In this document: piece after piece, positions 1 to 40,197 of the stretch | How the letters are laid out: each line of letters opens with the position of its first letter | Position numbering within the stretch: position 1 is the stretch's first letter | Virus record (IMG/VR): IMGVR_UViG_3300044729_002979 | Coordinates: 1 to 40,197 of that record | Length of the DNA stretch: 40,197 nt | Source: a virus | Strand: one strand, 5' to 3' | Translations under genes and position numbers: made by a program | Notes under the pieces: model-generated | The model's input: the letters and a program-made list of their open reading frames with translations, nothing else | What the model was told of the DNA's origin: nothing | Database searches by the model: none

Positions 1-583
1 CGCCGTTGAAGGTCAGAACTGGCTGGACGACACCGCCCGTTGTGATTTGCCAGTAGGCACCAATCGTGGGGGATGCCGTTTGGCTGGCGGGGTTGCCGAA
101 GCCGAGTTCGATGACGGCGTTGGTGACGTGGCCAGCGCGGGCGCGGAACTTGCAGTGCAGTGGAGCACGCTGCAGCTTGGCGAATTGGCGGTTGCTTGTC
201 AGCAAGGCTGCTGAAGCAGCTGCGGCGTTGTTGGCGCTGTTGAAGTTCAGACCGCCTGCAGCAGTCTGCGCCTGCGTGAATGTAGTGGTTGCAACTGTGA
301 CTCGGTTGGGGCTACTGACAGTTGCACCTTCAAACGGTTCGTGCAGCAGTAGGTTTGCCGTGCCGGGAATCATGTTTCCCAGGCGGTCTACCCGCAACGG
401 TCGGTAGGTGTCGTCGTTGATGCCACCAACGGGCAGATGACCGTCAGACGAGCCACGTCCCTCGCCGCTGGTCTTGGGAACGGTCGTGCCATCCGCCGCC
501 ACCAGCATCGAAGCCAGACCCTTGGAGGTGTTGAAGATGCGGGCAAGGATTCCGCCCGAGGTTCCGTCTTGGAGGACTGCCAT
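1..583 (-). CDS. Virion structural protein, 3' part beyond window
   Basis: The reading frame starts at ATG 583 (MAVLQDGTSGGILARIF) and stays open for 194 codons to the left edge, so the C-terminus is missing. It begins 9 bases after the stop of the gene at 593-979, as part of the same leftward run. The start of the protein resembles structural proteins I know from cyanophages, with an early IFNTSKGLASMLVAADGTTVP-like stretch followed by a VGGINDDTYRPLRVDRLGNM segment. Downstream is a region rich in Ala, Asn and Thr that leads into what looks like a beta-rich body. A role in the tail or as a fibre-associated protein is inferred from the host-recognition island around it. No enzymatic motif is visible. 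Confidence 0.75.
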   Translation of the reverse strand, partial: MAVLQDGTSGGILARIFNTSKGLASMLVAADGTTVPKTSGEGRGSSDGHLPVGGINDDTYRPLRVDRLGNMIPGTANLLLHEPFEGATVSSPNRVTVATTTFTQAQTAAGGLNFNSANNAAAASAALLTSNRQFAKLQRAPLHCKFRARAGHVTNAVIELGFGNPASQTASPTIGAYWQITTGGVVQPVLTFNG

Positions 584-592
584 TGGTCTAAA

Positions 593-979
593 TCAGGAGA
601 GAAGGAGCAGAAAGGATCGAGTGCCCACCACAGGCCCCGGAAAAGCCGTGACCCAGGCCTGAATTGTGTCGGTTGCGGTTACGCGGGCGGCGCAGGTGAA
701 ACCATCGAATTCAAGTTCATCACCATTATTACCCGATGCAACCATCATCACGCTTTGTCCAACTGTTGCGGGAATCGAAGTAATTGTAAATTGAGTTGAC
801 CACTGTGGATTGCTACCAAAATCAAGGGTAACGCTGTTAATTACAAGTCCAGTTCCTGATCCCCATGTTGGAGGTGCGCCAGGGCCTGCGGATTGCAGGC
901 TTTGGCCAACGGCTCCAGGGCTACCGCTTACTTCAAGCGGGCCGAGTAAATTAGCACCAGTAAGTAATTCGCGTGTCAT
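593..979 (-). CDS. Hypothetical tail fibre-associated protein
   Basis: This 128-residue protein starts at an ATG that overlaps the stop of the upstream fibre gene as TGATG at 979, so translation is probably coupled. The N-terminus (MTRELLTGANLLGPLEVSG) is followed by a Gly/Pro-rich linker and a beta-rich body with a late WVTAFPGPVVGTRS segment. I do not recognise the family. Its size, lack of catalytic motifs and position between two structural genes suggest a small tail appendage or fibre component, but nothing in the sequence proves this. Confidence 0.65.
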   Translation of the reverse strand: MTRELLTGANLLGPLEVSGSPGAVGQSLQSAGPGAPPTWGSGTGLVINSVTLDFGSNPQWSTQFTITSIPATVGQSVMMVASGNNGDELEFDGFTCAARVTATDTIQAWVTAFPGPVVGTRSFLLLLS

Positions 980-1767
980 CAGCCAATCACAACGACGCGA
1001 TAAGCGTTAGAAGTGGGCGCAGTGGCAAACACAATCGTCAAGGTGTTGATCGTGGCGTGAGTAATATCAGTGATCACTTCTTCGCCATTGCTGTTGTTAA
1101 AAATAGCAACAGTGACATCAAGAGTGGCGAGGTTGTGAGTAACTGTGTAGCTTGTATTTGTGCCGTCGCCAATGCTGACCGCATATTTTTTAATACGGCC
1201 ACTCCAGCTTGCAAGCTTGAGGGGCGTAATAAAACCGCTGTCGTCAGTACCAGTATTGACCTCGGCCTGTGTTGCAATTTCAGCAATGCCAGCAGTCGTC
1301 TCAGAGGCTGTTGGTGCGGCTGCCCCAAATGTAACCCAACTGATATTGCTGCTATCAATTGTGCCATTGATTTGGTCTTGGCGATAGCTTGTGCTAGCGC
1401 TTGTGCCTTCCTCCACCGTTGTTACGGCCTGCTCCAGCTCCGCAAAGGTGCTGGCGTCGAGCGCCCGCGTCATGGCAACGGCAGCGCCATTCCAGACATA
1501 GATGCCGTTCTGAGAAGCGACGCTCTGCGAGCGCACCAGCACGCGATCCTGTGACGCCATCGTGACGCCATCAATGGAGGCGCCGGGGCTCGCCAGGTTC
1601 AGGTTGGCCTGTGTGGAGACGCGGCAGCTGTCTTTCCAAGCAAGGCCTTCTACCAGGCTGTCAACGTATGCCTTTGAGGCTGCATCGCCAGAATTACTGG
1701 GCGAGGGTAGATTCGTGACCTTGCTGACCGACTGAAAATCAAAGTCGGTAAAAATCTTCTTTGCCAT
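979..1767 (-). CDS. Phage tail fibre protein with GIAE-type repeat
   Basis: A 262-residue fibre protein. The N-terminus (MAKKIFTDFDFQSVSKVTN, then GDAASKAYVDSL) is typical of phage fibres that attach through an AYVD-type segment. Around residues 165-190 is a TAGIAEIATQAEVNTGTDD stretch followed by ITPLKLA, the signature of the phage fibre repeat seen in many long tail fibres. The last 60 residues form a small domain beginning YTVTHNL and ending YRVVVIG; a related domain is present in the next gene (1769-2077). It probably forms a trimeric fibre whose C-terminal domain contacts the host surface. The trimeric state is inferred from the family. Confidence 0.85.
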   Translation of the reverse strand: MAKKIFTDFDFQSVSKVTNLPSPSNSGDAASKAYVDSLVEGLAWKDSCRVSTQANLNLASPGASIDGVTMASQDRVLVRSQSVASQNGIYVWNGAAVAMTRALDASTFAELEQAVTTVEEGTSASTSYRQDQINGTIDSSNISWVTFGAAAPTASETTAGIAEIATQAEVNTGTDDSGFITPLKLASWSGRIKKYAVSIGDGTNTSYTVTHNLATLDVTVAIFNNSNGEEVITDITHATINTLTIVFATAPTSNAYRVVVIG

Positions 1768-1768
1768 G

Positions 1769-2077
1769 TCAGACCAGCCTTGCGAAGCCAGCGATGGGGA
1801 CTGCGAACAGAATACTGGTGGTGTTCAGGCTTGGGTGCGAGATCAATCCTTCTATCTCCTGACTTCCAGCATCAAACATTTGAACGACCGGCTTAAATCC
1901 TAAATTGTGATTTATCAGCCAGGTTGTAGACGGACTTGCTTGTGTAAAAAGAAACCCGGCTCCAGCTGGGCCTTGTGGCCCTTGTGCGCCAGGCGTAATT
2001 ACCGTTACGACAATGCCTTCGCTGCTATCTGTAGCAACAATAGTTTGTGTTACAGCTTCAACGCTTACGATTGTCAT
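1769..2077 (-). CDS. Short fibre protein with collagen-like segment
   Basis: This 102-residue protein has a beta-rich start, a short collagen-like GAQGPQGPAGAG segment near residues 30-41, and a C-terminal domain with WLINHNLGFKPVVQMFD. That domain resembles the C-terminal 60 residues of the neighbouring fibre (979-1767), so the two genes appear to share one receptor-contact or trimer-tip module. The start overlaps the upstream stop as ATGA at 2074-2077. Short Gly-X-Y repeats in phage fibres usually form a trimeric stalk; that role is inferred. Confidence 0.75.
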   Translation of the reverse strand: MTIVSVEAVTQTIVATDSSEGIVVTVITPGAQGPQGPAGAGFLFTQASPSTTWLINHNLGFKPVVQMFDAGSQEIEGLISHPSLNTTSILFAVPIAGFARLV

Positions 2078-2412
2078 GTCGTGTACCCCTGAGAAACGTA
2101 AATTGCCCCTCCAAGGTAATATTCTTTTAGATCTGATGGATTTGTCAGCAATACATCATAATAAGCTTCATCAGGAAATGTGGTTGTTTGGATTTCCGTC
2201 AAACTTAACTTGACTTTACCGATTGATCTATCTGTATATTCGACCGCAAAATCTGCGTACTTTACAGTACGATCTTTGTTCCAAACTTCTGCATCAACTA
2301 CCCAACCGGTCAGGTTGATTGGAGTTACCGTGCCATCCTTGAACTGCAGCATTAGGCTGTAGTCCGCCCGACGCTTCAGAGAAAAATTGTAAGTGCCGGG
2401 TGTGACTGCCAT
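2074..2412 (-). CDS. Small beta-rich structural protein, cyanophage type
   Basis: A 112-residue protein with GTYNFSLKRRADYSLMLQF at the start, then INLTGWVVDAEVWNKDR, a KVKLSLTEIQTTTFPD segment and YYDVLLTNPSDLKEYYLGG. I recognise this pattern from small proteins of cyanophage tail regions that resemble the N-terminal domain of baseplate upper proteins (an immunoglobulin-like adaptor). It may be an adaptor that holds fibres to the tail. It sits 9 bases after the small basic gene and overlaps the next fibre gene by 4 bases. Confidence 0.7.
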   Translation of the reverse strand: MAVTPGTYNFSLKRRADYSLMLQFKDGTVTPINLTGWVVDAEVWNKDRTVKYADFAVEYTDRSIGKVKLSLTEIQTTTFPDEAYYDVLLTNPSDLKEYYLGGAIYVSQGYTT

Positions 2413-2421
2413 GGATACAGC

Positions 2422-2556
2422 CTAGCGTCCCTGGCCACACATTTTCTTGCGACCATGACTGGGCTTGCTGTGCTTCCCTTGGCCTTGCCGGGTCATCTTC
2501 GGCTTGCCAGGTTGATGATCAATACGACCAGTGCCGGTTTTGCTTTTTACAGCCAT
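2422..2556 (-). CDS. Small basic cyanophage protein, 44 residues
   Basis: An ATG at 2556 opens a 44-codon frame ending in TAG at 2422-2424. The protein begins MAVKSKTGTGRIDHQPGKPK and ends in a Lys/Arg/Gly/His-rich stretch with KPSHGRKKM. I recognise very similar tiny proteins from cyanophage genomes, where their function is unknown. It lies cleanly in the gap between the LamG-like adhesin (ends 2605) and the next gene (starts 2412), and no other frame fits this gap. The strongly basic character suggests nucleic acid binding or contact with an acidic partner, which is inference. Confidence 0.75.
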   Translation of the reverse strand: MAVKSKTGTGRIDHQPGKPKMTRQGQGKHSKPSHGRKKMCGQGR

Positions 2557-2604
2557 GGTTCAACTCAGTGGAAACAGTGCGGCAAGTGGACGCAAGGCTT
2601 TGGA

Positions 2605-3438
2605 TTACCCGTTGCCCTGGCCTTCCAGTGTAATGCCCCATTTTGTAGCAAGCCATGCCTGTACGGCGTCGCGGTCGGTGGGGCTTAGGACGGAGGGGAA
2701 GATGACGTACTCGCCAATCAGGCCGGACCAGCCACGGTTGAGGTTGGAGAAGCCGCGATCATTGCCTATTTGAATACCAGAACTTGAGAAGATCGTGTTA
2801 CCGGAGGAGCTGTTGATTTGCATAATGGCAGGATCTTCGATAGAAGGTGAGCCAAACAAGCCGCCTGAAAACTTGTTGCTAGTGCCACCATTGATGAAAA
2901 GCTGGTCAAAACCAGTCCCGTCTTGCGTCAACGATGAGCCGTATGCCAGCACATACCAATTACCATTGTGTGCGGTAAGAAGACCGGCATAGTTACCTGC
3001 GGTGCCGCCAAAGGCAGCATCAACAACTACATACACTTCCCCGATTGTTATGGGAGTACCATCATTGTTAGCGTGGTACAAGAAGTTGTCATGGTCTGGG
3101 CTTATGCCCCAGTCCAAGCACTTCAATCCGTTAATGCCAGTGACGTAATACGGATATGGACCGGTGGCCGATTTTGTAAGAGTCCAGCCTCGGCTGCCTT
3201 TATCAGTGACCTGAGCAATTTCGCCGCTTTCTAACACCCCTACAGTCGATTCATCGGCAAAGTCGTACCAGAGAACGGGGGACAGTGCGGGGATGGGATT
3301 TGGCGGGGTTACGTTTGGCCAGATCCCTGCCCGCTGCGCATCGCACTGCTCATCGAGCAGCCAACTGCCGCTGGCGTTGCTTGTAGTAGAGACGCGGCGT
3401 GGACCCATGAGGCCGCCGTTGCTTCCGAGACGTGGCAT
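2605..3438 (-). CDS. Tail adhesin with LamG-like (concanavalin) body
   Basis: A 277-residue protein made of two parts. Residues 1-42 are the anchor (LGSNGGLMGPRR ... ASGSWLLDEQ ... AGIWPN) shared with the genes at 3581-4693 and 5122-5706. The body, from about residue 50, has VLWYDFADESTV, a GEIAQVTDKGSRGW segment, GEVYVVVDAAFGG, and ends GLIGEYVIFPSVLS..DRDAVQAWLATKWGI. This is the usual layout of LamG/concanavalin-like jelly-roll domains in phage and bacterial adhesins, where the last part closes the fold. Such domains usually bind glycans. The gene is preceded by a 27-codon frame and followed by the small basic gene. Attachment to the tail through the anchor is inferred. Confidence 0.8.
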   Translation of the reverse strand: MPRLGSNGGLMGPRRVSTTSNASGSWLLDEQCDAQRAGIWPNVTPPNPIPALSPVLWYDFADESTVGVLESGEIAQVTDKGSRGWTLTKSATGPYPYYVTGINGLKCLDWGISPDHDNFLYHANNDGTPITIGEVYVVVDAAFGGTAGNYAGLLTAHNGNWYVLAYGSSLTQDGTGFDQLFINGGTSNKFSGGLFGSPSIEDPAIMQINSSSGNTIFSSSGIQIGNDRGFSNLNRGWSGLIGEYVIFPSVLSPTDRDAVQAWLATKWGITLEGQGNG

Positions 3439-3440
3439 GG

Positions 3441-3524
3441 TTAGAAGTTGGGGAAGGGAGCGGTGGGAGGTGTAAAGTTGGCGGTGTAGCCAGTCAATGT
3501 GTAAATTTCTTTTCTAACGGCCAT
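3441..3524 (-). CDS. Possible 27-residue protein
   Basis: A short frame from ATG 3524 to TAA 3441-3443 encodes MAVRKEIYTLTGYTANFTPP and seven more residues ending FPNF. It ends 2 bases before the ATG of the LamG-like adhesin, the tight spacing expected of a coupled gene. No strong Shine-Dalgarno sequence precedes it, and a frame this short can arise by chance. Support is the position, the MAV start common in this region, and the clean fit in an otherwise empty gap. It may also act only as a leader for the adhesin. Confidence 0.35.
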   Translation of the reverse strand: MAVRKEIYTLTGYTANFTPPTAPFPNF

Positions 3525-3580
3525 GGCTAATTAAAGAGAAGTAGTTAATGGGCTTTACCCAGGATGATTTAGTTCGTTGT

Positions 3581-4693
3581 TTACGCAAGACTGATAACCC
3601 CGTCAGAACCGCCTGCGAGATCAGGGCTGACTAAACCACTGACCGCACCCAAACTTGTCACAGTATCGTTTGCCACTGAATAGGCGTAAGCCTGCATACT
3701 CTCGTATGCATTGCCGGGGGTGGAGTACAGGAATAGTATGTTCGGGTCTACGGCGCTGAAAACAGGCCAGCATCCACTCACCGCATCCCCCGAAAGTTGA
3801 GTCAAAGATGCGCCGTTGAATGTATAAACCCCGGCACCCGCAACAACTTTAGTGACATCTGGACTAAATGCAGCTCCCCAGCTAATTGAGCTTTGAGCTA
3901 TCTCTAGAAGTGGCGAGAAATTATCTCCCGTTCTTGAGAAAAGTTGAGCTGTCTCAGCATTACCAATGAGCAAATAATCCTCGTTCGATGACATGGACAT
4001 GCTTCGCTTATTGCGGTAACCATTTGATACCTCGCAACCCCCCATTTCAGAGAAAGAATCACCAGTTCGTGAGAAAACTTTGAACGATCTTGAGGTGCTA
4101 CCGCCATAGTAGTCAAAGAGAACGCAGAGGTAGTTACCCTGGGGTGACCAAATCAGTTGAAAGACACCGTCCGCTGAGGCAAAATTAACGGTTGTAAGGT
4201 AGTTGAACTCACTTAGCGTACTGTTTCCTTTGTAAATCCAAATTGTCCCAGGGGAACTATTACTCATAAAAGCAACGTACAACCCGTTAGGCGAAACAGC
4301 AGCCCACGTTATCGGGAAATTCGCTACATTTTCAGGATTGCATGGCAACAGAGTATAAGTAGATCCTGACAATTTATACACCATTGCATTTCGGCCCGTG
4401 TCTAAAGTAGACCCGTATGCTAAAATAGTACCTTTAGCAGATAAAGAGGGACCTCCCGTACCGTAGGTGTTGGCAACACCTCCCGTGATTGAAAGAGGAG
4501 CCCCTAGAGCTTCGGTTGTCAAGTAATTCACATAAATTCGATAATTGCGTGCCACGATCTGAGCAGGCAGTGGCCAGATTCCCGCGCTCGCCGCGATCTT
4601 CTGCTCGTCAAGATCCCAGATACCGCTGGCGTTGCTGGTAGAGGGGATGCGGGGCTTGCCGCGAAGGCCGCCGTTGTAGCCGAGCAGTGCCAT
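3581..4693 (-). CDS. Tail adhesin with beta-propeller body
   Basis: A 370-residue protein. Residues 1-41 are the shared anchor (LGYNGGLRGKPR ... NASGIWDLDEQ ... AGIWPL). The remaining 330 residues contain repeated blade-like units spaced about 45-60 residues apart, each with a pattern such as WAAVSPNGLYVAF, LIWSPQGNYLCVLF, SMSSNEDYLLIG and AAFSPDVTKVVAG. These are the D/N-G/S-turn and strand patterns of WD40-like or TolB-like propellers. A propeller as receptor-binding body is less usual in phages than lectin folds. The ligand is unknown. GC content drops sharply after the anchor, suggesting the body was acquired separately. Confidence 0.75.
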   Translation of the reverse strand: MALLGYNGGLRGKPRIPSTSNASGIWDLDEQKIAASAGIWPLPAQIVARNYRIYVNYLTTEALGAPLSITGGVANTYGTGGPSLSAKGTILAYGSTLDTGRNAMVYKLSGSTYTLLPCNPENVANFPITWAAVSPNGLYVAFMSNSSPGTIWIYKGNSTLSEFNYLTTVNFASADGVFQLIWSPQGNYLCVLFDYYGGSTSRSFKVFSRTGDSFSEMGGCEVSNGYRNKRSMSMSSNEDYLLIGNAETAQLFSRTGDNFSPLLEIAQSSISWGAAFSPDVTKVVAGAGVYTFNGASLTQLSGDAVSGCWPVFSAVDPNILFLYSTPGNAYESMQAYAYSVANDTVTSLGAVSGLVSPDLAGGSDGVISLA

Positions 4694-4696
4694 GAT

Positions 4697-5125
4697 TCAG
4701 GGATCCGGTGATGCAGGCGCAGGAGGCTGCGGCCAGGTGATGTCAAACGGGTTGGCAGCATCGGCCAGGTCGCGCAGGGCCTGGCGGTAGGCGGCCCAGG
4801 CGTCACGATCGGCGCCGAGGTCGTAGTCAACGATCTGCGTCCAGTCGCTGGCCTTGAGCAGCTCGATGCGCCGCTGGCGGACCTTGGCGTGCTGCGCCTG
4901 CAGCTCATCGAAGCTGTAGGGGCGCACCACAAAGGCGCTGCCGTCCCAGTCGATGGTCTCCAGCTTCGGGTTGCACTCGGGGCGCTGGTAGGGGCCGCTG
5001 TACCCGGCACGCTCCAGCTCGTCAGGCGTGAAGGTGCTGTTGTCGGTGCGGGTGCTGCCGTCCGCAAAGCGGATGCGGTGCGGCAGGGGTGCTGCGGTGG
5101 TTTGGTAGTGGGAGTAGAGGGTCAT
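4697..5125 (-). CDS. Tail fibre assembly chaperone-like protein (Phage_tail_APC type)
   Basis: A 142-residue protein. The C-terminal half carries RRIELLKASDWTQIVDYDL, then AWAAYRQALRDLAD and PFDITWPQPP. This LL..sDWTQ...aYRqaLRdl...WP pattern is the hallmark of the phage tail assembly chaperone family used next to fibre genes. The N-terminal half (about residues 1-75) is proline-rich and may bind the fibre partner. It lies between the propeller and discoidin-like adhesins and overlaps the latter by ATGA (5122-5125). Its likely role is to help fold or attach one or more of the neighbouring adhesins; which one cannot be told. Confidence 0.75.
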   Translation of the reverse strand: MTLYSHYQTTAAPLPHRIRFADGSTRTDNSTFTPDELERAGYSGPYQRPECNPKLETIDWDGSAFVVRPYSFDELQAQHAKVRQRRIELLKASDWTQIVDYDLGADRDAWAAYRQALRDLADAANPFDITWPQPPAPASPDP

Positions 5126-5706
5126 GGATATACCTGTCCGGGGGCAAGAGCGTAGAACTCAGACAATCCTAAATAAACGCTGGCACTAATTCTGATGTAT
5201 CTAGCAGAAATTGCAACAGTCCGTTGTTGTATTCCCCCATAACTGCCTACATTTAGCAAAAATGTCCATGTTGTATTATCTGAAGAGTAATGTATATCTG
5301 CATTATCATGAAAACCATTCGGACCTGGCGATGAGGCCCAGTCTGTGCCTACAGGAGTTTGACCATATACAATGGTTCCAACTACTCTCGTCGCGCCAAG
5401 ATCCATTGTCACAAAGGCGATATTTCCAAATGGACCCCCGCCAGAAAATGAGTCAACAAATGTGCCAGACGGATTGACAATGACTCCATCTTGCATATTT
5501 GCAACACTTGGCGGTGGCATACGGTAATCTATATGCGGTGCATGATACAAGTAATTAATACTACTCAAGTTTATGTTTGTTGGTGAATCTGGCCAAATCG
5601 CTGCCCGTCTCGCCACGCTCTGCTCGTTCTGAAACCACAGCCCCGAAGCTGCGGCAGCAGTAGGCGTGCGCCTGACGCCCATGAGGCCACCGTTGAAGCC
5701 CAACAT
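5122..5706 (-). CDS. Tail adhesin with discoidin-like (F5/8 type C) body
   Basis: A 194-residue protein with the shared anchor at residues 1-40 (LGFNGGLMGVRR ... ASGLWFQNEQ ... AAIWPD). The body has ATRVVGTIVYGQTPVG, an NADIHYSSDNTTWTFLLNVG segment and late RTVAISARYIRISAS. The order of V..I.yg....g, i.YS.D...W..l and aRYIRi is characteristic of F5/8 type C (discoidin) carbohydrate-binding domains. It probably binds a host surface glycan. The start overlaps the stop of the upstream gene as TGATG at 5706. The body is clearly AT-richer than the anchor-coding part. Confidence 0.8.
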   Translation of the reverse strand: MLGFNGGLMGVRRTPTAAAASGLWFQNEQSVARRAAIWPDSPTNINLSSINYLYHAPHIDYRMPPPSVANMQDGVIVNPSGTFVDSFSGGGPFGNIAFVTMDLGATRVVGTIVYGQTPVGTDWASSPGPNGFHDNADIHYSSDNTTWTFLLNVGSYGGIQQRTVAISARYIRISASVYLGLSEFYALAPGQVYP

Positions 5707-6065
5707 CAGCTGATTTCCTCATAGCTGATGGTCAGCTCCAGATCGCCTGCTGCGCTGGCCTGTGCGCGGAGGCTGTGGCCTTCCTCCAGGTAGATGTACG
5801 CCTCGCGGGTCACGAGCACCTGGGTGGCGTCGGCTGGCACAGTGATCGTTTTGCCAATGGCAAACCCAGTGGAGCCGTTGTAATGCTCCAAGCTGATGTC
5901 AGCAGCAGCAGCGCCATCCACGTTGGCGCAGTACACCGAATTGATTTTCAGCACCTTGCCGCTGCTGGCGGCGTTGCTCAGTGCCGCAGCCATCGAGGTG
6001 GTGACGGCATAGCCCACGGTCTTGCCGACGATCGTGTTTGGCGTCTTGAGGTTCGGTGCAGCCAT
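5706..6065 (-). CDS. Small virion structural protein, cyanophage type
   Basis: A 119-residue protein with MAAPNLKTPNTIVGKTVGYA, SNAASSGKVLKINSVYCANV, VPADATQVLVTREAYIYLEE and a C-terminal ELTISYEEIS. I recognise this layout from a small structural protein common in cyanophages, including T4-like ones, where copies are found near fibre genes. It is predicted to be a compact beta-sandwich without catalytic residues. It follows the second tail tube gene after a gap of about 50 bases and is coupled by TGATG to the discoidin-like adhesin. The exact position in the virion is unknown. Confidence 0.75.
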   Translation of the reverse strand: MAAPNLKTPNTIVGKTVGYAVTTSMAAALSNAASSGKVLKINSVYCANVDGAAAADISLEHYNGSTGFAIGKTITVPADATQVLVTREAYIYLEEGHSLRAQASAAGDLELTISYEEIS

Positions 6066-6119
6066 GGTGAAGCGGGTTGGTTAAGGACAGTCTAGTGGCG
6101 AGTCAGGTGGGAAGTAAAA

Positions 6120-6992
6120 TTAATTTCCCCACCAACCAATATAAACGTTTTCCTCCCAGCCATAAAGCTGAACTGACATATCAGACCAATAATCGCTGGA
6201 TACAACCGGAGGGGTCGGTGGCTCAATTGTTCCTTGACTGAAGTCAGGATTCACGAATCCAGATGGGCGGAAATTGATTGACACCATCGAGGCGTCATCT
6301 GGATTTGCTTTAAGGCTTGCGCTTGTCAAAACGGCTTCAAGTTCAATTGACCTTGAAAGGGAATCGCTGACTACGCCACCAACTTGCACTCGATCGACAT
6401 AGAGCTTGATTGCTGCGCCTACTTGCTGGCGCTTGAGCACATCGCTGATAATTCTTGAGGAGATTGTTTTTTCCTCATCTGTCATGTAAACATTGACCGT
6501 TCCATTGCCATCTGCAAACCCAGGAATGTAAGATCTGAAAGGCGTGTACTGGCCAAGCACTTGACCGATCTTGCTTACGTCAATCTCAGATCTAGAGAAT
6601 TCAAAAGACCAATCTCGCACCTCAGAAACAGCGGCGTAGTCCTTGTAGCTAACCCTGAACCTTGCTGGTGATGCAACTGTACCAGAGCTGGAAATATTGA
6701 TACTGCTTCCAGGATATGTAGAAGAAACTTTCAGGATACCCGTTTCTTTCGTGTACTCAATAACGTAGTAAGTCGTGGAGTCAGAAATACCTGCTGGTAG
6801 CGTGCCAGAAATAGGGCCATCCTGTGGGCTGTAAATAGAAAAAGCGACCGGATCGCTAGCTTCAAACCCAAGAAATGTGCCTACAAAAATTTCATCTGTA
6901 GACGTGTCTACATCTGCAGGCACAAAACTCGCAACAGTTCCTGCGGGTTTGTAGTAAAAAGCGCCAGAAATGCCAGAGAGAACAGTTGCCAT
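6120..6992 (-). CDS. Second tail tube protein with C-terminal extension
   Basis: A 290-residue paralogue of the major tail tube protein at 27504-28271. Both start with MATVLSGISGAFYYKPAGT and align over about 250 residues, sharing ISDSTTYYVI/LSDSTTYYVI, EVRDWS, SRSEIDV, NVYMTDEE and LTSASL..NPDDA. This copy adds about 40 residues at the C-terminus, with a Pro-rich linker (IEPPTPPVVSSDYWSD) and an aromatic end (GWEENVYIGWWGN). It lies within the adhesin island, 20 kb downstream of the tube gene. Tube proteins with added C-terminal modules occur in other siphophages as minor tube subunits; here a minor subunit or distal ring carrying a surface module is inferred. The first 20 codons are nearly identical at the DNA level in both copies. 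Confidence 0.8.
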   Translation of the reverse strand: MATVLSGISGAFYYKPAGTVASFVPADVDTSTDEIFVGTFLGFEASDPVAFSIYSPQDGPISGTLPAGISDSTTYYVIEYTKETGILKVSSTYPGSSINISSSGTVASPARFRVSYKDYAAVSEVRDWSFEFSRSEIDVSKIGQVLGQYTPFRSYIPGFADGNGTVNVYMTDEEKTISSRIISDVLKRQQVGAAIKLYVDRVQVGGVVSDSLSRSIELEAVLTSASLKANPDDASMVSINFRPSGFVNPDFSQGTIEPPTPPVVSSDYWSDMSVQLYGWEENVYIGWWGN

Positions 6993-7082
6993 GGCAAAAA
7001 ATAAGGTGGCTGCGGCTGGCTGCCTTGGCAGACCATTTGATCCACAGCCTAGCTATGGCGCGAATAGGAAGTCAGCTGCTAC

Positions 7083-7253
7083 CTATTCTTCTTCTACAAC
7101 ACCACCCTGCGCGAGCCATTGCAGGAAAAGGCGATCGGCATCAGTTCTTGGATTGGACGGTAAAACGTAAATAGGGAAGTCGGGTGCATTGGAAAAGAAA
7201 ACTTCCACAAGGCCGGGGAAGCTGGGGTTGTAGCGAGCGCGAATGATGTCCAT
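7083..7253 (-). CDS. Small conserved-looking protein, 56 residues
   Basis: An ATG at 7253 opens a 56-codon frame ending in TAG at 7083-7085. It encodes MDIIRARYNPSFPGLVEVFF, then SNAPDFPIYVLPSNPRTD, a short amphipathic segment (ADRLFLQWLAQG) and an acidic end GVVEEE. The frame sits between the 1508-residue fibre gene (ends 7284) and the second tube gene (starts 6992), where no other gene fits. Codon use looks like the neighbours. I recall similar tiny proteins in cyanophage tail regions but do not know a function. The acidic tail contrasts with the basic small proteins elsewhere in the window. Confidence 0.7.
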   Translation of the reverse strand: MDIIRARYNPSFPGLVEVFFSNAPDFPIYVLPSNPRTDADRLFLQWLAQGGVVEEE

Positions 7254-7283
7254 GAGAAATAAGCGATGGTGCGCGTAGGTGGA

Positions 7284-10200
7284 TCAGATGTAAATTTGTG
7301 GATACATCCCGTTTACGGAAATTCCAAGGTTGTAGTAAACGCCACCATCAAAGTTCAAGAATCTAACATTCAGACCGCTGTGTGTACCATAATCGCTAGA
7401 CGCGACTGTAGCAACCGTAGGAGCAAGTGCGGGACCGGCCCCTGACAGCAGATTAGTTTCTCCAACGCCAGCCTCTACCAAGAAAGTGCTGTGATACTGG
7501 TAAGTGAGGCTGATGTTTGTACCCGCTCTGATGAGGCTCCCAAAAGGCGCTGGTCCCCCTAGTTTTCCCTTAAAACCTGAGGTTCTCGTGGCTAGTGTAG
7601 CACCGTAAGAATTCCATATACCGTAAGGAGTAAAGCCTATAGTCTTAGGAAGCGGACTATAAAGAATAACTGTAAGCTGTGGTCCACGCGCTGCGCGAGT
7701 TGTACTGTCTTCGCCAGCGCCCCAGGCGTTGCTTGCATCAACGCCGACGATTGACGCGGGTGGATTGCTGCCTCCATTACGGCTATCTGGTCCGTAGTAG
7801 GTCGGCTCAAAAATAATGTTATTTTGATCGTGATTATAGTTAATGTCCACTCCAAGAGTTCCGGTGGTGTAAGTATTGCCGAACCGTAGAAGTGATTCGC
7901 TTCCGCCCCTGGCGGAAATCAAAGCTGCGTGGAACCCAGAAACCTTGGGATTACCGGTAATGATTCCAGTGTAATCATTAAATTCATTTCCTCGTATCCG
8001 ACAACCACCTATATCTAGTCCGCCACCTTCTAGTGTGATCCATCCCCATCCAGCATTGCCGCCTATGTCTAGTGCCCCATAGGCGCCCCTGGCTCCGAGC
8101 GTGCAGTAACGCATGGTCAATACTCCACCTGTAACGTGGAGGGTCATGCCAGGCTCTTGAGCCAAGCCATTTGCGGTTGCTGGATAGCTTGGATTGGAGG
8201 CTCTGTGGTAAGTGATAAATGCTCTGACCCATTCGGCCAATCTTGTGCCGACTGCAGCGGCCTTAACAGTTGCTGTGCGTACAGCAGCACCATACATGAA
8301 CGATGAGTCTGGAATGGCTGCGGCTCCAAGAGCCATATCTGGGCTAATGAAGTGTATGCTTTTCAGAGTTCCACCGTTCTTCAGCTCCAAAAGCCAGCCG
8401 CCCCCCTGCAAATACACAATGCTGTCATTGGTGCCATAATTTGGTGTAATATATGGAGTCGCGAAAAACATCAAGCTATTTCCGTATGTAACAATGTCGT
8501 AATCACCTATGTTGCCGATGGTGTAAGAAGATGTAGTGCCAACTGCTGCACCATCAATGGAAATCGTACAATTAAAAGTGATATAATCATACTTGTAGAA
8601 TCCGGGCTTCATCAAAAGCACCGCTGTCTGCTCCGTGCCCAAAAACTCGTTGCACCATGCAGCCGCTTGAGCCAGATCGGGAAATGGCTTGAATGTTGCA
8701 CCCTCGGGGATGTTTGAGTTCCCAACACCGGCTGGCGCGGGCCAATAGCTCGCTCTGTAAGTAGAATCAAAGTTTACAGGCGCAATTCCATCCCAAGTTC
8801 CTATAAAAATTGTTTGTTGTGCGGTTGTGCGATATTGAATCTGTTTGGAGTTGGCCCATTTGGACAAACCACTTGGAGTAACAACAACAGAATTTGATGC
8901 ACCAGCGATAGATTCTCCATCCGTTGCCAGTTCCACAATGCCAGCTTGAGTTGTAGATGCAGCAATCGAAGCGCGAGCTGTTAGGCTCAACGCCAGTCCA
9001 CCATTGATCGCGGTGTTTCCGTTCAAAGTAGTGGCGCCAGACGCCGTAATAGTGCCAGCGGTGAAATTATTAGCGCTCAGCGATTCAAACGAGGTTTGAG
9101 GCTCTGGAAGCGTTGTGTCACTTGCGCCAATCTGCTCAACACTCAGGGTCTGACCTGTTGCAAGATCTTCTACGCCACGCGGGCTGATTTGATAGCCCTC
9201 TTCGTTGAAACCAGTTGGATAAACACGTCCACCATTGGCATTGGTGAAGTAATACGTGAACCGGTTCTGCGGACTCAGTTGACGCTGATACTGCGGCAGG
9301 CTCTTGCTGTAGTTCAAGAAACCAGACCAGGCCCAGTTGTGCGTCAGGAGCTGCATGAACGATGGACGCCTGAATTCGACCGGCCAGTTGCCGATCGCAT
9401 TGGCGGCGCCAGATGGCACATACCCACCCATGTCGCCACTGCTCGCCGGGTTCAGCTCTCGGGCGGCCTCGGCGCGGGGCGTCAGGATCGTATGCGCCTG
9501 GCCACTGGAGAAGCCCAGGGCGACCAAGAAGAGGTGCAGGGAGCGATAGTCCGTACCGGCTCGGTACTGGGTCTGCAGGGCCGTGTCGGTGCCCCAGACA
9601 GTCGAGAAGTTGTAGCCCAGGTTGGTCGAGTCCTGAGCCCCATCGGTGTCATTGTCGAATGTCAGCGTTGGCGCTTCGTTCTTGTAGAAGTCCTCGGGAT
9701 TGAAGGACGATGCCATGTGGGCATAGCTTTCCTGCCATTTGAACGAGTCAAACACCGCATCTGAATTTGTTTCGATGCAGGTGTAATGCTTGTTGTTTCT
9801 TTTGACTGTTTCGCCAGCAATATAGCGCGTGCCGCTTTGCCAATCAACGGAAGCGTTTCCGCGACGAAGTGTAATCTCCGCAGCAACAGCAACGCCGTCA
9901 GGACGGATATTTGCAGCATTGTTGACGATCAGGACTTGACTTGTCGGGATTTCGCTAATAATCGGAGCAACGCCGTTTTTCACTTGCAACACGTAATCGC
10001 GCACGGGCGAACGAGCAAGCTGATTCGTGTTGTTCAGCTTGAGCGTGTAACGACGCTGGGCGGGCGTGCGTGTATCAACAAGGCGGCGAATGTAGACGCG
10101 CTTGCCAATGGCACTGCTATCTCCGCTGACGACCGGAACCGGATTTCCAGCTGGATCCGTAAGTGCAGCAGTGATGTTGAGCTGACTGGGCGTGCCGGTG

Positions 10201-11810
10201 CTCCAGGCTGAACTGGTAAAAGGCGATCTCCAGTCATCGCCAAGTGGATTTTCCACCCAGACGTAGCTGGCATTACGCAGTGTGTAACCATCGCGTGCAA
10301 CAAGCTCGGGCACCCCGGCGGTGCTTGCACTTTCGCTCAGTGGGGTGCTAAGTGTAATTGAACTAGCGGAAACTGCAGTAACGGTTCCAAGGTAGATCCG
10401 CTTTACGTTGTTTGTAATCTCAGAGAGGTTGTTTGCAACTTTGATTCGATTGATTGTCCAGTCGATGTCGGTTGGGAAGCTTGTGCCTCTGTAACCTTCA
10501 GCGAGACCGGCAACACCGCCAAAGTTAGAGAAGCCGCCATTGCTGATGATCTCACCACCGTTTTGGACCCAGTGGTGAACACCTTGACCGATTGCGAAAA
10601 CAGAAACCTCTTGGATGAAAGCGCCATTGATCGCACGCACATGGAAAGTGCGGCGAGACGGGTTCATGCGAATATCATCCGGGTTCGTGCTGATGTAAGT
10701 GGCGTAGGAATCGCCAGACATACTAACCCAGTTGCCGCCACTGTATTTCTGCCAAGAACTGAGATCGCGCTGTTTGGAGACACCGGTGAACTGCGCAGTC
10801 ACAATGGACTTGAAGCCAGAAGCCTTGTCGCCATCGGCAAAGATTCCGCAAATGCCATACTTGGACCGAACAGAACAGTTGAAGATATAGGGCGAGGCGG
10901 AATCAGTTGTATCAGTGTCAATCGTCTGGGATCCAGGTGCGGGCGCGGGGCCTACGATTTGATACTCAGGTGTATTTGTAACGGCTAGGGACAGATTTAT
11001 GCCACCAGTATTTCCGGCTCCACCAAAAGCAGAGCGAATCTTTCCGTAGAACTCATCCAGTTCACTTTGGCTAGTAAATTGGAAACAATCGAGAAGATGG
11101 TGACTCGATGTGCTTCCGGCTTTGTCCATAAAGCTGAAGCCAAAGTAGTAGCCAGTGCCGGTTACCTTGAAGATCGCACGCCTGTTGCTGCAATCTGCCA
11201 ATTCATCGGCGGCGGCGGGAACAGTGTTCGGCCTGAACACGGTTTTGCGCAGATCGAAGCCGCAAAGGCTTACGCCGCGAGGAAGGATAATGCCGCCAGT
11301 TGCCTGTGGGTTGAAAGCTTGCAGTGCCGTGTCATCGGGCTCGTAGCCGCTGGCCCATTCGCTTACCGAAGAGGCTCCGTCGCCATTGAGCAGCACCGAG
11401 GCGCCAGGGGACAGCACGATGCTGACAAGATCAGCATTGCTCAGCGGTTGTTCGTAGAACGATTTTGCCGTGACGATTCCGGCTTCAATAATCGCCCGGT
11501 TAATTGTCTTAAATGGGCGGGCTTCGCTGTACCCACACTCAAGGCGCTGCAATTCGATGCGCTTAGTAGCGCTGCCTGTGGTGCTATAGCTTCCGCCGAC
11601 AAAAGTATCTTTTCCTGTGTATGGATTAACGTAAAATACATAGGGAGCTGAAAGTGGATCGTTCAGCAAGGCGCCAGGGCCGATCTCGGGGTTTCCGCCC
11701 AGCTGGCGCACAGCATCCGTAATGGCCGAAATCTGTGAGCGGAACGTTGCCTGAGAACTACTGATGTAATCAGCAGAATCGGTTTGGCCGCCACGAACGA
11801 TCTTGGTCAC
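7284..11810 (-). CDS. Very large fibre or baseplate-like structural protein
   Basis: A 1508-residue protein from a GTG start at 11810. Residues 1 to about 900 resemble a structural protein of T4-like cyanomyoviruses: ADYISSSQATFRSQISAITD, then FYVNPYTGKDTFVGGSY, IELQRLECGYSEARPFKTIN and later GMNPSRRTFHVRAINGAF-like and VRDYVLQVKNG blocks. Around 910-985 is a fibre-type linker with GTITASGATTLNGNTAINGG and a TTQAGIVELATDGESIAGAS repeat followed by VVVTPSGLSKWANS. Residues from about 1090 to 1430 look like a pectate lyase-like right-handed beta-helix (GGGWLLELKNGGTLKSIHF, GLDIGGCRIRGNEFNDYTG). The protein is probably a long central or side fibre. The three-part layout suggests a chimera. Confidence 0.8.
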   Translation of the reverse strand: MTKIVRGGQTDSADYISSSQATFRSQISAITDAVRQLGGNPEIGPGALLNDPLSAPYVFYVNPYTGKDTFVGGSYSTTGSATKRIELQRLECGYSEARPFKTINRAIIEAGIVTAKSFYEQPLSNADLVSIVLSPGASVLLNGDGASSVSEWASGYEPDDTALQAFNPQATGGIILPRGVSLCGFDLRKTVFRPNTVPAAADELADCSNRRAIFKVTGTGYYFGFSFMDKAGSTSSHHLLDCFQFTSQSELDEFYGKIRSAFGGAGNTGGINLSLAVTNTPEYQIVGPAPAPGSQTIDTDTTDSASPYIFNCSVRSKYGICGIFADGDKASGFKSIVTAQFTGVSKQRDLSSWQKYSGGNWVSMSGDSYATYISTNPDDIRMNPSRRTFHVRAINGAFIQEVSVFAIGQGVHHWVQNGGEIISNGGFSNFGGVAGLAEGYRGTSFPTDIDWTINRIKVANNLSEITNNVKRIYLGTVTAVSASSITLSTPLSESASTAGVPELVARDGYTLRNASYVWVENPLGDDWRSPFTSSAWSTGTPSQLNITAALTDPAGNPVPVVSGDSSAIGKRVYIRRLVDTRTPAQRRYTLKLNNTNQLARSPVRDYVLQVKNGVAPIISEIPTSQVLIVNNAANIRPDGVAVAAEITLRRGNASVDWQSGTRYIAGETVKRNNKHYTCIETNSDAVFDSFKWQESYAHMASSFNPEDFYKNEAPTLTFDNDTDGAQDSTNLGYNFSTVWGTDTALQTQYRAGTDYRSLHLFLVALGFSSGQAHTILTPRAEAARELNPASSGDMGGYVPSGAANAIGNWPVEFRRPSFMQLLTHNWAWSGFLNYSKSLPQYQRQLSPQNRFTYYFTNANGGRVYPTGFNEEGYQISPRGVEDLATGQTLSVEQIGASDTTLPEPQTSFESLSANNFTAGTITASGATTLNGNTAINGGLALSLTARASIAASTTQAGIVELATDGESIAGASNSVVVTPSGLSKWANSKQIQYRTTAQQTIFIGTWDGIAPVNFDSTYRASYWPAPAGVGNSNIPEGATFKPFPDLAQAAAWCNEFLGTEQTAVLLMKPGFYKYDYITFNCTISIDGAAVGTTSSYTIGNIGDYDIVTYGNSLMFFATPYITPNYGTNDSIVYLQGGGWLLELKNGGTLKSIHFISPDMALGAAAIPDSSFMYGAAVRTATVKAAAVGTRLAEWVRAFITYHRASNPSYPATANGLAQEPGMTLHVTGGVLTMRYCTLGARGAYGALDIGGNAGWGWITLEGGGLDIGGCRIRGNEFNDYTGIITGNPKVSGFHAALISARGGSESLLRFGNTYTTGTLGVDINYNHDQNNIIFEPTYYGPDSRNGGSNPPASIVGVDASNAWGAGEDSTTRAARGPQLTVILYSPLPKTIGFTPYGIWNSYGATLATRTSGFKGKLGGPAPFGSLIRAGTNISLTYQYHSTFLVEAGVGETNLLSGAGPALAPTVATVASSDYGTHSGLNVRFLNFDGGVYYNLGISVNGMYPQIYI

Positions 11811-11839
11811 AGTACGGAAACATCAACCTAGCTCATAGT

Positions 11840-12913
11840 TTACCCGTAGCCCGGTGGGATGACAGGCAGCTCGATAGGGCTCATCCGCAGTGCGATCTCG
11901 CCAACTGTTACGAAATTTAGCGATCCTGCTATTACCTCGTCAACCCTTGTGTTAATTGCAATTGAAGTTGCGAGTAATTGCGTTGAGTAATAAAGGTCGC
12001 CCGGCAGCAATTCATTATCTATCTCGCGATTGTCTATCATCCAAAACTCAGCATCCGCCTTGCACCCCTTTTCTGTCATCAGCAAGAGCTGCATTAGCAT
12101 CGTTCCGTCTGTTTTTTCTGCGCCAAGATCTTTCCTTTCAACAAAAAAGTCTATTGATCCGCCACCGGTAACAATTGATTTTACTGAATCACCAAACCGC
12201 TCACCAACTGATGTTGTGTCAACCTCGGGAGCGCTCAAGTTCAAAGACCACTGCGAAGCGTCAGCCTGAACAACCCACAGGGCTCCCTCCAGTCCAGCAT
12301 TGATAAAATAACGAGACGAAGGAGCGCTATTGCAGATAGAAGCAAGCTTTACTTCACTTTGATCTTGCGAGAAGCTATAGTCTTTGATTTCTTCCGAACA
12401 CAATTCAATCGCTGTATTGTAGTCTAAGGTAGCAAGCGCAGAAATAATCAGACCGTTAAAATCTACTGCATAAATTGGCACTCTGTTATTTGAAAATCCA
12501 TTTAGCGAATCAGCCTTGTTTGTATAAAAGCTAAGTCCATTCAACTGATCTCTATGAACAAAGTAGGTAATTGTTGTGGTCAGGCCACAACTACTTTGAT
12601 TGACATAAAAAGGGTCTCCGTCTGAATCGTAAAAGGGGGAACTATCGCTTGCTATGTGATCTCTGTTTGGGCCAATCGTCCAGGGTCCGCCAAAATAAGC
12701 TGCGTAGCCATTTGGGCAATCGGGACCATCTGTAGCACTGTCAAACGGAATTCCATTCGCGCAGGCAAGCAAAACTTCGTCGCCCGACCAAAAAGATGGA
12801 TCGCGAACGTAAATAGAATTGCTTGAAGTCTGAACGCTACTTGGGCGTACAACAATAGGCTCTGGAGCCTCTCGCTTCAGCCTTATCTTTCCACCAACGC
12901 CAAGAACTGCCAT
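11840..12913 (-). CDS. Tail structural protein with tube-like C-terminal half
   Basis: A 357-residue protein beginning MAVLGVGGKIRLKREAPEPI. The first 190 residues look like a beta-rich module with several cysteines and no family I recognise. The C-terminal half carries WSLNLSAPEVDTTSVGERFG, SIVTGGGSIDFFVERKDLG and AINTRVDEVIAGSLNFVTVG, which follow the same pattern as the tube-like protein encoded just upstream (12913-13305): a strand, TTS.G, then G.G/aTGsa and a closing v.G..nF.vtG. A tail tip or distal ring role is inferred. The start overlaps the upstream stop as TGATG at 12913. Confidence 0.7.
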   Translation of the reverse strand: MAVLGVGGKIRLKREAPEPIVVRPSSVQTSSNSIYVRDPSFWSGDEVLLACANGIPFDSATDGPDCPNGYAAYFGGPWTIGPNRDHIASDSSPFYDSDGDPFYVNQSSCGLTTTITYFVHRDQLNGLSFYTNKADSLNGFSNNRVPIYAVDFNGLIISALATLDYNTAIELCSEEIKDYSFSQDQSEVKLASICNSAPSSRYFINAGLEGALWVVQADASQWSLNLSAPEVDTTSVGERFGDSVKSIVTGGGSIDFFVERKDLGAEKTDGTMLMQLLLMTEKGCKADAEFWMIDNREIDNELLPGDLYYSTQLLATSIAINTRVDEVIAGSLNFVTVGEIALRMSPIELPVIPPGYG

Positions 12914-13305
12914 CAGAAAATAGCCTCAAACGGACCAGTTACCTGAAAATTGATACTGCACACGGTAAGCTCTCCAACTGAAACGGGAGTGCTTGCCTGT
13001 GTCACGAATGCAGTGAATTCAATAGAATTATTTGTTGAGCTGTCAAGAATCATTGCAACCGAACCCCCGCCATTGTTGATGAAAATGCTGTTCAGCAGAT
13101 TCATCGCTCCGCCATCATCTTTGTCATAGATAATGGTTGCGCTTCCAGTTGCGCCTCGCAAGCCTTCGACGTAGGTTCTTTCGTAAACGCCAAGACTTGT
13201 AGTCTCAAGAGCGTCACGGGAAATGTCAATAGAAAAGCTGCGGCACTTTGCAATGCGAACGCCATTGTACTGCAGTTCGCCATTGGCCCCGGTCAAGACT
13301 GCCAT
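12913..13305 (-). CDS. Small tail tube-like protein
   Basis: A 130-residue protein with MAVLTGANGELQYNGVRIAK, SFSIDISRDALETTSLGVYE, TYVEGLRGATGSATIIYDKDD and a C-terminal VSVGELTVCSINFQVTGPFEA. This order of segments is the usual signature of phage tail tube proteins of the beta-sandwich type. As the window also has an obvious major tube gene at 27504-28271, this one may be a distal tail ring or tip component that uses the same fold. It is coupled by TGATG junctions on both sides, so it is part of one tail-tip operon. Function is inferred from fold signature and position. Confidence 0.7.
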   Translation of the reverse strand: MAVLTGANGELQYNGVRIAKCRSFSIDISRDALETTSLGVYERTYVEGLRGATGSATIIYDKDDGGAMNLLNSIFINNGGGSVAMILDSSTNNSIEFTAFVTQASTPVSVGELTVCSINFQVTGPFEAIF

Positions 13306-13685
13306 CAGCCGTCCCTCTGTCCGTCGAGTTTCACGCTTATACTACTTCTCCCTGGCGTAACAGATGTAACTATAGGTTGCTGAGAGAATCGCCAGATGTA
13401 ATCACCTTTTAGTTTTGAAAATAGCGATTCATCCATGCCAGCCCAGACTTCATCTGGAAGCTCTACCGCACCCGTGCTTCCGCGAGCAGAGTCATAAGCA
13501 TTGGCGATAAGCAAAGCGTCTGAATCTGGAACATTTGAAAACTCAAGATCAATTGAGGAATCAAATGGTTTGCTTCCGTAGGCGCGGGTTACACCCGTTC
13601 CAGCAATACTTACAAAACGCTTGACTGGATACTGGCCTTGCGTTATGCGTCGCGAAGTTGGCGTCAGCGAAGGAAAAGCGGTCAT
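13305..13685 (-). CDS. Minor tail protein (distal tail-like)
   Basis: A 126-residue protein with MTAFPSLTPTSRRITQGQYP, YGSKPFDSSIDLEFSNVPDS, a GSTGAVELPDEVWAGMDESL segment and WRFSQQPIVTSVTPGRSSIS near the end. I recognise this layout from small minor tail proteins of marine and cyanobacterial siphophages. Such proteins usually form part of the distal tail or the collar around the tip. It lies between the large tip protein (overlap ATGA at 13682-13685) and the small tube-like gene (TGATG at 13305). No catalytic residues are evident. Confidence 0.7.
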   Translation of the reverse strand: MTAFPSLTPTSRRITQGQYPVKRFVSIAGTGVTRAYGSKPFDSSIDLEFSNVPDSDALLIANAYDSARGSTGAVELPDEVWAGMDESLFSKLKGDYIWRFSQQPIVTSVTPGRSSISVKLDGQRDG

Positions 13686-16600
13686 GTCACTGTTACGGTC
13701 TTTGTCTCACTTTGCGGGCTGTCGCTCGCCAGTGCTGAACTAATCGTACAGCTGACTACATAGGTGCCAGCCGTATCAAATGTAATCGACGCAACTGGCG
13801 CATTTGAGTTCACGACAGAAGCGGAGGCGCCAGGAGTTGCAGAAGTCCAAGTCCAGCTGATGAAAACAGCGGACAGAGAATCAGCCGTGCCGGTTCCAGA
13901 TCCAATTCCAGTTGCGGTAAACACGACACCAACTGCATTGCTGCTTGCGCCGATGGCAACAAAATCAGTGGTTCCAGTGGAAACTATTTGATAGGTTCTG
14001 CCAATCACAAAAGATCCAGCGATGGTTGCAGCTGGCATACTTGTGTAATCAACAATATAATCTTCGGTTGTCGTTATAGTTGTAGTAGCGTCACCAGTAA
14101 TTGTCACAGTTCCGATTGTTTCGATCGTGCTGCCTTCAACTGCAGTGATTGTTTTGTTTTGCGCAATGACAGAGGCGCCCCTGGTGACAGTACACGTAAT
14201 TGTTTTTGATCCAGCGCTGGTTGGCGTGATAGTTGTAGCCTGATTAGAAGGAGTGCCAAACGTAACGCCAGCGCCCGTCCAGCTATATGTATAAGTTCCA
14301 GCGCCACCGCTAATCAAAGCACTAAAGTTGCTTGGGCTACCAACAGTGGCGGTGCCAGGGCCAATGATCGAAACACCAGTGAAAGAGCTAATTGCGCTTT
14401 CAGCGTTCTCGCTTGCCCCGATTCTTCCCTCAATTGTCCAGTTTGCCTCCACATCCCAGCCGTCAGCAATTAGGCTGTAACCATTTTCATTAAGCGGAAA
14501 GTAGACAGCTTCAACTTGAACATTACCGTCCTCATCAAAGCCAAGACTCTGCACCTTGTAGGCTCGGGTCTCGACACTACTTTCTTTGATACAAAAGACA
14601 GCTCTTTCGACGCCAACAGCTTTTTGATTTACTATTTCAAGCGTCGTCTCTTCAATTGTGCCATTGGCCATTCCGCGCCATATCAGTACCGTGTATGTTC
14701 CATCTGCAAGTGGTTCGGTTGATGTAACGTTTCCCAGCGAATCTATTGCGCCGTTTCTTGGCTGATTGTAAGTAACGGTTTCAAGTCCAAGCTTGAAGCA
14801 GCGCCCAACTTCAAGGGAAGCTTGCGTGGGAACTGTCTTGAAGCGAACGGAGTGTGTCGTTAGGCGGCGGCCACGACAAAATGATTTTGCGATGTCAATA
14901 GCGTGCGTTTCGCTTGTGCAAAAATCCGTGAGGTCAATGGCTTCAATTGGAGCATCAACCGGCGTCGAGGATTCGCGAACGGTAACTTCACGGATAACTG
15001 GAAACAGGCCCCTGGCGCCAACGTCGCTTGAAGCCTTCTCCTGGCGCCACTTGACAGAGATTCGGTTTGGCGTGCGTTGATCGGAATCAACGTAGACAAA
15101 CTCAAAAGAATCCTCAATAATGTTGCCGGCTGTGTATAAATTCGTAATCGGCTCTGGCCTGTCAAAATAAAATGACGGCTGGAGTGAGAACTTACCGTTT
15201 TTGATGATAAGATCAAGCAAAAAGTAACCAGCGGTCTGACTTGCCCACTGCCTAATATTGATCGACTGAGAAAGGGCGCCATCAAAGAAATACTTGCGAC
15301 CTCGCGTCCATTCAGCGCACTCAGTAAAGCCTTCTACATCAATTTGTTCCGCGCTCAGCATGGAGCCAACTCCATAGCGAGTGTTCGTCAAAAGATCAAG
15401 GAAGACTTCTGGGAACGTATGAATACCGCCAACACCTTTGTTGACATAGACAGACAGTTGATTCAGCTGGCTGAACTCGGTATTACTGCGAAGATTTACG
15501 CCAACAAGTGCAATGTCGTCGTAATTCGGAGTCCCCGGATTCTTTGAAAGAATATTGACATAGACTACTTCGTGTTCTGGAGACTTTGCGGAGGTCTGAA
15601 TTTCCTCAAAAATAAATGCCTCAGCCAGCTTTCCCCATGTATCTGCATAGTCGTCTGCATCGCCAAGGGCGACCCCAAGACCTTTATCGCGGGTAGAAGC
15701 GATTGAGAATGTTTCTGCGCTACGTGCAACGGGCTCGCCTGCGTAATAAGCAACTACGATGTCGGAGCCACTGCTAGAAGACACCGTTCTGTAACCTGAA
15801 ATCCTGCTATCAAGTATTTCAAGGCTACCAGTTGCAACGGATGACCTAATTTCCCATCCGGTCAATGGTTCAATGCGAAACTCCCATCGCTGAACAGAGG
15901 GCATCTGCAAGCGAATAAAGTTATAGACTGCCTGCTGTGTTAAGCTTCTGACCCCAAAGCACTGAGAAAGATACGTATATTCGGCGCTGCCACCAGCAAC
16001 TCGATAACCAATCTTAAAGAAGGAATAGCGCATTTCTGCGCCACTATAAGAGCCGGATTGATAAGTGCTAAGCTCCAGGCTTTGCCCTGGTGCATAGGTG
16101 CGTCCGTTGTAATAGCTGCAAGCCCTTCCGTCAATTTCAGACTGACTGAGGGAATCCCGAAAATTGCAAAGACCGGAAATCCTGATTCCGAGAGTGCTTC
16201 GCAAGCCAAGCTCAACAACTTGTGCAGAGCGAGGAATCGCAAAGGAGGCAATTGCCGCTTTGAACAAATGTGAGCTGTTGGTGCCACTTGCGGTTCCATT
16301 GATTCCGCTGATATTGGCAATTCCCGCTTTTACACAACGAAGGCCAACCGTCATTGACTGTCCGCCGCCAATTGGCTCTTGATCAGCCTCAGAAACAAAT
16401 ACTTCACTGTCAGGAGAACGGGTTTCGCAAATAAATAGTGCGGAGCCAAGCTTGTAAAGCTCGCCAATCACCAATGCGTCATCCCAGCTTCGTTGGCGAC
16501 CAGATACGGTTTGCGCTACATCCCGGCAAGTCTCTTCATGATCAGGGCCTTCCTGGACACCAACAAATACGGTATTCGCCTCACTGCTTGAATCAAGAAC

Positions 16601-17638
16601 ATAGGTGATTGAGTCATTAACAGCAAAGCCGACGATTCCACTCACGCCACTTCCATTCTTCTGTGTAACACCAGAGCGGGAACTAAAAACAGTGTTGTAC
16701 TTATCCCGCTGCGCCTGCGCAACACCATCTGTGTTGCAACTAATTCTTGTATCCGTCTTGCCAGATGGCTCTGATTTTACGACAACAGCTGGCCTCAGGG
16801 ATGGATTAACGCGGAAGGCGAGTCCGTTGCCTATCAATTGGTAAACGCCAAATTTTGTCTGAGTCGAGGGTTTTGAGGCATAGCAAAAATCACTTGTCCA
16901 GGCGCCGTTAAGGCCTACAATTTGAAAAACATCCTGCCCTCCAGCATTTTGCGCATTGCCTGCATCATTTGCAGCAGAGCGCCCCGCAACGCGATCCGCG
17001 CTTGCTAGACGACCCCCGTCCCTTGACACATAGAAAGTTGCGCGACTGCTGGTTGAGTTAGCGGCGGAAAGATCATATCCACCAAGAACGTTGTCACCAA
17101 AAGCGAATTGCGCTGGATCTATTTCGACGAGCGTTCCCTCCGAAATCAAAAATACGGCACGAAGCATTTGCCCGCCGCCCTGGGACAGCATTTGGCTCCA
17201 CACAAGATTTGTATTTACGCGAACTCCACCATACGTAATTCCATTGATTGTCTCACGGCATGTATAAACGATTGGAATTGCGGAACCAAGCTCAACAACG
17301 TTTTGCAGTGAGTCAAATCCGGCCTTTGGGGCATATTCAGATCTGCCAACAACGTTTTGCCCAGGGACTGAGTTTTGTCTAATATCTGCTCTTACGTTAC
17401 TAGGTATTTTGGGCCTAAAAAGAAAAGATACAGCAAGATTTATTATGAGGCCTACAACAAAGAAAATAAGAGATATACCGAATGCGTCGAGCGCAACTGG
17501 ATCGCTAGGCCTAATGTCACTTCGCTTTGAACATTGCTTAAGAAATTCTCGATACTCCGCTTCAGTGCAATCAAGAATTGCAATAATCTCTCTGTCCTGC
17601 GGAAGAAGGACGATTTGCCTAAAGACGTGATTTGACAT
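13682..17638 (-). CDS. Large tail tip / host specificity protein (gpJ-like)
   Basis: A 1318-residue protein. A hydrophobic segment at residues 54-74 (ISLIFFVVGLIINLAVSFLF) resembles the membrane-active segment found near the start of lambda-type tail tip proteins. It is followed by VPGQNVVGRSEYAPKAGFDS and VELGSAIPIVYTCRETINGI, the usual start of the hub domains. The middle is a long beta-rich hub region with no enzyme signature. The C-terminus has two PKD/Ig-like domains, about residues 1084-1169 and 1170-1318 (SWTWTSATPGASASVVNS, GTYVVSCTI). The second is interrupted by about 50 residues carrying FVIGRTYQIVSTGTTDFVAI. The protein probably closes the tube, opens on contact and exposes the C-terminal domains. 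It follows the tape measure and a small tail gene, as expected. Confidence 0.8.
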   Translation of the reverse strand: MSNHVFRQIVLLPQDREIIAILDCTEAEYREFLKQCSKRSDIRPSDPVALDAFGISLIFFVVGLIINLAVSFLFRPKIPSNVRADIRQNSVPGQNVVGRSEYAPKAGFDSLQNVVELGSAIPIVYTCRETINGITYGGVRVNTNLVWSQMLSQGGGQMLRAVFLISEGTLVEIDPAQFAFGDNVLGGYDLSAANSTSSRATFYVSRDGGRLASADRVAGRSAANDAGNAQNAGGQDVFQIVGLNGAWTSDFCYASKPSTQTKFGVYQLIGNGLAFRVNPSLRPAVVVKSEPSGKTDTRISCNTDGVAQAQRDKYNTVFSSRSGVTQKNGSGVSGIVGFAVNDSITYVLDSSSEANTVFVGVQEGPDHEETCRDVAQTVSGRQRSWDDALVIGELYKLGSALFICETRSPDSEVFVSEADQEPIGGGQSMTVGLRCVKAGIANISGINGTASGTNSSHLFKAAIASFAIPRSAQVVELGLRSTLGIRISGLCNFRDSLSQSEIDGRACSYYNGRTYAPGQSLELSTYQSGSYSGAEMRYSFFKIGYRVAGGSAEYTYLSQCFGVRSLTQQAVYNFIRLQMPSVQRWEFRIEPLTGWEIRSSVATGSLEILDSRISGYRTVSSSSGSDIVVAYYAGEPVARSAETFSIASTRDKGLGVALGDADDYADTWGKLAEAFIFEEIQTSAKSPEHEVVYVNILSKNPGTPNYDDIALVGVNLRSNTEFSQLNQLSVYVNKGVGGIHTFPEVFLDLLTNTRYGVGSMLSAEQIDVEGFTECAEWTRGRKYFFDGALSQSINIRQWASQTAGYFLLDLIIKNGKFSLQPSFYFDRPEPITNLYTAGNIIEDSFEFVYVDSDQRTPNRISVKWRQEKASSDVGARGLFPVIREVTVRESSTPVDAPIEAIDLTDFCTSETHAIDIAKSFCRGRRLTTHSVRFKTVPTQASLEVGRCFKLGLETVTYNQPRNGAIDSLGNVTSTEPLADGTYTVLIWRGMANGTIEETTLEIVNQKAVGVERAVFCIKESSVETRAYKVQSLGFDEDGNVQVEAVYFPLNENGYSLIADGWDVEANWTIEGRIGASENAESAISSFTGVSIIGPGTATVGSPSNFSALISGGAGTYTYSWTGAGVTFGTPSNQATTITPTSAGSKTITCTVTRGASVIAQNKTITAVEGSTIETIGTVTITGDATTTITTTEDYIVDYTSMPAATIAGSFVIGRTYQIVSTGTTDFVAIGASSNAVGVVFTATGIGSGTGTADSLSAVFISWTWTSATPGASASVVNSNAPVASITFDTAGTYVVSCTISSALASDSPQSETKTVTVT

Positions 17639-18111
17639 TAGACGAAAGAGATTTGTCCGGTAGTTGGTAGTGCTCCGACGAGGCTCTGGGTCAACACCCT
17701 TCTGGGCGCCTGTCCAGCAACAGCATCAAGCGGGCTACCTAAGTCAAGCGACAACCTACTCCCATTGTGCTGATAACCAACAATTTGATATATCTCTTCC
17801 GAGTATGTAGTTGTCTCTTCAAGCGTATCTGGCTCAAGCCAAACAGTGCGGATAGAGACAATCCATTTGCTATCGGCCGCTTCTTGAATAAAGCTAAGCA
17901 GCAGTCCGTTTACGGAAAAGACTAGCGATGCTTTTATGTTTGCGCCTTGCAAGTCAATTGTGCTACCACTAAACCCAAAGCCAGCGTACATATACGAGGT
18001 GCCGTCGTATTCACGCACATCGCCTGCGTGAAAGTTCTGAAAGGCATTTCCCGTAAAAGCCCCTCCAAAAAGCAGAAACTTGATGTAGGTGCCAATTGCA
18101 ATTTCAGTCAT
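17638..18111 (-). CDS. Minor tail protein next to tape measure
   Basis: A 157-residue protein starting MTEIAIGTYIKFLLFGGAF, with IKASLVFSVNGLLLSFIQEA, VSIRTVWLEPDTLEETTTYS and a C-terminal LSLDLGSPLDAVAGQAPRRV. A DL..PLD..g...P.R end occurs in small minor tail proteins of the lambda gpL or DUF1833 type, but I cannot confirm the family. No conserved cysteines for an iron-sulphur cluster are visible, unlike lambda gpL. It starts 3 bases after the tape measure stop and shares TAATG with the tip gene, so all three are likely made together. Confidence 0.65.
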   Translation of the reverse strand: MTEIAIGTYIKFLLFGGAFTGNAFQNFHAGDVREYDGTSYMYAGFGFSGSTIDLQGANIKASLVFSVNGLLLSFIQEAADSKWIVSIRTVWLEPDTLEETTTYSEEIYQIVGYQHNGSRLSLDLGSPLDAVAGQAPRRVLTQSLVGALPTTGQISFV

Positions 18112-18113
18112 TT

Positions 18114-21100
18114 TTAGATACCGATGGTTCTCCTCGCGCCAGGATTGTTCTTCAGCGCCGCAAGAGTTCTCTGCTGCCCAAGCTTCGCACCTTCTTGCGT
18201 AGCAATTCTGGTTGCCTGCAGCATGTCCTCTTCCGTAACGAACGGCAAGTCGCCGCTACCAACGCGACTGTATTTGATTTCTGTGCTGCTTGCACCAGAA
18301 GAAATAACCCTCTCGATGTTCCTTTCTCTTTCGACCGAGCCAATCCCATCGAGGGTCTGCCTGTTCTCGGAGAACGCATCGGCAGCGCTGGTCGATTTAG
18401 CGCCTGAGAGGGCTCCACGGGCGGCAGCAAGGGCCTCCACAACGCCGCTGGCTTTTACTCCCAAGCGGCCTTTGCCGTCGCGCTCCAAGGGCATGATCGC
18501 CTCTGGACCGGCTTCACCCATAAGGCCAGCCTGCATCGTTCCACCATCTTCAAACTGGAACAAAGTAGGCGAAGAAACGACACCGCCTTGAGCAAACGGA
18601 GTCAATTTTTTATCGGAAAACACTCCACCATCTGCAAATGTATATGCACTGGCGGCGGCGTTAAAATTGCTAACGGTATCTGTCTTCGGTCCACCACCAA
18701 ATGCAAAAGCTCTTGCAATACCAATCATAATGTACGTCGCTATCATTTTCGTCGCCTCTTGTATCAAGAGATCGCCAATGCTTTTTAGCATATTTTGAAG
18801 TGCATCGCGCACTTGATCCGCAGTGCTTGGGAGTTGCGCAAGCTCTGATTTCGCTTTAGCGATATTTCTGGAATACTCCTCCCAGGCGTCACCACCCTCC
18901 TTCACTTTCTGCTGCTCTCTCTCAAGGTTTTTGATTTGTGATTCGATGTCACCTCTTTGCGCATTCGTATCAATCAATGAACTGAACAGCTGCTGAGGCG
19001 CTCCCCCAATTGCATTGCCAATCCCTTGCGAAACACGAATAGATAGAGACTCAATGTCATTTAGGTCGGCTTTGGCCTCTGCGACAAATTTCTTTGTTTT
19101 AAGACCTGGCATATTCTCAAGCCTTTGCACGGCATTTGCATACTGCATAGCCTGATCAATTGAACCTGTTAAGTCAAGCGCTTCCCTGAAAGCGCTAGCA
19201 GCTTCACCGGCATACCCAAGGTCATACTCAAGCCCAGCAAGTGCAGTCTGCCTTTCTATATTCGCAAGCTTTTGCGCAAACGCTTGCTGCTGCTGTACTT
19301 CTAAAATGCTTTCCTCTAGCTGTTTTTGCTGCTTTGTAAGAGCAAGTCTCTGAGTCACCCCTGCGTTGATAGCCGTGATTGCTGCCTTAGCAGCGTCATC
19401 TGTCATTTGTCCATTTTTCCTAGCTGCTTCGATTCGCGCTTCTGCATCGAGCCTGTAATCTGTTATTAGATTCAATTCGGCCTGGCCTTCTTGTTGCTTA
19501 AGCAGGAGATCGAGCTGATTCCTGCCCATGCCAGCGCTCTGGGACATAACTTGATACTTATCCCTCTCAAGATCAAGTTGATTAGAGAGAGCGATTATGT
19601 TTGATTCTCCGCGAGCAGCTTCCTGTATAGACAGCAACGCATTATCGACGCCTATTTTATTTAGCTGCTTTTCAAGATTAAATCGCGCTTGATCTATTTG
19701 ACTGAGCTTGTCATTTGATTCGACTATGCCCCGAGTGTTCGTTTCAAGTGATGGCGCGACTGGACGCACAACTGACGCGGCCCGTTGATACTGCTGAGCA
19801 GGCAACGCGCCAACCATCTGCCCCTCCTTGACTCTCCCTTCGGCATTACCGCCAGGCCACTGGAAAAGCGAAGAAGGCTGATTTGCTTCTTTTCTAGCTT
19901 GAGCAAGCAGTCTATTGTAAACAGAATACAAGTCTTCAAACTTTTTAACTGGCTGCCCGTAGTGACTTTTCCCAGAAAGCGTCGGGAGTGACGCCCATTC
20001 TGGGGCGAGCGCATGTACCAATTCACGGGTGAACCCAGTCTTGTTAATATCCACATTTCTTCTGCGGATTAAAGAAAGTGCCCCGGCATCCTGGCGATCA
20101 GGAGTCATAGCCCCACCGCCAAGTGTTTTATTCCAGGTATCTGGCTTGAATTGATACGCACCAGCTGCAGCGGATGCGTAACCGCCTGAGCGAATTACGC
20201 GATTTGGGTGGCGACTCATGTCGGTGAAGGTTCCACCGCCAAATAAAGTTTGATATGGATTAGCTTTTTCGTATGTGCCTTCGGCGTACTGAACAGTTCC
20301 AAGGAGGGCTCGCTCCTCTGGTGTTTTATTAGCAGCAGAAATAGTGTTTATGCTATAATCGCCAGCTGCTACTCCGGCGCTAGCCTCAAATTGAAGATTT
20401 TGGATTTTGCGCTGAATTTCAAGCTGATAATCGGCGACGCTCATCTTGTAATCTTCTATTGATCTCTCTAGTTGCATACGAGATTTTGCTTGCTCGTACA
20501 GATAGTTACTCGTCTCTCTTTGGCGTTCGGATATTACAACTTCAAGATCACGGCGCTTCTTCTCTATGTCCGCTTCACCTTCGCTGCGAAGCTTCACAAA
20601 GTTGCGAACGGCGTCAAGCATCGTCTTTGCTTCGCCTTCTGCGCCAATAAATCCTTTGCGGAGGGCGAGATCGGCCGAATCAATACGAATCTGTGCAGCA
20701 GTACGAGCATTATCAGCCTCGGATCTAGCAATTTCTTGCCTTTTTCTGAAAATGTCTTCCTCTACTTTGCGGCGATTTTCGGAGGCTTGAATTTCAAGGT
20801 CAATTGCTTGACGCTGAAGGCTAAACCCCTGCTTGTACGCTTGCTTGATTTCATCGGCGGCCTGTTGAGCGGCCTTACGAGTTTGTTCGATCTGAGCGGG
20901 ATCGAGATCCAAGGACGGAGGCTTAATCTTAGAAATAGCGCGATATCTTTCAATTACCTTGCTTTCGGCAGCCATCTGCTGTTCGGTTGTTTGATATGGC
21001 TTAACAGCTGCATTTAGTTTTTCCCTGTCAAACTTTGCCCTTTGCTCTGGAGTTAGGCCAGATCGAATATTGTCAACATCACTCTTAAAGTTTCCTGCTT

Positions 21101-24100
21101 GATTAAAGGCTTTGACAATACCAGTAACCCATTGCAGAAGTCCTGCCATCGGACCGGCAAGTGCCGCTTGTAATTGAAGATTGAATTCAGCCCAGGCCTT
21201 ACTAAGCTCGATTGAAGACTTTCCAAGTGCGTTTAGATCATTGACGCCGGAAACCCCGATTTTTTTAATAATTTCAGATTGAATTATGGCCGTAGCCTCA
21301 GTGGCTCTCCCGGCTTCAATCAGCTTTTTAATATAAAACTCTTGCGATTTTGAATTAAAAAGATTCGCTTCTTTGAGTTTCTCGAAACCACTAATTGGGT
21401 CGCGCAGAGATTTGCCAGCCTCGGCGGCTGCCGCACCAAGCTGGTCAAATGCCGTGCCAAGGGCGGTGCCAATCAGCGACAGGCCAAAGCCCAAGCCGCC
21501 GCCAAGGAAGCCGCCAGCGGCGCCACCAGCAAGGCCTCCGAGCGATGCTCCAGCGCCTTGGCCAAACAGCAGCGGAAAGGCGCCACCGATCAAGCCCTCA
21601 CTGATTGCATTTGCCGCTCTAGAGCCAACACGGCGAGTCAGAAAATCGGCGTTCGGATCTCGCCTTTCAAATTGACGATTAATATTGGCAATCGTTTCAC
21701 GAAGTTGATTATCGAGACGATCAAACCCTTGGATTGTTGGATCCAGAATGGCCCTCAGCTCGGAAAGAGTGCCGGAAAGCGCTTCAAGTTCACGGGTTGA
21801 GCGCAATGAAATATCGCCAAGTGCGTCAAGACCCAGAAGATTCAATATATCTTGCCCGTTGGGAGGGACAGGGGGGTTGGGGGGGACAGGGGGGTTGTTA
21901 TTATTATTGTTATTATTGTTGTTATTATTGTTGTTATTATTGCCACCGCCAGCACCGCCGAGAGGATTGCTTGGAAGCGATGGGCGCCCACCACCAGAAA
22001 CAGTGGCAGCTGCACGATTAATGCTGCGCACAGCATCATTCGCAAAAACATCAGCTCCGCGCTGAGCGGAACGTTCAAATGCCTGGCGAATTCTTTCTTC
22101 AAATCTGTTGCCAACCAGTTCCTCGCCAGGAGGAAGAAGACCAGCAACTTTGCCCTGAGGAAGTAGGCGACCAGCGGAAGGGGAACGAAGCTTGCCCGTT
22201 TCGCTAACAATTTTTGCAATAAACTCCCTGTAATCGCCAATTACGCCAACCCAAGGATTTGGGACTTTGATGTCCCTAAGGTATTTGGCAAGTTCGCCGG
22301 AAATAAAACGCTCAAGCTCCCCAGGCCCAAGCATTCTCTGCGTTGACATAAAAGATGGAATTTCTGCGGCAGTGGCGCGACGATTCGCAGCCCCAACAAG
22401 ATCAGTCGTAATTCTTGCGTCTGGCAGAGCATTAAGCGCCGCACTGTATATTTCCGGTTGCGTAGTAAGCTCGGCAATTTGCTTTCTAAAAGAAAGCATC
22501 ATATCTTTGAATTCAGATGTTACGTTAGGAGTGCTGGCGCCAAACGGAAGTGGCTTGAATCCAGTTGACGGGCGTTCTGTAAATTCAAACCCTTTGTTTG
22601 TTGCTGTCAGCTTTTTAACATTGCGAAGAAGTGGCTCTTCGCCAAATGCTCTAGTCGTAGCGGCCTTGATCCTTGGATACGATTTTTGTATTTCAGAAAT
22701 ATAGGTATCTACGAGATTTTTTGCAATCTCTATCATTATCCGAGACGGACTAGCAATTCCAAGTGATTTTTTGATTGCAGTTACAATTGAAGTACCGAGC
22801 GAAACAGCGGAAGCTGCAACTTTAGGTATGCCTGACTTCAACTGTCCAGCAAGCGTATTCGATACATTATTTCCCGGCCCATTGCTGCCATTAAATTCAC
22901 GAACAATTTTATCAACTGCCTCTGCTGGCGAAAAATCTCCAAGAAATGCCTGACGGGAATTGCGGGCATCCTGAAGGCTTGTAATCGCATCCTTCAGTCC
23001 ACTACCGGGAGCCTTGGATTTGCTACCACCGGGGACGTTGACCCGCTCAAGGCGAATGAAGTCCCTGGAAATTCCCAGCTCTTCGTTCAAATTCTTTATT
23101 AATTGATCGGAAAGGTTGAGTTCATTTTGCTTCAGTGAGTTGATTACTGATTGAATGCGAGCACGCTCCCCAGATACGTCTACGTTTTTCTTTTCTAGCT
23201 TTTGAAGCTCTGCATCGACAATGGCAGTTGAACGAAGCAGGCCAGCAGCACGCTTAGGTGCATCAAGAGAGGATCGAATGTCGCTGCGAACGGCTTGTCC
23301 GGCAGTTTTTGGCACAGCAAGTGCTTTTTCAAGAGACAAGCGTCTTCCGGCGGCAGCATTTGCGTCAATAAGCGCATTTAGGCTTTTCGCACTATTTTGA
23401 TAGTCATCATTTTCTGCTACTGCAATAGCATTTTTGACACGCAAAAGTTCTTCGGAAACGTCAAGTCCCTGGCGCTCAAGTTTTAACAGTCCAGTCTCTG
23501 CTATTTTTGCAGAATTAATTGCATTTTCAATTCGCCCCTTTGCGTTAATTGGCGAAAGCTTACCTGTTCTGTAAGTTGCATTTTTGCCAGAACGATTCGC
23601 ACGCTCTGTTGCAATACGTTGTTTGTCAACCTCAGTTGTAATAGTCCTAGCGACAGAAAGACGCTTTTTATCAATTTCAAGCCCAGCCTCGTCAAGTTGG
23701 TTTAGGAATTGAATTTTTTGCTGCTGTGTTATTGAATTAGCTTCACTTGCAACAAAAATTCTATTCCTAGCGCCCTCAAGTTTTTTTTCCGCAATTGCCG
23801 TATTGCTTCTCATTCTCTCTGCTTCTTTTTCTGCGCGAGTACGCCCTATTACTTCAGCTCCACCGCCAAGCCGAGTTGCGAGCGGCTTTTCTCCAGTCAT
23901 GCCACTGAAGGGGGCCTTTGGGGGAGGTAATGGGCCACCAAATTCACGCCACAGCTTTGCCGTAGAACGCTCAACTTCTTTCAATTGCTGCTGCCCAAGA
24001 GAAACAGCGGCTTTCGTTTGATCGCGCAAGTTATCAGCCAAGTTTTTGGCGTATTTTTCTTGCTCGACAAATTGCTCTTTGCCGCCAAGGGGAACAGAAA

Positions 24101-25451
24101 GACCTACCTCTTCCGCTTTGTTTCTGTCTTGAATTTGCTTGATCTGCCTTTTAAGCTCAGCAGTCAGCTGCCTGGCTTTGTCTATTTGCCCATCTGTTAT
24201 TTTTTCGGAAATCAAATCTACTTTATTTCTAAGCTCGCCACTTTCAAACTGATCAAGCCTTAGATTGCTGATTGCTCTTTCTGTATCAAGCAATTTGTCT
24301 GCCTGACTTTTGCGATCTTTTTCAAGTTTACTGTAAAACTCTCCCTTTTTCCTTGAAGATTCAACATCATATTGCGGCAAAAGGCTCGACTTGCCCATGG
24401 GCGCAGCAATACCGGCTTTTACAGCCTGAGCGATATTTGAAGACTGTCCTCGCAACCCAGCAGCTCTTTTTTCAAGTTGCTGCATTTCGCCATTAACATT
24501 ATTTATTACTCCCTCAAGCAATTGCCATTCGTCACTTATGTAAGGAACGATTGACTGAAGTTCACGCGCCCTGCCCGCAAGGGCACTCATCGAGGCTTCA
24601 CTTTTTACAATAGTGCCATACGACTCAACAAGACTGCCAATCAAGGCTCTCGCGCCTTTCAAATTTTCTTTTGATCCTATTGAGCCTCCAACCTTAAATG
24701 CGCCTTCTGGCGTTGTCGGCTGTGTAAAGCCTTCTGCGAGCGCGGTTAATTGCTTTTGCCTGCCTTCATATATTTTTTGACTTGCAACCTGAGAAGCAAT
24801 TACAAAGCGATTGAATTGAGTAGATGCAATTTTTGAATTATCCGCAACAAGCTTAAGTACGTCTGCTTGGGCATTAAGACGAGAAAGAGTCGAGCTTGGC
24901 TGATTTTTAAGTACCTGCCCAGTCGCACCCTTTTCTTGTGCAGCGCCCAAGCGAAGATATTCATCAGCTAAATTTGAAATAGCTTCAGTTGCAATCTTTG
25001 TCGCTTTTGCTCTACCGGCAATTTTCTGTACCGCAGGAAGCCGATCCTCCTCTGCGTTAAGTTTTTTTTCTGCAGCAGCAAGTTGCGTCTTGGCTGTAGC
25101 TAAATTTTTAATTGCAGATTCCTGCCTTTGTAGGACTTCATTGTATTTTTTAGTGTTTGGGTTAAGCGTGGCTAGCTGACGCTGGGTAGATGTAATTTTG
25201 TCCGTATATTTATCAATTGCGCCAGAAGCCTCATTTATAGCTTTTTGTTGACTAAGTATTGTCTCTTTAATTGTTTTTAGATTGGTGTCAAATTTATCAA
25301 ATTCACTTGTAGCCGCCTTAACGCTAATGTTGAGCGGATTGGAATTAAGACTATTGACAATCCCTTCAAGCTGTGCAGCCTTGCTAACAATTTTGTCAAT
25401 TTTTGTTGAACCATTAATAATTAAATTAATGGCTGCGTCAATACTTGCCAC
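18114..25451 (-). CDS. Tape measure protein with internal lambda R-like lytic domain
   Basis: About 2445 residues from GTG 25451 (ASIDAAINLIINGSTKIDKI). A TTG at 25520 in the same frame is possible but lies inside a terminator hairpin. The first half is mostly alpha-helical coiled coil. A run of 16 Asn then PPVPPNPPVPPN (coding 21870-21941) precedes a Gly/Ala-rich hydrophobic region (coding about 21440-21610), the likely membrane-inserting part. At about 19905-20340 is a domain with VQYAEGTYEKANPYQTLFGG, GTFTDMSRHPNRVI, AAGAYQFKPDTW, DRQDAGALSLI and WASLP, matching lambda endolysin R (GH104 lytic transglycosylase). Its probable catalytic Glu is coded at 20280-20282. The C-terminus has FAQGGVVSSPTLFQF and GLMGEAGPEAIMPLER, typical of lambda-like tape measures. 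It sets tail length and probably opens peptidoglycan during DNA entry. Confidence 0.9.
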   Translation of the reverse strand: MASIDAAINLIINGSTKIDKIVSKAAQLEGIVNSLNSNPLNISVKAATSEFDKFDTNLKTIKETILSQQKAINEASGAIDKYTDKITSTQRQLATLNPNTKKYNEVLQRQESAIKNLATAKTQLAAAEKKLNAEEDRLPAVQKIAGRAKATKIATEAISNLADEYLRLGAAQEKGATGQVLKNQPSSTLSRLNAQADVLKLVADNSKIASTQFNRFVIASQVASQKIYEGRQKQLTALAEGFTQPTTPEGAFKVGGSIGSKENLKGARALIGSLVESYGTIVKSEASMSALAGRARELQSIVPYISDEWQLLEGVINNVNGEMQQLEKRAAGLRGQSSNIAQAVKAGIAAPMGKSSLLPQYDVESSRKKGEFYSKLEKDRKSQADKLLDTERAISNLRLDQFESGELRNKVDLISEKITDGQIDKARQLTAELKRQIKQIQDRNKAEEVGLSVPLGGKEQFVEQEKYAKNLADNLRDQTKAAVSLGQQQLKEVERSTAKLWREFGGPLPPPKAPFSGMTGEKPLATRLGGGAEVIGRTRAEKEAERMRSNTAIAEKKLEGARNRIFVASEANSITQQQKIQFLNQLDEAGLEIDKKRLSVARTITTEVDKQRIATERANRSGKNATYRTGKLSPINAKGRIENAINSAKIAETGLLKLERQGLDVSEELLRVKNAIAVAENDDYQNSAKSLNALIDANAAAGRRLSLEKALAVPKTAGQAVRSDIRSSLDAPKRAAGLLRSTAIVDAELQKLEKKNVDVSGERARIQSVINSLKQNELNLSDQLIKNLNEELGISRDFIRLERVNVPGGSKSKAPGSGLKDAITSLQDARNSRQAFLGDFSPAEAVDKIVREFNGSNGPGNNVSNTLAGQLKSGIPKVAASAVSLGTSIVTAIKKSLGIASPSRIMIEIAKNLVDTYISEIQKSYPRIKAATTRAFGEEPLLRNVKKLTATNKGFEFTERPSTGFKPLPFGASTPNVTSEFKDMMLSFRKQIAELTTQPEIYSAALNALPDARITTDLVGAANRRATAAEIPSFMSTQRMLGPGELERFISGELAKYLRDIKVPNPWVGVIGDYREFIAKIVSETGKLRSPSAGRLLPQGKVAGLLPPGEELVGNRFEERIRQAFERSAQRGADVFANDAVRSINRAAATVSGGGRPSLPSNPLGGAGGGNNNNNNNNNNNNNNNNPPVPPNPPVPPNGQDILNLLGLDALGDISLRSTRELEALSGTLSELRAILDPTIQGFDRLDNQLRETIANINRQFERRDPNADFLTRRVGSRAANAISEGLIGGAFPLLFGQGAGASLGGLAGGAAGGFLGGGLGFGLSLIGTALGTAFDQLGAAAAEAGKSLRDPISGFEKLKEANLFNSKSQEFYIKKLIEAGRATEATAIIQSEIIKKIGVSGVNDLNALGKSSIELSKAWAEFNLQLQAALAGPMAGLLQWVTGIVKAFNQAGNFKSDVDNIRSGLTPEQRAKFDREKLNAAVKPYQTTEQQMAAESKVIERYRAISKIKPPSLDLDPAQIEQTRKAAQQAADEIKQAYKQGFSLQRQAIDLEIQASENRRKVEEDIFRKRQEIARSEADNARTAAQIRIDSADLALRKGFIGAEGEAKTMLDAVRNFVKLRSEGEADIEKKRRDLEVVISERQRETSNYLYEQAKSRMQLERSIEDYKMSVADYQLEIQRKIQNLQFEASAGVAAGDYSINTISAANKTPEERALLGTVQYAEGTYEKANPYQTLFGGGTFTDMSRHPNRVIRSGGYASAAAGAYQFKPDTWNKTLGGGAMTPDRQDAGALSLIRRRNVDINKTGFTRELVHALAPEWASLPTLSGKSHYGQPVKKFEDLYSVYNRLLAQARKEANQPSSLFQWPGGNAEGRVKEGQMVGALPAQQYQRAASVVRPVAPSLETNTRGIVESNDKLSQIDQARFNLEKQLNKIGVDNALLSIQEAARGESNIIALSNQLDLERDKYQVMSQSAGMGRNQLDLLLKQQEGQAELNLITDYRLDAEARIEAARKNGQMTDDAAKAAITAINAGVTQRLALTKQQKQLEESILEVQQQQAFAQKLANIERQTALAGLEYDLGYAGEAASAFREALDLTGSIDQAMQYANAVQRLENMPGLKTKKFVAEAKADLNDIESLSIRVSQGIGNAIGGAPQQLFSSLIDTNAQRGDIESQIKNLEREQQKVKEGGDAWEEYSRNIAKAKSELAQLPSTADQVRDALQNMLKSIGDLLIQEATKMIATYIMIGIARAFAFGGGPKTDTVSNFNAAASAYTFADGGVFSDKKLTPFAQGGVVSSPTLFQFEDGGTMQAGLMGEAGPEAIMPLERDGKGRLGVKASGVVEALAAARGALSGAKSTSAADAFSENRQTLDGIGSVERERNIERVISSGASSTEIKYSRVGSGDLPFVTEEDMLQATRIATQEGAKLGQQRTLAALKNNPGARRTIGI
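21894..21941 (-). repeat. AAY trinucleotide tract coding 16 Asn
   Basis: Sixteen consecutive AAC/AAT codons inside the tape measure gene, followed in coding order by a duplicated Pro-Pro-Val-Pro-Pro-Asn segment. The mixture of AAC and AAT in blocks suggests repeated slippage or duplication of short units. It separates the coiled-coil half from the Gly-rich hydrophobic half of the protein, so it probably acts as a flexible linker. Confidence 0.9.
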
Positions 25452-25492
25452 TGCTGCAAGGCCCGGTCGTACCCCGATTCTAGCGAGGCAAG

Positions 25493-25517
25493 AAAAAACC
25501 GCCCCATAGTGAGGCGG
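25493..25517 (-). terminator. Intrinsic terminator between tail chaperone and tape measure
   Basis: On the minus strand a CCGCC / GGCGG stem with a nine-base loop is followed directly by six T. It lies 6 bases after the stop of the chaperone T-frame and 40 bases before the preferred GTG start of the tape measure. The stem is short, so termination is probably partial, which would lower tape measure expression relative to upstream genes. Confidence 0.6.
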
Positions 25518-25523
25518 CAAGGA

Positions 25524-25772
25524 CTATCTACGCTTTGCGTTTTTCTTGGCGTCTTCCATCATCTTATCGTTTTGTCTCTTTTTGATCGCAAAGTATGCTG
25601 CCCAAAGAGACATTTCCTCGTCTGTGACTTTCGTCTTCAGCTCATTGAGCGTGCAGTGAAGAGTCTCAGCAAGTGATAGCTGAAAGAGAAGGCGCCCATC
25701 AAACTCAAGCTCTTTTTCAATTGCTTTTGGCGTCGGGCTCAGCGTCCTCCGAGCCGCGAGGCTTGAGAACAC
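25524..25772 (-). CDS. Tail assembly chaperone, frameshift extension (T-like)
   Basis: This frame overlaps the end of the 123-residue chaperone and is read mainly as a C-terminal extension after a +1 frameshift. The coding part after the overlap has AIEKELEFDGRLLFQLSLAE, TLHCTLNELKTKVTDEEMSL and WAAYFAIKKRQNDKMM, then a Lys-rich end. The TL.EL...mtdeE...WaaYf pattern is typical of the T part of lambda-type G/GT chaperones, which bind the tape measure and recruit tube protein. The listed start is a GTG at 25772 that has no good ribosome site; independent start is less likely than frameshift. It precedes the tape measure gene, as in other siphophages. Confidence 0.75.
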   Translation of the reverse strand: MFSSLAARRTLSPTPKAIEKELEFDGRLLFQLSLAETLHCTLNELKTKVTDEEMSLWAAYFAIKKRQNDKMMEDAKKNAKRR

Positions 25773-25778
25773 AGAGGA
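25717..25778 (-). other. Probable programmed +1 frameshift window
   Basis: The upstream chaperone frame ends in TGA at 25717-25719. The downstream frame is offset by +1 (316 bases between the two starts) and is open from 25778 onward, after its own TGA at 25779-25781. Within the overlap, AAA followed by A at 25725-25728 allows a tRNA-Lys to move forward one base and pair again with AAA. A CCC-G at 25734-25737 is a second candidate. Slippage at AAA would give a fusion of about 187 residues. I see no simple -1 heptamer in the required frame. Confidence 0.6.
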
Positions 25779-26088
25779 TCATCTTCTGGAGATCCTCGTC
25801 CTCCACTTCGCGCTTCAAGGCAGGAATATCGCCCGCTCTAAACAGCTTGTCGCCATTCTCATCAAGGGCTTTGGCGATCAGGAGCTGCATTGCAAAATCA
25901 TTTGCGGAATCGCTCTTGGAATCCTTCTGCGCTTTTTCGCGCTCTGCCGCGGTAAGGGGCGAGGCATAAAAGACAAATTCATTGCCATCGGCAAGAATGA
26001 TCTCCTGCTTGATAGGCTCAAAGTTTGCTGCTTTGCGCAGACGATCAATGGCCCTGATTGTCGAGGCGGGGGATGGTGCGGCGCTCAT
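25717..26088 (-). CDS. Tail assembly chaperone (G-like)
   Basis: A 123-residue protein with RAIDRLRKAANFEPIKQEII, an LADGNEFVFYASPLTAAERE segment, DFAMQLLIAKALDENGDKLF and AGDIPALKREVEDEDLQKMI. A central pattern of surface loop, R.lt..E...aq... and L...al.dedG..lF..dd...L is that of tail chaperones that cover the tape measure in siphophages. It ends KPRGSEDAEPDAKSN before TGA. It lies between the 429-residue structural gene and the T-like frame, just upstream of the tape measure. No catalytic function is expected; it is absent from mature tails in related phages. Confidence 0.8.
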   Translation of the reverse strand: MSAAPSPASTIRAIDRLRKAANFEPIKQEIILADGNEFVFYASPLTAAEREKAQKDSKSDSANDFAMQLLIAKALDENGDKLFRAGDIPALKREVEDEDLQKMILCVLKPRGSEDAEPDAKSN

Positions 26089-26151
26089 AAAAAGGAAGCG
26101 TTCAGCCCAAAGCTTACAGCATCAATTCAAAAGCGCCAACAACCAAGACCG

Positions 26152-27441
26152 TCAACGAGTCACTTCCTCCCAGTCGATCGAGCCGTAGGCATTCGTCGTG
26201 TTCGTGTTGCAGGACATTGCAATCGCAAAAACAGAGGGCGTCGAGGTAAAAGTGTTTCTTTCAAGCTGCAAAGAAAACAACGACTGCCTGATAATGTCCG
26301 CGATTGGCGTAGACTGGTTTGAGGATACAAAGTAACCGGACGAAGTTATATTGCCGCCCGTGATGCTGGTCCCCCCAATATTATACTCGACTGAGGAATT
26401 CGCATCAATTGTATCCCAGGAGCCGCCAGTAACAGTCGAATCCGTGACTACTCTCCATTTGTAAATAAGGTTGTTTCCAGTGCCAACGACTGATGCGGCT
26501 GTTGGAATTGTGATCGAATCAAGTTTTGTAGATTTAAGCCTAAGCGCAACAATTGGATAATAAGTTCCAGCCGTTGCCATTGAATACGGTATGTTTATCG
26601 CTGTTCCAGCAGATCCATGCCTGCCCCTGATTTCGTATCCACCCTCGGAAATAACAGTTGAGCATATCTGCTTCATTGTGCTACTAGAAGCAGTAGCCCC
26701 AAGGTTTTCAATCTCATAGCGCAACGGCAGGCAGGCCGTTGTCATGTAAGTGCTGGTAATCAGGTTCGCGTGGTGAAAAGAGTGACAATGGACGAATTCA
26801 CCATTGATCACAAAGCCGCATCTAACGGTTCCAACGCCAAGCCACTCAAAATCCGTCCAAAAAATTTGAGCTTTTGAAAGATCAAGAGTTATGCCCGATG
26901 GGCCGGTGCCATCGAGCTTGTCAGCGCCATTCCAAGATGATTGAATTACCGGAGTATCGACAATGCCGCCACTTATCTTACTGCGAAGAACAAAACTAAC
27001 TTGACTGCCACTAAGTTCAATGTAGGCGCCATTCTCGCTGCCAAAGTATCCACATCTTTGCCTGAGGTTTGTCTTGGCAGGCGAAAGAACAAAGGTATTA
27101 AGCGGAAGAAGCGACTTTCCTGGCTGATAAGCAAAAACTTTCTTGGTTTCTCGTATTACCTTCGATCCAGACGAAGAGGTAACAGTTAGATCGACAAGAC
27201 CCTGATCTGCATTGAAATTCGCGGCTCCTCCATTAGCGGTAAGCGTATTCCAAAGACCATTGTCTGAGAACCTGTGGCTTGAGTCAAAAAGAGTAAACGG
27301 CTGCGCAACCTTCAATCTTCCGAAAGAATCAGCCGACGAGCTGGAAAGTTCTGCGTCTACCTCAAGCCTGCCATCTTCTGTAGCGTTAATTTCCAGAAGT
27401 CTCCCATCAGAAAGAGTCCCGTGCGTAACGGAAGTAGGCAT
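26152..27441 (-). CDS. Virion structural protein, FGRL/LFDSSHRF family
   Basis: A 429-residue protein starting MPTSVTHGTLSDGRLLEINA. It contains DSFGRLKVAQPFTLFDSSHR, FSDNGLWNTL, KKVFAYQPGKSLLPLNTFVL, LRQRCGYFGSENGAYIEL, DKLDGTGPSGITLDLSKAQI and FEWLGVGTVRCGFVINGEF. I recognise this family as a conserved structural protein of cyanophages and some other marine phages; it looks like a jelly-roll or adhesin-like protein. Its location between the tube gene and the tail chaperones is unusual for an adhesin. The start has a good ribosome site (CCTGGAG, 7 bases before ATG) directly after the terminator of the tube gene. A possible role is decoration of the tail or head. Confidence 0.75.
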   Translation of the reverse strand: MPTSVTHGTLSDGRLLEINATEDGRLEVDAELSSSSADSFGRLKVAQPFTLFDSSHRFSDNGLWNTLTANGGAANFNADQGLVDLTVTSSSGSKVIRETKKVFAYQPGKSLLPLNTFVLSPAKTNLRQRCGYFGSENGAYIELSGSQVSFVLRSKISGGIVDTPVIQSSWNGADKLDGTGPSGITLDLSKAQIFWTDFEWLGVGTVRCGFVINGEFVHCHSFHHANLITSTYMTTACLPLRYEIENLGATASSSTMKQICSTVISEGGYEIRGRHGSAGTAINIPYSMATAGTYYPIVALRLKSTKLDSITIPTAASVVGTGNNLIYKWRVVTDSTVTGGSWDTIDANSSVEYNIGGTSITGGNITSSGYFVSSNQSTPIADIIRQSLFSLQLERNTFTSTPSVFAIAMSCNTNTTNAYGSIDWEEVTR

Positions 27442-27456
27442 TTGACAGCTCCAGGT

Positions 27457-27485
27457 AAAAGAAAAGCCCCTGCCGAAGCAGGGGC
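27457..27485 (-). terminator. Intrinsic terminator after major tail tube gene
   Basis: Minus-strand hairpin GCCCCTGC-TTCG-GCAGGGGC, an 8-base-pair perfect stem with a UUCG tetraloop, followed by TTTTCTTTT. It lies 19 bases after the stop of the tube gene. The Shine-Dalgarno sequence of the next gene begins right after the T tract. Confidence 0.9.
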
Positions 27486-27503
27486 GCTTTGATCAGAAAT
27501 AGA

Positions 27504-28271
27504 TCAGGCGGTAGCAAAATCAAAGTCAACCGTCTCGGATGGACGGAAGTTAATTGCAATCGACTGAGCATCGTCGGGATTGACGTTCAGCGAGGCAGAA
27601 GTCAGGCTCACTGCCATTTCAATGGAGCGGCTCTTGGTTTCATCAATGACACCAGCAATCTCGATGCGATCCATGTAAAGCTTCATGGAAGCACCCACTT
27701 GCTTGCGCAGGAGAACGTCTTGAACGATTCGGTTGGCAAGGCCGCTCTCTTCGTCCGTCATGTAGACGTTTGCAGTACCATTGGCGTCGCCAAAGCCAGA
27801 AATGTACTTCCTGAAAGGAACGTACTGACCAAGGGTTTGACCGATAGTAGTAACGTCGATTTCGGAGCGAGAAACTTCAAGGCTCCAGTCACGAACTTCC
27901 GCTACCACGGCGTAATCAGCGTAGTAAACCTCAAACTTGTTGGGCGAGGCTGCAGTTCCATCATCGGTCAGATCAACAGCGCTTCCGCCAATGCTTGTTG
28001 ACACTTGCAGATCGCCAGTTGCTGCGTCGTAACTGATCACGTAGTAAGTGGTAGAGTCGCTGAGGGGCGCTGGCAGTGTTCCGGCTCCAGCACCGCCAGT
28101 TTGGGTATTGACGAGACCAAACTTGACGGGATCGCCAGGCTTGAAGTTGAACGCAGAGCCAATATTGATGATATCGGTCGTTGTGTTGACGAAAGACTCA
28201 ATGAAGGTGGCCTGGGTGCCAGCTGGCTTGTAGTAAAAAGCGCCAGAAATGCCGGACAGAACGGTTGCCAT
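27504..28271 (-). CDS. Major tail tube protein
   Basis: A 255-residue protein beginning MATVLSGISGAFYYKPAGTQ, with AVVAEVRDWSLEVSRSEIDV, TTIGQTLGQYVPFRKYISGF, GDANGTANVYMTDEESGLAN and AGVIDETKSRSIEMAVSLTS. The central W.lev.rseid.TtiG...yi.GfgdanGta pattern is typical of siphophage and cyanophage tail tube proteins, which stack as hexameric rings around the tape measure. It lies directly after the tail terminator gene and has its own intrinsic terminator, consistent with high expression. A hairpin of the GGGC-NGT-GCCC type is 26 bases upstream of the ATG, and no Shine-Dalgarno sequence is visible there. A paralogue with a C-terminal extension is encoded at 6120-6992. Confidence 0.9.
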   Translation of the reverse strand: MATVLSGISGAFYYKPAGTQATFIESFVNTTTDIINIGSAFNFKPGDPVKFGLVNTQTGGAGAGTLPAPLSDSTTYYVISYDAATGDLQVSTSIGGSAVDLTDDGTAASPNKFEVYYADYAVVAEVRDWSLEVSRSEIDVTTIGQTLGQYVPFRKYISGFGDANGTANVYMTDEESGLANRIVQDVLLRKQVGASMKLYMDRIEIAGVIDETKSRSIEMAVSLTSASLNVNPDDAQSIAINFRPSETVDFDFATA

Positions 28272-28296
28272 GACAAGCGGGGGGGTAGTGGTTTAG

Positions 28297-28309
28297 TGGG
28301 CACTGCCCA
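28297..28309 (-). promoter_or_regulatory. TGGGC-AGT-GCCCA hairpin before tube gene
   Basis: A perfect five-base inverted repeat with a three-base loop in the 58-base gap between the tail terminator gene and the tube gene. The same design (NGGGC-NGT-GCCCN) occurs three times upstream of the capsid gene. It may be a protein-binding site or an RNA hairpin affecting translation or mRNA ends; the sequence alone does not decide. Confidence 0.5.
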
Positions 28310-28329
28310 GCTACGGACAGGCTAGCGAC

Positions 28330-28758
28330 TTACTTCACGGTAGCTTCCCAACCAGCGTCAAATCGACCAATGAAGTGAGTAAAATCGTCTGCTGATGGAA
28401 ACCTGGGACCATTTATATCTTTAATTCTAACGTAAGTATCGGTCGCTGTTTTGCGATTTGAATTAATTTGATCAATAACAGTTTTTGCAATAGTAAGCAT
28501 TTCTTGACAGCGGGCTGGGCCTTTGTTTTTTGCTGCAAAGCAACGGATAATCAATGCACCCCTTGCATAATCCAAGCACTGCTCAAGGGTGCATTCTGTC
28601 GTCATGCCAAATGTCATATTTACGCGAACATATTCATCCGGTGGATCTGGCGGAACGAAAGTAATATTATCAAAATAAACAGGAACTGCTGGCGACTGAG
28701 AATTGTAAGTGGTGAGCAACGGGCCTTCAATTTTTGCGCGGATAGATTGGTAGTTCAT
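28330..28758 (-). CDS. Tail terminator protein
   Basis: A 142-residue protein with MNYQSIRAKIEGPLLTTYNS, VPVYFDNITFVPPDPPDEYV, RVNMTFGMTTECTLEQCLDY and ALIIRCFAAKNKGPARCQEM. The N-terminal helix, then short P...FDN..f.pP...eYvrv.i and a central R..G...i..f...g.G....., fits the tail terminator family of siphophages (DUF4128 or lambda gpU type). Terminators form a ring that stops tube growth and joins tail to head. Position just upstream of the tube gene and overlap by one base with the neck gene (28758) agree. Confidence 0.8.
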   Translation of the reverse strand: MNYQSIRAKIEGPLLTTYNSQSPAVPVYFDNITFVPPDPPDEYVRVNMTFGMTTECTLEQCLDYARGALIIRCFAAKNKGPARCQEMLTIAKTVIDQINSNRKTATDTYVRIKDINGPRFPSADDFTHFIGRFDAGWEATVK

Positions 28759-29363
28759 TACACTGCCTCAAAGCCAAAAGAAAAGCCAGCACTCAAGTCC
28801 TTTTGCAACCCACCCCCGCGCAAGTAATTCTGATACCAGTAGGGTTCTGCTGTAATTTGAGATGTTACGTTTTCCTCCATGTTGTCATCCCTTATCTGCC
28901 AGCGAAGATGCTCTGTACTCGGCCTGCTACTTCCAAATTTAACCACATCCCCAATCGGATATGGTTGGTAAGAGGGAGGCGCGAATTTCGCCTCTTCTTC
29001 ATCAATCGCAATTGCCGCATGTTCCGAGGTATTGGAAATGCTAAATTTTTCGTAACCGGCTTTTAAGTAACGCTCTACTTCATAAATTGTAACATCATTT
29101 TTAGTGTAGCTATAAATTCTTCCTGCTGTCCCAGGCGTATTTGGAATTTGCCCTTGCGGCGCAAATCCCCACGATGCAGAAAATTCCCCAGTCCATGCAG
29201 GCCCTTGTTGAGCCAGGCTATTCATTGAACGAACAGCAAACTCTTGTATTCCCCTTGCGAGCTTGCGTCTTGCTATTTTTTCTATTTCGGCGGCAATTCC
29301 CTTGTCAATCGTTTTTTGAAGTCTGGCCTGTTGCGCCGAGCTTCTTGCTCTCCTCGGTGCCAT
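28758..29363 (-). CDS. Neck / tail completion protein (HK97 gp10-like)
   Basis: A 201-residue protein with a basic N-terminus (MAPRRARSSAQQARLQKTID), a helix around IAAEIEKIARRKLARGIQEF, then SLAQQGPAWTGEFSASWGFA and GYEKFSISNTSEHAAIAIDE. The pattern PAWTGEF..sW, then i.N...HA.aid.eea, is typical of neck proteins that bind between head closure and terminator, although this member is longer than the usual 120-160 residues. It overlaps the tail terminator gene by one base and follows the head closure gene by 1 base. The extra C-terminal part (TEHLRWQIRDDNMEEN, YWYQNYLRGGGLQKDL) is not recognised. Confidence 0.7.
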   Translation of the reverse strand: MAPRRARSSAQQARLQKTIDKGIAAEIEKIARRKLARGIQEFAVRSMNSLAQQGPAWTGEFSASWGFAPQGQIPNTPGTAGRIYSYTKNDVTIYEVERYLKAGYEKFSISNTSEHAAIAIDEEEAKFAPPSYQPYPIGDVVKFGSSRPSTEHLRWQIRDDNMEENVTSQITAEPYWYQNYLRGGGLQKDLSAGFSFGFEAV

Positions 29364-29364
29364 A

Positions 29365-29739
29365 TCAGCTCAGCCTCGCAATGACTGTGTGCATGATAGG
29401 GTCATCACCTCGATAGTTGTTAATTGAAACTATCTCCGCAACTCTCGTCCTACCATCTTGCGCATACTTGATGGAATCCGAAACTCTTGGATAATAGCTG
29501 CCCAGGCTAGATGCAGAAATAATGATTTTGATCATTGAGTGCTGAGCGTCACTCTTCTCTTCAGGCTTTAGATCAGCAATGACAATTTTTACCGCAATTT
29601 CTGTCGTCGCACCCAGAACTGTTCCCGTAGTGGGATTATATGTTTGGTTCTGCGAAGTTTTGACGTAAGTAGCGTTGATCCCAAACTGACTAATCAGTGG
29701 CCCCGGAATCGAACTAAAAATGCTATCAACCAGCGACAT
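29365..29739 (-). CDS. Head closure protein
   Basis: A 124-residue protein with MSLVDSIFSSIPGPLISQFG, YVKTSQNQTYNPTTGTVLGA, VKIVIADLKPEEKSDAQHSM and a YYPRVSDSIKYAQDGRTRVA segment. The N-terminal helix, Y.ptTG tract and later p..gD.i...g...v..i pattern match head closure or stopper proteins (SPP1 gp16 or lambda gpFII type). These seal the connector after DNA packaging. Gene order (adaptor, closure, neck, terminator, tube) supports this. No enzyme signature is present. Confidence 0.75.
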   Translation of the reverse strand: MSLVDSIFSSIPGPLISQFGINATYVKTSQNQTYNPTTGTVLGATTEIAVKIVIADLKPEEKSDAQHSMIKIIISASSLGSYYPRVSDSIKYAQDGRTRVAEIVSINNYRGDDPIMHTVIARLS

Positions 29740-29745
29740 GGCTCA

Positions 29746-30405
29746 TCAAAGGGGATTGCTGGCCCACCCACCATAGGAGGGATAGATTTGGCTGCCCACG
29801 ACACGAATACGATTTGGGCGGAACGCGGAATTTCCGTAATACGGATCAAGTCGCGCAACGCTATCTCGCGTCACATACGGCTGATTGAAACTTGAGTCAA
29901 TTGCGTAGCGACTCAGAATATCCATTGAAAAGGGAGGAATATAATCCATGCCCGTTTGAGGAGCATCCCCGCCTTTGAACTTGACGCGCAATGCCCCATT
30001 GCCAAGCTCAACTTCTTCGTATTGATTCGTATCACGCAGCGACGCGCCACCGTCATTAACTGCAACCGCTGTATATCCGCCACCACTACCAAGAAATGCA
30101 GCCATATAGGCTACTGCAATTTCAAAATCAATCGGAAGCTCGTCATATGGCAGAACTCGCCCATCAATTTTCATGCGACGAGGCCAAGCCAGAGATTGTT
30201 CTTGCGTCGCAACGGTTCCCTTCCACTTCAAGGGATTGATCGTCATTGACGCAGCAACAAGAGTTTGCTCTTTTTGCGTAGTCGTAAGTGCAAGCCAGGC
30301 TGTAATGCCCGCGCTTGCGGGTAGCTCACCGAGAAGGGTCGAGGCCCGAGCAACGCTCAAGAATGAGTTGGCGTCAGAAGCGCCAATTGTTGATACAAAA
30401 GCCAT
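29746..30405 (-). CDS. Head-tail adaptor protein
   Basis: A 219-residue protein. The first 90 residues show MAFVSTIGASDANSFLSVAR, LPASAGITAWLALTTTQKEQ, TLVAASMTINPLKWKGTVAT and EQSLAWPRRM. The layout of helix, W..l...qkeqaLv.As..in...wkG....eQ.laWPR is the adaptor family often annotated as DnaT-like, which docks under the portal. The C-terminal 100 residues are less typical (NALRVKFKGGDAPQTG, DYIPPFSMDILSRYAI) and may extend to the closure protein. It follows the capsid gene and a small Ala/Glu/Lys-rich gene. Confidence 0.75.
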   Translation of the reverse strand: MAFVSTIGASDANSFLSVARASTLLGELPASAGITAWLALTTTQKEQTLVAASMTINPLKWKGTVATQEQSLAWPRRMKIDGRVLPYDELPIDFEIAVAYMAAFLGSGGGYTAVAVNDGGASLRDTNQYEEVELGNGALRVKFKGGDAPQTGMDYIPPFSMDILSRYAIDSSFNQPYVTRDSVARLDPYYGNSAFRPNRIRVVGSQIYPSYGGWASNPL

Positions 30406-30424
30406 CGACCCGCTCCGTTGTGAC

Positions 30425-30574
30425 TCAGCCCTTGGCTGCGGGCTTTGCCTTTGCAGTCACCGTAGCGGCCTTGGGCTGTTCCTCGGCTGCTGGTTTCGGC
30501 ATCGGGCATTCTGCGGCTGCCGCTTCACGCTCTTGGCGCTCCTGTTCGGCAAGACGAAGTGCTGCCATCCCCAT
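30425..30574 (-). CDS. Small Ala/Glu/Lys-rich protein after capsid gene
   Basis: A 49-residue protein from ATG 30574, chosen because a strong Shine-Dalgarno (GGAGG) lies 8 bases before it, immediately after the T tract of the capsid terminator. A longer frame starting upstream would run through the terminator and is rejected. The protein starts MGMAALRLAEQERQEREAAA, a predicted helix, and ends in a Pro/Ala/Lys-rich tail with KAATVTAKAKPAAKG. I do not recognise the family. Small helical proteins in this position are sometimes head decoration or capsid assembly factors; no direct evidence exists here. Confidence 0.65.
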   Translation of the reverse strand: MGMAALRLAEQERQEREAAAAECPMPKPAAEEQPKAATVTAKAKPAAKG

Positions 30575-30590
30575 TTCAAGTACCTCCAGG

Positions 30591-30616
30591 TAAAAAGAAA
30601 GCCCCCCGAAGGGGGC
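30591..30616 (-). terminator. Intrinsic terminator after major capsid gene
   Basis: Minus-strand hairpin GCCCCC-TTCG-GGGGGC with a UUCG tetraloop, followed by TTTCTTTTT. A second perfect inverted repeat, CTACGTC / GACGTAG (30627-30645), lies just before it, with the capsid stop codon in its five-base loop. The two hairpins may together protect the capsid mRNA end and stop most transcripts. Confidence 0.9.
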
Positions 30617-30635
30617 CGGTCTCATTCTACGTCGA

Positions 30636-31628
30636 TCAGACGTAGGCCTTCAGTTGAGTGATACGGATGTTGCGGTCATCCGTAAACACTTTCGTCCAGT
30701 TGGTGCCAGTAGCAAGCTCAGCATTGCTGGGCGAGTTTGCAGCAGCAGTGCCGGTCCAGCTCAGACCATTTGGATGCACCAGATAATGCGTCCGGTTGAT
30801 CAGGAAGTCGATACCTTTCAGGGAATCGCGATCCGTTTCAAGAGGGGTCTTTGCGGGAGCGGTCGCATAAGCGAAAGCGCCAGGACCGAAGAAGTACGTG
30901 GAATACACGTTCTTGCCAGCGCCAGCGCCGGTGCCAGCACCAGTATCAACGGGCAGGGTGTCATCCACGAACACAGGGCGACCAAGGTAGGTGCCTTTCT
31001 CCAGACGCTGCTCAGACAGGCGAGTGTCGAGCTGCGAAGTAGTGGAAGCGGGGATGATCAGATCCTGCTTCATCAGGGCGTAGTAGGTGGCCGAGTGCAT
31101 AAACACACCGGTCAGCTCTTCGCCTGCATCACCAAGCTTGGCGATGGCATCAATCAGCGCATCGGGGGTCAGAGCAGTGCCCGTACCGCCGCTGGCGTGA
31201 GAAGAAACCAGGGGACCGCCAGTTGCAAACAGACCCTTGATCACTTGGATCAGGACTTTTTGCATGTCGCGCACCCAGTAACGACCAGTGCTACGAGCAA
31301 TGGCCTGCATCGGGTCAGAACCGGCAAGCTCAGCTGCAAGGTCAGAAGACTTCCAGCTCTTACCGCGAACGTTGCGCACGCCGATCTGAATACCGCCACC
31401 GATGGTCTGAGGGGTCAGGCCAACAGTGTCGCTGAGGATTTCGGAGTCACCCGAGAGATCACCGAAGAAAGGCAGGTCAATGGTTTTGCCGCCTTTGTTG
31501 AATTCGGCCTCAATGGCACCATTGGTGGTCATCAGGCCAGAAGTAACAAGAACGTTGCGATCTTGCACTTCTTCTTGCTGATAGCCGAGGAAAAGTTCGG
31601 GGATCAGCGGAACACCTGCGAGAAGCAT
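30636..31628 (-). CDS. Major capsid protein
   Basis: A 330-residue protein starting MLLAGVPLIPELFLGYQQEE. It has LMTTNGAIEAEFNKGGKTID, PFFGDLSGDSEILSD, TPQTIGGGIQIGVRNVRGKS, DLAAELAGSDPMQAIA and WVRDMQKVLIQVIKGLF, then THYLVHPNGLSW near the end. This pattern is the gp13-like type of HK97-fold capsid proteins: an N-arm, an E-loop region with pf...sg, a spine helix and a C-terminal P-domain strand RTHYLVHPNGLSW. No protease gene is seen, and no obvious N-terminal delta domain, so the separate scaffold at 33217-34068 probably guides assembly. It is flanked by hairpins upstream and a strong terminator downstream, as expected for the most abundant virion protein. Confidence 0.9.
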   Translation of the reverse strand: MLLAGVPLIPELFLGYQQEEVQDRNVLVTSGLMTTNGAIEAEFNKGGKTIDLPFFGDLSGDSEILSDTVGLTPQTIGGGIQIGVRNVRGKSWKSSDLAAELAGSDPMQAIARSTGRYWVRDMQKVLIQVIKGLFATGGPLVSSHASGGTGTALTPDALIDAIAKLGDAGEELTGVFMHSATYYALMKQDLIIPASTTSQLDTRLSEQRLEKGTYLGRPVFVDDTLPVDTGAGTGAGAGKNVYSTYFFGPGAFAYATAPAKTPLETDRDSLKGIDFLINRTHYLVHPNGLSWTGTAAANSPSNAELATGTNWTKVFTDDRNIRITQLKAYV

Positions 31629-31663
31629 GGCTCTAGCTCAAGAGAGAGTGATGATGGATTGAC

Positions 31664-31804
31664 TGCGGTCAAACCGCAAAAGAATTTGCGAGCGAAAAGG
31701 GCACAGCCCTGTTCCAAATTTCAGAGCAAAACAAAGCACAGCAGAGTTTCGCGGTCTGTCACAGAACGTGGCACCGCCACTCCTGCTCGATGGGGCACCG
31801 CCCC
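31664..31804 (-). promoter_or_regulatory. Four tandem GC-rich hairpins before capsid gene
   Basis: The 189-base gap upstream of the capsid gene contains four perfect inverted repeats with three-base loops. On the minus strand these are GGGGC-GGT-GCCCC (31792-31804), GTGGC-GGT-GCCAC (31768-31780), AGGGC-TGT-GCCCT (31698-31710) and TGCGGT-TTG-ACCGCA (31664-31678). The first three share the core GGC-NGT-GCC with the hairpin before the tube gene. The gap probably forms the capsid leader. I see no convincing -35/-10 pair within it. Confidence 0.65.
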
Positions 31805-31817
31805 TATGCAACAGATA

Positions 31818-32000
31818 CTAGCGCTTTTTCTTCGGTTTGCGCTTTTTTGCTGTTTTGGCAGCTGCGCGAAAATCACTCGCAGATGGAGCACCAGGATCGC
31901 CAGGCTTGCGCATTCTTTCCTTGCTGCCAGATTCAATGCGCTCACGCTTAGCGTGAATTGAAGCATATAATCCAGGCGATTTTTTCTTTTTGGAAGCCAT
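31818..32000 (-). CDS. Small basic protein upstream of capsid gene
   Basis: A 60-residue protein from ATG 32000. A TTG seven codons upstream in frame is rejected because it lies in the end of the HNH gene and lacks a ribosome site. The protein has MASKKKKSPGLYASIHAKRE, then RMRKPGDPGAPSASDFRAAA and a KKRKPKKKR end. I recognise the SPGLYA.IHAKR.RI..G...KMRKPG pattern as a small conserved phage protein of unknown function, frequent near head genes in cyanophages. The strong positive charge suggests binding to DNA or scaffold. It is the last small gene before the capsid leader. Confidence 0.75.
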   Translation of the reverse strand: MASKKKKSPGLYASIHAKRERIESGSKERMRKPGDPGAPSASDFRAAAKTAKKRKPKKKR

Positions 32001-32010
32001 TTGATCAAAG

Positions 32011-32598
32011 CTACTGCTCAAAGTCTACGGCCAGGTTGCCATCTTCATCGCCAAGATACCTAACAACAGCCAAGCAAACAGAGTAGAACATTTCGCCCGG
32101 AAAATTGCTTTTCATTTTATTGACGATGTTGCACACAAATATCGTATTTTCCTTGGTATATCCCTCGCCACTGTCTATTCGCTCAATAGAAACACTATTT
32201 GGCAGATTTGGCTGTGTGGTCATCTCCCATCCTGTGTAGGCGCATATTCCCCCTTGCGCATCCCAGGCCGCGCAAAGATCATCGGCAGTTATCGAGAATT
32301 CCTGGCCACGTTTTTTTGAACTTTCACGACAGCATCTAAGAAATGTTTTGACCCTTCCCTCAAAAGTGCTGTATTTCTTTTCAAGAGAGCGCCTACCCCC
32401 CTCTCTGCAACACTGCTTGCACCACGAATGATAGCCGTCGGATGTTTGCTTGTGCTTGAAAAAATTACTTACATGGCTAATCGCTTCGCATTTTGCGCAA
32501 ATTTTTTCTTGGGTTTCAGGAAAAAAGAAAGCTCTTTTGGAGTTGTTGGCGTACCTGGAGCGCTCTGGAGTCGGAATCAAGGGTCTGTATCGAATCAA
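32011..32598 (-). CDS. Free-standing HNH-type endonuclease
   Basis: A protein of up to 195 residues. CAKC at 34-37 and CKQC at 60-63 form a likely zinc-binding pair, with FKHKQTSDGYHSWC between them, as in many phage HNH enzymes. Residues 116-165 contain GGICAYTGWEMT and SVSIERIDSGEGYTKENTIF with VCNIVNKMKSN, matching the SleRID...GYt.eN...vC..cN.mK motif of the HNH family. No ATG is available; the first start is TTG 32598, and the frame is continuous back to the TGA stop of the gene upstream (32632). It probably acts as a homing endonuclease or packaging-related nuclease; a homing role is favoured because it interrupts a row of small head genes. Confidence 0.8.
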   Translation of the reverse strand: MIRYRPLIPTPERSRYANNSKRAFFFPETQEKICAKCEAISHVSNFFKHKQTSDGYHSWCKQCCREGGRRSLEKKYSTFEGRVKTFLRCCRESSKKRGQEFSITADDLCAAWDAQGGICAYTGWEMTTQPNLPNSVSIERIDSGEGYTKENTIFVCNIVNKMKSNFPGEMFYSVCLAVVRYLGDEDGNLAVDFEQ

Positions 32599-32621
32599 GC
32601 CAAAGACTAGCGTACAGACCC
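32581..32621 (-). promoter_or_regulatory. Inverted repeat enclosing HNH gene start
   Basis: GGGTCTGTA and TACAGACCC form a perfect nine-base inverted repeat separated by 23 bases. The loop contains the TTG at 32598, the first usable start codon of the HNH gene. In RNA this hairpin would affect access of ribosomes to the start, a common way in which phage homing endonuclease genes are kept silent late in infection. That role is inference. Confidence 0.5.
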
Positions 32622-32631
32622 ATTGATTACC

Positions 32632-32805
32632 TCATTTCTTGGCACCTTTCTTGGGCTTGCGAGTCATGCCCGCTTCAGACATTGCAATGGCGCGAGCCTG
32701 AGCAGGAGAGGTTACTTTTTTGCCCGAGCTGGATTTCAGCGTACCCGCTTTATACTCACGCATGACTTTGCTGATTTTCTTTTCAGCTTTGGTTTTCTTT
32801 TTCAT
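32632..32805 (-). CDS. DUF6496-type small basic protein
   Basis: A 57-residue protein from ATG 32805 to TGA 32632-32634. It reads MKKKTKAEKKISKVMREYKA, GTLKSSSGKKVTSPAQARAI, then AMSEAGMTRKPKKGAKK. The kkv.kvM.E...G.Lrs.sGkkVt...QAiAia.sEa pattern is that of the DUF6496 family, common in phages and some bacteria and of unknown function. It lies between the DUF6321 gene and the HNH gene. With the two other Lys-rich small proteins nearby it may take part in head assembly or DNA packaging. Confidence 0.85.
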   Translation of the reverse strand: MKKKTKAEKKISKVMREYKAGTLKSSSGKKVTSPAQARAIAMSEAGMTRKPKKGAKK

Positions 32806-32838
32806 GACAGGCAGAAAAACATGAAATCAGTCTAGCTG

Positions 32839-33126
32839 TCACCACAATTCGCGATCAGCCCAATATGCAGCTGACATTTTTCCGCGTGCAATATTTTTTG
32901 CGTGACGGGCACGAAAGAACGCACGACGCTCTTTCGATTGCTCGTCTTTTCGGTTGCCCGCAGTCGTCATATTTGCATCGCCAAAACGAATCAACTTATA
33001 TGTATCACCCTCTTTTGCCATGACAACGCCTTTCTTGGTCGGATGATTCGGCGTGCGCTTAGGTGAATTTACGGCGGTGAGGCCATTCTTTTTCATGGCC
33101 GCTTTGACGCGCTCTGGGATCGCCAT
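32839..33126 (-). CDS. DUF6321-type small protein
   Basis: A 95-residue protein from ATG 33126 (MAIPERVKAAMKKNGLTAVN). The longer frame to 33201 is rejected because it would run through the terminator at 33160-33185. It contains SPKRTPNHPTKKGVVMAKEG, KLIRFGDANM and a C-terminal RRAFFRARHAKNIARGKMSA with AYWADRELW. The pattern NkPKRTp.HptK...V.a..g...k.IRFGd......kd....r..fraRHaknIa.gK.SaaYWA...kW identifies DUF6321, common in cyanophages. Function is unknown. It follows the scaffold gene and precedes the DUF6496 gene. Confidence 0.85.
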   Translation of the reverse strand: MAIPERVKAAMKKNGLTAVNSPKRTPNHPTKKGVVMAKEGDTYKLIRFGDANMTTAGNRKDEQSKERRAFFRARHAKNIARGKMSAAYWADRELW

Positions 33127-33159
33127 GTCTCTGGAAGCTCTTTCCGCCAGAATAGCGCC

Positions 33160-33185
33160 AAAAAAAATACCCCCCTTGCGGGAGG
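33160..33185 (-). terminator. Intrinsic terminator after scaffold gene
   Basis: Minus-strand stem CCTCCC-GCAA-GGGGGG (one G-U pair, GNRA-type loop) is followed by TA and eight T. It lies about 31 bases after the scaffold stop and 34 bases before the preferred start of the DUF6321 gene. Confidence 0.8.
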
Positions 33186-33216
33186 CATCGGCTTCAACCA
33201 CAGAACAAGTCTACAG

Positions 33217-34068
33217 TCATTTGTTGAAGACGCGACCCATGACAGGATCAAGTTTTCCTGAAGCGCGAGCTTCATTGATCAGGCGACGAGCACGCTCGGG
33301 ATTATCTTGCATGATCTTCGCTGCTTCCGTTGCATTTACGGAACCGGTCGCAAACGGATTGTTTGCAGACATGGCGGCGCTTGAGCGAGGAGGAGTCATG
33401 CCAGATCCGCTTGCACCACTGCCACGGAAATACAGCGAATACTCATCATCTTCGCGAAGACGAGAAACTGCATCACGCAAAGCAACGGGATTGTCTTCAG
33501 GGCCAAAGACAACAGTCGTTTCGTCATCAAGTAGACGAAAATCGCCCTGCATCAACTTGAACAAATGCTGAGGGCGGCTGCATTCAGCTTTTGAAAGCTC
33601 ATCGCGAACAAGCTGCTCAAGCTTGCTGTGACGACGATGCTCACGCTCTTTGTTTGCAACCTCTTCAGCCGCTTCTTTTGCTTTGCGCAAATCAGCAAGC
33701 TCTTTGCGAAGGGAAGTGAACTGCGCCTTCATCGCCTCGGTCATGGCGTCCGAGGGCACCTGACCCGCCGACTGCCCCTGCTGGGCGGCCGGTGCGGCAG
33801 GAGCTGGTTCCTGGGGCTCCTGGGGCTGCGTGCGCAGGCTGACGATCGCATGAGCGATCCCATCCTCGTCCAGATCGTCTCCCAGCTCGATGCCAGCAAC
33901 CTTCAAGAAGGTATCGACCTGCTTTTTCTTTTTGAGGTCGCGGATCAGGCCTTCATTCGTTGCTTTCAGCCTGATCGCCTCGCTTTCTGCGCTGTTCTTT
34001 TGCTTCTGCAGGTCTGCGAGTTGCGCCAGGGCCTCTTCCAGATTCTCGGGAATGGCGGGTTTCGTCAC
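33217..34068 (-). CDS. Capsid scaffold protein
   Basis: A 283-residue protein from GTG 34068. The N-terminal 50 residues and residues about 110-155 are strongly charged coiled-coil (EEALAQLADLQKQKNSAESE, LRKELADLRKAKEAAEEVAN), separated by a Pro/Ala/Gln-rich linker. Later segments are LFKLMQGDFRLLDDETTVVF and NPFATGSVNATEAAKIMQDN with PERARRLINEA. This end, a helical npf..gs.n.Te..ki...nP..A..l, is usual in scaffolds of marine phages and probably contacts the capsid protein. The gene lies between portal and small head genes, the expected place. No protease motif (Ser-Lys or Ser-His) is evident, so the scaffold is not an obvious protease fusion. Confidence 0.8.
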   Translation of the reverse strand: MTKPAIPENLEEALAQLADLQKQKNSAESEAIRLKATNEGLIRDLKKKKQVDTFLKVAGIELGDDLDEDGIAHAIVSLRTQPQEPQEPAPAAPAAQQGQSAGQVPSDAMTEAMKAQFTSLRKELADLRKAKEAAEEVANKEREHRRHSKLEQLVRDELSKAECSRPQHLFKLMQGDFRLLDDETTVVFGPEDNPVALRDAVSRLREDDEYSLYFRGSGASGSGMTPPRSSAAMSANNPFATGSVNATEAAKIMQDNPERARRLINEARASGKLDPVMGRVFNK

Positions 34069-34089
34069 GTAAAATCAGAACTTGACTCG

Positions 34090-35814
34090 TCAAATGATAG
34101 CACCAGTCGCCTCGTTTGGCTGTACGGTCGCTTCAGGGTTTTCCGTATCAAGACCCTCGCTGAGCGGCGAGCTGTTATCGACAGGGATCTGACCGCGATT
34201 TACAACCTGCCGCCCGGTCGCACCAATACCAAGATCTCTCGCGGTCTCGGTTCCGTCAAGCCCCATGTCGTCAAGCATGTTGGAAACACTAAATTCCGGC
34301 AGGCCTTCAAACATTTCGCCCGCTTCCAGCATTCGCAAGAACATGCCGATCGTAATGGCGTTGCTGTCCTTGAACAAAGAGCTGAGCGCCATAACTTGTT
34401 GCGAGTGAAGCTTGACCGGAATGAAGTTTTTGCTGATTGCGACGCGCACTTCTGAGAATTTGCGATACGCGGAGGCGTACAGCAGGGCTCGGTTGATCGC
34501 ATCCTCAAGGGACTGCACGAGTACCGCAAGCTGAGAATCGCTCTGAGAGCGGTCCAGGAGCTTCGCGAAGCCGCTTTCCGCCTGAGTCTTGCCCGTAGTC
34601 ATGGCGACGGCAGCAAGCCGCTCCATGGCCGACTCAATGCGTTTCAGGTTCTCAAGGGTGACGGAGGCGCCCTCCATCGAAGCACTCATCAAATTGTACT
34701 TTGCATCAGGATTTTGCGAGAAAAGAGCGCGACCGGCACCAGCTTTGATTTCATCATCAGGACGCACGCCCGTACCTGTAAGAATTGGCGAGGAAGTCAA
34801 GTGAATTGACTCTGCAAGGTCAGCGGACACCGCCCAGTGATGCAAGTTAAGGCGTGAAATATCAAAAAGCAGGGGGCGCCCACGGAAAAAGGCTTCTTTT
34901 TTGCCGCCAAATACGGGAACAAATGGAATAAATGACACAGACAGATAACTCGTGTCCTCAAGTGAATACTTATTGACATTACCCGGAATGTTCATCTTTG
35001 CATAAAGACGACAGCGAACCCGCTCGGTCGAAATCATGCGCTCAGGCGTGTCGCCAAGCACTGAAACATTGTTGTCTGCGAGAGAAACAATGTCATAAAC
35101 ACGCACAGCTGGCACAACTTCTTCAAAGAATTCGTTGTCAATGCTCTGGCGACGAATTTCTGACTTCACTCGCAAGTAAGTCGGGAAGGCACCGAAGATA
35201 TTTTGATCGCCAATCTGTGCATTGAATATGTCATAACGACATTCAAGCACCTGATCCATGCGCATAAGCACAAAATAGGGGCGAGGATTGAGTAGTTTCT
35301 CCTCGGCCGCAGTCAAATTCTCTGGAAGCTTCGGGTATTCAACCCAAATTGCAGCTACGCCCCCATCAAGAGCTTCTGTAAAGACTTCTTTTGTGAAAGA
35401 GAGTAGAGAATGACCCTCCAGGTCAACATCATCAAAAAAATTACCCCAGTCAGTTGGAATATTCTCTGGCAGTGACACGCCTTTGCGCAGCGCTGTGCCC
35501 GTTACAAGGTCACGAAGGTGTGCGTAGTAGTTCTGAAAGCTGCTTTGGGCGCGTGTTTTGCGCACTTCGTAGCTTTTTTGTTCTTCTAGATAGTCTTGGG
35601 GGAGGTATTCGGATGATGCTTCAACTAGGCTGAACTCGGGAAGCGTGCAATATCGAATCGGGGCGAGACGTGCAATCTGTTCGGACTGCTCGATCGAGTA
35701 AGAATCGACCCCAACAACCCCTTCAATGGCCTCTTCGTACTCGGGATGACGCCGTTCAAAAGGCAGAACGAGATCATCTGCGGAGGGAACAAGGGAATTC
35801 GGGACGATCGCCAC
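34090..35814 (-). CDS. Portal protein (DUF4055 type)
   Basis: A 574-residue protein from GTG 35814. It contains SSFQNYYAHLRDLVTGTALR, HSLLSFTKEVFTEALDGGVA and AIWVEYP, an RPYFVLMRMDQVLECRYD segment, LSVSFIPFVPVFGGKK, and a C-terminal helical part with LENLKRIESAMERLAAVAMT. The layout (N-terminal wing, f.r.v..eal..G.a.ilVdyP, pyl..y....vl.w, then ip.v.v....) is that of the DUF4055 portal family. The dodecameric portal is the channel for DNA entry and the docking site for terminase and adaptor. It is 44 bases after the large terminase stop and 21 bases before the scaffold start. Confidence 0.85.
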   Translation of the reverse strand: MAIVPNSLVPSADDLVLPFERRHPEYEEAIEGVVGVDSYSIEQSEQIARLAPIRYCTLPEFSLVEASSEYLPQDYLEEQKSYEVRKTRAQSSFQNYYAHLRDLVTGTALRKGVSLPENIPTDWGNFFDDVDLEGHSLLSFTKEVFTEALDGGVAAIWVEYPKLPENLTAAEEKLLNPRPYFVLMRMDQVLECRYDIFNAQIGDQNIFGAFPTYLRVKSEIRRQSIDNEFFEEVVPAVRVYDIVSLADNNVSVLGDTPERMISTERVRCRLYAKMNIPGNVNKYSLEDTSYLSVSFIPFVPVFGGKKEAFFRGRPLLFDISRLNLHHWAVSADLAESIHLTSSPILTGTGVRPDDEIKAGAGRALFSQNPDAKYNLMSASMEGASVTLENLKRIESAMERLAAVAMTTGKTQAESGFAKLLDRSQSDSQLAVLVQSLEDAINRALLYASAYRKFSEVRVAISKNFIPVKLHSQQVMALSSLFKDSNAITIGMFLRMLEAGEMFEGLPEFSVSNMLDDMGLDGTETARDLGIGATGRQVVNRGQIPVDNSSPLSEGLDTENPEATVQPNEATGAII

Positions 35815-35858
35815 TGCCTTAGGGTCTTTTCAGACAGTGTAGCCCTACTCCTAACTAT

Positions 35859-37304
35859 TTATCTCCAGCGTGGACGATTTGTTTGCGCAATTGCGCGTGG
35901 CATGGTCTGCCAAACTAGATAGCGAATAGAATCTCCCGCGTGCGAAAGATCATTTTTGCCGCCCTTCATTGGTTTGTAGCTCTCGTCATACCCCCAGTTC
36001 TCAAGACTTTGTATTGTTTCGTAGCAGGCTGTTGGGTTTACAAGCACTGCGCCCGCATGAATATGCAAGTTTGCGTGAGCAATGGTTTCTGCGACGGGTG
36101 GGTTGCGACGTTCCGCGATTACTTTGATGCCCGCGCCACGCAAAATGTCGTGATCGCTTTCTGTTGAGCTTGTGCTGGCGTGACTGCCACTGGCGTCAGG
36201 GAAGCAGGTGATCATGCCATTTGCAAGCTGACGAGGGTATTGGCGCTTGATGTACTCAACAAGATCAAAAGTCGTGCGACAAGTGTGTTCAGCAAAGATG
36301 TGCAGCATTTGACCCATTGGCCCTGGGCGCACAACGGCATAGCAAGATTGACTCTTGCCAATGTTGAAGTCTGCGCCGAACATGATGAGTTCGTTCGGCT
36401 CGGGATGAAAAACGCTTGTGCAATGCTTTTGACGATCGAATTCGTAAAATACAGTTGCTTGTGCGAGATTAACAAATTCGCCGTTGAGATAAGCTTCAAT
36501 CAGGTTGGCGGGATAGGAATTTCTTAGGTTCTCAATGAAGCCCGGATCAAGGAAGGGGTTATCTGCAGTGCGAGCCTTGTAAAGTGCTTTCTCGTCTGAT
36601 GACTCACGCACAAACATATTATACAAAGCTTTGTGCCCTTCTGGCGTAGACGCAAAGCAAAGCTGAGGACAGTTGCCCACACGAACACGACCTTGCAGTT
36701 TGATAATTGCTGCTTCAGCTGTTTGCGTCGAAACTGTATCAATTTCGTCAACAGTCATACTTGCAGCATTAACGCCGATCAGGCGATTGTAGTTTTCAAA
36801 TGAACGCAGCAGGACTGGTGTATCGCCGCCCGGAAGTTTTAGAGTAAAAACAGGAAGTGGCGAGGTACGGAATTCATAAGGAATGCCGTAACGATCTAAT
36901 ACGTTCTGCCAGGCAGGAATTGCAACGTCTCTCAAGAGCGGAATAGTCGGCTCAAGAAACAAATGAGTGAAGCCTGGGCTTTTGAAACAAAGTAAGACTG
37001 ACTTTGAAACTGCTGCGAAGCTTTTCCCGCTACCAAAGCCGCCGCACAGAGCGACGAGGCGATGAGTAAAGTCAGTTACGAATGGGTATTGATGAGGAAG
37101 CAGATCATTAATTATACGTGCTTCACAGGCTTTCGTGTCAAATGCAACGTTGTTCTTTTTTGAGAGCTTGCGAAGAGTTGAAATGTCTTCAAAGAGCCCG
37201 AGAGCATTGAGCGCTGCGCGATCGGCGTAACGTGAACTGCGCGATTTGGCTGGCACGCTTTCTACGGGAGAATCTTTGAGACAATATACAGGCTGATTGC
37301 GCAA
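35859..37304 (-). CDS. terL: Terminase large subunit
   Basis: A 481-residue packaging motor protein. The ATPase domain has Walker A GGFGSGKS (88-95), Walker B SMTVDEID with Asp186 and Glu187, and coupling motif FASTPEG (217-223). The nuclease domain has GADFNIGKS (Asp312), CFPDASG (Asp370) and SHAGDSIRYLVW near residue 460, the three acidic sites of the RNase H-like fold. It is of the Terminase_6/3 type, slightly shorter at the N-terminus than many. The start is uncertain: TTG 37304 or GTG 37256, neither with a strong ribosome site. It drives DNA into the head and cuts it. Unusually, the small terminase candidate is more than 2 kb upstream. Confidence 0.95.
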   Translation of the reverse strand: MRNQPVYCLKDSPVESVPAKSRSSRYADRAALNALGLFEDISTLRKLSKKNNVAFDTKACEARIINDLLPHQYPFVTDFTHRLVALCGGFGSGKSFAAVSKSVLLCFKSPGFTHLFLEPTIPLLRDVAIPAWQNVLDRYGIPYEFRTSPLPVFTLKLPGGDTPVLLRSFENYNRLIGVNAASMTVDEIDTVSTQTAEAAIIKLQGRVRVGNCPQLCFASTPEGHKALYNMFVRESSDEKALYKARTADNPFLDPGFIENLRNSYPANLIEAYLNGEFVNLAQATVFYEFDRQKHCTSVFHPEPNELIMFGADFNIGKSQSCYAVVRPGPMGQMLHIFAEHTCRTTFDLVEYIKRQYPRQLANGMITCFPDASGSHASTSSTESDHDILRGAGIKVIAERRNPPVAETIAHANLHIHAGAVLVNPTACYETIQSLENWGYDESYKPMKGGKNDLSHAGDSIRYLVWQTMPRAIAQTNRPRWR

Positions 37305-37363
37305 GCAACAACATATACAAGAATTATTGCAAGGATTTTGCTTAAAGTCCGTGTGGAATGGGC

Positions 37364-37435
37364 AAAAAAAATATGGGGGGAGGGATATGACCCGACCCTC
37401 TAAAAAGTAGGTGACCCCCCGTAAGTTTCGGGGGG
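37364..37435 (-). terminator. Tandem hairpins with T tract before terL
   Basis: The 154-base gap between the small hydrophobic gene and terL has CCCCCCG / CGGGGGG (37415-37435, seven-base loop), then GAGGG / CCCTC (about 37379-37400) followed by CCCCCATA and eight T on the minus strand. Neither is a classical terminator alone, as the first is 8 bases from a T5 run. Together they could terminate transcription or hold it in check before the packaging and head genes. Confidence 0.45.
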
Positions 37436-37458
37436 ATTGTATAACTTCTGCGGTGAAA

Positions 37459-37641
37459 TTATTTCAAGCGATCCTCACACCATTTGAGTGCGTGATCCCT
37501 GTTAAAACCTGCGGCGTTTTGTTCTGCCATGCAGGCTCCATAGGCTAGGTGGGCGTCAATCGCTTTGACTGCTGCCACGCTGCCGTGGCCGATGATGAGG
37601 CCTGAGAGGATGGCGAGGATGGGAGCGGCTGCGCTGTTCAT
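37459..37641 (-). CDS. Small hydrophobic protein, possibly secreted or membrane-bound
   Basis: A 60-residue protein, MNSAAAPILAILSGLIIGHG then SVAAVKAIDAHLAYGACMAE and a C-terminal FNRDHALKWCEDRLK. The first 27 residues are a hydrophobic stretch that could be a signal or a membrane anchor, and the rest is amphipathic with two cysteines. It is the last gene before the terL gap. It could be a lysis-related or membrane-associated phage protein, but no family is recognised. Codon composition is GC-rich like the neighbouring 195-residue gene. Confidence 0.6.
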   Translation of the reverse strand: MNSAAAPILAILSGLIIGHGSVAAVKAIDAHLAYGACMAEQNAAGFNRDHALKWCEDRLK

Positions 37642-37706
37642 GGGGTGAGGGGGTGAGGGGGTGAGAGGCCTGGCTGGCAGGCCCCTGGGCGGCGTTGTGC
37701 TGGAGA

Positions 37707-38294
37707 TCAGCCAAGAGTCAGCGTGTCCGCTGACTGAATGACTGGCCGTTGTGCCCTATTAGCGATCTGTTGGGCGATCGCGGCTACGGCCTTAGGCTTG
37801 TTGCCGCTGGCCACCCACAAGCGGGCCAGATCTCCGAGGGGCAGCGGGCCGTTCTGCAGAACGGTAAGCGCCACTGTGTAGGCTGCCGCTCCGCGGCAGC
37901 TGTTCAGGCGTTCGCGGTGCTGCGGTTCGGTGCGGTGCTGCGCTGTCACCTTGGGGGCTGTCCAGCCCATGGTGGCGAATGCCTCGCGGGCTTCGTCCGT
38001 GAGGCTGACGCGCGGCGCGGTGGCTGCGCGTGCTGGCTTGGTGGCTTGCTGAGCTTCGGCAGCTCGCAGGAGGCTCTCCAGTTGCTCAAACGGCAGCGAG
38101 CCGATGGCACCGGCGGGCAGGGCTTCGATAGCTTGCGGCGTTGTCTTAATTGCCTTTACCGGGCTGGCGCCCTTGGCGGCCGGGAGCTTGGCACGGCGGG
38201 GCGTGCGCTGCAGCTTCTGGGCGGTCTCGCAGCCATCGGCTAACGCCTGCAGGCGGGCGGTCTCGGCGCGGGTGCCAGGGGTGTTGTTGGTCAC
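37707..38294 (-). CDS. Unknown GC-rich gene, possible DNA-binding protein
   Basis: A 195-residue protein from GTG 38294, preferred because AAGGA lies 7 bases before it; a longer frame to 38339 lacks this. The first 110 residues are rich in Ala, Pro, Lys and Arg and appear disordered (KLQRTPRRAKLPAAKGASPV). The last 60 residues (GAAAYTVALTVLQNGPLPLG, DLARLWVASGNKPKAVAAIA, QQIANRAQRPVIQSADT) look like a compact helical or winged-helix domain. I do not recognise the family. The gene has a strong promoter-like sequence upstream. It is markedly GC-richer than the rest of the window. A regulator or replication accessory role is conceivable but unproven. Confidence 0.65.
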   Translation of the reverse strand: MTNNTPGTRAETARLQALADGCETAQKLQRTPRRAKLPAAKGASPVKAIKTTPQAIEALPAGAIGSLPFEQLESLLRAAEAQQATKPARAATAPRVSLTDEAREAFATMGWTAPKVTAQHRTEPQHRERLNSCRGAAAYTVALTVLQNGPLPLGDLARLWVASGNKPKAVAAIAQQIANRAQRPVIQSADTLTLG

Positions 38295-38402
38295 TTGTTG
38301 ATCCTTTCGGTTTGGGTGGGGGCCAGCTTTCGCCAGCACCCATCCTTTCTACAGGAGATCGGCACCATTCGGGACCAATACGGCCAACCTGTAACAAACC
38401 TT

Positions 38403-38438
38403 CACAAACGAGAATTGCCAGCAGTCGAGCAGTTTGTG
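38403..38438. promoter_or_regulatory. Possible operator, CACAAAC / GTTTGTG
   Basis: A perfect seven-base inverted repeat with 22 bases between the arms. One arm covers the expected transcription start of the promoter at 38442-38472, a position typical for a repressor site. The regulator is unknown; the winged-helix protein at 39004-39444 or the 195-residue protein itself are candidates. Confidence 0.4.
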
Positions 38439-38441
38439 TAA

Positions 38442-38472
38442 ATTATAGAATCAACAATCTATAAAGTATCAA
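38442..38472 (-). promoter_or_regulatory. Sigma-70-like promoter for the 195-residue gene
   Basis: On the minus strand TTGATA (38467-38472) and TATAAT (38442-38447) are separated by 19 bases. The -10 box is a perfect consensus; the -35 differs at two positions and the spacer is slightly long. It points toward the gene starting at 38294 with a leader of roughly 140 bases. Confidence 0.55.
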
Positions 38473-38487
38473 TCAACGATTGCTAAT

Positions 38488-38640
38488 TAACATTTAACGA
38501 TTTGCTGTTTAACATTTAGCAATTACTATTTAACATTTAGCAATTTGCAAAATATAGTTACATCTAACAAATTACTATTTAACATTTAACGATTGCTGTT
38601 TAACATTTAACGATTGCTATGTAATATTTTACATTTAGCT
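38488..38640. repeat. AT-rich 21-base tandem repeats
   Basis: About six to seven degenerate copies of a unit like TAACATTTAACGATTGCTGTT, with period 21-22, interrupted by two weaker copies around 38540-38579. On the other strand the unit reads AACAGCAATCGTTAAATGTTA. No spacers of unique sequence exist between units. The region from 38341 to 39003 holds no gene, only this array, the promoter and the 18-base array. Confidence 0.85.
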
Positions 38641-38759
38641 AAATCTTTCAAATTCTACAAATTTGCGATTTCGTTATATTTTTTCACGAAACATTTAATT
38701 TTTAATCTTTTTTGCAAAATATATTTTTTATAATTTTTAGATTTTTATAATTTTTATAA

Positions 38760-39012
38760 TTTACATAATTTTTATAATTTACATAATTATAGTGATTTAC
38801 ATAATTATAGTGATTTACATAATTTTTGTGATTTGCAAAATTATAGTGAATATGAAAATTACAGTGAATATGAAAGTTTATGTGAATATGAATTTTGTGG
38901 TGAATGCGAAAGTTTATGTGAATGCAAAATTTATAGTGAATGCGAATTTTATAGTGAATGCAAAATTTACAAGTGAATGCAAATTCTGCGATGAATGCAA
39001 TTTTTACAGTGA
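38760..39012. repeat. 18-base tandem repeats (iteron-like)
   Basis: Fourteen contiguous units, thirteen of 18 bases and one of 19 (38958-38976). The left units read TTTACATAATTATAGTGA and the right units ATGCAAAATTTATAGTGA, with intermediate forms such as ATATGAAAATTACAGTGA between. The TGA end of each unit is constant from 38778 on. The array overlaps the last codons of the winged-helix gene (stop at 39004-39006). AT content is very high. The design is that of iterons bound by replication initiators. Confidence 0.95.
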
Positions 39013-39444
39013 ATGCAAATTTTCATCATTTTCAGATTTACGTTGAATGGGATAAATTCGCTCGGGTGCAATTTCTTTTGGCTGTCGAGTATTAGTTTCG
39101 CCCTGCCACAATTTTACCTTGAATGCTCTTATTTTGTTAGTGCCATTGTTTATTATTTCAGGTGAAACCATTATGCCCCTCTTCTCTTTGTATGCAACTT
39201 TACGAACTAAATTGATGTCTCCCAAAGCTTTTATAGACTTTGAAACTTTACTGTATGGCTCGCAAATTTCTTCTGCAAGCTGAGAAGTTGTAAGTTGAAT
39301 GAAAACTCTTGTGCGTGAAAGATAAATCAGAAAGCCAAATAACATGACATCGAAAGTAGAAAGTGAATACGTTTTTCTATTGATGAGCACATTTTTATAC
39401 AGGGTTTCTGAGAGTTTTGCCCCCGACAAATACAATCCCGACAT
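39004..39444 (-). CDS. RepL-like winged-helix protein, putative replication initiator
   Basis: A 146-residue protein from ATG 39444 (MSGLYLSGAKLSETLYKNVL); an upstream TTG at 39462 is an alternative. The core, STFDVMLFGFLIYLSRTRVF, then IQLTTSQLAEEICEPYSKVS, KSIKALGDINLVRKVAYKEK and RGIMVSPEIINNGTNKIRAF, has a helix-turn-helix followed by a wing and a MVSPEI tail. This resembles RepL-type plasmid initiators, whose wing leads into a similar iNP segment, but also generic MarR-like regulators. Its 3' end runs into an array of 18-base repeats, as expected for an initiator next to its iterons. It lies between the small terminase and terL, an unusual site. Function is inferred. Confidence 0.65.
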   Translation of the reverse strand: MSGLYLSGAKLSETLYKNVLINRKTYSLSTFDVMLFGFLIYLSRTRVFIQLTTSQLAEEICEPYSKVSKSIKALGDINLVRKVAYKEKRGIMVSPEIINNGTNKIRAFKVKLWQGETNTRQPKEIAPERIYPIQRKSENDENLHSL

Positions 39445-39468
39445 AATGGAAACGTTATGCAAACGTAG

Positions 39469-39474
39469 AGTATA
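39469..39474 (-). promoter_or_regulatory. Possible -10 box for winged-helix gene
   Basis: TATACT on the minus strand lies 24 bases before ATG 39444 and would give a very short leader. No -35 box of good match is found at 16-18 bases upstream, so this is a weak candidate or one that depends on an activator. The rest of the gap 39463-39606 shows no gene. Confidence 0.3.
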
Positions 39475-39606
39475 AACCCAGTCAGGGACAGGGTTTTGGT
39501 TTTCAAAAATCAGAATAAGATCCGATAAGACTCATTCCAGCGCAAGGGTTTTGAGATTTCCCTATTAGGGCAAGAGTAGAAACTTGGACGGGAGGTCATA
39601 GATTGC

Positions 39607-40140
39607 TCACTCATCAAAATCAGCTTCCTCAAGTGCAACAAGTAATTGCTCAACGCCAAGAGCATTCGATTGCAAACTTTTTGCAACTTCAGCAACTTTT
39701 GCGGCGCTATTTAGAATGCTCGGTATATCTCGCATATCTATCACGCGCTCTGAACTTAGATATTCATCTAAAGTACGATTAGCTAACTGTGCAAGTTTTG
39801 CAGCGTCATGAGAAAGAGCACGCCCTAAGAATTCTTGCTGAGAGCGATATTCTTCTAACTTTCGCTTATGTTCAATTGCTCTTGCATCTTTCTCAAGTTG
39901 CAGCTTATTTGCAAATTCATTTCTGTCGTAATCTGCTACACGTTCGCCCCAATTATTTCTCTTTGCAATTTGAGCGACTTTCGGTTCTTGCAAATTAAAT
40001 ATTGCGCTGATATAATTGTAAGATCTACCACTTCCACACTTAGCGTAGAGTTGGAACAATTCAAATTCTTTCTGAGTCTCATTCAAAGCTCCACCCTGTC
40101 TAATAAAGAATGACTTTGTAGCTAGATGTTCATGCAGCAA
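39607..40140 (-). CDS. terS: Probable terminase small subunit
   Basis: A protein of up to 177 residues. Around residues 20-75 it has LNETQKEFELFQLYAKCGSG, RSYNYISAIFNLQEPKVAQI and AKRNNWGERVADYDRNEF, a helix-turn-helix followed by the nW.eRv..yD motif common in small terminases of the phage type. A long charged helix follows (QLEKDARAIEHKRKLEEYRS), then AAKLAQLANRTLDEYLSSER and an acidic end EQLLVALEEADFDE, as used for oligomer formation and contact with the large subunit. The start is uncertain: TTG 40140 is listed, TTG 40086 is closer to the domain, and the frame stays open to the window's right edge at 40197, so the gene may be partial. Confidence 0.7.
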   Translation of the reverse strand: MLHEHLATKSFFIRQGGALNETQKEFELFQLYAKCGSGRSYNYISAIFNLQEPKVAQIAKRNNWGERVADYDRNEFANKLQLEKDARAIEHKRKLEEYRSQQEFLGRALSHDAAKLAQLANRTLDEYLSSERVIDMRDIPSILNSAAKVAEVAKSLQSNALGVEQLLVALEEADFDE

Positions 40141-40197
40141 AGAATTTGAGTCTTGCGCGAATTGTAGACTCTGATCAAAAACATTCGATTCACAATC

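Follow-up and report, generated by a model that had tools for sequence, protein, structure and literature searches.

In T2-type phages, the gene for the adhesin gp38 comes next after the gene for gp37. The N-terminus of gp38 must match gp37, and a mismatched N-terminus makes gp38 fail on the gp37 concerned, according to the available part of PMC12892980. C-terminal extensions of tail tube proteins have been described for SPP1 gp17.1* and for TpeX of 936 phages; in the sections available of PMC8718954 and PMC6669499, these arise by a programmed frameshift of one gene and consist of a folded FN3, Ig, or CBM domain. In lambda, the minor tail protein gpM (109 residues) has a topology identical to that of the gpV tube domain; each of them assembles into hexameric rings, gpM being the distal one, as described in the available part of PMC10721106.

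Here, we analyzed the IMG/VR virus record IMGVR_UViG_3300044729_002979 over its positions 1 to 40,197 (40,197 nucleotides; referred to as the window). This record contains two close copies of a tail tube gene, encoding the proteins P0001 and P0002 (Table 1). The original prediction described the P0001 gene as a second tube-type gene with a linker and an aromatic end, lying among adhesin genes about 20 kb from the first copy, and this description was confirmed: the reading frame is intact, and P0001 and P0002 share 150 identities over 253 residues (59%; E 9e-109). The P0001 gene lies between the gene for a 1508-residue tail fiber and small adhesin-like genes, that is, after the fiber gene and not in the slot ahead of the chaperone and tape-measure genes that is usual for major tube genes. 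The named records with relatives of the tube are those of Synechococcus phages or cyanophages, and the host probably belongs to the cyanobacteria.

Table 1. Coordinates in the window of the P0001 gene, its parts, and the other tail genes discussed in the text
Feature	Coordinates	Strand	Evidence or remark
Adhesin-like protein, anchor GSNGGLMG..IWP	2605..3438	(-)	translation; phrog_10356 virion structural protein
Adhesin-like protein, anchor GYNGGLRG..IWP	3581..4693	(-)	translation
Tail-fiber assembly chaperone type protein	4697..5125	(-)	PF16778, 57.5 bits (cutoff 26.6); phrog_4912
Adhesin-like protein, N-terminal anchor GFNGGLMG..ASGxW..EQ..IWP	5122..5706	(-)	translation
MAAPN gene, 119 aa, jelly-roll virion protein, NL-type N-terminus, proposed docking partner	5706..6065	(-)	
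P0001 gene	6120-6992	(-)	intact ORF, 290 aa
P0001 residues 267-290, class A C-terminal aromatic peptide, 24 aa, DYWSDMSVQLYGWEENVYIGWWGN	6123..6194	(-)	
P0001 residues 254-266, short Pro-rich linker (EPPTPPVVSS)	6195..6233	(-)	translation; pLDDT <50 over 253-290
P0001 residues 1-253, tail-tube (major tail protein) domain	6234..6992	(-)	identity to 27504-28271; fold
Tail-fiber gene directly upstream of P0001, 1508 aa	7284..11810	(-)	phrog_529, E 1.7e-79
Second distant tube-fold protein, 357 aa	11840..12913	(-)	hhalign prob 95, E 2.7e-8
Distant tube-fold protein	12913..13305	(-)	hhalign prob 98, E 2e-13; phrog_10528 major tail protein, E 4e-10
gpM-like minor tail protein without peptide	13305..13685	(-)	phrog_15525, E 7e-12
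P0002, major tail tube gene, 255 aa	27504..28271	(-)	precedes chaperone and tape-measure genes

By sequence and predicted structure, P0001 is a tube-type protein. A Pfam search with P0001 gave no match, and its match to phrog_1407 (major tail protein) is weak (22.4 bits, E 1.5e-4); a tube profile run against the sequences of solved structures gave three matches, all with E >0.05 and none of the three to a phage tail protein. An AlphaFold2 model, based on an alignment of 41 rows, has a confident core, the low-confidence parts being a long loop (residues 135–160) and the extension (residues 253–290). This extension of 37 to 38 residues has a mean pLDDT of about 30 and is predicted to be disordered, with no folded domain. 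The top Foldseek match of the model is the phage T1 tube (9l0f, E 4.7e-4) and the best matches are mostly tail tubes, with TM-scores that are low (0.28–0.35), in part because of the disordered segments. The VIA structural aligner gave Z values of 9 to 10 to the 80alpha, GTA, lambda, and monocin tubes and to Hcp, with an rmsd of 4.3 to 6.3 over 115 to 133 residues for the top tubes. Of the 79 columns that show conservation in 95% or more of 39 other tubes, P0001 retains 75; when these other tubes were left out in turn and subjected to the same test, the lowest value was 92% and the median 98.8%. The predicted tube-type protein displaying a C-terminal peptide is thus borne out by the modeled fold, the disorder of residues 253–290, the conserved columns, and the purifying selection described in the next paragraph.

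A protein 99% identical to P0001, with the same neighboring genes, is encoded on the IMG/VR contig 3300010354_014984 (L003; 10,360 bases). The flanks of this contig have 94 to 96% DNA identity to the window, which makes L003 a distinct haplotype, and its copy rules out that P0001 is an assembly chimera or a lone fluke. The two P0001 copies differ by 10 synonymous and 3 nonsynonymous changes (dN/dS 0.09; P 7e-5 under neutrality), showing that P0001 is under purifying selection as measured against this one near relative. That P0001 is a decayed copy was rejected on the basis of the intact reading frame, the 75 of 79 conserved columns, and this dN/dS. Among 123 distinct tube ORFs, the C-terminal extension occurs only on P0001 and the L003 copy. 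The distribution of the paralogue pair in related phages was found in part: L003 shares the P0001 gene, and a second full-length tube match in the same record was not found in three whole-record searches (50, 33, and 50 records, one twice), an absence that is weak evidence because most of the records searched are fragments.

The two tube genes of the window had been suggested to reflect a recent duplication or gene conversion, since their 5′ ends appeared nearly identical at the DNA level. A tree of 118 tube proteins places P0001 and the L003 copy beside the L221 and L224 major tubes (support 96/97), with a stem length of 0.77 changes per column, and P0002 in a separate clade of 36 rows (support 100/99). 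Constraining P0001 and P0002 to group together costs 28.4 lnL, a strong difference in likelihood, with a borderline p-AU of 0.0507, the stem of P0001 being long. The first 20 codons of the two genes match at 49 of 60 nucleotides, and the same codon is used for 11 of the 19 residues shared in this region, compared with 58 of 150 gene-wide. Over codons 3 to 19, the DNA of P0001 matches P0002 at 43 of 51 positions and tube genes of other phages at up to 43 or 42 of 51, the median over 76 distinct ends being 39 of 51; the protein sequence of this stretch, TVLSGxSGAxYYKPAGT, is conserved throughout the tube family. Codon identity between P0001 and P0002 is also high at codons 141 to 160 (11 of 14), so the 5′ end of P0001 is not special. 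Hence, the near identity of the 5′ ends was overstated, as other tubes match equally well, and recent duplication or gene conversion was rejected on the basis of a tree that places the copies apart, albeit with the borderline AU value, and of 5′ DNA that is ordinary for the family. The tube domain of P0001 probably derives from another phage lineage, and the case is a caution against taking tube paralogues for recent duplications.

An alternative is that P0001 is a by-product of recombination, in which a foreign tube gene became fused to an existing peptide and has little or no expression and no role. Recombination is indeed the simplest account of the anchor swap described later, and the gene is found in two haplotypes only. 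We nevertheless consider this explanation very improbable in view of the intact reading frame, the 75 of 79 conserved columns, and the dN/dS of 0.09 (P 7e-5 under neutrality), and because the absence of decay along a stem as long as 0.77 changes per column speaks for long maintenance.

The aromatic end of P0001 was traced with a DNA pattern scan over IMG/VR, from which the record of the window itself may be excluded. The scan gave 65 stretches, which together with L120 make 66 loci (L120 and L193 are one record). Five chance matches, none of which ends at the motif, were dropped (L187, L201, L212, L213, and L218), leaving 61 partly redundant loci that encode 44 distinct proteins. On these 61 ORFs the peptide is strictly C-terminal, with 29 distinct 26-residue ends, and reads approximately [DN]Y[WF]..[ML]..Q[LVMI][YFW].W[EDQN]....[VI][EDG]WWG[ND], with a few deviations at the first position. 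The invariance of W, V/I, WWG, and N/D is by construction, as the scan pattern demands these residues; Y-23, Q-16, and the stop right after the motif were not demanded. Searches of annotated phages for the aromatic end by tblastn (three queries, low-complexity filter on) gave no match, and in one open literature library we found no description of the peptide or of a separate extended tube paralogue.

The proteins that carry the peptide are of several kinds. The anchor is of gpM type a in 45 of the 61 ORFs and of gpM type b in 10 (L206, missed by the anchor rule, matches the type b reference too), and short ORFs and longer proteins are also among the carriers. A tube anchor occurs once in this set, in L127 (identical to the L003 record), and the tube-anchored peptide is thus known from just two closely related haplotypes, the window and L003. 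The type a anchor corresponds to phrog_15525, a minor tail protein, and both type b proteins tested score above the curated cutoff of 39 bits for PF05939 (L188, 47.0; L120, 42.6), which we take to be the lambda gpM family. Pfam gave no match for the type a carrier L153 or for the product of 13305–13685 in the window, both of which match phrog_15525 only; the latter, which lacks the peptide, is homologous to the peptide-bearing gpM-a anchors of relatives (hhalign prob 99.85, E 1e-30). Five distinct peptide-bearing records (L293 and L295–L298; L294 duplicates the L293 genes) each encode one or more additional gpM-like proteins that lack the peptide, indicating that a pair of bare and peptide-bearing paralogues is usual there too. 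In two records, the peptide is found on a short ORF immediately 5′ of a homologue of the 5706–6065 gene of the window. L116 10592–10726 (G026) and L117 5486–5620 (G028) encode the bare class A peptide as ORFs of 44 to 45 residues directly before MAAPN. These ORFs have no anchor domain in frame and may represent a cut-down form or one that has lost its anchor.

The spread of the peptide over different carriers bears on its function. The original prediction was that of a surface-binding peptide; that a C-terminal peptide is displayed still stands, whereas surface binding appears less likely than docking, because the end occurs on tail proteins of unrelated kinds and goes with the gene that follows, not with the tube. 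P0001 may conceivably serve as a minor tube subunit dispersed over the length of the tail, the aromatic end of which itself binds the host surface weakly, in the manner of SPP1 gp17.1* or the TpeX extensions. P0001 has the fold and the conserved columns of a tube, and adhesive tube subunits with C-terminal extensions are known from the available parts of PMC8718954 and PMC6669499; the end of P0001, however, is a predicted disordered segment of 24 residues and not an Ig, FN3, or CBM domain, and in relatives the same end is borne by gpM-type proteins and short ORFs. We regard such a role as unlikely.

The gene that follows the peptide encodes the MAAPN protein, the model of which is an all-β jelly roll (pLDDT 87.8) with first residues of low confidence. 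The matches of this model in the PDB are modest (KHP40 trimeric cement protein, E 1.0e-3), with Z values of 8.4 to 9.6 to nucleoplasmin-like rolls and a viral turret; in BFVD there are good matches to virion structural proteins of S-TIM5, MaMV-DC, and other phages. A search with MAAPN against the sequences of solved structures gave no match, and its homologues reach a pelagiphage and a lake phage. In 60 of the 61 peptide loci, the gene 3′ of the peptide ORF encodes a MAAPNL protein of about 119 residues, the exception, L131, being a stretch of 1172 bases. Among 3211 distinct ORFs of at least 120 residues, a denominator that is not a random sample because the loci were fetched by peptide or MAAPN patterns, 49 end in WW[GA]x, and a MAAPN-type start comes next in all 49.

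The ORFs upstream of MAAPN were surveyed for 80 homologues in IMG/VR and three named phages (S-SKS1, DSL-LC04, and HTVC033P), and the resulting 83 pairs were merged to 70 when the last 60 residues and the MAAPN start were identical. Of the 70 distinct ORFs, 64 carry at their end a peptide of one of five classes, namely A (WW(G/A)x), B (YWxEDxYxxW), C (xGMIF), D (WxxWxW), and E (FEDAT), and none was recognized in the remaining 6; the class rules were drawn up after inspection of the ends, and most of the 16 ORFs initially classed as “other” were assigned once short ORFs were allowed. Class A goes with an NL N-terminus in 17 of 17 cases, and classes B, D, and E go with an NI N-terminus, which is mostly MAAPNIKSGSSVTTVTGKT on 122-residue proteins, in 31 of 31. 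When only gpM-a anchors are considered, the numbers are 11 of 11 (A with NL) and 18 of 18 (B/D/E with NI). Class C is found with NL (13) and with diverged NI-like starts (3; MANPN, MATPN, and MAAPNIAG, which are not of the 122-residue NI type), meaning that the pairing of class and N-terminus is not one to one. Class C peptides (..DPVIAGMIF or similar) end tail-fiber-like and short proteins encoded directly before MAAPN-type genes in L304, L305, L306, L351, and several of L364–L386, and also precede such genes in S-SKS1, pelagiphage HTVC033P, and phage DSL-LC04, so the arrangement extends past the phage group of the window.

A tree of the MAAPN bodies (DNA, 108 rows) implies 14 or more changes between the NL and NI states. 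Peptide class and N-terminus switch together in all four supported independent pairs (sign test p 0.125), four being too few for this test to reach significance by itself; the number of independent pairs is 13 when unsupported branches are admitted. After L003, the MAAPN body of the window has its nearest neighbors in classes E, D, and B, which are of the NI type, yet it has an NL N-terminus and is preceded by a class A peptide. Judged from these relationships, the peptide/MAAPN junction of the window is itself a recombinant, and the unit that switches is thus the end of one gene together with the beginning of the gene after it. A contact of the peptide with the MAAPN N-terminus would explain the co-switching. 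The two are also adjacent on the DNA, the gap being a few nucleotides for class A, so recombination tracts could cause co-switching without contact.

The surrounding genes of the window include further candidates for host contact. The products of 2605–3438, 3581–4693, and 5122–5706 have a common N-terminus of about 40 residues (NGGL.G..R......ASG.W...EQ...A.IWP), probably a shared attachment motif, followed by differing C-terminal domains; similar N-terminal starts are seen in the relatives L293 and L298. The 5122–5706 product has a weak F5/8 type C match (E 4.7e-6), just under the Pfam cutoff. With the products of 12913–13305 and 11840–12913 in the tail-tip region, the phage has four tube-type proteins overall, and homologues of these two distant tube-fold proteins are present in many relatives. 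In the head-gene region, 32011–32598 is a Cys/His-rich ORF of 195 residues that by eye resembles a small homing endonuclease and has no Pfam match.

Alternatively, P0001 could form one special ring at or close to the tail tip, replacing the gpM ring or lying beside it, with the peptide as an assembly signal for fiber or baseplate and not meant for MAAPN. Such a ring would fit with the gpM-type carriers in relatives, lambda gpM being the distal ring according to the available part of PMC10721106, and with a P0001 gene that comes after the fiber gene. The constant neighbor of the peptide, however, is MAAPN and not a fiber gene, and the window retains a gpM-like gene (13305–13685), so its gpM slot is not empty. 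We think it improbable that this is the role of P0001.

The reading that we prefer, and to which we give about an even chance, makes P0001 a tail subunit that anchors an adhesin, its C-terminal peptide docking the N-terminus of the MAAPN protein encoded next. A ring-forming tail protein, here the tube domain of P0001, would serve as the anchor, and a flexible linker, very variable in length, would take the 24-residue aromatic peptide to the tail exterior. There, the peptide would dock the N-terminus of the small jelly-roll protein MAAPN, and the products of the adhesin genes after MAAPN would complete the host-contact device. P0001 would be present in the virion as part of a ring and would have a role in adsorption, and MAAPN may act as an adhesin. 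In most relatives, the same peptide is carried by a paralogue of another ring-forming protein, the lambda gpM-type minor tail protein, and in the window this anchor would have been replaced by the tube domain of another phage lineage. Since gpM and the gpV tube domain are alike in lambda, the gpM-type and tube anchors may be considered versions of one kind of part.

In essence, the C-terminus of the tube copy resembles a plug by which host-binding parts could be fastened to the tail. A broader and more doubtful possibility is a plug-and-socket code, in which the peptides, of at least five classes, would be sockets that can be grafted on almost any tail protein (gpM rings, tube subunits, fibers, and small ORFs), and the plug would be about the first dozen residues of the next-encoded jelly-roll adhesin, that is, the MAAPN start. 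If so, carrier and adhesin could be exchanged independently by recombination, and the window would show a socket that moved to a tube subunit from another phage. The switching of the peptide together with the N-terminus of the next gene bears on the long-standing question of how phages exchange host-contact parts without breaking tail assembly. The pairing of peptide and MAAPN offers a concrete and cheap binding test with cognate and noncognate partners, and the peptide provides a means of locating the anchor–adhesin junction in uncultured phages.

Compared with described systems, cyanophage KBS-S-2A and its relatives (Synechococcus siphophages) have a tube that is 55 to 58% identical to both tubes of the window; unlike the window, KBS-S-2A has one tube gene in its whole record. 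Lambda gpM (PF05939) is the kind of protein that usually carries the peptide in relatives, whereas the carrier in the window is a tube domain, and we know of no such C-terminal extension on lambda gpM itself. SPP1 gp17.1/gp17.1* and TpeX of the 936 phages, as far as the available descriptions go, resemble P0001 in having a tube domain with a displayed C-terminal extension, accessory to the main tube. P0001 differs from gp17.1* and TpeX in being encoded by a separate, diverged gene that is in frame throughout, with no frameshift origin, and in ending with a disordered peptide of 24 residues that is common to non-tube proteins, rather than with a folded adhesive domain. By analogy, gp37–gp38 appears to be the nearest proven case of matching between carrier and adhesin, in that the tip of the upstream protein would hold the next-encoded adhesin in both systems; binding was shown for gp37–gp38, to judge from the available part of the source, and is proposed for P0001 and MAAPN. 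The components themselves differ, gp37 being a trimeric fiber and gp38 an adhesin of polyglycine helices, whereas the putative carrier here is a tail ring protein and MAAPN is modeled as a jelly roll.

Follow-up and report, generated by a model that had tools for sequence, protein, structure and literature searches.

A one-directional CATTCA array upstream of the large terminase gene, a candidate packaging-region signal in several phage lineages

We analysed a viral sequence window that comprises a complete IMG/VR record, a linear fragment of 40,197 bp. The window carries a long, one-directional series of the hexamer CATTCA just upstream of the gene for its DNA-packaging motor. Arrays of this type lie upstream of, and parallel to, the gene for the large terminase subunit (TerL) in several phage lineages. 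We tentatively read the array as a polar, multi-copy, pac-like cis signal of the packaging-initiation region, a reading to which we assign a probability of roughly 0.4. Its main rival is a Chi-like element read by a host enzyme.

Structure of the array and its surroundings

On the minus strand, the order of transcription in the region is small terminase subunit (TerS), winged-helix (wHTH) gene, array A, A+T-rich tract, array B, G+C-rich ORF and TerL. TerL is followed by genes for the portal, the scaffold and an SPP1 gp13-type coat protein. The features are as follows.

39607-40197, minus strand: TerS gene, cut by the contig end; predicted helix-turn-helix and long helices
39004-39462, minus strand: RepL-like winged-helix gene, 152 aa, between TerS and TerL; TTG start, or ATG at MSGLY; an exchanged cassette in relatives
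39044-39049, 39120-39125 and 39296-39301, minus strand: three CATTCA copies inside the wHTH gene, encoding PIQ, AFK and FIQ
38901..39015, minus strand: seven exact CATTCA cores of array A; plus-strand starts at 38901, 38919, 38937, 38955, 38974, 38992 and 39010
38760..39012, minus strand: array A, 14 units of 18 bp, one of 19; right-hand units TTGCATTCACTATAAAAT with the core CATTCA, drifting at the left end to GTAAATCAC and TATAAT types
38640..38760, strand not assigned: very A+T-rich tract between arrays A and B
38475-38629, minus strand: array B, about seven 21-bp repeats with the minus-strand consensus AAATGTTAAATAGCAATCGTT
37707-38339, minus strand: G+C-rich ORF between array B and TerL
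35859-37304, minus strand: TerL gene

An earlier note on this DNA had described a continuous array of fourteen 18-base units that overlaps the 3' end of a winged-helix gene and whose unit drifts from TTTACATAATTATAGTGA at the left to ATGCAAAATTTATAGTGA at the right. All three observations held. The lag-18 identity was 0.73 for the whole of array A and 0.86 for its left part, as compared to maxima over all lags of 0.44 and 0.63, respectively, in 500 dinucleotide shuffles. A partial unit, ending at 39023, follows the 14 full ones. The unit adjoining the wHTH gene is TTGCATTCACTATAAAAT on the gene strand, and the gene terminates within it: its last codons, N-L-H-S-L-stop, are the first unit of array A, placing the stop codon inside the array. 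The seven exact cores are spaced by 18 or 19 bp, and the three copies within the gene occupy different frames.

The lag-21 periodicity of array B was reached in none of 500 shuffles. Its repeat length corresponds to two helical turns, and similar TTAAATGTTAAAYAGCAAT blocks are present in relatives. Rfam gave no match, and a BLAST search of the array against named phages returned just one A+T-rich, chance-like match to a Mycoplasma phage. Foldseek searches with the TerS model yielded helical matches that were uninformative. Elsewhere in the window, an Endonuclease VII/HNH-type gene (phrog_1035; 32011-32598) is located within the head gene cluster, and tandem repeats of GTTGGGAGGGACAGGGGG and GTTGTTATTATT (21858-21942) lie within a very long ORF, 18114-25520. 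One relative contains approximately 33 repeats of the hexamer GCCGTA (G003:16540-16735, in L064).

CATTCA as the conserved word

Searches with TerL and TerS added about 60 loci. At every examined locus that included TerS and its downstream side, TerS was followed by a RepL-like wHTH gene and then an array, whose sole constant part across these loci was CATTCA. Spacing of the hexamer was 18-19 bp in the clade of the window, mostly 4, 9, 13 or 17 bp in a second clade, and 20-22 bp in L041. In six records, its density on the gene strand was 12-39 per kb in arrays versus 0.17-0.32 per kb elsewhere, and no copy was found on the opposite strand within the arrays. Closely spaced pairs were confined to the array interval in 8 of 12 related records. 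All 20 of the TerS-bearing loci examined had 5-25 forward and 0-2 reverse copies in the 2 kb after TerS; at most 2 kb before the TerS end contained 0-1 forward copies at the same loci.

The strand bias extends into coding sequence. Within 16 non-redundant wHTH genes, CATTCA occurred 63 times forward and 5 times in reverse. The copies were distributed over frames 0, 1 and 2 as 22, 15 and 26, and encoded HSL, TFK, AFK, PIQ, SIH and others. Since the copies fall in all three frames, these counts indicate that selection acts on the DNA word rather than on a peptide.

These data bear on whether the array is a selectively unimportant repeat that arose from the 3' end of the gene and grew by slippage. 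Units do change quickly between near relatives: in L002 and L003 the gene has been kept at 97% while array units were gained, lost and altered, and the array of L002 is 86.6% identical over 550 bp where TerS is 99% and the wHTH gene 97% identical. The graded drift along the units is also as slippage would produce. Against this, the same hexamer on the same strand recurs despite differing periods and flanks, in every frame of coding sequence, and ahead of TerL genes that are only distantly related. We therefore consider neutral growth by slippage quite unlikely.

The winged-helix gene is exchanged while the array is retained

Comparison of close relatives indicates that the wHTH gene and the array are not co-inherited. 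In L083 and L084, the TerS proteins are 99% identical and the arrays 88.5% identical over 496 aligned bases, while the wHTH proteins are 18% alike; the alignment resumes where the array starts. Likewise, the wHTH gene has been exchanged and the array retained in L088, L089 and L091 (TerS 95-97%) and in L046 versus L033 and L093 (TerS 95-98%). Across the exchange pairs, array DNA is 76-91% identical and the wHTH proteins 16-22% alike. The array is thus retained with TerS and the downstream backbone upon wHTH exchange. Moreover, the recognition-helix segments differ between cassettes that face the same array (EPYSKVSKSI, ADLSNTYRRI and FNPTAFSASL). It is unlikely that all of the cassettes bind the same word. 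We rejected the wHTH protein as the array's reader, as a main reading, based on the lack of co-inheritance. Exchange pairs of this kind provide a way of separating an array from a gene that is a mere neighbour.

The L083/L084 exchange is sharp, spanning about 240-720 bp after TerS, and the CATTCA field may supply homology for it. A second exchanged position lies beside the array: the ORF at 37707-38339 is swapped for an unrelated-looking ORF in L006 and L034.

Replication origin and partition

The earlier note had interpreted the units as iteron-like, beside a gene for a RepL-like protein, and the region as a possible plasmid-type origin. In the form of this proposal considered here, the RepL-like protein would bind the iterons and melt the A+T-rich tract, so that replication of the lytic or rolling-circle type could begin. 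An initiator-like gene is indeed adjoined by direct repeats of one unit, as in the iteron origins of RepL, lambda O and SPP1 gp38, and an A+T-rich tract is present. The resemblance to RepL held at the level of the family, in which the homologue L082 scored 27.3 bits against PF05732, above the Pfam gathering cut-off of 20.3; it did not hold for the window copy itself, which scored 15.9 bits. PHROGs matches of the family were mostly to replication initiators and DnaD-like loaders. The subfamilies are 10-25% alike and share a conserved P and G separated by a few residues. As to the suggested structure prediction, Foldseek matched the wHTH model to generic MarR/ArsR folds, with none below E 0.001.

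A specific initiator-iteron pair would need to move together. The wHTH gene and the array do not, and the recognition helices vary between cassettes facing the same array; the origin reading is therefore unsupported by the exchange pairs. No wHTH gene was recognised beside the arrays of the second group. The region contains an A+T-rich tract and no exact DnaA box. Cumulative GC skew, which the earlier note had suggested as a check, gave no consistent turn at the array in four large relatives and was not usable: its maximum was near the array in G001 and G005, and its minima were kilobases off in G003 and G004.

In addition, all five large relatives, among them G004, whose 127-bp end repeat is what a circular assembly would show, encode a separate O-like initiator with internal repeats, adjoining a DnaB-type helicase and away from the array. 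O-like initiator genes include G001 (L060:4353-5189), G004 (L068:16168-17028) and G006 (L077:17684-18634). Clustered dyads predominate among the repeats within the initiator genes, with CCGTCAGACGG in G004, GTGCAGAATCTGCAC-type in G006 and GGGCTCCCAAGAGCCC-type in G001; G003 has one long dyad and G005 has 31-bp direct repeats. Repeats inside the initiator gene are the layout of lambda ori. We regard the initiator genes of G001, G004 and G006, whose clustered dyads differ in motif from phage to phage, as candidate lambda-type origins. The relatives' lambda-type repeats lie inside another gene than the one beside the array. In G001 and G004, this gene and the array are separated by about 15 kb. 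This weakens the origin reading, although SPP1, with two origins of the kind proposed about 13 kb from each other (PMC6316719), is a precedent for a second origin. Taken together, we consider an origin at the array unlikely.

The suggestion of a phage-plasmid lifestyle was likewise not borne out. No integrase was found in the relatives tested, the window itself being a fragment, and no plasmid relative of the wHTH protein was found. ParA gave only weak matches below the cut-off, within DnaB-type helicase ORFs of G004-G006. A gene for the tubulin-family protein TubZ was absent from seven relatives. The latter result also bears on whether the array might be the partition site of a TubR-like centromere-binding protein. 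The closest PDB structure to the wHTH family by profile was indeed TubR (4asn; E 2.6e-4 to 5.6e-4). Nevertheless, the Foldseek matches were to generic folds, the array and gene are inherited separately, and TubZ is missing from the seven relatives. TubR/tubC type III partition was accordingly rejected as very improbable.

The array in other phage lineages

When viral contigs were scanned blindly for triplets of CATTCA at 15-19 bp spacing, at least 79 new loci emerged. Among the matches listed, TerL lay downstream on the same strand, 1.6-4.4 kb away, at 23 of 79, as compared to 1 of 80 among the matches listed for a control scan with the reversed motif, in which it was 9.7 kb away (Fisher p about 2e-7 for the matches listed, with loci within a group not independent, some matches being simple repeats and three TerL queries derived from this same scan). 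Using the window-group TerL queries alone, TerL was found in either orientation at 23 of 79 of the matches listed.

The scan recovered window-type phages together with an A+T-rich and a G+C-rich group, whose TerL proteins are about 23-25% identical to those of the window's group, as well as L161 and L185, with TerL 35-40% identical. One TerL from the G+C-rich group is 43% identical to that of cyanophage S-2L. At several G+C-rich loci, the array lies at the 3' end of a gene that reads as nuclease-like, with CATTCA directly before the stop codon. In the A+T-rich group, the flanking genes and a TerS candidate are encoded on the opposite strand, yet the array has the same direction as TerL; no wHTH gene was recognised beside the array in this group. 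In L119, L126, L145 and L162, flanking ORFs are on the opposite strand and the array still follows the orientation of TerL. The unrelated-looking TerS candidates of the second group received no PHROG assignment. That unrelated phages carry the array at the same place makes it look like a packaging-side signal and not a plasmid-type origin.

The same loci speak to late-operon regulation, in which activators or repressors would bind at the arrays, upstream of a late promoter situated past array B. Ahead of the block of ORF, TerL and structural genes lies the non-coding region, and genes for DNA-binding proteins are available (wHTH, and a sigma factor elsewhere in the genomes of relatives). However, the array's position and orientation vary with respect to local genes, at a gene's 3' end in some lineages and upstream of opposite-strand genes in others, while its orientation with respect to TerL is constant. 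CATTCA copies also lie deep within coding sequence. Regulation of the late operon is thus an improbable role for the array.

A pac-like signal and a Chi-like element

A packaging-region signal would account for the location at TerS and TerL, the polarity, the single cluster per genome in the window group and the independence from the wHTH gene. As in pac sites, the array is found at terminase genes with fixed polarity. In the pac-like reading, the functional word would be CATTCA, with 5-25 copies on a single strand, the series mostly beginning about 230-350 bp past the terS stop. The copies would allow the terminase complex of TerS with TerL to load onto the concatemer here and to package toward TerL, and the RepL-like gene would be a replaceable cassette within the signal field. 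We infer three elements of this reading, namely recognition of the array by the terminase, cleavage in its vicinity, and headful packaging. The nearest named relatives of the window-group TerL include Jersey-type phages, at about 41% identity, and one Jersey-type phage is predicted to package by headful (PMC9409062). The end repeat of G004, in keeping with a circular record, was also counted in favour of the pac-like reading.

The array shares features with known pac sites. In P1, pac consists of seven hexamer repeats (TGATCA/G) inside the pacA coding sequence that act in packaging (PMC10028697). The window type similarly has short hexamer repeats in or beside packaging genes, partly coding. 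It differs as a candidate site of 5-25 CATTCA copies over about 0.5 kb, after terS and not inside it, with no GATC. Like the SPP1/SF6 pac (boxA, boxB and boxC), it comprises direct repeats at a siphovirus terminase locus, and the window's coat protein is SPP1-type. The SPP1 pac overlaps the start of terS, whereas the window array follows terS and spans another gene, and motif and copy number differ.

Several observations argue against the pac-like reading. The arrays, at about 300-700 bp, exceed known pac sites in length, and the occurrence of the same hexamer with other small-terminase candidates strains the notion of a TerS-specific reader. With respect to the latter, neither the SPP1 nor the SF6 pac repeats are recognised by the DNA-binding domain of SF6 TerS on its own (PMC4737164), so pac repeats need not be bound by TerS. 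Sharing of the word between different small terminases suggests that it is read by TerL or, in the manner of Chi, by a host factor. The array was absent from the stretches around TerL of the marine cyanophages KBS-S-2A and MED4-184 and from the 33 kb of S-2L that were read. Contig ends seem to cluster near the array; as repeats break assemblies, this was given no weight.

In the Chi-like alternative, an end-resecting nuclease or helicase of the host would read CATTCA, and a dense polar cluster next to the packaging cut would shield the end of the concatemer and favour recombination. The array is indeed a polar short motif near the packaging region, the word is the same despite different terminases, and its spacing varies freely. 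The Chi motifs of lambdoid phages are concentrated in the interval from the replication genes to the terminase, and towards cos in those phages that encode a recombinase (PMC3784561). Relatives of the window phage encode an Erf-like annealing protein and an exonuclease. The lambdoid clusters resemble the array in that a short polar word is gathered in the stretch from the replication module to the packaging genes, and differ in that their word is an octamer over kilobases where that of the window type is a hexamer in a tight periodic array. On the other hand, CATTCA is not enriched elsewhere in the phage genomes, a Chi element would need neither 8-25 copies in about 0.5 kb nor an 18-bp period, and RecC is absent from Synechococcus elongatus, the sole cyanobacterial control genome. 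Although it is the main rival of the pac-like reading, we find the Chi-like element doubtful.

More broadly, CATTCA might be a packaging or end-protection word common to several otherwise unrelated lineages, with one conserved reader, TerL or a host enzyme. The word would then be a polar signal under selection strong enough to overprint neighbouring genes in all three frames. We advance this proposal tentatively, as less likely than not.

Host and significance

The best model for the phage sigma factor of a relative was the cyanobacterial RpoD-like TIGR02997 (E 6e-71, below the model's cut-off), which makes a cyanobacterial host likely. This gene is located at G001:59331-60287, across L062/L063, and has homologues in G003-G006. 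Scans of genome collections with TerL and the phage sigma factor returned no host or prophage and reached no cyanobacterial genome.

To our knowledge, the packaging-initiation signals of most phages are unknown. A polar word found beside TerL by a simple search for strand bias may provide a means of mapping packaging signals in metagenomic phages. Should the reader of CATTCA be a host enzyme, the hexamer would become a candidate for a Chi-like motif, probably a cyanobacterial one.
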